Below are positions 1 through 46,417 of a stretch of 46,417 nt of DNA, piece by piece. Numbering within the stretch: position 1 is the stretch's first letter; each line of letters opens with the position of its first letter. Below the pieces are notes generated by a model. The model was given only the letters and a program-made list of their open reading frames with translations. It was not told the origin of the DNA and did no database searches. Position numbers and translations under genes: made by a program. The DNA is from Mizugakiibacter sp. (GTDB taxonomy: Bacteria; Pseudomonadota; Gammaproteobacteria; Xanthomonadales; Rhodanobacteraceae): contig QILI01000077.1 of NCBI GenBank assembly GCA_003233305.1, positions 1 through 46,417 on the forward strand, written 5' to 3'.

Positions 1-129
1 TACAACGAACACTTGCCACAACGAGCACTCGGTCATAAAACGCCCTTGCAAGCAATCCGTACCTGGCGCAAAGATCGACCTGAACTCTTTGCTAGACGTC
101 CAAAGAATCAAACGGGACTGGACACGTAA
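1..129 (+). CDS. IS481-family transposase, C-terminal end (partial, runs off window)
   Basis: Frame 1 is open from the first base to a TAA at 127-129 and encodes about 42 residues. It contains YNEHLPQRALGHKTP, followed by an ELFARRPKNQ-like stretch and a final GLDT. This is the typical extreme C-terminus of IS481-type DDE transposases, just after the catalytic Glu region. The family inserts DNA by cut-and-paste or copy-paste chemistry. The rest of the gene lies outside the window, so it is unknown whether the element is intact. The stop codon is 17 bases from the probable IS end at 146, which matches the tight packing of these elements. Confidence 0.8.
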   Translation, partial: YNEHLPQRALGHKTPLQAIRTWRKDRPELFARRPKNQTGLDT

Positions 130-146
130 ACTCACGGGACCAGACA
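130..146. mobile_element. Probable right end (terminal inverted repeat) of the IS481-type element
   Basis: The bases just after the transposase stop end in ...GGGACCAGACA. Read inward this is TGTCTGGTCCCGTGA. Starting with TGT is characteristic of IS481-type termini. The other end is outside the window, so the repeat and the target duplication cannot be confirmed. The junction lies inside the 3' end of the neighbouring FAD-dehydrogenase gene. Confidence 0.55.
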
Positions 147-1745
147 CTTAAGGAGCATATCCTTGGCTATAACTTCTGCAATTCTAATGCCATCAACCGC
201 GGCTGATAAAATGCCGCCCGCATACCCCGCACCCTCACCTGCCGGATACAAACCCGGGGTATTAATACTTTGAAGCAATTCATCTCGCTTAATACGAATG
301 GGGGATGAAGTTCGGGTTTCAACACCGGTTAATACAGCATCGTGCATGGCAAAACCTTTTATTTTTTTCTCAAATGCAGGCAGGGCTTCTCTGATTGATT
401 CAATCGCATAAGCGGGCAATGCGGTGCCCAGGTTGGTTAACTGCACACCGGGCGTATAGGATGGTGATACGGATCCAATACTTGTCGAGGATCGGTTGGC
501 AAGAAAATCGCCTACCAATTGTCCGGGTGCATTGTAGTTCCTGCCCCCCATCACAAAGGCATTCGATTCCAACTCGCGCTGAAAATCCAACCCGGCAAGT
601 GGGCCGCCAGGAAAATCCTCTGGAGTAATACCGACAACAATCCCACTATTTGCATTTCGCTTATTACGCGAATACTGACTCATGCCGTTAGTCACGATGC
701 AGTTTTCTTCCGATGTCGCGGCAACCACAACACCACCGGGACACATACAAAAGCTGTATACCGAATAGCCACTCCTGCAATGATGAACCAACTTATAATC
801 CGCCGCACCTAACAGGGGATGGCCTGCTCTTTTCCCAAATTGGGCTTTGTCTATAATCGATTGCGGATGTTCGATACGAAAACCGATGGAAAAAGATTTC
901 GGTTCAATGTACACACCTTGATCCAGCAGTGTTTGAAAGGTATCACGTGCGCTGTGCCCAATCGCCAGAATCACGTGCTCACCATACCAAACCGTTCCAT
1001 CCGATAACTCAACTCCTTTTATCTGCCGTTCGTCAAGGACAAGCTTCTCAACCTTGCTTGAAAAATAAAATTCGCCACCTAGAGATTCAATTTCTGTGCG
1101 AAACTTTTCTACCATACCAACCAGTTTAAAGGTACCGATATGAGGTTTACTAAGATAAAGAATCTCGGCAGGTGCGCCGGCCTTTACAAATTCTGCTAGC
1201 ACCTTTCTTCCATAGTTATGCGGGTCTTTTATCCGGCTATGTAATTTCCCGTCGGAAAATGTTCCTGCTCCACCTTCGCCGAATTGTACATTTGACTCAG
1301 TATTTAATTTGCGCTCGCGCCACAGCGCGAAGGTGTCATACGTGCGTTCCCGAACTTTTTTACCCCGTTCCAGAATAATCGGCCTGAACCCCATTTGCGC
1401 TAAAACCAATCCGGCCAGGATGCCGCAGGGTCCCGCACCCACAACAATCGGCCTCTCGGTCAGGCCTTCAGGGGCATGAGCAACAAATCGATAGTCCGTA
1501 TCCGGTGTCGATTTAATATTCGATACTGTGCGGTTTGATGCCCGTATACTGTCTTCACCATTAATGTCGACATCAAGGGTATAGATGAGCATGATGTTAT
1601 CGTGTTTGCGTGCATCATACCCCCTTCGAAAAATCACGTATTTCGTTATTTTTTCTGGAGAAATCGACAATCGCTCACAAATGGCATTTTTAAGTGCCTC
1701 TTCTGGATGATCCAGAGGTAATCGTATTTCGCTTAATCTAATCAT
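132..1745 (-). CDS. FAD-dependent dehydrogenase (COG2509-type NAD(P)/FAD oxidoreductase), 3' end supplied by an IS
   Basis: This 537-residue protein has an N-terminal domain of about 100 residues, then a Rossmann FAD motif VVGAGPCGILAGLVLAQ and a conserved FGEGGAGTFSDGKLHS segment. The C-terminal GEGAGYAGGILSAAVDG completes the dinucleotide fold. These features mark the uncharacterised FAD-dependent dehydrogenase family COG2509; its substrate is not known. The start at 1745 (MIRLSEIRLPL) fits the family better than the upstream ATG at 1793. The last codons (C-L-V-P-stop) are read from the end of the adjacent IS481 element, so the native tail is replaced by a short IS-derived one. Codons are visibly richer in A/T than in neighbours. 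Together with IS remnants on both sides this suggests horizontal acquisition. Whether the altered tail affects function is unknown; the conserved core is intact. Confidence 0.8.
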   Translation of the reverse strand: MIRLSEIRLPLDHPEEALKNAICERLSISPEKITKYVIFRRGYDARKHDNIMLIYTLDVDINGEDSIRASNRTVSNIKSTPDTDYRFVAHAPEGLTERPIVVGAGPCGILAGLVLAQMGFRPIILERGKKVRERTYDTFALWRERKLNTESNVQFGEGGAGTFSDGKLHSRIKDPHNYGRKVLAEFVKAGAPAEILYLSKPHIGTFKLVGMVEKFRTEIESLGGEFYFSSKVEKLVLDERQIKGVELSDGTVWYGEHVILAIGHSARDTFQTLLDQGVYIEPKSFSIGFRIEHPQSIIDKAQFGKRAGHPLLGAADYKLVHHCRSGYSVYSFCMCPGGVVVAATSEENCIVTNGMSQYSRNKRNANSGIVVGITPEDFPGGPLAGLDFQRELESNAFVMGGRNYNAPGQLVGDFLANRSSTSIGSVSPSYTPGVQLTNLGTALPAYAIESIREALPAFEKKIKGFAMHDAVLTGVETRTSSPIRIKRDELLQSINTPGLYPAGEGAGYAGGILSAAVDGIRIAEVIAKDMLLKCLVP

Positions 1746-1966
1746 TTTGCATCCGCTTCTGTAGCGTTCAAGCCTATTCCGCCCAACTCCCATGAGGACT
1801 CCCCAGATCGGATGGGGATGCCTTCGAAGTTCAAGTCACACCCGCTGGAAGCGTAAGTAGAGTCTACTAAGAAACTCTAACTCATTGATGTTATTGTAAT
1901 AATATGGTGTTTTTAGATATAATAGTGCATCAAAAGTTAGCCTACCCCTGGAAAACGCGTGCACCG

Positions 1967-2428
1967 ATGATTCGTTATCGCAGCAGCCAACAGCTTTCTC
2001 TGGCCGTTGTGACTGGCCCTTGCAAACCGCTCTGGATGGGAAGGATAGCCCGGTGCACCCCCTGGGACGAGCTGGCCGAGGGGCATTATCAAGATTTGGC
2101 CGTCAAGCAAGGGTGCCCCGCCAAGGATGACCACCGGGTCATCGGGGCGGTAATCATCAAGCACAAGCTGTGTTTGTCGGACCAAAAGACGGTGGCCACG
2201 ACCCAGGAGAATCCCTACCTGCCATACTTCGTGGGGTTGTCGGGTTATCAAAGGGATGCGCCGTTTGCCCCTTCGCTGTGGGTGGAGGTTCGCAAGCGCA
2301 TGGGGTCGGGCGTATTTGAAGTTTTTTATGGGGCGATCATCGCCGCCGTAGAAAAGGCGAAGGCGAAGGCGAAGCGCAAGCCCGCGCCCGGGCGTAGGCC
2401 TAAACCAGGCAAGGACGAGGTGCAGCAA
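1967..2428 (+). pseudogene. Decayed IS5-family transposase, N-terminal half only
   Basis: The reading frame gives MIRYRSSQQLSL, then a stretch unlike the family, then PWDELAEGHYQDLAVKQG, VIGAVIIKHKLCLSD, ENPYLPYFVGLSGYQ and APFAPSLWVEVRKRMG. These are the N-terminal landmarks of IS5/IS1182-like transposases. The region around 2000-2055 matches the family only in another frame (a DWPLQTALDG-like segment), so the copy carries compensating frameshifts. The DDE catalytic domain is missing: similarity stops near 2428, after a lysine-rich stretch, just before the thioesterase gene. An open frame runs from 1904 to 2533, but its ends are unrelated sequence. It is an inactive relic. Confidence 0.75.
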
Positions 2429-2451
2429 CCCACTGCAATAACATATCAGTA

Positions 2452-2946
2452 TCAGCGCTCTACAATTCCCGGATGGTCCTCACGTAACGGCTTCTCCATA
2501 CTCCTGGAAATCTCACTCAAACGCTCAGCATAGGCAGCCAGCTTGAGGTCATCCGGCTCGGTAGGCGTCCATTTCGGCACTTCGATAGGATGTTCTGCTT
2601 CGGCGTCAACGGCCACAAACACCATCACACAACTGGTGGTCAGACGGCTTTGCCCCTGCCTGAGATCCCTGGCCAGTACGTCCACAGCAAACTGCATGCT
2701 GCTGTGCCCGGTATGGATAAGCTTGGCCTGGACGCTGACCAGATCACCGATACGGATCGGCTGTAGAAACTGGATGCTGCTCACCGCAGCGGTCACACAA
2801 TAGGCACCGCTCCAAGCTACCGCAGCGGCATAACCGGTCTGGTCGATCCAGCGCATCACTGCACCACCATGAACCTTGCCACCGAAATTGACATCGCCCG
2901 GCTGAGCCATGAAACGAAAGCTTAGTTCGCGTTGCTGACCACGCAT
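2452..2946 (-). CDS. Acyl-CoA thioesterase, hot-dog fold (YciA/ACOT-like)
   Basis: This 164-residue protein carries the hot-dog motif GDVNFGGKVHGGAVMRWIDQTGYAAA, in which the residues after the HGG turn and the long helix form the CoA-ester site. A second conserved block, SSIQFLQPIRIGDLVSV, follows. The family hydrolyses acyl-CoA to free acid and CoA in the cytoplasm; chain-length preference cannot be read here. I chose the ATG at 2946 because a GGAG lies 9 bases upstream, while the ATG at 2961 has no ribosome binding site. The gene lies 28 bases after the RuBisCO-like gene on the same strand, so it is probably cotranscribed with it and prmC. Its 3' end abuts the IS5 relic. Confidence 0.85.
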   Translation of the reverse strand: MRGQQRELSFRFMAQPGDVNFGGKVHGGAVMRWIDQTGYAAAVAWSGAYCVTAAVSSIQFLQPIRIGDLVSVQAKLIHTGHSSMQFAVDVLARDLRQGQSRLTTSCVMVFVAVDAEAEHPIEVPKWTPTEPDDLKLAAYAERLSEISRSMEKPLREDHPGIVER

Positions 2947-2973
2947 GCACCCAATCTCCATATCAAAGCGGCA

Positions 2974-4572
2974 TTATGCCTCGCCCACGGCTCCGGGAGC
3001 GACCGGCTGGTCCCGTTGCCGATCAACAAGGCAATAAAAGCCAAACGGCTGGGCACTTTCGTTACGCAACTGGTGCACACGTTGTGGGGCAATGTAGGCA
3101 ACATCATGAGGCTCAAGCGGCTGCTGTTCTCCGTCCATTTGTACCCAGCCATGACCCCGCGCACCAATGAGCACATGGGTATGAGCGTGTCTTTCCAGAC
3201 TGGTGTGCCCCCCGGGGGCCAGCTCAAAGTAGCGCAGATCAAATTGGCAGGCCTCACCACTCTTGCCGATCAGCTCGACCCGCCGTACCCCGGCAAAATC
3301 CAACTCGTGGCTACTCTTGTAAGGACGATCCTCACGACCCTGCCAATGAAAACCATCCAATACCGCTAGTCGGGAGCGGATTGCCCCGGGTGCCACAGGC
3401 AGTTCGCAGGATGACGCAACCGCCAGCGGTGGGCGACACCGTTCCCCACAACGGACGCGAATCGCCTCGGCAAACTTCTGGGTCGACGCACAAAGGTCCT
3501 CCGAATGGCCATGTAAAGCCCCCCCGACCAGCAACACGGTATCAAGCCCATAGGTCTCGATCAGATCCGGAATGAGTTTAAAAGACATGCCACCCGCAGG
3601 TGCCGGCATAGCCGAACGCAGATTGCCCAGGGGTTCAACAAGGGCTTTTGCAACCGCCCGACAGGCTGATGCAGGGGGACCGAAACGCCCACCCGTGGCC
3701 GGGAACACCGAAATATCTGCTCCACTCAGCCGAAACAAGGTGCCCAGGAGTACGGCATGCGCAATGCCGTGTTCTTCCCCGTGGGTATAGGCGCCACTCA
3801 GGGCCGGATGGGCCATGCCGAGCAAACCGTAGCGATCCAGCAAAGTGCGGGACCGGTCCAAGCCCATCACCAGTGGGCAGACCAGCGCCCCAGGCAAGCC
3901 CCGCTCACGAATGTAACGGGCCCGCTGGTCGAGCTCCGCATCCGCCCCAGCTAGATGTGGCAGGTACAGGCACTGTCGCCCGGTCTGCTGATTGGCTTGC
4001 TCAACCGCCACGGCACAAGCATCGATGCGACGGCGGAAGGTATCCCAGTCGGCATCCACCAGATTCTGGTCATCCTTGACCAGATCGCCACCACCACGGG
4101 CAAATTCACCAGCCAGTCGAGCCAGAGCTTCAATAGGCATGCCACGCGGCTTGATTGCCGTCGCCAGCAGAGGTCGGTCATAAATTCCGAGCAGCCCCCG
4201 CAATCCTTGCACACCGAACCGCGGTCCATGAAAATTGCCGGTTACCGATTCAGGCAGATCTATTTCCAGCAAGCGCACCCCGGGGTACATCGAGATGTTG
4301 CCGTAGAGAAGATTGAATAATTGGCCAAGTTGCTCTGAAGCCAGCTCGGCGGTGTAGCCGATTTCAACGCAGAAGCTGTCTTGCCGGCTCACTTCAGCCT
4401 CTATGGAGCGAACCGTTCCCACTACCCGGCTGCGTACCCCGGCATCACGAATCAATGCCGCAGGCACCTCAACGGTTTGTTCATAAGCCATGGACCGGGC
4501 CAGAGTATCGATCTCGCTGGCCGTGGAAAGAACCCGATAACGGGCAAGAATCTTGTCGTCGGAAGCCATCAT
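2974..4572 (-). CDS. RuBisCO-like protein (form IV) fused to a C-terminal cupin
   Basis: Of 532 residues, about 1-385 are a RuBisCO large-chain fold and about 425-525 a cupin. RuBisCO landmarks are K141 in IKPRG (the catalytic KPK site), K166-D167-D168-Q169 (the KDDE metal site, with Gln for the last Glu), PAPAGGM at 323-329 and LLVGGALHGHSEDL. The last two replace loop 6 and the phosphate site in a way typical of non-carboxylating form IV proteins. The cupin shows LAPGGHTSLERHAHTH (H456, H462, H464, H466) and H500, probable metal ligands, and ends in a GFYCLVDRQRDQP-like tail. In Rhodospirillum rubrum, separate RuBisCO-like and cupin proteins convert 5-methylthioribulose-1-phosphate to 1-methylthioxylulose-5-phosphate, then to deoxyxylulose-5-phosphate and methanethiol. 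By inference this fusion performs both steps. Other form IV activities (for example on apionate derivatives) are possible. No mtnP or mtnA lies in the window. The start is ATGATG at 4572 or 4569. Confidence 0.85.
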   Translation of the reverse strand: MMASDDKILARYRVLSTASEIDTLARSMAYEQTVEVPAALIRDAGVRSRVVGTVRSIEAEVSRQDSFCVEIGYTAELASEQLGQLFNLLYGNISMYPGVRLLEIDLPESVTGNFHGPRFGVQGLRGLLGIYDRPLLATAIKPRGMPIEALARLAGEFARGGGDLVKDDQNLVDADWDTFRRRIDACAVAVEQANQQTGRQCLYLPHLAGADAELDQRARYIRERGLPGALVCPLVMGLDRSRTLLDRYGLLGMAHPALSGAYTHGEEHGIAHAVLLGTLFRLSGADISVFPATGGRFGPPASACRAVAKALVEPLGNLRSAMPAPAGGMSFKLIPDLIETYGLDTVLLVGGALHGHSEDLCASTQKFAEAIRVRCGERCRPPLAVASSCELPVAPGAIRSRLAVLDGFHWQGREDRPYKSSHELDFAGVRRVELIGKSGEACQFDLRYFELAPGGHTSLERHAHTHVLIGARGHGWVQMDGEQQPLEPHDVAYIAPQRVHQLRNESAQPFGFYCLVDRQRDQPVAPGAVGEA

Positions 4573-4630
4573 GTGGGAATCAGCAGCGCCGCATCCGTAC
4601 TGCGGAAAGCCTGCTATTTTAGCCTGTGCG

Positions 4631-5485
4631 TCACTTTTCCGGTACGCGTCCCAGGCTGACCCGTTCCCGGTGCTCGATATCTAACTCGGTGGTGACTTCG
4701 CTCAAGCCCCTATCGTGCAGCAATTGCCGCACTGCGGCGCCCTGTTCAAAACCGTGCTCCAGCAATAACCATCCTCCAGGGTGCAGACACGCTGGCGCCG
4801 TGCTGACAATGTGGCGAATAGCATCCAGCCCGTCTGCGCCCGCCAATAGCGCCACCGAGGGCTCGTAACGTAAATCACCCTGCTGCAGGTGCGGATCTTC
4901 AAGCCGTAGATAAGGAGGATTGGAGACGATTAAATCGCAACTGGCATCACCCAAAGCCTCGCTCCAATCAGACTGCACAAAACCAACCCGCTGCAGACCC
5001 AGGTGCTGCGCATTGACCTGGGCAATCTGCAATGCCGCCAGACTACGATCTACCGCCAGAACATGCGCCTGCGGCCGCTCGTGAGCCAGGGCCAGCGCAA
5101 TAGCACCACTACCGGTGCCGAGGTCCACCACCTGCAGCGGACGTTCCGGCGGCATATGCTCCGGCGGCATATGCTGTAGTGCCAATTCCACCAGACGTTC
5201 GGTATCGGGGCGGGGAATCAACGTATCCGGGCTCACTTGCAACGTCAGCGACCAGAACTCGCGCTGGCCGAGCAGATAGGCCAGCGGCTCACCCTCAGCC
5301 CGGCGCCGTAGCAAATCAAAAAATCGCTGCTGCCGCCCCGGGGTAACCGTATCCCGGTCATGGGCGTACAACCAGCTACGCGGTCGCTGCAGCACCTCCC
5401 CTAACAGTACTTCGGCTTCCAAAGCGGCCGAATCCGTAGCCAGCATCTCACGCGCAGCCCGTAGCAGGGAACGTAGTTCACTCAT
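4631..5485 (-). CDS. prmC: Peptide chain release factor N5-glutamine methyltransferase
   Basis: PrmC (HemK) methylates the glutamine of the GGQ motif in release factors 1 and 2, using S-adenosylmethionine. The 284-residue protein has the helical N-terminal domain, the class I methyltransferase motif DLGTGSGAIALAL (121-133) and the catalytic NPPY at 189-192, followed by YLRLEDPHL. Length is normal for the family. The usual partner prfA is not adjacent; a divergent oxyR lies upstream. Downstream, on the same strand, come the RuBisCO-cupin gene (58-base gap) and a thioesterase. An in-frame duplication of HMPPE (105-114) sits just before the SAM-binding strand and is encoded by a perfect 15-base tandem repeat. 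Confidence 0.95.
   Translation of the reverse strand: MSELRSLLRAAREMLATDSAALEAEVLLGEVLQRPRSWLYAHDRDTVTPGRQQRFFDLLRRRAEGEPLAYLLGQREFWSLTLQVSPDTLIPRPDTERLVELALQHMPPEHMPPERPLQVVDLGTGSGAIALALAHERPQAHVLAVDRSLAALQIAQVNAQHLGLQRVGFVQSDWSEALGDASCDLIVSNPPYLRLEDPHLQQGDLRYEPSVALLAGADGLDAIRHIVSTAPACLHPGGWLLLEHGFEQGAAVRQLLHDRGLSEVTTELDIEHRERVSLGRVPEK
5146..5175. repeat. 15-base perfect tandem duplication inside prmC
   Basis: The 15-mer CCGGCGGCATATGCT occurs twice head to tail (5146-5160 and 5161-5175). It encodes HMPPE twice on the minus strand. The extra copy falls in the linker between the N-terminal helical domain and the methyltransferase domain, where an insertion should be tolerated. Confidence 0.9.
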
Positions 5486-5579
5486 AGCAGGAAGGGTAAT
5501 CGAATTCAGTGGCTATGCAGCCCCCAGCAAGCACGCTGACACGGTATAGTTTAGTCATTGATACCATCAATGGTGAGAT

Positions 5580-6512
5580 ATGAATTTGCGGGATCTTCAC
5601 TATCTTGTGGCGCTGTCCGACCAGCGTCATTTCGGACGTGCTGCCGAAGCCTGCTTCGTCAGCCAGCCGACCCTGTCCACCCAGATCCGCAAGATCGAAG
5701 GCGAACTGGGGGTCCGTCTGGTCGAACGTACCCCCCGGCGTATCCTCATGACCGAGGTCGGAGTTGAGATTGTGCGTCGCGCCCGGGACATCCTCAACGA
5801 AGTTGAGCAGATCCGCAACATCGCCCGCAACACCCACGATCCAGAGTCGGGCACGGTGCGCCTGGGTATTTTCCCAACGCTGGGTCCTTATCTGCTGCCC
5901 CACGTGGTACCGGCTGTGCGCCAGCGCTTTCCCAAGCTGGAGCTGCTGCTCTCTGAAGACAAGACCGATAACCTGCTGCAACAGATGCGCGAGGGCAAAC
6001 TTGATACGGCCATTCTAGCCTTACCGATCCACGAAGAATCACTGCACTGCGAGTTTCTATTCGAGGAGCCCTTCGTCCTCGCCGTGGCGGCGGAACATCC
6101 CTTGGCAACACGCCAGCACCTGCAAGTCTGCGATCTGAAGAACCAATCGCTACTGCTACTTGAGGACGGGCACTGCTTACGTGATCAGGCTCTGGAAGTC
6201 TGCCATAAATCGGGAGCCAACGAACGCGCCGGCTTTCGTGCCACCAGCCTGGAAACGCTACGACAAATGGTGGCCGCCAATGTCGGGATTACCTTGCTAC
6301 CATTACTCGCTGTACGTCCACCAATCACCCAGCCGGAAAATCTCCGGCTGATTGAATTTGAAAGTCATCCCCCCAGCCGGCGAGTCGCCATGATCTGGCG
6401 CAAGAGTTCCGCCCTGGATCCGTTTCTATTACGCCTGGCTGAGAATTTTCGGAATCTCCCCGAAGCGCTGCTGGCGTCATCGACCTCGAACATCGCGCAA
6501 ACCGCCGCCTAA
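5580..6512 (+). CDS. oxyR: Hydrogen peroxide-inducible LysR-type activator OxyR
   Basis: This 310-residue LysR-type regulator has an N-terminal winged helix (MNLRDLHYLVALSDQRHFGRAA) and a substrate-like effector domain. It carries both peroxide-sensing cysteines at E. coli numbering: C199 in LEDGHCLRDQ and C208. These form a disulfide on oxidation and switch on peroxide-defence promoters. A GGTGAG lies just upstream of the ATG. The gene is divergent from prmC, with about 94 bases between. The rubrerythrin cluster follows 248 bases downstream on the same strand, and a possible OxyR half-operator lies in that gap. Confidence 0.93.
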   Translation: MNLRDLHYLVALSDQRHFGRAAEACFVSQPTLSTQIRKIEGELGVRLVERTPRRILMTEVGVEIVRRARDILNEVEQIRNIARNTHDPESGTVRLGIFPTLGPYLLPHVVPAVRQRFPKLELLLSEDKTDNLLQQMREGKLDTAILALPIHEESLHCEFLFEEPFVLAVAAEHPLATRQHLQVCDLKNQSLLLLEDGHCLRDQALEVCHKSGANERAGFRATSLETLRQMVAANVGITLLPLLAVRPPITQPENLRLIEFESHPPSRRVAMIWRKSSALDPFLLRLAENFRNLPEALLASSTSNIAQTAA

Positions 6513-6637
6513 AGTCGTATCGTGCAAGCCCTGTTCCGCACCGATAGGCTCCTTGTATCCCTCACAAAAATCCGAGTATCAATGAGATTCGGACGAACCG
6601 GTACACCGGAAGGTTCATAGCAACGGTGGATCGATCA

Positions 6638-6652
6638 ATAGGCGCTATCTAT
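6638..6652. promoter_or_regulatory. Possible OxyR half-operator (ATAG-N7-CTAT) upstream of rubrerythrin
   Basis: The gap between oxyR and rubrerythrin contains ATAG-N7-CTAT with exactly the 11-base spacing seen within one half of the E. coli OxyR consensus. A second half at the correct phase is not evident; another ATAG at 6617 is one base out of register. The site is 109 bases before the rubrerythrin ATG. Such short motifs occur by chance, so this is a suggestion only. Confidence 0.3.
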
Positions 6653-6760
6653 ACACACCATCATTTCATTCAATTTCATTCTTGGCTGGCGGCGCCGGAT
6701 AATAGCTGCTGAGGACCGGAGCTTTTCCGATTCACTGCAGCCATTTTTAGGAGAAAGATC

Positions 6761-7180
6761 ATGAGCACTATCAAAGGTTCCAAGACCGAACAGAATCTTA
6801 AGGACGCGTTTGCGGGCGAGTCCCAGGCCAATCGTCGCTATTTGTACTTTGCTGGCAAGGCCGATATCGAAGGCTTCAACGATGTTGCCGTAGTGTTCCG
6901 TTCCACCGCTGAAGGGGAAACCGGTCACGCCCACGGTCACCTCGAATATCTTGAAGAGAGCGGTGACCCGGTCACCGGCCTGCCTTTCGGCGAAACTTCA
7001 GCCAATCTTAAAAGTGCTGTCGCCGGAGAGACCCACGAGTACACCGATATGTATCCGGGTATGGCCAAGGCGGCACGTGAGGAAGGTTTTGAAGAAATTG
7101 CCGACTGGTTTGAAACCCTGGGCAAGGCAGAACGCTCGCACGCCAATCGTTTCCAGAAAGCCTTGAACGAACTGGGTTGA
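6761..7180 (+). CDS. Rubrerythrin (diiron domain only, no rubredoxin domain)
   Basis: This 139-residue ferritin-like four-helix protein reduces hydrogen peroxide at a diiron centre in the cytoplasm. Visible ligands are E20 in [11 protein letters not shown]53 and H56 in [11 protein letters not shown]90/E94 around [11 protein letters not shown], and E124 and H127 in [10 protein letters not shown]. The C-terminal rubredoxin domain of classical rubrerythrins is absent, as in sulerythrin-type proteins, so electrons must come from another protein. The Fe-S protein encoded next is the natural candidate. AGGAGA before the ATG is a strong ribosome binding site. A hairpin follows the gene. Confidence 0.92.
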
Positions 7181-7194
7181 GCTAACTTACCGTT

Positions 7195-7247
7195 GCGCCC
7201 GTATCCATATTACGGGCGCTTCATCCTGCGGTCCGAATCAACCGCAG
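7195..7247. promoter_or_regulatory. Two consecutive hairpins between rubrerythrin and the Fe-S protein gene
   Basis: The first hairpin has 9-base arms GCGCCCGTA / TACGGGCGC (7195-7203 and 7211-7219) and a 7-base loop. The second has 7-base arms CTGCGGT / ACCGCAG (7226-7232 and 7241-7247). Neither is followed by a T-run, so they look more like attenuators, mRNA-stability elements or Rho-region structures than strong intrinsic terminators. They could set the abundant rubrerythrin mRNA apart from the downstream genes. Confidence 0.55.
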
Positions 7248-7278
7248 TCTACGTCGGTAATGAACCAAGGATCGCAAT

Positions 7279-8607
7279 ATGCCCCCTCGCGAAGGTAATC
7301 TGCAAGCCCCCACCCGACATCCGCTGGGTTGGACCGAACCCGATTTCTGGGACGCAGCCAAACTTGAGGCTGAGCAGGAACGGATTTTCAACATCTGTCA
7401 TGGCTGCCGCCGCTGCGTCAGTCTTTGCAAAGCCTTCCCTACCCTGTTCGACCTGATCGACGAGTCTTCAACCATGGAAGTGGACGGCGTCGACAAAGCC
7501 GACTACGGCAAGGTCGTCGAGCATTGTTACCTTTGCGATCTTTGTTATCAAACCAAATGCCCCTATGTGCCACCACACCCCTGGAACGTCGATTTTCCAC
7601 ACCTGATGTTGCGGGCCAAGTCCGTGCAGTTCAAAAAGCATGGCGTACCACTCAAGGCCAAAATCCTTTCCAGCACCACCACGGTGGGTCGCCTAGCCTC
7701 GACCCCGGTCATTGCCGGAGTCGTCAATGCGGCCAACCACAGCGGTATCGGTCGCAAGATGCTGGAAAAAACCCTGGGTGTACACCACGATGCCGTCGTG
7801 CCCGACTACCACAGCCGGACCGCCCGCAAGCGCCTGCGCAAGGCCCGTGCCGAGGGTACCGTCACCCCAGCCGGTCGGACCTCGGGCAAGGTCGCCCTGT
7901 TCGCCACCTGCTACTGCGATGTATCACTGCCCCAGGTGGTCGAGGATTTGCACGCCGTACTTGAGCATAATGCTGTTCCCACTCGATTGGTGGCGCAGGA
8001 AACCTGCTGCGGTATGCCCAAGCTCGAACTGGGTGATCTGGATAGCGTTCGCGCTTACAAGGAAAAAAATATCCCAGTGCTCGCTGCGCTGGCCCGCGAA
8101 GGGTATGACTTCATCGCCGCTATTCCTTCCTGCGTGCTGATGTTCAAGCAAGAACTACCGCTGATGTTTCCCGACGATGATGAGGTGCAGCGGGTCAAGC
8201 AGCATTTCTTTGATCCGTTTGAGTATCTGAGCGAACGGCACAATGAAAACCTGCTAAAAACTGACTTCAAACAGTCGCTCGGCAAAGTTGCCTGGCAAGC
8301 CGCATGCCATCAACGGGTCCAGAAAATCGGCCCGAAAACCCGCGAAATCCTTACCCTGATCCCCGATACCGAGGTCACCACCATCGAACGTTGTTCAGGA
8401 CACGATGGTACCTACGGGGTGAAAGTAGCGACCTATCCCATTGCCCGCAAGCTTGCTAAGCCGGTGGAAAACCGCGTACGCCAGGCCGAGCCTGAACATT
8501 TCACCAGCGACTGCCCTATGGCCGGCGCGCACATTGCCCACGGACTTGGACAGAAACCCTCAGCAGAACATCCAATCAGCCTGCTGCGCCATGCCTACGG
8601 CATTTAA
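7279..8607 (+). CDS. GlpC/HdrD-like Fe-S protein of the rubrerythrin-DUF3501 cluster
   Basis: This 442-residue soluble protein has two N-terminal cysteine clusters: C40-C43-C46-C50 (CHGCRRCVSLC) and C83-C86-C89-C94 (CYLCDLCYQTKC). They predict two [4Fe-4S] centres. Two CCG-type regions follow (CYCDVSLPQVVED with ETCCGMPKLELG, then ACHQRVQKIG with RCSGHDGTYG), as in heterodisulfide reductase D and the GlpC subunit of anaerobic glycerol-3-phosphate dehydrogenase. It is probably an electron carrier. Lying between a rubredoxin-less rubrerythrin and a DUF3501 protein, it may feed electrons to the diiron centre; this is inference from context. Start at 7279 after an AAGGAT. Confidence 0.85.
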   Translation: MPPREGNLQAPTRHPLGWTEPDFWDAAKLEAEQERIFNICHGCRRCVSLCKAFPTLFDLIDESSTMEVDGVDKADYGKVVEHCYLCDLCYQTKCPYVPPHPWNVDFPHLMLRAKSVQFKKHGVPLKAKILSSTTTVGRLASTPVIAGVVNAANHSGIGRKMLEKTLGVHHDAVVPDYHSRTARKRLRKARAEGTVTPAGRTSGKVALFATCYCDVSLPQVVEDLHAVLEHNAVPTRLVAQETCCGMPKLELGDLDSVRAYKEKNIPVLAALAREGYDFIAAIPSCVLMFKQELPLMFPDDDEVQRVKQHFFDPFEYLSERHNENLLKTDFKQSLGKVAWQAACHQRVQKIGPKTREILTLIPDTEVTTIERCSGHDGTYGVKVATYPIARKLAKPVENRVRQAEPEHFTSDCPMAGAHIAHGLGQKPSAEHPISLLRHAYGI

Positions 8608-8636
8608 TCCCAATTGACAGAAAGCCGGAATATCCC

Positions 8637-9218
8637 ATGCAAAAATTGACTCATACCGACCTGCTCAGCCTGGAAACCTATAGCCGCGAACGCAGTGATC
8701 TTCGTACCCGTGTCGTTGCCCACAAGCGTACGCGTACCGTTCACCTCGGCCCGCACCTCACCTTTCTTTTTGAAGACCGCCAGACCGTTCTGTACCAGAT
8801 TCAGGAAATGCTGCGCATCGAGCGTATTTTCGAACCGGAAGCGATTGCTGAAGAACTGCTGACCTACAATCCCCTGATCCCGGACGGCACCAATCTCAAG
8901 GCCACCCTGATGATCGAGTATGCCGATGTGGAAGAACGACGCCAGGCACTGCAAGCCATGCGGAACATCGAACACGGATTTTCTCTGCAAGTTGCCGGCT
9001 GTGCAGCCAGCGTCGCAATAGCCGATGAGGACCTGGATCGCAGCAATGAGGATAAAACCTCTGCCGTCCATTTTCTGCGTTTTGAGCTCGACCCAGCGAG
9101 TATTGCTGCCTGGCGCCAGGGTGCCGAAGTCAGCCTGGCTGTTGAACACCCTGCCTATACTCACCGCTACGCACTAACCCCTGAACAACAGAAGACTCTG
9201 GCCGCAGACTTCGACTAA
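8637..9218 (+). CDS. DUF3501 family protein
   Basis: This 193-residue protein opens with MQKLTHTDLLSLETYSRERSD and continues through VVAHKRTRTVHLG, FEDRQTVLYQIQEMLRIERIF and NPLIPDGTNLKATLMIEY. All are signatures of DUF3501, a family of unknown function that regularly accompanies rubrerythrin and a GlpC-like Fe-S protein. No signal peptide, membrane segment or cysteine motif is present. It follows the Fe-S gene by 29 bases, so the two are probably cotranscribed. It is presumably an accessory of the peroxide-reducing chain, but no direct function is known. It ends tail to tail with nadB. Confidence 0.85.
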   Translation: MQKLTHTDLLSLETYSRERSDLRTRVVAHKRTRTVHLGPHLTFLFEDRQTVLYQIQEMLRIERIFEPEAIAEELLTYNPLIPDGTNLKATLMIEYADVEERRQALQAMRNIEHGFSLQVAGCAASVAIADEDLDRSNEDKTSAVHFLRFELDPASIAAWRQGAEVSLAVEHPAYTHRYALTPEQQKTLAADFD

Positions 9219-9246
9219 CCGCGGCGTACCACTAAAAGCCGGGCGA

Positions 9247-10743
9247 TCAGGCCATTGCCACCACGTCGGTTCGGAAATGCGCCCCCAGCGATTCACGGCG
9301 GGCCTGCATCGCCGCCACCGCAGCACTGGCCAGCAGCAACAGACCACGGCCACTGGCTGTGTCCTCGACCGTGCCCAGCATGCTCTCGATACCTGCTGCC
9401 GCGCGCTCCAGGCTCTGCCCATCCCGAATCAGGGAGGCCTCCGCCCACAACAAGCGGCCAAGTTCGGCGCGGATGTGGTCCGGAAGATGCTGCGGCCGGT
9501 GTCGTGGGGGCAACGCCTGTCCGGGTATGGGCAGTGCAATACCGGTCAGATAACGGCCCAGTTCATAGCCAAACACCAAGCCCTCCAGCAAGGAGTTGCT
9601 GGCCAGTCGATTGGCGCCGTGCACTCCACTTGCGGCCACTTCGCCCACTGCATAAAGACCCTCTACACTGCTTGCCCCGTGCTCATCCACCTGAACCCCG
9701 CCCATGCAGTAATGGGCGGCAGGGGTTACCGGAATCGGTTCGCTACGCGGGTCAATACCCGCTGCACGACAGGCGGCAAAAACGGTTGGAAATCGCTGTG
9801 GAAATGCCCTACCCACCGTCGTGCGAGCATCCAGGAAAACCCGGCCTGTGTCATGCCCGGCCCGCCACACCGCACGGGCTACAAGATCACGTGGGGCAAG
9901 TTCAGCGGCAGGATGCAGGTTCAGCATGAAACGACAGCCGTTGGCATCAAGCAGTTGGGCTCCCGCTCCACGCAGCGCCTCAGTCACCAGGGGCAGACGC
10001 CCTGAGGCCCCGGATCTATGCAGATCCAATGCAGTCGGGTGAAACTGTACGAATTCCAGGTCTTTCAGTGCTGCGCCGGCCAGCCGGGCTATAGCCATAC
10101 CGCCGCCATCGGAGGTGGCCGGATTGGTGGTGTAGTGATACAGGCCCGCATAGCCACCAGTAGCCAGTATCACCGCAGCCGCCTGCCATAATTCCACACC
10201 CTCAGGGCCTTCTACCCAGGCCCCCACTACGCGCCCCGCAGCATCTTGGGCCAGCTCAAATGCCCGGTGCGAACCGAGCAACTGCAGGTGCCTGGCAGCG
10301 ACTGCCTGCCGATACAAAGTGCGCATCAGTTCGGCACCGGTCGCATCACCATGGGCATGCACAATGCGGGCTCGTGAATGTGCCGCCTCGCGACCCAGAG
10401 CCAGCGTGTTTCCCTGACGGTCAAACTCGGCACCTCCTGCAAGAAGCCGAGCGATGGCCTCTGCAGCCCCTTCACTCAAACGCTGTACGGCTTGCTGATC
10501 GTTACGGTAGCTGCCTGCCTGCAGGGTGTCGGTAGCATGAAGTAGAGGATTGTCATCCTCACCCAGGGCCGCAGCAATGCCGCCCTGAGCCCAGTGACTG
10601 GAGCCATCCTCAGCAGATATCCCAACGCTCAGCACCGTCGTTGCTCTGGGCGCACAAGCCAGTGCAGCGCTGAGACCGGCTGCTCCCGAGCCAAGCACCA
10701 ACACCTCACTACGATATTCGCGAGTGTGACAGGCCGGGGACAT
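9247..10743 (-). CDS. nadB: L-aspartate oxidase
   Basis: NadB oxidises L-aspartate to iminoaspartate with FAD, the first step of bacterial de novo NAD synthesis. The 498-residue protein has the FAD motif VLGSGAAGLSAALA, the WAQGGIAAAL loop, HSRARIVHAHGDATG, ILATGGYAGLYHYTTNP, EFVQFHPTAL and the C-terminal HGANRLASNSLLEGLVFG. All are diagnostic of the succinate dehydrogenase/aspartate oxidase flavoprotein family and of NadB in particular. It lies 44 bases downstream of nadA on the same strand, so the two consecutive enzymes are probably made from one message. The start ATG at 10743 has no clear Shine-Dalgarno. nadC is not in the window. Confidence 0.96.
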   Translation of the reverse strand: MSPACHTREYRSEVLVLGSGAAGLSAALACAPRATTVLSVGISAEDGSSHWAQGGIAAALGEDDNPLLHATDTLQAGSYRNDQQAVQRLSEGAAEAIARLLAGGAEFDRQGNTLALGREAAHSRARIVHAHGDATGAELMRTLYRQAVAARHLQLLGSHRAFELAQDAAGRVVGAWVEGPEGVELWQAAAVILATGGYAGLYHYTTNPATSDGGGMAIARLAGAALKDLEFVQFHPTALDLHRSGASGRLPLVTEALRGAGAQLLDANGCRFMLNLHPAAELAPRDLVARAVWRAGHDTGRVFLDARTTVGRAFPQRFPTVFAACRAAGIDPRSEPIPVTPAAHYCMGGVQVDEHGASSVEGLYAVGEVAASGVHGANRLASNSLLEGLVFGYELGRYLTGIALPIPGQALPPRHRPQHLPDHIRAELGRLLWAEASLIRDGQSLERAAAGIESMLGTVEDTASGRGLLLLASAAVAAMQARRESLGAHFRTDVVAMA

Positions 10744-10787
10744 GGCTATGGACTTAATTAGGACAGTACCTGAGCCAATACCGAACT

Positions 10788-11783
10788 TCAGGCGGCCTGC
10801 TGTTCAGCGCGACCGACCGCCAGCATACGTTCCACGGCGCTACGGGCTCGGCGGGCTATATCGGCATCCACTTCCACCACATATTGCCGCTGGAGTAAGG
10901 CGTCGCGAATGCCTTCCAGAGTGATACGTTTCATATACGGGCACAGGTTACATGGACGCACGAACTGCACATCAGGAAAATCCGCCGCAACGTTGTCACT
11001 CATGGAGCATTCGGTAATCAAGGCCACCCGCTGCGGTCGGTTGCGAGCAACGTAATCAATCATCCCCGATGTCGACCCGGAAAAATCAGCCTCGGCCAGC
11101 ACCTCAGGGGTGCATTCAGGATGGGCGACAATCTCGATACCAGCGTAATCGGCGCGCAAACCCCGGATCTGTTCGGGAGTGAAATGCTCATGCACTTCAC
11201 ATACCCCTTCCCAGAGAATCAGCTCAACCTCGGTTTGTGCCGCAACATTCCGGCCCAGATAGCGATCGGGTAGAAAGATCACCCGCGGCACCCCCAGACT
11301 CTCCACCACCTGCAAGGCATTCGCCGAGGTACAGCAAACATCGGTTTCCGCTTTCACTGCGGCAGAAGTATTGACATAGCTGACCACGGGCACCCCCGGA
11401 TAAGTCCGCCGCAGAGATCGCACATCCTCGCCAGTAATCGAATCTGCCAGTGAGCAGCCCGCCTGCAGAGAGGGGATCAGTACCGTACGGGAAGGATTGA
11501 GGATCTTCGCCGTTTCGGCCATGAAATACACCCCGGCCATCACGATGACCTCGGCTTCACTGGCTACTGCCTGGCGCGCCAAGGCCAGTGAATCGCCAGT
11601 GAAATCGGCAACCCCACGATAAATAGTAGGCACTTGATAATTGTGAGCAAGGACCACCGCATGGCGATCCTTCTTGAGGGCCTGGATCTCCTCGATCAGT
11701 GGCTCGATGAGCATCCATTCCACAGCCGGCACAAACTGCTGCAGCGGTGAGGTGGATGTAGCGGGTACTGAGGTCGTCGTCAT
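10788..11783 (-). CDS. nadA: Quinolinate synthase A
   Basis: NadA condenses iminoaspartate from NadB with dihydroxyacetone phosphate to quinolinate, using one [4Fe-4S] cluster. The 331-residue protein shows LAHNYQVPTIYRGVADFTGDSL, MAGVYFMAETAKILNP, the cysteine region DVCCTSANA, FLPDRYLGRNV, HPECTPEVL and RPCNLCPYMKRITLE. The cysteines in these blocks are the cluster ligands. I chose the ATG at 11783 because a GGAG lies 8 bases upstream. The upstream in-frame ATG at 11804 would place that ribosome site inside the gene. It precedes nadB. Confidence 0.96.
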   Translation of the reverse strand: MTTTSVPATSTSPLQQFVPAVEWMLIEPLIEEIQALKKDRHAVVLAHNYQVPTIYRGVADFTGDSLALARQAVASEAEVIVMAGVYFMAETAKILNPSRTVLIPSLQAGCSLADSITGEDVRSLRRTYPGVPVVSYVNTSAAVKAETDVCCTSANALQVVESLGVPRVIFLPDRYLGRNVAAQTEVELILWEGVCEVHEHFTPEQIRGLRADYAGIEIVAHPECTPEVLAEADFSGSTSGMIDYVARNRPQRVALITECSMSDNVAADFPDVQFVRPCNLCPYMKRITLEGIRDALLQRQYVVEVDADIARRARSAVERMLAVGRAEQQAA

Positions 11784-12017
11784 ATTTATGCTCCAAGTGA
11801 GCATTTAGGTGTTGACTATGCTACGCCAGAGCAAAACCTGGAACAAGCACCATGCTGAAAAATGGTTACCCACGAAAAATTGTAGCAAGCGGTTCGAGTG
11901 ACGGGTGCCGTGGAGTAAGGCTCCAAAACATATCATCTGGATAAGTAAGGAGTGAGCGAGGACGCAACGCAGCAGTCGGGGCGTGCAGCAGGTTTAGAAA
12001 ATGCCCGAATAAATGAA

Positions 12018-12269
12018 TCAGGCTGGAACGGTACGTGCCTGCCACTCGGCACGAGGTGGCCGATCGGGAAAAGCCTCGCGAAGAATGCGCTGGGCCTGCT
12101 CGACGGCCATATTCGGAACCATCACGGTGATCAAGTCGCGCGCCGGCAACTGGCCCACCCCGCCGGTAAGATAGGCCCCACTGACAAAGGCCGGGATCGA
12201 TTCAGACTCCAGCACATCTTTGGCCAACTGGGCATCAATGATATTTTCAGCGTGATAGACAATGCGCAT
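12018..12269 (-). CDS. DUF2007 family small protein
   Basis: An 83-residue soluble protein starting MRIVYHAENIIDAQLAKDVLESESIPAFV and containing a GQLPARDLITVMVPNMAVEQAQRIL segment. This is the DUF2007 fold: a ferredoxin-like domain related to PII-like signal proteins, function unknown. The open frame extends upstream to 12428, but that part is repeat-derived sequence of low protein character. The ATG at 12269 matches the normal family N-terminus. The gene stands alone between nadA and the divergent glnS. Confidence 0.8.
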   Translation of the reverse strand: MRIVYHAENIIDAQLAKDVLESESIPAFVSGAYLTGGVGQLPARDLITVMVPNMAVEQAQRILREAFPDRPPRAEWQARTVPA

Positions 12270-12372
12270 GTGTACCAAGCTAGCCCCGCTTGCAGCGTAA
12301 AGCAAGCAGCTAAATGTCGCCTGCCATCCCTTCGATAACAGGGAAGGGTACGCATCCCGCGACCCACAACCG

Positions 12373-12398
12373 GTCATGCCCGCGCAGGCGGAATCCAG
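12373..12398. repeat. Dispersed repeat module A (CATnCCCGC...GCGGnAATCC type)
   Basis: GTCATGCCCGCGCAGGCGG followed by AATCCAG is a slightly degenerate copy of the module at 46302-46325, where the palindrome ATTCCCGC / GCGGGAAT is perfect. Such short inverted repeats are common between genes in proteobacteria. Confidence 0.65.
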
Positions 12399-12519
12399 TG
12401 AGGAAAGCCATGACCACGCGGTGGGCATACGTTCTTTCTTGTAGTTACGGCACGATAGGGATTCGATCCTTTTGGCTCAATCGGGTTACGACCACCCATC
12501 CTGTTACCACGATTTCACG

Positions 12520-12551
12520 CTGGATCCCGGGTCTGCGCCCGGGATGACGGG
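12520..12551. repeat. Dispersed repeat module B (TCCCGGG-TCTGCG-CCCGGGA)
   Basis: The inverted repeat TCCCGGG / CCCGGGA (12525-12531 and 12538-12544) surrounds the loop TCTGCG and is followed by TGACGGG. The core, including GGA before it and the whole loop, recurs exactly at 46377-46399. In both loci module B follows module A, so the pair looks like a composite repeat. Confidence 0.75.
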
Positions 12552-12645
12552 TTTTAGAGGGTCCCTCTGGTGGTGGGGACAGTGACCCACGCTGCGAACT
12601 GCGCCCGGCACCGGTAAACTGCACGTTTTCCCATACTGTAAGCTC

Positions 12646-14379
12646 ATGAGCGACGAAATCCGCGATCCCCAGGACTTTATCCGACAGATGGTTGCCACCG
12701 ACCGGGCCACGGGCAAGCACGATGGGCACATCGTCACCCGTTTCCCGCCTGAACCGAATGGCTATCTGCACATTGGCCATGCCAAGTCGATCTGCCTGAA
12801 CTTCGGCATCGCCCATGAAAACGCCGGGGTTTGCCATCTGCGGCTGGATGACACCAACCCCAGCAAGGAAGATCTGGAATACGTCGAGGCCATCCAGCAA
12901 GACATCCACTGGCTGGGCTTCGATTGGGATCTGCTCCGTCATGCTTCCGACTATTTCGAGGTTTTCTATCGCGGTGCCGAAAAGCTGATCCGCACCGGTA
13001 ATGCCTATGTCTGCGACCTTGATGCCGACTCGGTGCGTGACTACCGGGGCACCTTGACCGAAGCGGGCAAGAATTCTCCTTACCGTGATCGCAATATCGA
13101 GGACAACCTCGATCTATTCCGACGCATGCGCGCAGGTGAATTCGCCGAGGGTGCAAAAACCCTGCGGGCCAAGATCGACATGGCCTCCGGCAACATCAAC
13201 CTGCGCGACCCGGCGATCTATCGCATCCGCAAGGTGCTCCACCAGAACACCGGTGATGCCTGGTGCATTTACCCGATGTACGACTACGCCCATTGTGTTT
13301 CCGACGCGCTCGAAGGTATTACGCATTCCCTGTGCACGTTGGAGTTTGAGGATCACCGGCCGCTGTATGACTGGTTTCTACAGCAGCTCGATCTGCCTGG
13401 TGACCCGTCACTGACCGAACCCCTGCACGAAAAAGGCCAATGGTTGCCACCGAGCACCCCCCGGCAAATTGAATTTGCCCGCTTGAACATCGACTACACA
13501 ATTTTGAGCAAGCGCAAGCTGATGGCCTTGGTCCGCGACAATCTGGTGACCGGCTGGGATGATCCACGCATGCCTACGCTCTGTGGCATGCGCCGACGTG
13601 GTTTTACCCCGGCTGCGCTCCGGGATCTGATACGGAGAATCGGCGTTACCAAGCAGAACAGTGTGATCGAATTCGGCCTGCTCGAGAGCTGCGTCCGCGA
13701 TGACCTGGATACCCATGCTCCACGACGCCTGGCGGTTCTCAATCCGCTCAAGTTGGTGTTGAGTAATTGGCCAGATCAAGCTGTGGAAATCATACAACTG
13801 CCCAATCATCCCAAGGATGCCTCCTGCGGCGTACGCCAGCTTGCTGTGGCTCAGGAGCTCTGGATCGAACAAGAGGATTTTTCGGAAAATCCGCCGAAGG
13901 GCTTCAGACGTCTAGTGCCCGGGGGTGAAGTACGGCTGCGCGGTATCGGTATCGTGCGCTGCAATGCTCTCATCAGGGATTCGTCAGGCTGGGTTACTGA
14001 GCTGGACTGTACGCTGGATCCCGACACCCGACCTGGGCTGCCGGGGGCCAACCGTAAGGTCAAGGGGACTATTCATTGGGTCAGTGTGCGGCATGCCATT
14101 GAGGTTGAGATTCGACTTTACGACCGTCTGTTCGACATCGCTAACCCCGACCAGGTCGATGAGGGGAAAAGTTATCGGGACTATCTTAATCCCGATTCAC
14201 TACAAATCCTCAAGGCCTGGGCCGAACCCTCATTGGCGGCGGCGGAGGCCGAGCAGCACTACCAATTCGAACGGCTGGGATATTTTGTTGCCGATCGCTA
14301 CGAGCACAGTGCCAAGACCCCTGTTTTCAACCGCACCCTGAGCCTGCGGGACAGCTGGTCGCGCCGGCAGCAGGGCTAG
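12646..14379 (+). CDS. glnS: Glutaminyl-tRNA synthetase
   Basis: This 577-residue class I aminoacyl-tRNA synthetase charges tRNA-Gln. The HIGH motif is at 42-45 (PPEPNGYLHIGHAKS). The KMSKS equivalent is the LSKRKL typical of GlnRS, and ENAGVCHLRLDDTNPSKE, YDYAHCVSDALEGITHSLCTLEFEDHRPLYDW and the two C-terminal anticodon-binding beta barrels are present. Length is close to E. coli GlnS. Having glnS rather than relying on GatCAB transamidation is a gamma/betaproteobacterial trait. It is monocistronic by appearance, divergent from DUF2007. Confidence 0.97.
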   Translation: MSDEIRDPQDFIRQMVATDRATGKHDGHIVTRFPPEPNGYLHIGHAKSICLNFGIAHENAGVCHLRLDDTNPSKEDLEYVEAIQQDIHWLGFDWDLLRHASDYFEVFYRGAEKLIRTGNAYVCDLDADSVRDYRGTLTEAGKNSPYRDRNIEDNLDLFRRMRAGEFAEGAKTLRAKIDMASGNINLRDPAIYRIRKVLHQNTGDAWCIYPMYDYAHCVSDALEGITHSLCTLEFEDHRPLYDWFLQQLDLPGDPSLTEPLHEKGQWLPPSTPRQIEFARLNIDYTILSKRKLMALVRDNLVTGWDDPRMPTLCGMRRRGFTPAALRDLIRRIGVTKQNSVIEFGLLESCVRDDLDTHAPRRLAVLNPLKLVLSNWPDQAVEIIQLPNHPKDASCGVRQLAVAQELWIEQEDFSENPPKGFRRLVPGGEVRLRGIGIVRCNALIRDSSGWVTELDCTLDPDTRPGLPGANRKVKGTIHWVSVRHAIEVEIRLYDRLFDIANPDQVDEGKSYRDYLNPDSLQILKAWAEPSLAAAEAEQHYQFERLGYFVADRYEHSAKTPVFNRTLSLRDSWSRRQQG

Positions 14380-14578
14380 AGTCTGTCGATCAACCCACCA
14401 TGAACGCACCGGGTCACCTCATCGTATTGCCGGCTATCACTCTGGACCCGGGGTGCTTGAGCATCTGCACCCGCAGCTCCGGCACCGCTTTGTTGGCATG
14501 GGTCCGAGCCAGCATGGCCTCGTCCCAATGTGGCCAGACCCGACCGGCTCCGATGCCGGCGACTACGGAGTACTGAAC

Positions 14579-15142
14579 ATGCTGCTCGGGCAGATTCATC
14601 TGACACTGCCGTTCTGGTTGCAACAAATGGAGCTGGAGCAAGCCAGCTACACTGACCACACCGCCCAGATGCAACTGGCGGTCAAGCTGGCCCGACTTAA
14701 TGTCGAACGCGGTAGCGGGGGTCCATTTGGTGCCGCGGTGTTTACCTCCGATGGCCGCCTGGTCAGTGTCGGGGTCAATCGGGTTATCCAGATGAATTGT
14801 TCGGTTGCCCACGCAGAGATCATGGCGATCATGACCGCCCAGCAACGTTTGCAATGTTATCGTCTGAATCAGCTCAACGAATTAAGTTTCGTCCTAGCCA
14901 GCAGCGCCCAACCATGTTGCCAATGCTATGGCGCGAGCATCTGGGCTGGTATCGACACCCTGCTGATCGGGGCCCGGACCGAGGATGTCGAAGCTCTGAG
15001 CGGCTTTGATGAGGGGCCGCTTCCCGAGGATTGGAGAGGTGAACTGGAGCGTCGTGGCATCACCGTCCATCGCGATCTGCTGCGTCAGGAAGCCTGCGGG
15101 GTGTTGCGCGATTATGCCGCCCGCAACGGCCCCACGTACTGA
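14579..15142 (+). CDS. Nucleoside/guanine deaminase of the cytidine deaminase superfamily
   Basis: A zinc-dependent deaminase of 187 residues from the chosen start. The signature is a His-Ala-Glu triad (VAHAEIMAIM; His ligand and proton-shuttle Glu) and PCCQC, which supplies two cysteine ligands. A GGPFGAAVF segment resembles guanine deaminase and TadA relatives. The ATG at 14579 has GGAG 8 bases upstream and matches the usual start of such proteins. An open frame extends to 14453 but adds atypical sequence. The exact substrate (guanine, cytosine or another base) cannot be decided. It lies 200 bases after glnS. Confidence 0.82.
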   Translation: MLLGQIHLTLPFWLQQMELEQASYTDHTAQMQLAVKLARLNVERGSGGPFGAAVFTSDGRLVSVGVNRVIQMNCSVAHAEIMAIMTAQQRLQCYRLNQLNELSFVLASSAQPCCQCYGASIWAGIDTLLIGARTEDVEALSGFDEGPLPEDWRGELERRGITVHRDLLRQEACGVLRDYAARNGPTY

Positions 15143-15233
15143 CTATCATTGTTATGGAAGTTCATCGCCACTGCGGCTCTTGCCCAATGCCAACTCCCGC
15201 TCGCCACCCACCCATCGTAGGGCCCGATCACTC

Positions 15234-15923
15234 GTGAAACGTCTTCGCGCCGCGACGCCACTGTTACTGCTGCTACTCACCGGTGGAATTCTGCTGGCTT
15301 CCGGCGCACTGGATCGACTGCACCCCCAGCAACTGGCGACCGAACATGCCCATCTACGCATGGCCATGATGGCCTCGCCATGGCTGGCCCGGCTGATGTT
15401 CGTGGGTTTGATGACCCTGGTAGTGGCCAGTGGCATGCCGGGGGTGGTATTCGTCACGATTAGCGGGGGCATGATCTTCGGGATCCTGGAAGGCGCTTTA
15501 CTGTCGACCCTAGGTTTAGGTCTAGGTTCTGTGCTGCTGTTCCTGGCCGCGCGCTATGCCTTCGGTATCAGTGCCCGCCCGCCCCCCGCTTTGGCGGAAC
15601 GTATTCGCGCGGGATTTCTTCACCACCCCCTCAGTTACACGCTGTTCCTGCGTCTGGTACCGGCGTTTCCTTTCGGCGGCGTCACCATTGCCCTGGCCTG
15701 GCTACGCTGCCCTTTGTGGCTGTTCATCGCTGCCAGCATCGGCGGCGGTGGGGTGATCGAGGTGATCGAAAGTGCCGTGGGAGCAGGTATCGAGCAAGCC
15801 TTGGCGGCCGGAGAACCCATCGACATCCATCTGATCACTGATCTGCATGTATTGCTGCCGCTGCTATTGATGGGCCTGTTCGTACTGCTACCGGTACTCA
15901 TCCAGCGCGTCCGAAGCCGATAA
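15234..15923 (+). CDS. VTT-domain (TVP38/TMEM64, DedA-like) membrane protein
   Basis: This is a hydrophobic protein of 229 residues with about five or six membrane segments. The VTT-domain hallmark is LFLRLVPAFPFGG, preceded by the glycine-rich MPGVVFVTISGGMIFG. The family is linked to lipid scrambling or undecaprenyl-phosphate flipping in the inner membrane. The start is uncertain: GTG at 15234 gives a basic N-terminus VKRLRAATP directly before the first membrane helix, and the longer open frame (from 15006) overlaps the deaminase gene. The 3' end overlaps the convergent alkyltransferase-like gene by 36 bases. Confidence 0.8.
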   Translation: MKRLRAATPLLLLLLTGGILLASGALDRLHPQQLATEHAHLRMAMMASPWLARLMFVGLMTLVVASGMPGVVFVTISGGMIFGILEGALLSTLGLGLGSVLLFLAARYAFGISARPPPALAERIRAGFLHHPLSYTLFLRLVPAFPFGGVTIALAWLRCPLWLFIAASIGGGGVIEVIESAVGAGIEQALAAGEPIDIHLITDLHVLLPLLLMGLFVLLPVLIQRVRSR

Positions 15924-16271
15924 CTGCCCCGCCTCACCCCATAGTGAGGCATCCAGATCGTGACTACCCATCGCTACAAAGGCGATTCGGGGCACTTTGT
16001 CATTGCGGATTACCACCCCCTCGGCCCGCAAGCGCCGCACCTGTTCTACATAGTTGCGACTGCCTTTTGCAAAGGCCAGGTGGCCGTCCGCACGCAATAC
16101 CCGATGCCAAGGTAGCTTGGTGTCATCCTGCTCGCGCAGTACCCTGCCAACCATCCGCGCTCGGCCCGGCAACCCTGCCTGGGCCGCAACCTGGGCATAG
16201 CTGGCGACCCGTCCTGGAGGTAGCTTGGCCACCGCAGTAAGAATCAAACGATAAAATGGGTTCGCGTCCAT
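15888..16271 (-). CDS. Alkyltransferase-like protein (MGMT family, Trp in place of active-site Cys)
   Basis: A 127-residue protein of the MGMT DNA-binding domain type: VAKLPPGRVASYAQVAAQAGLPG, then RMVGRVLRE and LPWHRVLRADG. The catalytic PCHRV of O6-alkylguanine methyltransferase is PWHRV here (W55). This marks an alkyltransferase-like (ATL) protein, which binds and flips O6-alkylguanine without repairing it and hands the lesion to nucleotide excision repair. C-terminal residues beyond about 100 are less conserved. Its 3' end overlaps the VTT gene on the opposite strand. Confidence 0.9.
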   Translation of the reverse strand: MDANPFYRLILTAVAKLPPGRVASYAQVAAQAGLPGRARMVGRVLREQDDTKLPWHRVLRADGHLAFAKGSRNYVEQVRRLRAEGVVIRNDKVPRIAFVAMGSHDLDASLWGEAGQLSASDALDEYR

Positions 16272-16319
16272 CGCTACTCAAGCTACCATGTTGTATGACT
16301 CCCGTCCCCGGAAACCCCC

Positions 16320-16634
16320 ATGCTCACCTTTGAAACCGTTCGCTCACATATAGGTAGCAAGCAGGTACTCAACACCAATGACCCCTATTTGATCAGCTTC
16401 GATCTGGAGCTGAGGCAAGACCGTCATCAAGGTGTGTATCTGATTGAATTGGACGCTGAGGATGGGGGCAAGTATCTACGTATCTCGACGCCGGTCGGAC
16501 CGCTTACCGGTATCGATCCACAACGATGTCTACGCTTCAACTGGGAACAGCGTGTCGGCTATCTGGCGGCCAGTGATCTGGAAGGATCGCCCTACCTACA
16601 TTTGTGTGAGAACCGACCCTATGAGATTCTTTGA
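16320..16634 (+). CDS. Conserved-looking hypothetical protein, probably frameshifted near its 3' end
   Basis: The reading frame gives 104 residues (MLTFETVRSHIGSKQVLNTN...), including LRISTPVGPL, LRFNWEQRVGYLAASDL and LHLCENRPYEIL, and stops at 16634. Directly after the stop, the next frame continues with EELDRIIRELGLLGDQLEQAL to a stop at 16719. Removing one T from the TTT at 16631-16633 joins the parts as ...PYEI-LEELDRIIREL..., giving a smooth protein of about 132 residues. I do not recognise the family. No signal peptide or membrane segment is seen. A recent mutation or an assembly error is likely. Confidence 0.6.
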   Translation: MLTFETVRSHIGSKQVLNTNDPYLISFDLELRQDRHQGVYLIELDAEDGGKYLRISTPVGPLTGIDPQRCLRFNWEQRVGYLAASDLEGSPYLHLCENRPYEIL

Positions 16635-16810
16635 GGAACTCGACCGGATCATACGTGAGCTTGGCCTGCTTGGCGATCAGTTGGAACAAGCTCTGAACAT
16701 CAATGGAGACAGTCTGTAACAGCCCTCGCGAGGAGCTTTGAGTTCGATCCTGCGCTGTTGGTGAGGATTGCTTGTTACACTGCGCCCATGCCACCACCTG
16801 ATGTCCCCCG

Positions 16811-18122
16811 ATGCTGAGCGAAATCGGGTTGGTCCTGCTGCTCGCTTTGATCAACGGTTTCTTCGCCCTGGCGGAGATTGCCTTTGTAGTCGCGCGCAAG
16901 TCGCGCTTGAAGCAAATGGCCAAAAAAAGCCGTCGGGCGGCACTGGCTGGCCCAATCACCTGAACAGTTTCTGTCTACCGTCCAGGTGGGTATCACCTTG
17001 CTAGGCATTATCGCCGGAGTGGCTACCGGTGCCAGTATTGGCCAGCATATAGGCAATGAATTACGTCAACTCGGCTGGGTCTCGCTATCCCACTATGCCA
17101 TTCCCCTGGGTATGACGCTCAGCGTAGGCCTGATTACCTTCATCAACATCGTCATCGGTGAACTGGTACCCAAACGTATTGCTCTGCTGGCCCCCGAAAA
17201 ACTGGCGGTCGCGGTAAGTGTGCCGATGTTGATCGTGGCCCGCCTGGCCGCCCCCTTCGTCTGGGTGTTCAATGTGACCAGCAACCTGCTATTAAAAGCG
17301 TTACGCCTGCATAGTCATCGCCAGAACCATATCAGCGAGGATGAAATCCGCCTGCTGGTATCCGAAAGCGCCGAACAGGGGGTCCTCGATGAAGATGAGC
17401 GCATCATGGTCAGCCGAGTGCTGCGCCTAGGCGATCGCAGCGTGGGCAGCGTGATGACCCCCCGACCCCGTATTGCCTGGCTGGATGCTGATGCAACGCT
17501 GGAGGAAAATCTTGCGGTGCTCCGCCAAACCCCGTACTCGCGCTACCCGGTGTATCGCGGTGGCGAGCAGGAAGTACTCGGCGTACTGGAGGTGAAACGG
17601 CTATTGGAAAGTATCGCCCGTGACGACCATCCCCTGCAGTTGTTCCGCACCCTGGCCAAGCCGTTGTATGTACCCACCACGGCTCGCGCGCTTGATCTGC
17701 TGGAAGAATTTCGGGATGCCGAAACACCGCTGGCCTTGGCCGTGGATGAATACGGCGATATCGAGGGCCTGGTAGCACTGAACGACCTGCTTGAAGCCGT
17801 CATAGGGGCGGCAACCCAAGGTACTGAGGAAGCTCCGGGTGGGGCCTCGATCGTCCGGCGTAGCGACGGCAGTTTTCTGCTCGATGGTTCGCTATCCACC
17901 GAGGATCTGCGCGAACTGCTCGACATCAGCGACCTGCCGGATGAGGACGGACAGGATTACCATACGGTCGCCGGCATGGTGATGACCGTACTCCGGCATA
18001 TCCCTGCCGAAGGTGAGAGTTTCGTATGGCAGGGTATTAGTTTTGAAGTCATCGACATGGATGGCGCCCGCATCGACAAGGTACTCGCCGTCCCTCCACC
18101 AGCGCTGGATCATGGCGAATGA
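16811..18122 (+). CDS. CNNM/CorC-family (HlyC/CorC) membrane protein with CBS pair, apparent one-base frameshift
   Basis: From ATG 16811 the protein begins MLSEIGLVLLLALINGFFALAEIAFVVARKSRLKQMAKK, the typical start of CNNM (DUF21) proteins, then hits a stop at 16961. The next frame carries the rest: SPEQFLSTVQVGITLLGI, further membrane helices, two CBS domains (about RVLRLGDRSVGSVMTPR to EAVIGAA) and a C-terminal CorC-HlyC domain. Deleting one A from the A7 run at 16922-16928 restores a single frame of about 436 residues, normal for the family. Members act in Mg/Co efflux or ion homeostasis. ExoD follows 12 bases later. Without the correction only the part from about 16986 could be made, lacking the first helix. 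Confidence 0.8.
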
Positions 18123-18134
18123 TTCCGGAACGCC

Positions 18135-18746
18135 ATGACCCCCCCCCACCCGCAGCATGACCCACGTACCAGTGATCTGCTGCGCCAGGCGGTACACAAT
18201 GCTACGAGTGACGGGATCCATCTGGGAAACCTGATCGACCCCCTGCAGCAACGGGCCTTTGGATTTTTGCTGCTGCTGCTAACCTTGCCCAGTTTCGTAC
18301 CGATCCCCCTTGGCATCGGCGGCCCGGTGGGCCTGCTGACTATGCTCACCGGTCTGCAGATGCTGTTGGGACTCAAGCGTCCCTGGCTGCCACAACGGCT
18401 GACCAATCACCGGATCAAACGCGGCACTGCTGACAAGATTCTGCCATACAGCCTGCCTTTACTGACCCGCATTGAACGTTTGTGCAAACCCCGCCTGGAA
18501 CGACTTACCCGCTACCCGGCAAACTTGTTGAGTGGTCTGCTGCTGGTTGTCATCGGTTTTCTCCTGGCCTTGCCCATTCCCTTCACCAACTGGCCTATCG
18601 GCGCTTTGTTGCTGCTATATGGGGTAAGTCTGGTGGAACGCGACGGCGTATTGCTGCTTGTGGCCTGGATCCTGTCATTGCTGACCATCGGAGTGTTTGC
18701 CAGTAGCAGCCACATCCTCCTCCGCGCCATGCAAACCCTGTTCTGA
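18135..18746 (+). CDS. ExoD family membrane protein
   Basis: A 203-residue membrane protein with ILGDL-type N-terminal features (DGIHLGNLIDPLQQRAFGFLLLLLTLPSFVP), IPLGIGGPVGLLTMLTGLQMLLG and further helices around 135-200. It matches the ExoD (exopolysaccharide synthesis) family first described in Sinorhizobium; the biochemical function is unknown. It begins 12 bases after the CNNM gene, so it is probably cotranscribed with it. The 3' end overlaps trmJ, on the opposite strand, by 72 bases. Confidence 0.82.
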   Translation: MTPPHPQHDPRTSDLLRQAVHNATSDGIHLGNLIDPLQQRAFGFLLLLLTLPSFVPIPLGIGGPVGLLTMLTGLQMLLGLKRPWLPQRLTNHRIKRGTADKILPYSLPLLTRIERLCKPRLERLTRYPANLLSGLLLVVIGFLLALPIPFTNWPIGALLLLYGVSLVERDGVLLLVAWILSLLTIGVFASSSHILLRAMQTLF

Positions 18747-19484
18747 ACCCGGCAACGGGCGTGCCACCACACGTTCGGAAGCGGCCAGCAGACCATGCAG
18801 AATCTGTAGTTCCTGCCAATCCGGAGCGGCCCGCAGAAAGAACCTTCGCAAACGCCTTTCGATGACCTGCGGGGCCCGCCCCTTGTGAAAATTGATCACC
18901 TCAAGGGTTCGCCATAGATGTTCAAAAAAAACCTCCAACTGTTCCAGGCTGGCCACTGGCTGTCGGCCTGGCACGGGTTCAACGTTGAGATGACCGGCCA
19001 TACGTAATTCATAGGCCATGACCTGCACTGCCTGGGCCAGGTTTAACGAACTAAAGCTGTCCACACTGGGAATCCGCACCATGGCGTGACAACGTGCCAG
19101 TTCATCGTTCTCGAGACCTGTGCGCTCGTTGCCGAAGACCACTGCCACCCGCCCTCCGCGGGTGCATTCAGCGATAATCCGTTGCGCCGCCTGGCGTGGA
19201 TCCAGCTCCTCCAAAGCAACCCCACGGCGGCGGGCACTCAAACCAAGCGCCAGAGAACACGGGGCCAGTGCTGCGCTCAGATCGGGATGCAACACCGCCC
19301 CGGCCAGCACATCGTCGGCACCCGCCGCCATGGCGGTAGCCTGGTCGTCCGGAAACCGCTTCGGCTGAATCAAGTGCAGCCGGTTTAAGCCCATAGTACG
19401 CATGGCCCGAGCCGCCGCCCCAATATTCCCTGGGTGGGATGGACGCACCAGTACAAAACGTATATCCAGATCAATATTGCTCAT
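18675..19484 (-). CDS. trmJ: tRNA (cytidine/uridine-2'-O-)-methyltransferase TrmJ
   Basis: This SPOUT-class methyltransferase modifies the 2'-OH of nucleotide 32 in the anticodon loop of tRNAs. The 269-residue protein shows FVLVRPSHPGNIGAAARAMRTMGL, the knot motifs VAVVFGNERTGLENDEL and IPSVDSFSSLNLAQAVQVMAYEL, and the TrmJ-type C-terminal extension. The ATG at 19484 (MSNIDLDIRF) lies 7 bases after an AAGGG; the ATGs at 19517 and 19490 are less well placed. It is divergent from suhB, the classical gammaproteobacterial arrangement. Confidence 0.95.
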   Translation of the reverse strand: MSNIDLDIRFVLVRPSHPGNIGAAARAMRTMGLNRLHLIQPKRFPDDQATAMAAGADDVLAGAVLHPDLSAALAPCSLALGLSARRRGVALEELDPRQAAQRIIAECTRGGRVAVVFGNERTGLENDELARCHAMVRIPSVDSFSSLNLAQAVQVMAYELRMAGHLNVEPVPGRQPVASLEQLEVFFEHLWRTLEVINFHKGRAPQVIERRLRRFFLRAAPDWQELQILHGLLAASERVVARPLPGSEQGLHGAEEDVAATGKHSDGQQ

Positions 19485-19588
19485 AGGCATACCCTTAAAA
19501 CCAATAACCCGGCACAACTACGACGACACTGGCATAATGACCCGCCAGCGCACCGTGATGGCCCACCCCCACCTTGCAGAAACCTGCC

Positions 19589-20392
19589 ATGTCAAAACCC
19601 GCCATCAATATCGCGGTGCGTGCCGCACGCGCCGCAGGAAATGTAATCATGCGTTACAGCAATCGGCTCGACGGACTGGCCGTCGTCGAAAAGCAACGCA
19701 TGGATTTTGTCAGTGAGGTCGATCGCCTTGCCGAAGCCGAAATCATACGCGAGATCCGCCGCGCTTACCCTGACCACGGCATTCTTGCCGAGGAATCAGG
19801 AGCTGTTGCCAAAGGTCGTTATACCTGGGTCATCGATCCGCTGGACGGCACCCATAATTATCTACGCGGCATTCCGCATTGTGCGGTTTCCATTGCCATG
19901 GTCGAAAATGACGAGCCTCTGCATGCCGTCATCTACGATCCATTTCGTGGTGATCTATTTACCGCAAGCAAGGGTGATGGAGCTCTGTTGAACGATCGCC
20001 GCATTCGCTGCAGCGTCCGGGAACATCTCGACGGTGCCTTATTGGCTACCGGGTTTCCCTACCGGGAACGTGCCCATCTACCCACCCAGCTCGAAATGGT
20101 CCGGGTGCTGCTGGCCCGGGCGGAAGATCTGCGTCGTACCGGCTCAGCCGCTCTGGATCTGGCCTATACCGCCAGCGGTCGCTTCGATGGCTTTTTTGAG
20201 ATCGGGCTCAAACCCTGGGATATCGCTGCGGGGTGCCTGTTGATGCGCGAGGCGGGTGGGCACTATTGTGATTTTCTGGGCGGTACCGGTTTGCCTCCCA
20301 GTGGTCATCTGGTCGCTGGAGCCTTGGGAGTTGTAGATGACATACTGAAAACCATCGGCCCGGTACTGCCAGCGGATCTACGCACTCATTGA
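19589..20392 (+). CDS. suhB: Inositol-1-monophosphatase SuhB
   Basis: A 267-residue Mg-dependent phosphatase of the IMPase family. Metal ligands are E68-E69 in LAEESG, D83 and D86 in WVIDPLDGTHNYLRGIP, and the WD of KPWDIAAGCLLMREAGG. SuhB hydrolyses inositol phosphates and, in enterobacteria, also takes part in the rRNA antitermination complex. I chose the ATG at 19589 (MSKPAINIAVRAARAAG) because it matches SuhB N-termini; the ATG at 19574 adds five residues. The gene is divergent from trmJ and convergent with lptG. Confidence 0.95.
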   Translation: MSKPAINIAVRAARAAGNVIMRYSNRLDGLAVVEKQRMDFVSEVDRLAEAEIIREIRRAYPDHGILAEESGAVAKGRYTWVIDPLDGTHNYLRGIPHCAVSIAMVENDEPLHAVIYDPFRGDLFTASKGDGALLNDRRIRCSVREHLDGALLATGFPYRERAHLPTQLEMVRVLLARAEDLRRTGSAALDLAYTASGRFDGFFEIGLKPWDIAAGCLLMREAGGHYCDFLGGTGLPPSGHLVAGALGVVDDILKTIGPVLPADLRTH

Positions 20393-20426
20393 GTGGGTCT
20401 GGCCAATGGCTGCCGACCTCGTAAAT

Positions 20427-21557
20427 TCATCCACTTTCAACCCTGCGCCGGAACAACCAGACGGCAGCCGCTACCAAAAGCAATAACGGCAAGGTGTTGG
20501 CGAGCCAGGCTGGCACCCCGTATACGGCGGCAAGATTGACCATCGCCCGTTGCAGGAAGAACCAGCCGATTGCAATCAGCAACCCGATCAACAAACGCTT
20601 GCCAAAGCCACCCGAACGCATGGCCCCGAATACCAACGGTAAAGTGCACAGTACTAGCAGCAAGACGTTGAGTGGATACAACAACCGCCGCCACAACGCA
20701 TCGCTGTAGATACGCGCATTTTGCCCATTGCCACGCAAGTATTGGATGTTGCGCAACAAATCCCCAAGTGACTGGGCGTTTGGGTCCAACACCGACAGCT
20801 CGAGTAAGCGCGGACTGAGAATGGTTTTCCACGGCAGAACAGCCACGTACCGGGTATGAGCACCGAGCTTGTCAAAACGCGTGATCTGCACATGATCGAG
20901 TTGCCAGCGAGTATTTTCGTATTTTGCACTCTTAGCCCGAAACACCGACAGGAGGCGCCCTTGAGGGTCAAATCCGTAAACTCTCACATCACGTAACCGC
21001 ACTCCCCTCTCATGCCTTCCATCGGTACTCAGAATGCTGCGTACATTGACCACATATTGGCCATCCCGAGCCCACAGTCCCGTGCTCGAGATAGCTGCCA
21101 TATTGTGCGTGCGAAGGGCCAGCTGGATCCCTTGCGCACGAACCTCGGCAGGTGGCATCACATATTCAGCATCCAGCATCACCAAGCCGCTGAGTACCGC
21201 GATCAGACCCAAGGCGGCCGCACCGATACGCAAGCGCGACATGCCTGCGGCCCGCAAGGCCGTCAGTTCATTGCTGGCGGCCAACCCACCAAGCCCCAAC
21301 AAGGTACCGATCAGTGCCGCATGCCCGAACATTTCGATGAACCGCCGGGGGATGCTCAAGAGGATGTAGTAAGCCGCTTCACCCAAGGTATAGCCGTTGC
21401 GACCGAGATAGTTCAGTTGCCGGGCAAACTGCAGAAAGGCATCGAAGCCGACAAGCAATATCCAAACCATCAACACCGCAAAAAACACCGCACTGATGAT
21501 CAAAACATCGGCGCGGCGTAAACGTGGCCATGCCAGACGGCGAATCGAGCCGTTCAC
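20427..21557 (-). CDS. lptG: LPS export permease LptG
   Basis: LptG is one of the two permease subunits of the LptB2FG ABC transporter that extracts lipopolysaccharide from the inner membrane. The 376-residue protein has an N-terminal helix (RRADVLIISAVFFAVLMVWILLV), the coupling-helix region with ELTALRAAGMSRLRI, a periplasmic jellyroll and three C-terminal helices. Start: a GTG at 21557 preceded by GGGGAG. It overlaps the lptF stop in a GTGA arrangement, which implies translational coupling. The longer open frame to 21644 runs into lptF. Confidence 0.94.
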   Translation of the reverse strand: MNGSIRRLAWPRLRRADVLIISAVFFAVLMVWILLVGFDAFLQFARQLNYLGRNGYTLGEAAYYILLSIPRRFIEMFGHAALIGTLLGLGGLAASNELTALRAAGMSRLRIGAAALGLIAVLSGLVMLDAEYVMPPAEVRAQGIQLALRTHNMAAISSTGLWARDGQYVVNVRSILSTDGRHERGVRLRDVRVYGFDPQGRLLSVFRAKSAKYENTRWQLDHVQITRFDKLGAHTRYVAVLPWKTILSPRLLELSVLDPNAQSLGDLLRNIQYLRGNGQNARIYSDALWRRLLYPLNVLLLVLCTLPLVFGAMRSGGFGKRLLIGLLIAIGWFFLQRAMVNLAAVYGVPAWLANTLPLLLLVAAAVWLFRRRVESG

Positions 21558-22663
21558 GTGGCACTCCCCTTCAATCTGTAGGTCCGGTACTGCCATCGAA
21601 ACAGCAATAGCGCCAGTCCTATGGTGATGATCTGCCCGCCCCACATCAGCACATCGCCAGAGGCATGTCCGGCCAGAATCTCCGCACGGCCCACGCTAAG
21701 CAGGTTGGCGTAGATCAGATAAGCCAACACCGCGATCAGCAATCGTCCGTAAAACGGTTCACGCGGTCCCTGTCGCGCTAACGGCAGGGCCAGCAACAGG
21801 AGTACCAGAGTACTTACCGGCGCCGTGAGTCGCCAAGCCATTTCAGCTCGGGACTTCGGGTTCATCTGGCTCAGGAGGGTAAGGGTACTGCGCTCGTGCA
21901 CCGTGACCCGGGAGCCCCCTGCACCGGCGTTGACCTTGGCCAGTGAGACATCGTTACTGCGAAAATCCATCAACTTCCAATTTGACTGTCCCAGCACCCC
22001 CGCATAGCGATGCCCATCATGAAGCACCAGATACCGCACACCACTTTGTGGATCGAGATGAATGTCTCCGCTAGCGGCAGTGATCAAGTCGACTTCCGGA
22101 AGTCTTTGCGGGTTGGCTCGATCAGAGGCCACAAATATTTTTTTCAAGTGGGTCCCACGAACATTCATACCGGCGACAAACATTACCCCCCCACCACCCG
22201 GCAACTCGGTAAATCGTCCTGCTTCCAACCCGGCCGCAATGACCGATCGATTGGCTCGACTCACCATGGTCTGCGAAGTATGCGCCGCCCATGGCCCCAG
22301 CCATAGCGAAATGACCCCGACCAATACCGTCATGGGTATACCGAGTAACAACGCCGGCCGCAGCAAGCCCCCCGGGCCCATCCCCGAAGACGCCAGCACG
22401 TGCATCTCACTGTCCCGGTACAGCCTGGCAAGACCCAGCAGCACGCCCAGAAACAATGCCAACGGTAACAGCGTCGACATGGCATCAAGGATACGCAGCC
22501 CCAAAACCGGAAACATCACGCTGGCGGGATAGCGCCCTGCAGCGACTTTGGACAGCACATCGGATAAGGTTCCGCCCAAGGTAACGACCAGCAGCAACGT
22601 GGCACTGGCGATGAAGCTGAAGGCCAGCTCACGTATCAGGTAGCGGTCAAGGATTCTTAGCAT
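21554..22663 (-). CDS. lptF: LPS export permease LptF
   Basis: This 369-residue protein pairs with LptG in the LptB2FG transporter. It shows RILDRYLIRELAFSFIASATLL, the DVLSKVAAGRYPASVMF region, a coupling segment with SEMHVLASSGMGPGGLLRP, a periplasmic domain of about 150 residues and C-terminal helices ending in FRWQYRTYRLKG. It is the first gene of lptFG and is divergent from pepA across about 88 bases, as in many gammaproteobacteria. Confidence 0.94.
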   Translation of the reverse strand: MLRILDRYLIRELAFSFIASATLLLVVTLGGTLSDVLSKVAAGRYPASVMFPVLGLRILDAMSTLLPLALFLGVLLGLARLYRDSEMHVLASSGMGPGGLLRPALLLGIPMTVLVGVISLWLGPWAAHTSQTMVSRANRSVIAAGLEAGRFTELPGGGGVMFVAGMNVRGTHLKKIFVASDRANPQRLPEVDLITAASGDIHLDPQSGVRYLVLHDGHRYAGVLGQSNWKLMDFRSNDVSLAKVNAGAGGSRVTVHERSTLTLLSQMNPKSRAEMAWRLTAPVSTLVLLLLALPLARQGPREPFYGRLLIAVLAYLIYANLLSVGRAEILAGHASGDVLMWGGQIITIGLALLLFRWQYRTYRLKGSAT

Positions 22664-22751
22664 TTATCATTGGTAGTCCGCCGCGCCTCCCGCGGCTCAG
22701 CTGTCAAGTCTAGCCTGCCATTCCTCGCAGGCCTTCATTCAGGAGTTTTTC

Positions 22752-24227
22752 ATGGCCATTCAATTCAGTCTCGGTTACAACGATCCCGTCACGACCGACA
22801 CCCAGTGCCTCATAGTAGGGGTATTTGAACAAGGCACCCTCAGCCCTGCTGCCAAGCAGATCGACCAAGCCAGTTCCGGCCTGATCTCAGGCCTTTTTGA
22901 GAGCGGTGACCTGGATGGCAAACCCGACAGTCACCTGCTCTTGCACAGCTTGCAGGGTATCCAGGCACCACGGGTGATTGTAATCGGCCTTGGCAAGCCC
23001 GGCCCCCTCAAGCCGGTAGCATTCCACCGCGCTTGCCTCACTGCCGGCAAGGCCCTGGCCGGGCTGCCGGTACGTAATGCCAGCAGCCATCTTGCCGAAA
23101 TCGACGTACAAGGTAAAGATAGCGCCTGGAAAGTACGCACCCTGGCCCTGGCCGCCGCTCATCAGGCCTACCGCTATACCGCTACCGTCAAAGCCGACGA
23201 CAGCAAGGTTCATCTGGAAAGCCTGAGTATCTCAGCAGACAGCGAGGCGGAACCGGGGCGGGTGCAGGCCAGCGCCATCGCCAGCGGGGAAGCCGTAGCC
23301 CGTGAACTGGCTGACTTGCCACCCAATCTGTGTAATCCGCAGTATCTCGCCGAGCGGGCCCAGAGCTTTGCCGATTCCCATGACGGAGTCAGCCTGGAAG
23401 TCCTGGAACGCACCGATATGGAAAAGCTCGGTATGGGCGCATTACTTGCTGTCGCCCAAGGTTCTGCCGCCCCACCGAAACTGATCGTGCTGCAATGGCA
23501 AGGGGCTGGCAAGGCTAAGCCCTATGCCTTGGTCGGCAAAGGGGTCACCTTTGATGCCGGGGGTCTGAATCTCAAGATCCATGGCGGTATCGAGGAAATG
23601 AAATACGACATGGGCGGCGCGGCCGGGGTATTCGGTACTTTTATTGCCGCTGTAGAAATGCGCCTGGCACTAAACCTGGTGTGTGTGGTGCCCGCCGTGG
23701 AAAATATGCCCGATGGCGGCGCCTATCGTCCCAGCGACGTGATCACCTCCATGTCCGGCAAGACCATTGAAGTCCTCAACACCGATGCCGAAGGGCGTCT
23801 GGTTCTGTGTGATGCGCTGACTTACACACAGCGTTTCGAACCCCAGGCAATCGTCGATGTCGCCACCCTTACCGGCGCCTGTGTAACCGCCTTGGGCAAA
23901 CATGCCACCGGTCTGATGAGCAAGCATGACGACCTCGCCGAGGAGCTTCTTGATGCCGGTGAAGCAACCCTGGATCGGGCTTGGCGATTGCCCTTGTGGG
24001 ACGACTACCAGAAACAACTGGAGAGTGGCTTCGCTGATTTTGCCAATGTCGGCAGCCGTGAAGCCGGAGCCATCACCGCCGGCTGTTTCCTGTCCCGTTT
24101 TACCGAAAATCAACGCTGGGCGCATCTGGATATTGCCGGTACGGCCTGGGCATCTGGACGCAAGGGCCAAGCCAGCGGCCGTCCCGTACAGTTATTGAGC
24201 CAGTGGTTGCTGACCCGGTCAGGCTGA
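22752..24227 (+). CDS. pepA: Cytosol (leucyl) aminopeptidase PepA
   Basis: A 491-residue M17 family metallo-aminopeptidase. Catalytic landmarks are VGKGVTFDAGGLNLK (metal-binding Lys and Asp) and the NTDAEGRLVLCDALTY signature with Asp and Glu ligands. The N-terminal macro-like domain is present. PepA removes N-terminal residues and, in E. coli, also binds DNA at carAB and cer sites. A GGAG lies before the ATG. A terminator-like hairpin follows. lptF is divergent upstream and holC is downstream. Confidence 0.96.
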   Translation: MAIQFSLGYNDPVTTDTQCLIVGVFEQGTLSPAAKQIDQASSGLISGLFESGDLDGKPDSHLLLHSLQGIQAPRVIVIGLGKPGPLKPVAFHRACLTAGKALAGLPVRNASSHLAEIDVQGKDSAWKVRTLALAAAHQAYRYTATVKADDSKVHLESLSISADSEAEPGRVQASAIASGEAVARELADLPPNLCNPQYLAERAQSFADSHDGVSLEVLERTDMEKLGMGALLAVAQGSAAPPKLIVLQWQGAGKAKPYALVGKGVTFDAGGLNLKIHGGIEEMKYDMGGAAGVFGTFIAAVEMRLALNLVCVVPAVENMPDGGAYRPSDVITSMSGKTIEVLNTDAEGRLVLCDALTYTQRFEPQAIVDVATLTGACVTALGKHATGLMSKHDDLAEELLDAGEATLDRAWRLPLWDDYQKQLESGFADFANVGSREAGAITAGCFLSRFTENQRWAHLDIAGTAWASGRKGQASGRPVQLLSQWLLTRSG

Positions 24228-24275
24228 GTGCCGCCGTGAACCATGGTCTGTCCCACCGAGAGTCACCTCGGTTCC

Positions 24276-24303
24276 AAGACCCCAGCCGACTGGTTGGGGT
24301 CTT
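24276..24303 (+). terminator. Hairpin downstream of pepA
   Basis: Perfect 9-base arms AAGACCCCA (24276-24284) and TGGGGTCTT (24295-24303) enclose a 10-base loop. No T-run follows, so termination may be partial, allowing some read-through into holC. Confidence 0.55.
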
Positions 24304-24422
24304 CCGGCCGACAACTGAAAATCATAGCCAGGCCGGTTTCCCAAGTAACTCAGCGGGCCGGTGTAGATGACCTCGGACGGACGAGCCGTTAAAGTCTATA
24401 TTTCCAGTTTTCAGTCACCACC

Positions 24423-24845
24423 ATGCCCCGCGCCGACTTTTACCTGATCGACAAACCCCGGTTCCGCGAAGATCCGTTATACCTGGTCTGTGAGCTGGCC
24501 CGACGAGCCTACGAACACCGCCAGCCTTGCCTGATCCTGTGCCGTGAACCCGAGCAAGCTGAGGCTCTGGATGATACGTTGTGGGCCTGGGATGAGGCGG
24601 CCTTCGTGCCGCACCAGATTGCCGGCGACGAGGAGGATGCCATCACCCCAGTGCTCATCGTGCCACCCGGGGTGGTCACAGCGGATCGGCCACTGCTTAT
24701 CAACCTACGCGAACAATGCGCTGAGGGTGAATACCAACGGGTACTGGAAGTCATTCCTGCAGACCCGGCCGAACGGGAAGGATCCCGGGCTCGCTGGCGG
24801 GAATACCGTAGCCGAGGTTATGAGCTCAGCAAGCACAATATGTGA
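24423..24845 (+). CDS. holC: DNA polymerase III chi subunit
   Basis: HolC links the clamp loader to SSB at the replication fork. The 140-residue protein contains ADFYLIDKPRFREDPLYLVCELARRAYEH, then the nucleotide-binding-like fold with LWAWDEAAFVPHQI and PVLIVPPGVVTADRPLLINL, typical of chi. The C-terminus (RWREYRSRGYEL) is also family-typical. It follows pepA as in many gammaproteobacteria, but valS, the usual next gene, is absent here. Confidence 0.93.
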   Translation: MPRADFYLIDKPRFREDPLYLVCELARRAYEHRQPCLILCREPEQAEALDDTLWAWDEAAFVPHQIAGDEEDAITPVLIVPPGVVTADRPLLINLREQCAEGEYQRVLEVIPADPAEREGSRARWREYRSRGYELSKHNM

Positions 24846-24952
24846 CCAGGTTGGCAATTGTATCGAAATTGTAATCTGATCGGTAAAGTACCGCGCAAAC
24901 CTGTTAATCGAATTATCTTTTAATCGTCAATACACTGATATTACGAGTATTT

Positions 24953-24973
24953 TATATATAAGAATTATATATA
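24953..24973. repeat. A/T-only inverted repeat upstream of the protease gene
   Basis: TATATATAA (24953-24961) and TTATATATA (24965-24973) form a perfect 9-base inverted repeat with loop GAA, inside an A/T-rich block (about 24900-24975) that contrasts with the surrounding GC-rich DNA. It lies about 100 bases before the subtilase ATG. It could be part of a promoter or an AT-rich regulator or nucleoid-protein site; no consensus operator was recognised. Confidence 0.45.
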
Positions 24974-25071
24974 TCATCTTCCCAGCTTGATTTTGTGGAG
25001 GCCACTCGCCACTGGATTGGATAAAATCCATCCTCTAGTATCTACTGTTCGCATTTACGGTCCGGGGAATT

Positions 25072-27360
25072 ATGAGCATGATTCGATCATTCAAGCTGGC
25101 CTTGGTACTAGCCATACTGTTACCACTCGCCGCCAACGCGGGTATGCCGGGTTCTTTGACAAACACGGTTCCGGCCGCAGTTCTGGCCAAGTTGTCACCC
25201 CGCCTCGCCACGATTGCCCAGAGTGCCGAACAAGGACGGGGCCACACCCTGATGACTCGGGCTATTTCCAAGCAAGCTCAAGGCATCCACTCACCTTTGG
25301 TGGCCCGTTGGAACAGTGCCGGTCAGGTGCAGGTCTATCTGCACTACGGCAATCATGCAACGCCCAGCCTGAATAGCTTGCGTAAGCTTGGTGCTACACG
25401 GATCGTCAACAGCCCGGAGTTACGGCTCGTGCAGGCATGGATCCCTGCCAATGCCCTGTATGCCGCCGCCAGTCTGTCTGCAGTAAACCGCATCACCGTG
25501 CCGCGCTATGCTCGTAGTCGGCGCATGCGCCTACCGGTTGGCGATCCGGTCACCCGGACCGGTTCGGTCGATACTGAAGGCGACCAGATCCTCGGAGCCC
25601 AACAGTATCGTCAGCTCACCGGCTTTACCGGTACCGGAATCTCGGTGGGAGTGATTTCCGACGGGGCCGGGGATATCGCGACAGACCAGTCCACCGGCGA
25701 CCTGCCGTCCAACCCTGCACCCTGGGTTGACCCGAACATGAAAGGCTCCGGCTTTGAAGGTACGGCGATGATGGAAATCGTCCATGACCTGGCCCCCGGC
25801 GCCCAACTCGGTTTCTGCGGCCCAGGCACTACGGCCGACTTCATCAAGTGTTTGAATGACTTCGCCAGCAATACGGCCAATTTCACCCCCAATATCATTG
25901 TTGACGATCTGGGTTTTCCGGGTGTGGCCATGTTCACCAATGGCGGCTTTGCCACGGCGGTGGAGAACTTCGCCAAAGCGCACCCGAATATCCAACTGGT
26001 CAGTGCTGCCGGTAATGATGCCCGACAGTTCTGGTCAGGGCCCTGGGACCCAACTCCGGTCAACGTGACTATTAACGGCATCACTTACACCAAGGCGCAG
26101 AACTTCGGCACTTCCTCCACACCCAATGTCAACATGAGTTTCCGGGTCGCCGCCGGCGATACCGTTACCTATCTGATGCAGTGGGACGACACCTGGGTGG
26201 CCAGCAATGCCATCACCAAAACCACGCCCAATGATCCCAATGACTACGATGTCTTTCTCACCGATACCACGGGCAAGGTGTTGGCCTGCAACCAGGGGGC
26301 CAATTTCGGTAGCAGCGCCAGTCCGCCGTCGCCCACCAGCTGCCCATATACCAACACCACCACCCAGCCCACTGATAGTCCTGGCCCACAACCGGTACAA
26401 GGTAATACCTGGACCAATAATGGTAAGTCGACTGTCACGGTGTACTTACAAATTTATTACCAGGCAGGATCACCGGGCCAGAATATCAAGGTACTGGTCA
26501 GCTCAAGCAAGTATCAATTGAACCTGTTTCCCGACATGCCGGCTGGCAGTATCTACGGACAATCAGCGCTGAAATATCCTTATGAGCTAACTGTGGGGGC
26601 CATCAGTGCCGCCAATGCAACGGCAAAGAATTACCAGATTGAATCGTACAGCTCACGAGGCCCGATTTTATTCTCCCAGCCCAGTACAGGTAAGCAAACC
26701 TATATCAAACCCGATTTTGTCGGTGTGGACTGCGTAAAGGTAACCGGTGTAGGGGGCTTTGCTAATCCGTTTTGTGGCACCTCGGCAGCGGCACCGCATA
26801 TTGCTGCCCTGCTGGCCCTGCTGCAATCAGGATATCCCAACCTGAACGACTTCGACATGCTCAAGGATGGCGCCACTAAGATCGGTGCAACAGTACCGAA
26901 CGGCGTGTATGGCTATGGCTTACCCAACGTTTACCAATCGGCACTCGTCGACTCACCCAAGCCAATCGCCAGCATCACTGCTCCAGCCGCCAACATCAGC
27001 ATTACTGTGGGTGGCTCCGTCAGCTTCCAAAGTAGTTGTTCGGCCAACGGCTCACCGGGCACCATCGACTCAAGCTGGGATTTCGGAACCGGTTCGGGCA
27101 TTGCTGCATCCACCTCACCCAATCCCACGGTCACCTACAGCAAAACCGGCACTTTCACCGCGACCCTGACCTGTACCAATTCGAAGTTCAACTCCACCGG
27201 TAGCACAAGCCGCGTCATCACGGTTGCCCAGGCTCCGTCAAGCGGTGGAGGCGGCGGCGGTGGCGGCGGTTCCCTGGGAATCTGGATGCTGCTACTGCTT
27301 GCCGGGCTGACGCTAACGCAATGGATTGGCAACAGCGAACGACAGGCCATCAAGAATTAA
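25072..27360 (+). CDS. Secreted subtilisin/sedolisin-like serine protease with PKD domain and GlyGly-CTERM tail
   Basis: A 762-residue precursor. It has a signal peptide (1-23, ending ANA-G) and a propeptide-like region (about 35-150). The protease domain has Asp197 in VGVISDGAGD, SAAGND at 311-316 and the nucleophile Ser571 in CGTSAAAPHIAALLALL. A beta-rich insert spans 320-485, a PKD-like domain about 631-720 and a glycine run 725-733, followed by a hydrophobic helix and a basic end. The last three elements are the GlyGly-CTERM sorting signal cut by rhombosortase, predicting release or surface display through type II secretion. Oddly, the canonical HGT histidine is absent: the aligned segment GFEGTAMMEIVHDLAPGA has Glu229, as in sedolisin-like proteases. 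Substrate unknown. A convergent lipoprotein gene encodes a copy of the propeptide. Confidence 0.88.
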   Translation: MSMIRSFKLALVLAILLPLAANAGMPGSLTNTVPAAVLAKLSPRLATIAQSAEQGRGHTLMTRAISKQAQGIHSPLVARWNSAGQVQVYLHYGNHATPSLNSLRKLGATRIVNSPELRLVQAWIPANALYAAASLSAVNRITVPRYARSRRMRLPVGDPVTRTGSVDTEGDQILGAQQYRQLTGFTGTGISVGVISDGAGDIATDQSTGDLPSNPAPWVDPNMKGSGFEGTAMMEIVHDLAPGAQLGFCGPGTTADFIKCLNDFASNTANFTPNIIVDDLGFPGVAMFTNGGFATAVENFAKAHPNIQLVSAAGNDARQFWSGPWDPTPVNVTINGITYTKAQNFGTSSTPNVNMSFRVAAGDTVTYLMQWDDTWVASNAITKTTPNDPNDYDVFLTDTTGKVLACNQGANFGSSASPPSPTSCPYTNTTTQPTDSPGPQPVQGNTWTNNGKSTVTVYLQIYYQAGSPGQNIKVLVSSSKYQLNLFPDMPAGSIYGQSALKYPYELTVGAISAANATAKNYQIESYSSRGPILFSQPSTGKQTYIKPDFVGVDCVKVTGVGGFANPFCGTSAAAPHIAALLALLQSGYPNLNDFDMLKDGATKIGATVPNGVYGYGLPNVYQSALVDSPKPIASITAPAANISITVGGSVSFQSSCSANGSPGTIDSSWDFGTGSGIAASTSPNPTVTYSKTGTFTATLTCTNSKFNSTGSTSRVITVAQAPSSGGGGGGGGGSLGIWMLLLLAGLTLTQWIGNSERQAIKN

Positions 27361-27380
27361 GCCATCGTTGCAATCTCTCA

Positions 27381-27412
27381 AGCCGGAGGTGCCACAGCAC
27401 TTCCGGCTTTTT
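27381..27412 (+). terminator. Intrinsic terminator between the protease and convergent lipoprotein genes
   Basis: A 12-base stem AGCCGGAGGTGC / GCACTTCCGGCT with one wobble and a CACA-derived loop is followed by a T-run (TTTTT). It lies 21 bases after the protease stop. Because the lipoprotein gene converges on it, the structure may also stop transcription from the other side, although the reverse strand lacks a matching T-run. Confidence 0.8.
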
Positions 27413-27421
27413 GGTCCGTTC

Positions 27422-27886
27422 TTAGCGAGGCCGTGCGTAACGCGGTAAGGTAATCCGTGTCACAAAAGGTAACCCGGTCAGGGCCGGTATTCGTGAGGGT
27501 ATGATCCAGCCTTCTACGACCTTGAGTTCGGGTACATTGACCATGCGGGCCAAGCCAGCCTGCTGCAATGACGCCAGGACCTTTCCTGGTGCGTGGCGAA
27601 CATACACGTAAACCTGAATGCGCCCCAGAGTATCCTGGACTAAGCGATGGGGAGCGACGGGCTTGCCCTTGTCCAAACCCTGCAAGGCCATCTGTAGCGC
27701 GGGAGCGATCTTTGCTAAGTCAGATGGGGTGCCAACGCTACCCGGAGTGGGTACGGCAACCGCACAAGCACTCAGCAAGCCCAACCAGCTCAGCAACCAA
27801 ATCCCACGCAACCAGTATGTTTTCGCGGTATCGCTTTGAAATCGTACGATTTGCTCTTGCAACCCACTGTACCGGGTAAAGCCCAT
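27422..27886 (-). CDS. Lipoprotein homologous to the neighbouring protease propeptide
   Basis: This 154-residue protein has a long basic N-region, a hydrophobic stretch WLRGIWLLSWLG and a lipobox LLSAC with C41, predicting a membrane-anchored lipoprotein. The rest matches residues about 40-150 of the convergent protease: IQVYVYVRHAP with VQVYLHYGNHA, ARMVNVPELKVVEGWI with TRIVNSPELRLVQAWI, and TRITLPRYARPR with NRITVPRYARSR. It stops exactly where the catalytic domain begins in the protease. Subtilase propeptides inhibit or chaperone their enzymes, so a stand-alone copy could be an immunity-type inhibitor; a truncated paralogue is the alternative. ATG 27886 follows AGGGAG; the GTG at 27895 is less likely. 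The gene lies 93 bases downstream of the hybrid kinase. Confidence 0.75.
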   Translation of the reverse strand: MGFTRYSGLQEQIVRFQSDTAKTYWLRGIWLLSWLGLLSACAVAVPTPGSVGTPSDLAKIAPALQMALQGLDKGKPVAPHRLVQDTLGRIQVYVYVRHAPGKVLASLQQAGLARMVNVPELKVVEGWIIPSRIPALTGLPFVTRITLPRYARPR

Positions 27887-27979
27887 GGATATCACTCCCT
27901 AAACTTACCAACTGCCACCTTTTAAGCTTACTCGCAATACGCCCATGCCGGCCCTGAAATGATCCTCAACCCCAACTAC

Positions 27980-30900
27980 TCACGTTGGGGGGGTGTCGGC
28001 AGGGGTTTCCTGGGCCGCTTGAATACTATGTTCCATAGCCGCCAGCAAGGTTTCTGAGGTCATCGGCTTGCGTAGAAAGCCGTCCGCACCTACAGCCATT
28101 GCCTGGGCCTCTTCACCACCACCCGTACGGGCGGTGATCACCAACACCGGAAGATGGCTTGTACTGCCCTGCTCACGAGTCCGCAGAATACGCAAAATCT
28201 CAAACCCATCAATTTCCGGGAGGTCCAGATCCAGAATCAACATATCCATATCCCCGGCATCGAGTTCTGCCAAAGCAGCCAGACCATCCACCGTCGCCCG
28301 TACCCGATGGCCCTTGGCCTCAAGCATGCCCTGCAGCACCTCAACCACCATCGGTTCATCTTCAACCAACAGAATCGAGCGATGGGCTGAGGACCGTACC
28401 TTGCCCATAACCGCTGTGGGTGCGGCAGGTGGAGCATCCAGAATTTCCAGGGGGAAATGCACATGAAAAGAACTGCCTTTACCGACCTCCGAGTCGAGTT
28501 CAATATGTCCACCCATGAGTTCAGCCAGCTCGCGACTGATTGCCAGACCCAGACCACTACCACTGCTGCGCTGGCTGGTTTCACCCTGCTCATAACGACG
28601 GAACAAGCGGCTTCGCTGCTGGGCATCGATACCCGGGCCGGTATCAATCACCTCACATACCCATTCACTCTCGCCTCGGCTCACCCGCAGCCGTACCGAA
28701 CCCTGTTCAGTAAACTTGATGGCATTACTCAGCAGATTCAGCAGAATCTGCTTGATGCGCAAGGCATCGCCCGACAACCTTGCGGGTAGATCCGTAGATA
28801 GTTCCAGGTTCAAGGTAATGCCCTTGCGCTCGGCCAGCGATTGCTCCAAATCTACAGCCTCCCGAACCAAGGTAGCAGGATTGAAAGGGGCAATATCCAG
28901 GCGCATGCGTCCCGTCTCGATCCGTGCCAGATCCAGGGTATCGTTGACCAGTTTGAGCAACAGCGAACCGGACCGCTTGATTGCATCGACATAACGATTC
29001 TGACGCGGGTTCAGTGAGGTACCCTGCAGGAGTTCCGCCATACCCAACACTCCGGTCATCGGGGTACGCAACTCATGTCCCAGCATCGCCAGAAAGCGGG
29101 TTTTACTGGCATTGGCCTGTTCCGCAACACGCCCACGTTCCTCGATCAGATGCAAGCGGTGACGTTGCTCAAGACGTTTGCGGCTCCAGCCATACAGGCC
29201 CAGCAACAGCAACAACCCGGCAATTACATATACCGCACGCGCGATGTTGCTATTCCAAGGTGGAGGCTGCACAGTGATATGTAACGGTGCTTTCAAGCGA
29301 CCCCATGGCCCATGGGGTAAGGCCGCCTCGATTTCGAGCTGATAATGACCTGCATCAAGGTGACCAAAATTACGCCGTCCGTCACTGCCGATCAAAACCC
29401 AGCCTGGATCATAGCCAAGTAGGCGAAACCGGTACCGGGTATGCAACGGGTCAACATAGGAAAGCGCTCTTGCCGTCACGCTAAGATCGCGCTCATGCCA
29501 ATTGACATGAATTGCATGGTCTTGGGGACGTAAGTGTTGCAATGCCCCTTGGCTATCGCGCAAGGTGATGCTCTCGATTCGGGGCTGCGGACGCAACCCT
29601 GGCTGAGGGCTATAGTCAGGCTGAAAACCCAGCAAACCGCCACGGGTTGCCCCCATCAACAGATTCTTGCCAATGGGTACCCAGCCACTGGCAGTGAACG
29701 GTTGTGCAGAGAGCGGGTCGGTCCCGGCATAGTGAATAAGTTTATGACTTTTCGGGTTGTAGCGCATTAATCCGCGCAAGGTTCCGGCCCAGACTTCACC
29801 ACGTTGATCGACATACATCGATAGAACTTGTACACCCGACCAGCCCTGGGCCACGCCATAGATACCAAGACGCCCGGCCCCACCGGATGGTTCAAGAAGG
29901 TATTGCTCAAGATGATCCTGATAAGCTACCCAGAACCGCTTCTGAGAACCAAAGGCCAACGCAAAAATGGCCCCGGGGGTGACCCCCTTGACTACTCTGA
30001 GCTGGCCTGCCGCATCCTGTCTCTCCAGCCCCACTCCACTGCATCGCCAGAGTCGTTGCTGATGCCACGCCAGACACTTGGTCTCTCCCCCAGCGCCCTT
30101 ACTCACCGCTCGGGGAACCCGGGTGAAAGCATGCGTGTGCAGGTTGATGCGCGCCACGCCATTTTGCAAAGAGGCAACGTACATCCAGTCCGGCTCATCG
30201 ACCGCTGCCCAATGGATGCTGGACATGCCGGGCACTGTCAGCGGCTTCAGGCTGCCATCCGGTTTGAGCAAGGTGATCCCATGCCGTTCAAGGATCCATA
30301 AATCTCCGCTTGCAGTACTGGCTAAACCATAGAAAAGTGTATTTTTGACTGCTGACAAATCCACATTTGTAGATTGCCCTGTCGCCAGATCAAAGTGCAG
30401 AACTTTCCCCTTGAAAAGGCTCACCCATAGCCCGTCTTGGTGATCGGACGCCAGGCCCTCAATCCTGCCGCCAACGATTGGCAAGCTACCGGGACGCCAA
30501 CTCCTTCGAAAGACACTGAAACGGTTCCAACTAGGAGGCAGGTAGGCCACCCCTCCCCACGTAAACGCCAACCATAGTCCCCCCTCCCGATCACTCGTCA
30601 AGGCTGAAATCCGGCTTTTGATCAACTCATTGGAAGTCATCGAATGAATATCGAGCGCGGTCCAATGGCCGGCTGGAGTCCGATACATCAACCCGCTAAG
30701 GGTGGCCATCCATAGTCCACCTTGAGGACCGGCCTGGTTTGCGAATACAAACCGCCCCCCTGTTCCGGAGACCAGCTCTGCACGAGGGTGAGATCCCGAA
30801 TAGAGCCGGAAAATACCCATCGCCGTCGAAGCATAGACCGAGTGGCCATCGGTACTGAATGAATTCACCATCTTGAAACCCCGGCGGGTTCTTTGCAGCG

Positions 30901-31579
30901 GAATATGTCGGGTATGGCCCGCTGCAGTAATCAGATCCAGACCCCGCAAGGTGCCTACCCAGAGTCCATTATCCGCAGCCGCATGCAGGCTGAGTATGTA
31001 ATCCGTCGCCAGACTGGTCTTATCACCGGGCTGATGCCTGAAGTGATCGAAACCCTTGCCATCCTTACGCAGGCGGTTCAAACCCGTGTTGGAACAAGCC
31101 ACCCAGATCGAACCGTCGTCAGTCTGGGCGATGGAAAACACATCATTTCCCGACAGACTGGAAGGATCATTAGGGTGATGCCGCCAGTGCCGGAACCCAT
31201 AGCCTGGCTCATACAGCTGCAGGCCCGAACCCTCTCCACCACTCCAGATCCTACCCTTTTGGTCGACCAGAATCGTCGCTACGTCATTACTACCCAAGGT
31301 TGCAGGCTTCGCCTCATCATGCCGAAACACCGTAAACTGCACCCCGTCGAAACGCAGTAAACCGTCACGGGTACCAATCCAAATGAATCCCTTCTGGTCC
31401 TGTACGATCGCCTGAGTACCACTTACCGGAATCCCGTCACGCACTCCATACAACCGCAACTGTGGCGTGGGCATGACAACCGGCTCCTGGGCAACTCCAG
31501 GCTCCGCCGCCCCAACCGGCATGGCCAAAACAATGAGGGCGAGCCAACAACCGCAATGCCTCCAGAATGTCGAAATCAT
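27980..31579 (-). CDS. Hybrid sensor histidine kinase with periplasmic two-component-regulator propeller
   Basis: A 1199-residue one-protein phosphorelay. After a signal peptide (MISTFWRHCGCWLALIVLAMPVGAA) come many Reg_prop repeats with IWIGTRDGLLRFDG, IWVACSNTGLNRL and GLWVGTLRGLDL motifs, forming a periplasmic double propeller. A Y_Y_Y domain follows (YRFRLLGYDPGWVLIG...), then one membrane helix (YVIAGLLLLLGLYGW), HisKA with the phospho-accepting His835 in GHELRTPM, HATPase_c (N box NLLSNAIKF, DTGPGID, SGSGLGLAI) and a receiver with Asp1117 in LILDLDLPEIDG. No DNA-binding domain is present, so the output must pass to another protein. Such sensors often detect polysaccharide or other polymer breakdown products. 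ATG 31579 follows AGGGGG. Downstream is the propeptide-like lipoprotein. Confidence 0.92.
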   Translation of the reverse strand: MISTFWRHCGCWLALIVLAMPVGAAEPGVAQEPVVMPTPQLRLYGVRDGIPVSGTQAIVQDQKGFIWIGTRDGLLRFDGVQFTVFRHDEAKPATLGSNDVATILVDQKGRIWSGGEGSGLQLYEPGYGFRHWRHHPNDPSSLSGNDVFSIAQTDDGSIWVACSNTGLNRLRKDGKGFDHFRHQPGDKTSLATDYILSLHAAADNGLWVGTLRGLDLITAAGHTRHIPLQRTRRGFKMVNSFSTDGHSVYASTAMGIFRLYSGSHPRAELVSGTGGRFVFANQAGPQGGLWMATLSGLMYRTPAGHWTALDIHSMTSNELIKSRISALTSDREGGLWLAFTWGGVAYLPPSWNRFSVFRRSWRPGSLPIVGGRIEGLASDHQDGLWVSLFKGKVLHFDLATGQSTNVDLSAVKNTLFYGLASTASGDLWILERHGITLLKPDGSLKPLTVPGMSSIHWAAVDEPDWMYVASLQNGVARINLHTHAFTRVPRAVSKGAGGETKCLAWHQQRLWRCSGVGLERQDAAGQLRVVKGVTPGAIFALAFGSQKRFWVAYQDHLEQYLLEPSGGAGRLGIYGVAQGWSGVQVLSMYVDQRGEVWAGTLRGLMRYNPKSHKLIHYAGTDPLSAQPFTASGWVPIGKNLLMGATRGGLLGFQPDYSPQPGLRPQPRIESITLRDSQGALQHLRPQDHAIHVNWHERDLSVTARALSYVDPLHTRYRFRLLGYDPGWVLIGSDGRRNFGHLDAGHYQLEIEAALPHGPWGRLKAPLHITVQPPPWNSNIARAVYVIAGLLLLLGLYGWSRKRLEQRHRLHLIEERGRVAEQANASKTRFLAMLGHELRTPMTGVLGMAELLQGTSLNPRQNRYVDAIKRSGSLLLKLVNDTLDLARIETGRMRLDIAPFNPATLVREAVDLEQSLAERKGITLNLELSTDLPARLSGDALRIKQILLNLLSNAIKFTEQGSVRLRVSRGESEWVCEVIDTGPGIDAQQRSRLFRRYEQGETSQRSSGSGLGLAISRELAELMGGHIELDSEVGKGSSFHVHFPLEILDAPPAAPTAVMGKVRSSAHRSILLVEDEPMVVEVLQGMLEAKGHRVRATVDGLAALAELDAGDMDMLILDLDLPEIDGFEILRILRTREQGSTSHLPVLVITARTGGGEEAQAMAVGADGFLRKPMTSETLLAAMEHSIQAAQETPADTPPT

Positions 31580-31847
31580 CCCATTACCCCCTAAATTTCT
31601 AAGCCATGATCCCAAACTCGATCACCCCTGATATCGGTGAGCGGCTATTGCTGCGGCCCAGGTAACCCATCTCGGAACCCCCATAGTGCATTGCCCTGAA
31701 CGCAATGTCATTACCGTATTGCAATGGGTGGCCCCGGTTCCTTGGTCATTCCCGACCATCATGTATCACCCCCAAGCTACCCAGCTGGCGTCAACGGCCA
31801 TTCTCTGGGACAATCGACACGTTACGCGGCTGCATTCAGGAACCTTG

Positions 31848-32213
31848 ATGAAGCGCATGGTTTACACCATTTTACTATTGGCCATCGGTAGTGCCGCAAT
31901 GGGTATTTCAGCCCATGCTGCCACCTCGTCACGCAATCATCGATTGACCCCGCAGCCGATATCTCCTGCAGAGCATGCTGCCGCCAAGCAACCTGCCCAT
32001 TCTGCAACAAAGAACAGATTTAAGATTGTGAAGCAGATTCTGGCTGGCAAACTACTGTCTCTCCGACCCAGCACCGCCAAGGCCGGAGGCAGCAGTCATA
32101 TCCCCATCGCGCCTGTAGAAACCAGCGGCACAAATTCTGCAACAGATGCCCAGCTGTTACACCCACGTCCGGTGCTGAACTGGCGATCCCTGCTGCCGGG
32201 ATCAATCCAGTAA
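31848..32213 (+). CDS. Small secreted protein of unknown function
   Basis: From ATG 31848 (AGGAA five bases upstream) the protein has 121 residues. A clear signal peptide (MKRMVYTILLLAIGSAAMGISAHA) is followed by a low-complexity, Ala/Ser/Pro/His-rich mature part of about 97 residues with no recognised domain. The open frame extends back to 31686, but that would bury the signal peptide. The gene is divergent from the propeller kinase and convergent with the PhoQ-like kinase. I do not recognise it; it may be a rapidly evolving periplasmic protein. Confidence 0.55.
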   Translation: MKRMVYTILLLAIGSAAMGISAHAATSSRNHRLTPQPISPAEHAAAKQPAHSATKNRFKIVKQILAGKLLSLRPSTAKAGGSSHIPIAPVETSGTNSATDAQLLHPRPVLNWRSLLPGSIQ

Positions 32214-32252
32214 CTTATTATCCTCAACTGGCCTCACCAAACTTGCAAGTAC

Positions 32253-33635
32253 TCAGCTGACGGGATCGATCCGCACACTAAAACGGGCTCCACCCAGTGT
32301 TTCCGAACGACCTACTTGCAAATTTGCATGGTAGGAGGCGACCAGATTCTGGACAATGGATAGTCCGATACCGTGCCCCTGTACACGCTCGTCCCCCCGG
32401 ACCCCACGCTGCAAGAGCAACTCGACTTGGTCATTGGGAATTCCCGGCCCGTCGTCTTCGACGATCAACTCCAGCCCTTCGCGTAAAGCCCCTGGCACAT
32501 GCAGCGGACGGGCGGTGACCCAGACCCGCCGCCGAGACCACTTGAAGGCATTCTCGATCAGGTTACCCAACAACTCGAGAAGATCACCTTGTTCACCAAA
32601 AAACCGCGCCTTCTCGTCGATTTCAAACTCACAAAGCACCCGTTTTTGTGCATAGACCTTTTCCAGACCACGAACCAGAACTTCAGCCTGCTGGGCGACA
32701 TTCACCGGAGTGGCAAAGGTTGCCCGTCCCGATACCGAAGCTCGGGACAGCTGATAGGCAACCAGATCATCCATACGTCTTACCTGCTCCAGAATGTCTT
32801 CATCAGCACAGGAATTGCGTCCATCTACCTCGAAACGAGCCCGGATCACCGCCAACGGTGTTTTCAGGCTATGGGCAAGGTCGGCCAGTGTATTGCGCTG
32901 TCGTAGCAGATTTTGCCGCTCGCTTTCGATGAAGGTATTCAAGCCTCGGGTTAAACCACTCAGTTCCTTCGGATAGTCCATAGAAAGCTGTTCACTCTCG
33001 CCACTTTGTACCGCGCGCAGCTCCTGGCGTACCCTCCGTAATGGCCATAGGCTCCAGCGCAATAGCAATTGCTGCATGATCAGCAGTGCCAGACCCAAAC
33101 CGGATAACCACAACACCAAAGTGTGCTGGAAAGCATCAATCTGGCCTTCGAATCCCGTATCCGATTCAGCAATATGAAAACTCAGATGTAAAGCTGGATG
33201 CCCAGGTACAACCCAGGCAACACCCAGGCTGAGCAAAAACACCTTTCCTGCAGCGCTGGGAATCGGACCCTGAAAGCGCCGCACTCCGGGAGCCAGCTTG
33301 GTTCTGAAACCAAGGCCCCGGCCGCGTGCGGAACGCGAGGCCCAATATTGCCCTTCACTACCCGTAACGACGGCATACAAGCCCGAACCTGGCCGGTCGA
33401 AATCCGGATCGGGTACCGTATCTGGAGGTATCAGACGGCCATCACGGCGTACATCGAAACGAGCCAGGTAAGCGTATAGATAACTTTGCAGGCGCTGGCT
33501 CTGGGCTGTCAGTGCGCCTTCATAATAGGCATGCTCAAGCACGAACCCGGTGATGCCGAGAAAAGCGACCAGCGCCAGTGACGATGCCAGCGCGGATCTC
33601 GCCAGCAACGATAGGCGGCGCTGTTCAGCTGGCAT
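32253..33635 (-). CDS. PhoQ-like sensor histidine kinase
   Basis: A 460-residue inner-membrane kinase. Membrane helices lie at about 14-33 and 171-193, enclosing a periplasmic sensor of about 137 residues. A HAMP-like linker, HisKA with His255 in DLAHSLKTPLAVIRAR, and HATPase_c (NLIENAFKWSR, EDDGPGIP, GHGIGLSIVQNLV) follow. The layout and H-box resemble PhoQ-type kinases of gammaproteobacteria, which respond to divalent cations or envelope stress; the ligand here is unknown. The start overlaps the response-regulator stop by 11 bases, so the pair is cotranslated. Confidence 0.88.
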   Translation of the reverse strand: MPAEQRRLSLLARSALASSLALVAFLGITGFVLEHAYYEGALTAQSQRLQSYLYAYLARFDVRRDGRLIPPDTVPDPDFDRPGSGLYAVVTGSEGQYWASRSARGRGLGFRTKLAPGVRRFQGPIPSAAGKVFLLSLGVAWVVPGHPALHLSFHIAESDTGFEGQIDAFQHTLVLWLSGLGLALLIMQQLLLRWSLWPLRRVRQELRAVQSGESEQLSMDYPKELSGLTRGLNTFIESERQNLLRQRNTLADLAHSLKTPLAVIRARFEVDGRNSCADEDILEQVRRMDDLVAYQLSRASVSGRATFATPVNVAQQAEVLVRGLEKVYAQKRVLCEFEIDEKARFFGEQGDLLELLGNLIENAFKWSRRRVWVTARPLHVPGALREGLELIVEDDGPGIPNDQVELLLQRGVRGDERVQGHGIGLSIVQNLVASYHANLQVGRSETLGGARFSVRIDPVS

Positions 33636-34317
33636 CGCCTTCGCTGCGGGTCAAGGCAAAGCGATAACCTCGACCACGTACGGTCTCAATCGGTTTCAAC
33701 ACCCCTTCGGGATCGAGTTTGCGACGCAGGCGACCAATGAAGACTTCCAGTACATTCGAGTCACGATCAAAATCCTGCTGATAGATATGCTCAGTAAGAT
33801 CAGCCTTGGAAACCAATTCACCCGCATGCAGCATCAGATATTCCAGAACCTTGTACTCGTAACTGGTCAGATCGACCGTTTTACCATCTACACCCACTGT
33901 TTGTGCCGTGGTATCCATTGTCACCGGACCACACTGCAGCATCGGCTTGGACCAACCGCTGGCGCGCCTGACCAACGCATTGACACGCGCCAGCAGTTCC
34001 TCAATATGGAAAGGCTTAACCAGATAATCGTCCGCCCCAAACTTGAGTGCCTCAACCTTATCCTGCCATGAAGTCCGGGCGGTAAGGATGAGGATGGGGA
34101 AGTCCTGCCCCGACTCACGCAATATCTTAACCAGATCCATACCGGACATCTTTGGCAAACCCAGATCGATGATGGCGATATCGAAAGGAACTTCGCGGCC
34201 CAGAAACATACCTTCCTCACCATCTGCCGCAGTATCCACAGCAAACCCGTCACGTTTCAATCGTGCCGCCAGAGTTTCGCGTAACGGTGCTTCATCCTCG
34301 ACCAGCAAAATGCGCAT
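33625..34317 (-). CDS. OmpR/PhoP-family response regulator
   Basis: A 230-residue regulator with a receiver domain (acidic pocket VEDE, phospho-acceptor D51 in IAIIDLGLPKMSG, switch Lys in DDYLVKPFH) and a C-terminal winged helix (TSYEYKVLEYLM, VLEVFIGRLRRKL, ETVRGRGYRF). It most resembles PhoP. Its ATG overlaps the upstream PepSY stop in TGATG, and its 3' end overlaps the kinase gene, so all three are translationally coupled. Confidence 0.93.
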   Translation of the reverse strand: MRILLVEDEAPLRETLAARLKRDGFAVDTAADGEEGMFLGREVPFDIAIIDLGLPKMSGMDLVKILRESGQDFPILILTARTSWQDKVEALKFGADDYLVKPFHIEELLARVNALVRRASGWSKPMLQCGPVTMDTTAQTVGVDGKTVDLTSYEYKVLEYLMLHAGELVSKADLTEHIYQQDFDRDSNVLEVFIGRLRRKLDPEGVLKPIETVRGRGYRFALTRSEGDAS

Positions 34318-34571
34318 CAGTGTTTCTCCTCGAGTCGGGTTCGAACCTGTACAACTTTCACTACCCCCTTGGGGGTGAGTACTTTGATGCGATACAGCAA
34401 CTCATGCTGGCCCAAGCGCAAGCGGCCGGCTGAGAGTATTTTGCCACCGGTCTCACGCTGTACCTTCTGCACAGCCTGTTCCAGGGTAATGATCGGCTGC
34501 AGTCGAGCCCAAGCTGGTAGGGCCAGCAGGGTCAGCAGCATCGCCAGGGCAAAGATACGCAATCGCGACAT
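34317..34571 (-). CDS. Small periplasmic PepSY-domain protein upstream of the two-component genes
   Basis: An 84-residue precursor from ATG 34571: signal peptide MSRLRIFALAMLLTLLALPAWA, then a single PepSY domain (ITLEQAVQKVQRETGGKILSAGRLRLGQHELLYRIKVLTPKGVVKVVQV). PepSY domains bind or inhibit proteases and are often encoded with PhoPQ-like pairs, where they may tune the sensor; the exact role here is unknown. The start could also be an ATG at 34580 or 34628; the chosen one gives the cleanest signal peptide. No good Shine-Dalgarno is visible. The stop overlaps the regulator start by one base. Confidence 0.8.
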   Translation of the reverse strand: MSRLRIFALAMLLTLLALPAWARLQPIITLEQAVQKVQRETGGKILSAGRLRLGQHELLYRIKVLTPKGVVKVVQVRTRLEEKH

Positions 34572-34617
34572 ATTTAACATGATATCGAAGACAGACAATA
34601 CAGCCATTCTCGCTGGT

Positions 34618-35658
34618 TCAGCTGTCAAGTGGTGGAACCCTTGCTGAACCGGCTATCGGCGGGTACCGCGCCAGCATGGCCTGCTCAAGCACTTCCCAAC
34701 CTGCCTGCGGGTTTCGCATCCGCTCGCTGAGTATACGTCGGAAGTGCCGTGCTCCAGGTTGCCCATGATACAGCCCGAGCAGGTGCCGGGCTATATGTCG
34801 CAATGGAGTACCCCGGGCCAATTCGGCTTCGACATAGGGACGTATCGATAACAGAACTTCGTCGCGACCCGGGCTACTGGTCGCCCACAAATCTGCATCG
34901 ATACCCGCCAGTACATAGGGATCGTGGTAAGCCGCCCGGCCCAGCATGACCCCATCGACCTTGCCAAGATGATCGTGGACCGCCAAGCCGTTACGAATAC
35001 CTCCATTGATAACCACTAACAAACCCGGAAAGGCCTGCTTCAGACGATAGACTCTACCGTAATCCAGAGGCGGCACCTCACGGTTCTCTCGGGGTGAGAG
35101 CCCCCGTAGCCAGGCCTTGCGAGCATGCACAATCAGCACCCCCAGACCCGCTCCAATCATGGTTTCAGTGAATTGCTGTAAATGGGCCTCGCTATCCTGC
35201 TCGTCCACGCCGATACGGCACTTGACCGTAACTGGCACGCGTACCGCATCCTGCATCGCCCGTATGCATTCGCCCACCCGCTGCGGCTCATGCATCAGAC
35301 ACGCCCCAAAACGGCCATTCTGGACCCGCTCCGAGGGGCAGCCGACGTTTAGATTGATCTCATCGAAACCAGCCTCCTCGCCAAACCGCGCGGCCATAGC
35401 CAAATCGTGTGGTTCCGAGCCCCCCAATTGCAGAGCCACCGGGTGTTCGACAGGAACCTGGGCCAACAATCGGGCTCGATCACCATGCAGTACCGCACTG
35501 GCATGCACCATTTCCGTGTACAGACGTGCATGCGGCGCCAACTGCCTATGGAAGACCCGACAATGACGGTCGGTCCAATCCATCATTGGCGCGACGCAAA
35601 GACGCCATGGAGATGCTGCAGCGGGTATTTGAGACATCGACAAACCAGGCAAGGGCAT
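34618..35658 (-). CDS. dusA: tRNA-dihydrouridine(20/20a) synthase DusA
   Basis: An FMN-dependent reductase that converts U20 and U20a in tRNA D-loops to dihydrouridine. The 346-residue protein has VAPMMDWTDRHCRVFHRQL, QLGGSEPHDLAMAAR, the catalytic Cys107 in NLNVGCPSERVQNG, VKCRIGVDE, LIVHARKAWLRGLSPRENREVPPL (DusA-specific) and VINGGIRN for FMN phosphate. The ATG at 35658 or the in-frame ATG at 35637 could start it. The pepSY-regulator-kinase genes follow 46 bases later on the same strand. It is divergent from etfB. Confidence 0.95.
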   Translation of the reverse strand: MPLPGLSMSQIPAAASPWRLCVAPMMDWTDRHCRVFHRQLAPHARLYTEMVHASAVLHGDRARLLAQVPVEHPVALQLGGSEPHDLAMAARFGEEAGFDEINLNVGCPSERVQNGRFGACLMHEPQRVGECIRAMQDAVRVPVTVKCRIGVDEQDSEAHLQQFTETMIGAGLGVLIVHARKAWLRGLSPRENREVPPLDYGRVYRLKQAFPGLLVVINGGIRNGLAVHDHLGKVDGVMLGRAAYHDPYVLAGIDADLWATSSPGRDEVLLSIRPYVEAELARGTPLRHIARHLLGLYHGQPGARHFRRILSERMRNPQAGWEVLEQAMLARYPPIAGSARVPPLDS

Positions 35659-35765
35659 GCGGTAACTACCGAAGTTTGGCAGATTAGCCCTCTACCGACG
35701 GCTAAATGGGTGTTCAAACTCATTTTCAGTACTGCTGTTCATGCTGAGAAAACTACAGACGTGGT

Positions 35766-35819
35766 TATAATTGACGTTCTGATTCACTGCCCGGAACCGG
35801 GCGAACGTCAAGGAACGTC
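35766..35819 (+). promoter_or_regulatory. etfB promoter region with three GAACGTC half-sites and a nested hairpin
   Basis: A -10-like TATAAT (35766-35771) is directly followed by TTGACGTTC (35771-35779), whose exact inverse GAACGTCAA lies at 35803-35811. A further GAACGTC at 35813-35819 is a direct repeat exactly 10 bases after the second copy and touches the start region. Between the inverted arms sits GCCCGG-AA-CCGGGC (35789-35802). The ribosome site AAGGA (35810-35814) overlaps the repeats. This may be an operator for an unidentified regulator or an RNA structure masking the ribosome site. No good -35 was found. Confidence 0.5.
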
Positions 35820-35820
35820 C

Positions 35821-36567
35821 ATGAAGATTCTGGTCGGTTACAAACGTGTGGTGGACTATAACGTCCGCATCCAGGTACAGCCTGACAGTAGCGGTGTGGT
35901 AACCGACGGTGTCAAGCTTGCCCCCAACCCTTTCGATGAAATCGCCCTCGAAGAAGCTCTGCGCCTACGCGAACAGGGCCTCGCCAACGAGGTGATCGTG
36001 GCGGCCATCGGTCCTGCCAACATGCAGTCCCACCTGCGTAATGGCCTGGCAATGGGCGCTGACCGCGCTATCCACGTCAGCACTGAGCAGGCAGTCCAAC
36101 CCCTGACGGTAGCCCGGATATTATTGAAACTGGTTGCCCAGGAACAGCCCGGCCTGGTCATCCTCGGCAAGCAAGCGATTGATGACGACAGTAGCCAGAC
36201 CGGACAGATGCTCGCCGCCCTGTGGGATCGACCCCAAGCCACCTTTGCCAGCCAGCTCAGCATCGCCGATGGCAAGGCCACGGTGGTACGCGAAGTGGAT
36301 GCCGGTCTGGAAACCCTGGAAGTTGACCTGCCCGCAGTGATTACGACCGATTTGCGACTGAATGAACCTCGCTTTATCAAACTACCGAACATCATGAAGG
36401 CCAAGTCCAAACCGATCGACACCATCGAGCTATCCAGTCTCGGAGTCGAATCAGGCGATCATCTGCAAGCTATTCGCTATCACCCCCCCCAAGCTCGACA
36501 GAAGGGCGTGATGGTGAAGGACGTGGCCGAACTGGTCGAAGCACTCAAGGCCAAGGGCCTGCTCTGA
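35821..36567 (+). CDS. etfB: Electron transfer flavoprotein beta subunit
   Basis: EtfB binds AMP and, with EtfA, forms the soluble flavoprotein that carries electrons from acyl-CoA and related dehydrogenases to the quinone pool through ETF-quinone oxidoreductase. The 248-residue protein starts MKILVGYKRVVDYNVRIQV and contains KLAPNPFDEIALEEALRLREQG, AIGPANMQSHLRNGLAMGADRAIHV, LGKQAIDDDSSQTGQMLAALWDRPQATFAS and DLRLNEPRFIKLPNIMKAK, all typical of group I EtfB. ATG 35821 follows AGGA. An open frame extends far upstream but is non-coding in character. etfA follows after 19 bases. The ETF-quinone oxidoreductase gene is not in the window. Confidence 0.96.
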   Translation: MKILVGYKRVVDYNVRIQVQPDSSGVVTDGVKLAPNPFDEIALEEALRLREQGLANEVIVAAIGPANMQSHLRNGLAMGADRAIHVSTEQAVQPLTVARILLKLVAQEQPGLVILGKQAIDDDSSQTGQMLAALWDRPQATFASQLSIADGKATVVREVDAGLETLEVDLPAVITTDLRLNEPRFIKLPNIMKAKSKPIDTIELSSLGVESGDHLQAIRYHPPQARQKGVMVKDVAELVEALKAKGLL

Positions 36568-36586
36568 GCATCACGGGAGAATCACC

Positions 36587-37528
36587 ATGAGCAAGATCTT
36601 GATTATTGCCGAACACCTTAACGGTCACCTTAACCCCGCTACGGGTAAATGCGTAAGTTGCGCCACGGCAATCGGTGGCGAGATTCACGTGCTGGTTCTG
36701 GGTAATGCTCCCGACGCCCCGGCTGCCGAAGCGGCAAAACTTGCCGGCGTTACCAAGATCATTTCCGTAGCGCGAAGTGAAAACGAACATGCCCTGGCCG
36801 CGGTATTTGCACCGCAAATTGTGGCGTTGGCAGCGGGCTACAGCCACCTGCTGACCCCCTCCAGCACCTTTGGTAAAGATCTGCTGCCCCGGGTCGCTGC
36901 GCTACTCGGGGTCGCCCAGATCAGTGACATCATGGCTGTGGACGGCCCTTATACCTTTCAGCGTCCAATCTACGCCGGCAATGCTCTGGTGACCATCGAA
37001 GCTCCGCCCGAGCAAACGGTACTCGGTACGGTGCGTACCGCATCCTGGCCTGGCGCCGCCAGTGGTTCCTCTGCCGCCAGCATCGAATCTGCCAGTCCCG
37101 AGATCACTCTTCCCAGCCACACGCGCTTCATCAACCTGCAGCAGGGCAAGAGTGATCGACCTGACCTGCAGAGTGCCGCCAAGGTAGTTTCCGGTGGCCG
37201 GGCTCTCGGATCTGCAGAAAATTTCAAGCTTATCTATCAATTCGCCGATGCCTTAGGTGCCGGTGTCGGTGCCTCGCGAGCCGCTGTAGACGCCGGCTAC
37301 GTACCTAACGAAATGCAGGTCGGCCAAACCGGTAAAATCATCGCCCCTGAGCTGTATATCGCAATCGGTATTTCCGGGGCCATCCAGCACCTGACCGGCA
37401 TCAAGGACGCGGGCACCATTGTCGCCATTAATAAAGACCCGGAGGCCCCGATCTTTGAAGTGGCCGATTTCGGTCTGGTTGGTGACCTATTCAAGATCGT
37501 GCCAGAGCTTACCGCCGCCGTGTGTTGA
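36587..37528 (+). CDS. etfA: Electron transfer flavoprotein alpha subunit
   Basis: EtfA carries the redox-active FAD. The 313-residue protein has an N-terminal domain ([23 protein letters not shown]) and the C-terminal FAD-binding signature: [54 protein letters not shown] and [35 protein letters not shown] lies before the ATG. It directly follows etfB, and the two subunits are surely coexpressed. Confidence 0.97.
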
Positions 37529-37699
37529 TGCAGACATGGATCAGGCCGCAGCCAGGATCGATAATGCCCTGAGATCGTTCCCCAAAGTGCGCTAGTCGCT
37601 GAAACTTTATGGATCGGCTCCGCAGCCAGTTTGCGCAAATCACCCATTCTGATATTCAGGTACTCCCTGACCTAACGGGGTTTGCTGAACCCTTCACCC

Positions 37700-37719
37700 C
37701 TGATACAAACCTGTATCAG
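37700..37719. promoter_or_regulatory. Perfect inverted repeat CTGATACA-N4-TGTATCAG upstream of acetoacetyl-CoA synthetase
   Basis: CTGATACA (37700-37707) and TGTATCAG (37712-37719) form a perfect 8-base inverted repeat with spacer AACC, 110 bases before the synthetase ATG and about 170 after etfA. The 20-base palindrome has the size of a TetR- or GntR-type operator. No regulator gene is adjacent, and no named consensus was recognised. Confidence 0.5.
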
Positions 37720-37829
37720 TCAGCCCCCGAATGCACCCTGGCTTGCCGCTTGCTGGTATCTTGGCTACTCGATATCGGGGGGATGTCTTACCGCCTATTC
37801 AGAAAGCCTCACAAGGAAGGACAAATCCG

Positions 37830-39791
<1,962 letters not shown>

Positions 39792-39823
39792 TCCACGCAA
39801 TGACTTACTCGGACCCAGTGTAG

Positions 39824-39852
39824 GGGGGCGTGACAACGGGCATCACCCCCCA
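39824..39852 (+). terminator. Hairpin after acetoacetyl-CoA synthetase
   Basis: GGGGGGCGTGA pairs with TCACCCCCC (one bulged C) around a short loop, about 32 bases after the stop. No T-run follows, so it may be a Rho-assisted or mRNA 3'-end structure. Confidence 0.4.
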
Positions 39853-40738
39853 GTTGCTCCCCGGCTCAGGTCCATTCACAGTGAACATGGTGCCCAATCC
39901 TATCTTTCCGCCTGGTTATATGTATTGCGGTTACCGCGCCGAAGAGATGAGTCAAAAAAGTTGTATCTTTGCGCTACGGGCCTTCTGACCCAGCAACAGA
40001 CCGGCTATGAATTCAGGGTTGATACCGTGCAGGCACACAGGATAGTTGGCCAAACGACAACGTGCTGAGATGTATGACCGCCTGTGGCAACGCGCACCGA
40101 ATATCCTCCATGATGGCCGTGGCCAATGCGACATCACCCAAGGCACTCCATTTAATGATGAAAATACAACGAATATCGCGATGTATCCAGAGTACGCTCA
40201 GGTCGAAAATCCTTGGGACGGATGGTAACCCGGCGCTGACTTACAGCATCGACATTTTGCAGATTATCCGTTCTTGACACCTCGAAGAACCGTAGCGAAC
40301 GGCTCGATTACTGTTCTTATTGCTCGGGTATTTCATGGGCACCCGCCGCACTCGCACCCGACTCTCTTCATATTGAAGCGGACTAAGCCACTCTCCGGGC
40401 AACTCTGTGGGACAATACCCGGGATAGCCCCTGTAGGTACCGCTGCACCGACAAACCATGGACTTTCGGATCAGACCGGGTTGCAGAGCATGCGCTGAGA
40501 ACTGCCCCGAATCAAAGTGTGGGGGCCATTTCAAAATGATGCTTGCGAGTCGAGTAACCACAGTACTTCGGTCACTTACCAAAACTCGGATGGGTGACAG
40601 AGGATAGCGGAATTACAGCTGCGGGCCCGACCTGGTGTGGCATTGTCGCCGCTGTAATACACACCGTTTCTTGGAAGATCTCCGCGGCACCCGGCGGGTG
40701 CCATGTAAAAGCCTGATGAGACTCTTGATAACCATAAC
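39853..40738. other. Long intergenic stretch without a recognised gene
   Basis: About 0.9 kb between acetoacetyl-CoA synthetase and the PLP decarboxylase. Only short open frames occur (longest about 60-110 codons, on both strands), with no recognised protein motif. No tRNA, riboswitch or repeat was recognised. It may hold a decayed gene, a small RNA or a long leader for the following operon. Confidence 0.5.
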
Positions 40739-42676
40739 ATGACCGAAACCAACCTATACCCCTGTTTTTTGGGCCCTTATGGGGAGAACGATGCCCTGTT
40801 GGAAAAACTGATGCTGGAGTTTTTTCGGGATCACGTCTACTGGCGGCGTAATTTTCATCCTGAAGATCCCCCGGCAATACCCACTCAGGCCGCACAACAG
40901 CCAGCCTTTCAGGAATTCGAAGCCCGGCTGCGCCGTGAACTGCACACCCTGTCGGCCCTACTGAAACGCTCAGTACCCTTCCATAGTCCACGCTATCTCG
41001 GGCATATGGTTTCGGATCTACTCATCCCCGGCCTGGCCGCGCAGATGCTCGCGCTGCCCTACAACCCCAACAATGTGAGTGATGAAGCGGCCCCGGTTAC
41101 CATTGATCTGGAAATCAAGGTTGGGCTGCAACTGGCCAGGTTGTTTGGCTTTCCCAGCGATCCGGAACAGGAAAACTGCGCCTTTGGACATTTGACCTCC
41201 GGCGGCACCCTCGCCAATTTTCAAGCCTTACGTTTGGCCTTGGCCTTGAAATGCTTTCCGGTAACGCTTCGTACCATCGCCCCTCCCGGGCTGAGCGTAC
41301 CGGACAACGATTACGAGGCCTTCAACCGAACTCCCCATCAAGCCATAGAACTACTGATTACCTGGCAGCAATGGCTAACCGGGCTAAGCCCCGGGGAGCG
41401 CACTCACTGGCAGCAACGGTTTGAGTCCGAGCGTATTGAGCAACTTGGCAGCGTGCACTTTTTTGCCCAGCATCCCACCCTATCGCCACCGGTAGTCATG
41501 GCCCCGGTAACGGCTCACTATTCCTGGAGTAAAGGCATGAAACTGCTCGGGCTGGGACGTGAACAGTTGATCCTGGTCCCGGAGCGAGGCATGCGTCTCG
41601 ACATGGATGCCTTCGAGCAAATCCTACAAAAATTGCGCGCTTCCAAGCGTTCCGTACTGCTGGCGGTGGCCGTCCTGGGTACGACGGAGTTCGGCACCAT
41701 CGACCCCATCCACGATATGGTTACCTTGCGGGAACGTTATGCTGCGGAGGATTATGGTTTTGCCGTCCATGTCGATGCGGCTTGGGGCGGATATCTGGCT
41801 ACCTTGTTCCGAAAGGAAGATGGCCAACTGCGCAGTCTTGACGAGATGCGTAGCGAGTTCAGCAACTTTCCAAATGCATGCACTTATGCCGCCATGGCCG
41901 CCCTCAAGCGGGTTGACTCGATCACCGTGGATCCCCACAAGCTCGGTTACCTGGCTTTCGGTACCGGGGCGTTTGTCTACCGGGATCACCGGGCCATGGA
42001 GCTCCTTACCGAAACCGCCGATTACGTCTTTACGGATGCGACCGCACCCGGATATTTCAACCGCTATCGCAAGCTGGGCCGATATATTCTTGAGGGTTCA
42101 AAATCTGGCGCCGCCGCCGCCGCCGTGTATGTGACCCATCGTGTGTTACCGCTCGATCACGACCATTTTGGGCAAATTACTCGGCAAACTATCCGTTCTA
42201 CCGAAGCCTTTGTGGCCCGCACCGAGCAATTTACCCGGGATATTGCTTCACGACTGCAGGTATGTATACCCTATCTGCCCGACACCAATCTGGTGTGCCT
42301 GGCCATCAATCCAACCGGCAATCGGGACGTGGCCGTAGCCAATGCCTTCATCCGGAAACTCCATGATGCACTGGGTACCGACCCGTCGATTCCTTTGCAG
42401 AGTCGAGAGTTTTTCTGTTCCACCACCACCTTACGCACACAAACTCTGGGGAAGCAGGATATGCACCGGATATTGGCCATACTGGGATTGGACCCGGAAT
42501 CCATGCTGGACAATGACCCGCAATCCGATCGTTTACTGATCCTGCGTCATACCCTGATGAATCCGTTTCTCCTTGATACCGAAAATAACATCAGCTACAT
42601 CGACGAATACTTCAAATATCTCTCTCGCCACCTCGACGGGTTGCTGCCCGCAGATCCATCTCCAACTGTCAATTGA
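40739..42676 (+). CDS. PLP-dependent group II decarboxylase, tyrosine-decarboxylase-like
   Basis: A 645-residue fold-type I PLP enzyme of the aromatic-amino-acid/glutamate decarboxylase superfamily. The N-terminal part (HVYWRRNFHPEDPPAIP, PFHSPRYLGHM, YNPNNVSDEAAP) and the large size resemble bacterial tyrosine decarboxylases. PLP residues are D346 in FAVHVDAAWGG and the Schiff-base Lys401 in SITVDPHKLGYLAFG. FGHLTSGGTLANFQALRLA binds the cofactor phosphate. The reaction would be loss of CO2 from an amino acid to an amine, probably aromatic; the substrate is uncertain. No Shine-Dalgarno is evident at the ATG. ubiD begins 16 bases later, so the two are probably cotranscribed. Confidence 0.85.
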   Translation: MTETNLYPCFLGPYGENDALLEKLMLEFFRDHVYWRRNFHPEDPPAIPTQAAQQPAFQEFEARLRRELHTLSALLKRSVPFHSPRYLGHMVSDLLIPGLAAQMLALPYNPNNVSDEAAPVTIDLEIKVGLQLARLFGFPSDPEQENCAFGHLTSGGTLANFQALRLALALKCFPVTLRTIAPPGLSVPDNDYEAFNRTPHQAIELLITWQQWLTGLSPGERTHWQQRFESERIEQLGSVHFFAQHPTLSPPVVMAPVTAHYSWSKGMKLLGLGREQLILVPERGMRLDMDAFEQILQKLRASKRSVLLAVAVLGTTEFGTIDPIHDMVTLRERYAAEDYGFAVHVDAAWGGYLATLFRKEDGQLRSLDEMRSEFSNFPNACTYAAMAALKRVDSITVDPHKLGYLAFGTGAFVYRDHRAMELLTETADYVFTDATAPGYFNRYRKLGRYILEGSKSGAAAAAVYVTHRVLPLDHDHFGQITRQTIRSTEAFVARTEQFTRDIASRLQVCIPYLPDTNLVCLAINPTGNRDVAVANAFIRKLHDALGTDPSIPLQSREFFCSTTTLRTQTLGKQDMHRILAILGLDPESMLDNDPQSDRLLILRHTLMNPFLLDTENNISYIDEYFKYLSRHLDGLLPADPSPTVN

Positions 42677-42691
42677 GCGGGTACCCGAGCC

Positions 42692-44182
42692 ATGGCTTTC
42701 CACAATCTACGCGAGTTTCTGTCTCACCTTGAGGCCCACGGGTCGATGCGTCGTATCACCGAACCGGTCGATCCGGAACTGGAAAGTACCGCCTTCTGCC
42801 TGCGTACCCTACAAGAGCAAGGCCCGGCACTGCTCTTCGAACATCCCCAAGGCTCCTCACACCCCTTGCTCGGCAATCTGTTTGGGCACCGTACCCGGAT
42901 CGAAGCGGCGCTGGCTGACCGGCCCCTGGCTTCTTTGCGGGAACTGGGCCAGTTGCTCGCTGCTATCAAGGAACCGCGCTGGCCCGGATCGGTACGCGAG
43001 GCCCTGCAGATGTGGCCGGAATTTGCCCAACTTGCCCATGTCGCGCCAAAAACCCTTAGCCAGGCCCCGTTTCTCGAAGAAATCGTGGAAGAAGCGGATA
43101 TCGACCTAACCCGATTACCCATTCAGCGCTGCTGGCCCGACGACGCCGGACCCCTGATTACCTTCGGTCTGGTCATCACCCGTGGTACCCGCCAGAAGCG
43201 CCAGAACGTGGCCATCTACCGGCAACAGGTCATCGGCCCAAACCGAGTCATCATGCGCTGGCTACCGCACCGGGGTGGAGCCCTGGATTTTGCAGACTGG
43301 CAAACGGCCCATCCTGATCGTCCTTTCCCGGTTCTGGTCGCAATCGGTGCTGACCCGGCTACTTTGTTGGCTGCCGTGGCGCCAGTTCCCGACACCCTGT
43401 CGGAATATGAATTTGCCGGCCTGCTACGCGGTGAACGTACCCATGTCTGGCACAGTTCCCTGACCGGGCTGGATGCACCGGCTGGCGCGGAGATCGTGAT
43501 GGAAGGCTTTATTCATCCCGGTGACACCGCCATGGAAGGGCCATTCGGGGATCACACCGGCTATTACAACAGCCAGGCACTGTTTCCTGTACTCAGCATC
43601 AAGAGGATGCTGCTGCGCAACGGCGCGATCTATCACGGCAGTTATATGGGCCGGGCTCCTTATGATGAACCCTCGGTATTGGCCATGGCGCTGAACGAGG
43701 TGTTTGTCCCCATTCTGCAAAAGGTGTTTCCAGAAATCGTCGATTTCTACCTACCCCCAGAAGCCTGCTCATACCGCATCGCCATCGTCAGCATCCGCAA
43801 GCAATACCCAGGCCATGCCCGGCGGATTATGATGGGGGTCTGGTCGTATTTGCGTCAATTCACCTACACCAAATACGTGATCGTCGTCGACGAGGACATC
43901 AACGTGCGGCAATGGCGCGAGGTGATCTGGGCGGTTTCGACCCGGGTCGACCCGGCCCGCGACAGCCTACTGATTGATCACACCCCCATTGACTATCTGG
44001 ACTTCGCCAGTCCCGTCGCCGGGCTTGGCTCCAAACTTGGCCTGGATGCCACCAACAAGTGGCCGGGTGAGACCGACCGAGCCTGGGGCCGACCGATCGT
44101 TACCGATCCCGAAACCGAACGCCGGGTTGAAGCCTTGTGGAGCCGTGTCTTCGCCACCGACAAGCCGGCTCCCCACCCATGA
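42692..44182 (+). CDS. ubiD: 4-hydroxy-3-polyprenylbenzoate decarboxylase UbiD
   Basis: UbiD removes the carboxyl group of 4-hydroxy-3-polyprenylbenzoate in ubiquinone synthesis, using prenylated FMN made by UbiX. The 496-residue protein starts [17 protein letters not shown] and contains [41 protein letters not shown]-like and [24 protein letters not shown] blocks, with the conserved acidic and arginine residues of the active site. It is typical UbiD length. A tyrosine-decarboxylase-like gene lies just upstream and ubiU-ubiV downstream, so quinone synthesis genes are grouped. A 29-codon ORF overlaps its stop (44179-44268). Confidence 0.95.
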
Positions 44183-44321
44183 AGTACCCCGTTACCCGCC
44201 ACTGGCCACCCATTCACGGCTGGGATCTCGAACCGCAGTGGGGCGGGCTAAAGCGGCCCGTAACCTGACCCATATTATTATCCATAACTTTTCCTATTCA
44301 TCGAACCACAGCGAGAACAGC

Positions 44322-45320
44322 ATGGATCTAATCTGCCCCGCAGGCAATCTGCCCGCATTGAAAACTGCCGTCGACCAAGGTGCCAGCGCCGTCTATGTCG
44401 GCTTTCGCGATCAGACCAACGCTCGGGCCTTCCCCGGTCTGAACTTTACCGACAGCAACCTGCAGCAGGGGGTTGATTATGCCCATGCCCACCACAGCAA
44501 GGTTTATATCGCCCTGAACACCTACCCAGACCCGGCCAAGATCGGCCATTGGCAAAAGGCTGTCGACCACGCCGCCGAACTGGGGGCTGATGCCATTATC
44601 TGTGCCGATATCGGGGTGCTGGATTATGCCACCCGCCAGCATCCCGACTTGCCCCGCCATCTATCAGTCCAGGCCTCGGCAACGACCCATGCGGCATTGC
44701 GCTATTACCGGGAACGCTTCGGTATCGCCCGGGCAGTGATGCCCAGGGTGTTGTCGTTGCAACAGATTGAACGCCTATGCGAACGCAATATCGTGCCCAT
44801 CGAGGTATTTGCCTTTGGTAGCCTGTGCATCATGGTCGAAGGCCGCTGCCAGCTCTCCAGCTATGTAACCGGGGTTTCGCCCAACCGCCATGGAGTTTGT
44901 TCTCCGGCCAAATTTGTGCGCTGGGATGAAGAGCCTGATGGCGTTCGCAGCGTCCGTTTGAACAACGTCCTAATTGACCGCTTCCAACCCAACGAACCTG
45001 CCGGCTACCCAACCGTATGCAAAGGCCGCTACGAGGTGGGGGGTGAGGTTTTTCATGCTTTGGAAGAACCCACCAGCCTGAACACCCTGGAACTGCTGCC
45101 CCAACTGCAAGCCGCCGGGGTTGCAGCCTTGAAGATTGAAGGCCGACAACGCGGACTGGCCTACGTCGGCACCGTTACCCGGGTTTGGCGGCAGGCTATC
45201 GACCGTCTCGAAGCGCATCCAGACGGCTGGACTCCCGACCCCGCCTGGCAACGCGAACTCAGCGCTCATGCTGAAGGTCACCAGACCACTCTGGGGCCCT
45301 ACCACCGCTCCTGGCATTGA
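44322..45320 (+). CDS. ubiU: Ubiquinone biosynthesis protein UbiU (U32 family)
   Basis: UbiU and UbiV form a [4Fe-4S] heterodimer that hydroxylates ubiquinone precursors without oxygen, using prephenate. The 332-residue U32 protein starts MDLICPAGNLPALKTAVDQGASAVYVGF. It carries cluster cysteines at C169, C176, C193 and C233 (FGSLCIMVEGRCQLSSY, GVCSPAKF, TVCKGRY), virtually the E. coli positions. The open frame extends upstream to 43974 inside ubiD, but the family start is the ATG at 44322. ubiV begins 11 bases after its stop. A ubiT gene is not in the window. Confidence 0.95.
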   Translation: MDLICPAGNLPALKTAVDQGASAVYVGFRDQTNARAFPGLNFTDSNLQQGVDYAHAHHSKVYIALNTYPDPAKIGHWQKAVDHAAELGADAIICADIGVLDYATRQHPDLPRHLSVQASATTHAALRYYRERFGIARAVMPRVLSLQQIERLCERNIVPIEVFAFGSLCIMVEGRCQLSSYVTGVSPNRHGVCSPAKFVRWDEEPDGVRSVRLNNVLIDRFQPNEPAGYPTVCKGRYEVGGEVFHALEEPTSLNTLELLPQLQAAGVAALKIEGRQRGLAYVGTVTRVWRQAIDRLEAHPDGWTPDPAWQRELSAHAEGHQTTLGPYHRSWH

Positions 45321-45331
45321 GGACTGCGATC

Positions 45332-46210
45332 ATGAAACTCAGTCTTGGACCGTTACAGTATTTCTGGCCCCGCGAAGAAGTGTTCAAGTTCTATCGCCAG
45401 GCCGTCACATGGCCGCTGGATACCATTTATCTTGGTGAAACTGTTTGCAGCAAGCGCCGTGAGTTGAGTACCCGCGACTGGATTGCCCTGGCCGAAGAAC
45501 TGGCCGCCAGCGATTGCGAAATCGTCCTCTCTTCCCTGGCCCTTCTGGAGGCTGAATCGGAACTGTCGGCACTCACCCGGCTGATTGAGAACGGTCGGTT
45601 TCAAGTTGAGGCCAATGACATGTCGGCCGTGCAGTTATTACGGGATCGAGGACTGCCGTTTATTGGCGGACCCTCCCTGAATGTCTATAACCACGTAACA
45701 CTTCGATTGCTATGCGAGGACGGCCTGCAGCGGCTGGTTCTTGGAATTGAGCAGGGCCGCGCTCTGGTTGAAGAATTTCGGGCCAGTGGTGAGCCCCTGC
45801 CTGAGCTTGAAGTGATCGCCTGGGGACGATTGCCGCTGGCCTACTCAGCACGCTGCTACACCGCACGGGCACTGGATTTACCTAAGGATGATTGTGGTTT
45901 CCGTTGTATCGAATATCCCGATGGACTCGCTCTGAAAACCCGCAACGAGCAGGCTTTTCTAACCATCAACTGTATCCAGATACAAAGCAGTGAACACTGC
46001 GACCTGGCTCCGGAAATCAATGAATTAGCTGCCGCAGGGATCGGCTTGCTGCGCCTGTACCCACAAACAGAGGGCATGGAAGCCATCGTCACACGCTTCC
46101 GCCAAGCCATCGATAGCGGCATCCCGCCACAGCGGGTCGGCAAGGAAAATGGCTACTGGCACGGCTGCGCTGGCATGGATCAGGTCACCCCCACATCGGG
46201 TCAAACCTGA
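45332..46210 (+). CDS. ubiV: Ubiquinone biosynthesis protein UbiV (U32 family)
   Basis: The partner of UbiU. The 292-residue protein starts MKLSLGPLQYFWPREEVFKFY and has C39 in GETVCSKRREL plus C175, C188 and C192 (RCYTARALDLPKDDCGFRC). The spacing C-x12-C-x3-C matches the E. coli UbiV cluster ligands. ATG 45332 gives the normal N-terminus; the frame opens at 45317 and overlaps the ubiU stop. It supplies the second [4Fe-4S] cluster of the oxygen-independent hydroxylase. A terminator-like hairpin derived from a dispersed repeat follows. Confidence 0.95.
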   Translation: MKLSLGPLQYFWPREEVFKFYRQAVTWPLDTIYLGETVCSKRRELSTRDWIALAEELAASDCEIVLSSLALLEAESELSALTRLIENGRFQVEANDMSAVQLLRDRGLPFIGGPSLNVYNHVTLRLLCEDGLQRLVLGIEQGRALVEEFRASGEPLPELEVIAWGRLPLAYSARCYTARALDLPKDDCGFRCIEYPDGLALKTRNEQAFLTINCIQIQSSEHCDLAPEINELAAAGIGLLRLYPQTEGMEAIVTRFRQAIDSGIPPQRVGKENGYWHGCAGMDQVTPTSGQT

Positions 46211-46235
46211 ACCATCTCCCGGGCCCACCATTAAT

Positions 46236-46276
46236 CCGGTTATCCTGGGCAGAGACCCCGGATGACGGAATTTTTT
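46236..46276 (+). terminator. Intrinsic terminator after ubiV
   Basis: An imperfect stem (CCGGTTATCCTGGG against CCCCGGATGACGG) is followed by AATTTTTT at 46269-46276, 26 bases after the ubiV stop. The right arm contains GGATGACGG, the tail of repeat module B, so a repeat may have been recruited as terminator. Confidence 0.65.
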
Positions 46277-46301
46277 GTGGTACCCGCTGCAACCTTTTTC
46301 A

Positions 46302-46325
46302 TCATTCCCGCATAGGCGGGAATCC
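46302..46325. repeat. Dispersed repeat module A, second copy
   Basis: The perfect palindrome ATTCCCGC (46304-46311) / GCGGGAAT (46316-46323) with loop ATAG is followed by CC. It corresponds to 12373-12398. Confidence 0.7.
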
Positions 46326-46376
46326 ACCCGGCCCGGAGCACGTTTGAGGCTGGCTCGGGCGGTGTCGCCAATGCGT

Positions 46377-46399
46377 GGATCCCGGGTCTGCGCCCGGGA
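46377..46399. repeat. Dispersed repeat module B, second copy
   Basis: TCCCGGG (46380-46386) / CCCGGGA (46393-46399) around TCTGCG, identical in core to 12523-12544. Here the flanking TGACGG is missing (AGTAAA follows), so the copy is truncated. Confidence 0.75.
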
Positions 46400-46417
46400 G
46401 TAAAAAGAGACTTCCCC

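Follow-up and report, generated by a model that had tools for sequence, protein, structure and literature searches.

The window analysed here, meaning the whole stretch of 46,417 nucleotides from contig QILI01000077.1 of Mizugakiibacter sp., carries on its reverse strand a gene in which a RuBisCO-like protein (RLP) domain is joined to a cupin domain. The gene, its parts and its 2 neighbours are as follows, in window coordinates.

2974..4572, reverse strand: RLP-cupin fusion gene, 532 amino acids, with an ATG start and no internal stop
3448..4557, reverse strand: RuBisCO-like domain, residues ~6-375, assigned to the DeepYkr type and predicted to be a 5-methylthioribulose-1-phosphate (MTRu-1P) 1,3-isomerase (3qfw match, Foldseek, tree, signature residues)
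3361..3447, reverse strand: linker, residues ~376-404, with disorder at ~383-392 according to AlphaFold pLDDT
3001..3360, reverse strand: cupin domain, residues ~405-524, predicted to be a 1-methylthioxylulose-5-phosphate (MTXu-5P) methylsulfurylase (PDB matches and alignment)
4066..4077, reverse strand: KDDQ motif, residues 166-169, corresponding to the RuBisCO K201/D203/E204 metal site with the third ligand changed from E to Q (signature alignment)
3175..3195, reverse strand: cupin metal motif E-R-H-x-H-x-H, residues 460-466, with E460, H462, H464 and H466 invariant
4631..5485, reverse strand: prmC, release factor methyltransferase, upstream neighbour at 58 bp from the fusion (TIGR03534, 298 bits)
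2452..2961, reverse strand: hotdog (YciA-like) thioesterase, downstream neighbour at 12 bp from the fusion (PF03061, E 6e-18)

The original prediction had read this open reading frame as an RLP followed by a cupin, and this was confirmed for exactly the interval 2974-4572. Pfam placed RuBisCO_large at residues 120-286 (E 1.5e-25) and Cupin_2 at residues 448-514 (E 1.2e-9). Both hits exceeded the curated cut-offs, and the predicted cupin was thus recovered by a profile search. An AlphaFold model built on a 27-sequence alignment (mean pLDDT 86.8) contained 2 well-folded domains, with a disordered stretch between them at residues 383-392, where the pLDDT was below 50. The linker was variable in both length and sequence among the homologues. 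The predicted domain limits, residues 1-385 and 425-525, were close to those obtained here, except that the cupin homology begins nearer residue 405.

The prmC-RLP gene order was also seen at L005/L062, and other Lysobacterales loci had thioesterases related to the YciA-like neighbour close to the RLP. An ORF with a transposase domain (window positions 1904-2533; PF05598 DUF772, E 6e-7) lies downstream of the fusion in a region of reduced G+C content and might indicate a mobile element nearby. No RNA regulators or tRNAs were found in the window.

In sequence searches against the PDB, the RLP half matched 3qfw, an RLP from R. palustris, best (E 6e-71, compared with 3e-48 for the Geobacillus MtnW), with about 36% identity and a long branch in the tree. 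The same entry was the top Foldseek match to the model of the fusion, with a TM-score of 0.93 over the target; the Foldseek matches listed covered only the RLP half, and the cupin assignment is sequence-based. In a maximum-likelihood tree that was built without the R. rubrum RLP sequence, the window RLP grouped with 3qfw, apart from MtnW and RuBisCO, with support values of 100/97. The catalytic K, K-D-D and H positions were retained as K141, K166, D168 and H255, and a GGR loop at residues 294-296 was common to the window RLP and 3qfw. The third metal ligand was H, Q or N across the clade of these 2 proteins (Q169 in the window protein, H in 3qfw), whereas it was E in MtnW, RuBisCO, and 2 other RLPs. 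The form IV identity proposed at the outset for this half therefore held, with 3qfw as the closest relative and an active-site signature like that of 3qfw, not those of MtnW or RuBisCO.

The R. palustris RLP1 has been identified as an MTRu-1P 1,3-isomerase by deletions and metabolites (PMC5893883). We take 3qfw to be RLP1 (RPA2169) rather than RLP2, because RLP2 has its own entry, 2qyg, and provided that this is correct, the window RLP domain is by its sequence a member of the DeepYkr type. NCBIfam contained no model naming either an MTRu-1P isomerase or a methylsulfurylase activity.

Two other assignments of the RLP half were considered and rejected. For a RuBisCO carboxylase, the E204 ligand and the loop-6 lysine are replaced by Q169 and R296, and the score was well below the equivalog cut-off. 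The second was MtnW, the DK-MTP-1P enolase of Bacillus and Geobacillus (2zvi, 2oek), which shares with the window protein the RuBisCO-like fold and a place in methionine salvage. However, MtnW forms a separate clade with an E ligand and a YGS loop in place of Q and GGR, and the window protein did not come near the MtnW cut-offs, with scores of 168 and 226 bits where 514 and 409 bits, respectively, are required.

The cupin domain matched 3ibm (E 1.5e-31), 3kgz (3e-19), and 3jzv, which is Rru_A2000 of R. rubrum (~1e-18), in the PDB, with the next cupin at 3e-8, a gap of 10 orders of magnitude to the methylsulfurylase-type matches. The entry 3ibm corresponds to Hhal_0468. An alignment of the fused, adjacent and PDB cupins of this type showed RYFE, E-x-H-x-H-x-H, HQ and GFxCxV(x)3RDxP to be invariant, including E460, H462, H464 and H466. 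At a guess, the conserved Cys of the cupin may have a role in catalysis. A structure search against viral proteins gave generic cupins only. The methylsulfurylase identity originally suggested for the cupin was supported, as the PDB matches and the alignment place the domain specifically in the Rru_A2000 type.

The genome to which the window belongs is 99% complete, and the fusion is its sole RuBisCO-family gene. It contains mtnA (414 bits) and a phosphorylase gene (C60:11987-12700) that scored 367 bits against a cut-off of 223 bits with the S-methyl-5'-thioinosine phosphorylase model and just below the cut-off with the MTAP model. The expectation of mtnP and mtnA in this genome was accordingly upheld in that mtnA and an MTA/MTI-type phosphorylase are present, but the phosphorylase is a methylthioinosine-type enzyme, so that a step catalysed by an MTA deaminase is implied. 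The ARD gene mtnD was not found in this genome, in agreement with the predicted absence of the oxygen-dependent branch as far as mtnD is concerned, and it was present in 4 of the 5 species of the same genus that were checked. Sister species such as G005, G009 and G011 contained RuBisCO and mtnD, while the window genome contained the fusion and lacked both.

Close linkage to mtnA was seen in other phyla. The gene was located close upstream of the fusion in 8 Acidobacteriota in all: in L070 mtnA, tsaD and the fusion followed one another at distances of a few bases, L060, L069 and L071 had only tsaD between mtnA and the fusion, and in L063-L066 mtnA was placed about 0.9-1.1 kb before tsaD. The actinobacterial relatives also had mtnA nearby, at times together with an MTA/MTI phosphorylase.

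We propose that the fusion is a bifunctional MTRu-1P 1,3-isomerase and MTXu-5P methylsulfurylase of oxygen-independent methionine salvage, with 1-deoxyxylulose-5-phosphate (DXP) and methanethiol as its products, and we put the probability of this homology-based reading at about 0.82. MTA would be converted to MTRu-1P through the phosphorylase and MtnA, and the RLP domain would turn MTRu-1P into MTXu-5P. Using a thiol, for instance glutathione, and a metal bound at its H-x-H-x-H motif, the cupin domain would then remove the methylthio group, giving DXP and methanethiol, the latter possibly first as a glutathione adduct. Joining the domains might, for example, keep the 2 activities at a constant ratio or raise the concentration of the intermediate locally. 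The 2 activities, the sequence in which they act and a benefit of the joined form are inferences.

RLPs are mechanistically diverse and MtnA-type enzymes can be promiscuous (PMC6302742), and on these grounds a different sugar phosphate might be the substrate, for example an apionate derivative or the 5-deoxyribulose-1-phosphate that arises in 5-deoxyadenosine salvage; the cupin would then catalyse a step that does not involve sulfur. We consider this very improbable, since both domains have their nearest relatives in the methylthio pathway and mtnA is found near the fusion in other genomes. An apionate-type activity, which the original prediction had named as an alternative, corresponds to OiaX (oxo-isoapionate-4-phosphate decarboxylase); this candidate was rejected because the OiaX model, which has a cut-off of 700 bits, gave a score of 81 bits.

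The RLP-cupin fusion was found intact and free of stops in at least 27 genomes, so that the search for the same architecture suggested at the outset returned 26 genomes in addition to that of the window, with proteins 43% to 59% identical to the window protein over its length. The hosts were Gammaproteobacteria (Lysobacterales, Immundisolibacterales, Thiotrichales) and Acidobacteriota. When P0001 was searched against the 398 genomes of the order, 7 intact fusions were obtained; in a scan covering 84,980 species, 167 relatives were detected, and 25 of the best 80 were fused without a stop. The total of 27 consists of these 25, 6 of which apparently repeat the search of the 398 genomes, plus the window genome and G435, and it is a lower bound because only the best 80 of the 167 relatives were covered. 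The stability of the architecture across 2 phyla supports the reading that RLP and cupin work in sequence.

In other genomes the cupin was encoded separately. It adjoined the RLP as a gene of its own in L087, L078, L105 and Terrarubrum, and was located elsewhere in the genome in 3 Elusimicrobia and 1 actinobacterium. On a plasmid of Terrarubrum flagellatum (L169), the genes for the RLP, the cupin and cysE lay next to one another, with an ABC transporter downstream of them. The RLP and cupin genes of L105 and L078 abut and share a reading frame, separated by a single stop and about 3 bp, which shows how the fusion could arise. A single error could also join genes arranged in this manner, and the window gene might in principle be an assembly or frame artefact of 2 adjacent genes. 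The chance of this is practically negligible, because the same joined frame was intact in 27 genomes from 2 phyla with divergent sequences and linkers; the stop or frameshift between the domains that had been raised as a concern was seen in none of them.

The RLP was also found without a partner. No methylsulfurylase-type cupin was detected in the genomes of 7 members of the Wenzhouxiangella group (g34), G186, 3 members of f8, or G059, all of which contained an RLP, and an RLP of this clade can therefore serve without the cupin. In L098, L099, L108, and the Wenzhouxiangella-group genomes G045, G070, G089 and G111, we noted a clade RLP with no matching cupin and found neither dxs nor dxr. A trpS-RLP neighbourhood was common to fused loci (L059, L061, L073, L083) and cupin-free loci, so that gain or loss of the cupin took place at this position.

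The cupin-free relatives at this same locus in Wenzhouxiangella indicate that some lineages can do without the cupin. They are compatible with an RLP that is a working isomerase and a fused cupin that has another role, be it regulatory, structural or as a lyase on a related methylthio-sugar, and cupins are functionally very diverse. However, the fused cupins retain every metal and signature residue of the Rru_A2000 type without variation, and where it is not fused, the same type of cupin adjoins these RLPs or shares a genome with them. Such another role for the cupin is in our view very improbable, and a methylsulfurylase acting on the product of the RLP domain is preferred. As for the origin of the fusion, a quick tree placed the fusions in one clade with later cupin losses, whereas a more careful tree had an unresolved base and forced at least 6 changes of the fusion label. 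It is possible, judging from these sequences, that one fusion was followed by several losses of the cupin.

We examined 26 fusion genomes, some of which are incomplete drafts, for dxs and dxr: 10 contained both genes, including the window genome, 11 contained dxr only, 4 contained neither and 1 contained dxs only. The genomes with dxr and no dxs were G071, G084, G163, and the acidobacterial G413, G415-G417, G420-G422 and G426, and in these 11 the fusion may supply the DXP. Neither gene was found in G055, G139, G144 and G414. The proposed link from S-adenosylmethionine salvage to isoprenoid precursors is not general, because 4 genomes with the fusion lack both genes. In the latter, DXP could feed vitamin synthesis. 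The dxs gene of G432, an Elusimicrobiota chromosome, was found in 2 neighbouring pieces (C1:1746208-1748047).

A survey from 2023 (PMC10663253) did not settle in how many bacteria DXP is made independently of Dxs. We hypothesize that Dxs may have been replaced by the fusion, which the pattern of dxs loss fits. In one acidobacterial family, all 10 genomes carried the fusion and lacked dxs. However, both dxs and the methylsulfurylase-type cupin were absent from 4 Acidobacteriota of the same order (G436-G439), which weakens the loss of dxs as proof of the function of the fusion in this phylum. That the bacteria with dxr and no dxs obtain DXP from the fused enzyme alone, so that their isoprenoid and vitamin precursors would come wholly from methionine salvage, is a tentative idea that we hold to be rather unlikely.

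The predicted pathway resembles the MTA-isoprenoid shunt of R. rubrum (RLP Rru_A1998 and cupin Rru_A2000) in having by homology the same 2 consecutive steps, with mtnA, for the step before them, present in the window genome. It differs in that the 2 steps are assigned to 1 protein, whereas R. rubrum uses 2 separate proteins, and in the MTI-type phosphorylase. RPA2169 of R. palustris, taken as 3qfw, is the best match to the RLP half in both sequence and structure and shares its active-site signature; its gene and that of the cupin RPA2170 are separate and its third metal ligand is H, in contrast to the fused gene and Q of the window protein. Genetic proof of the R. palustris pathway is available (PMC5893883). 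Methionine-salvage steps are likewise fused in the MtnBD and MtnAK proteins of Tetrahymena (PMC3698126, PMC6302742), but these are other enzymes, of the oxygen-dependent route and eukaryotic. No description of a fused RLP-cupin protein was found in the papers covered that name RLPs together with cupins, a set that does not contain the discovery paper of the pathway, and the fusion may have been mentioned earlier.

Both steps specific to the shunt, which are carried out by separate enzymes in well-studied bacteria, would thus reside in one protein. Through the predicted activities of the fusion, the sulfur-containing waste product of S-adenosylmethionine should become a precursor of vitamins and isoprenoids, and the fusion offers a single gene for testing whether methionine salvage can replace Dxs.
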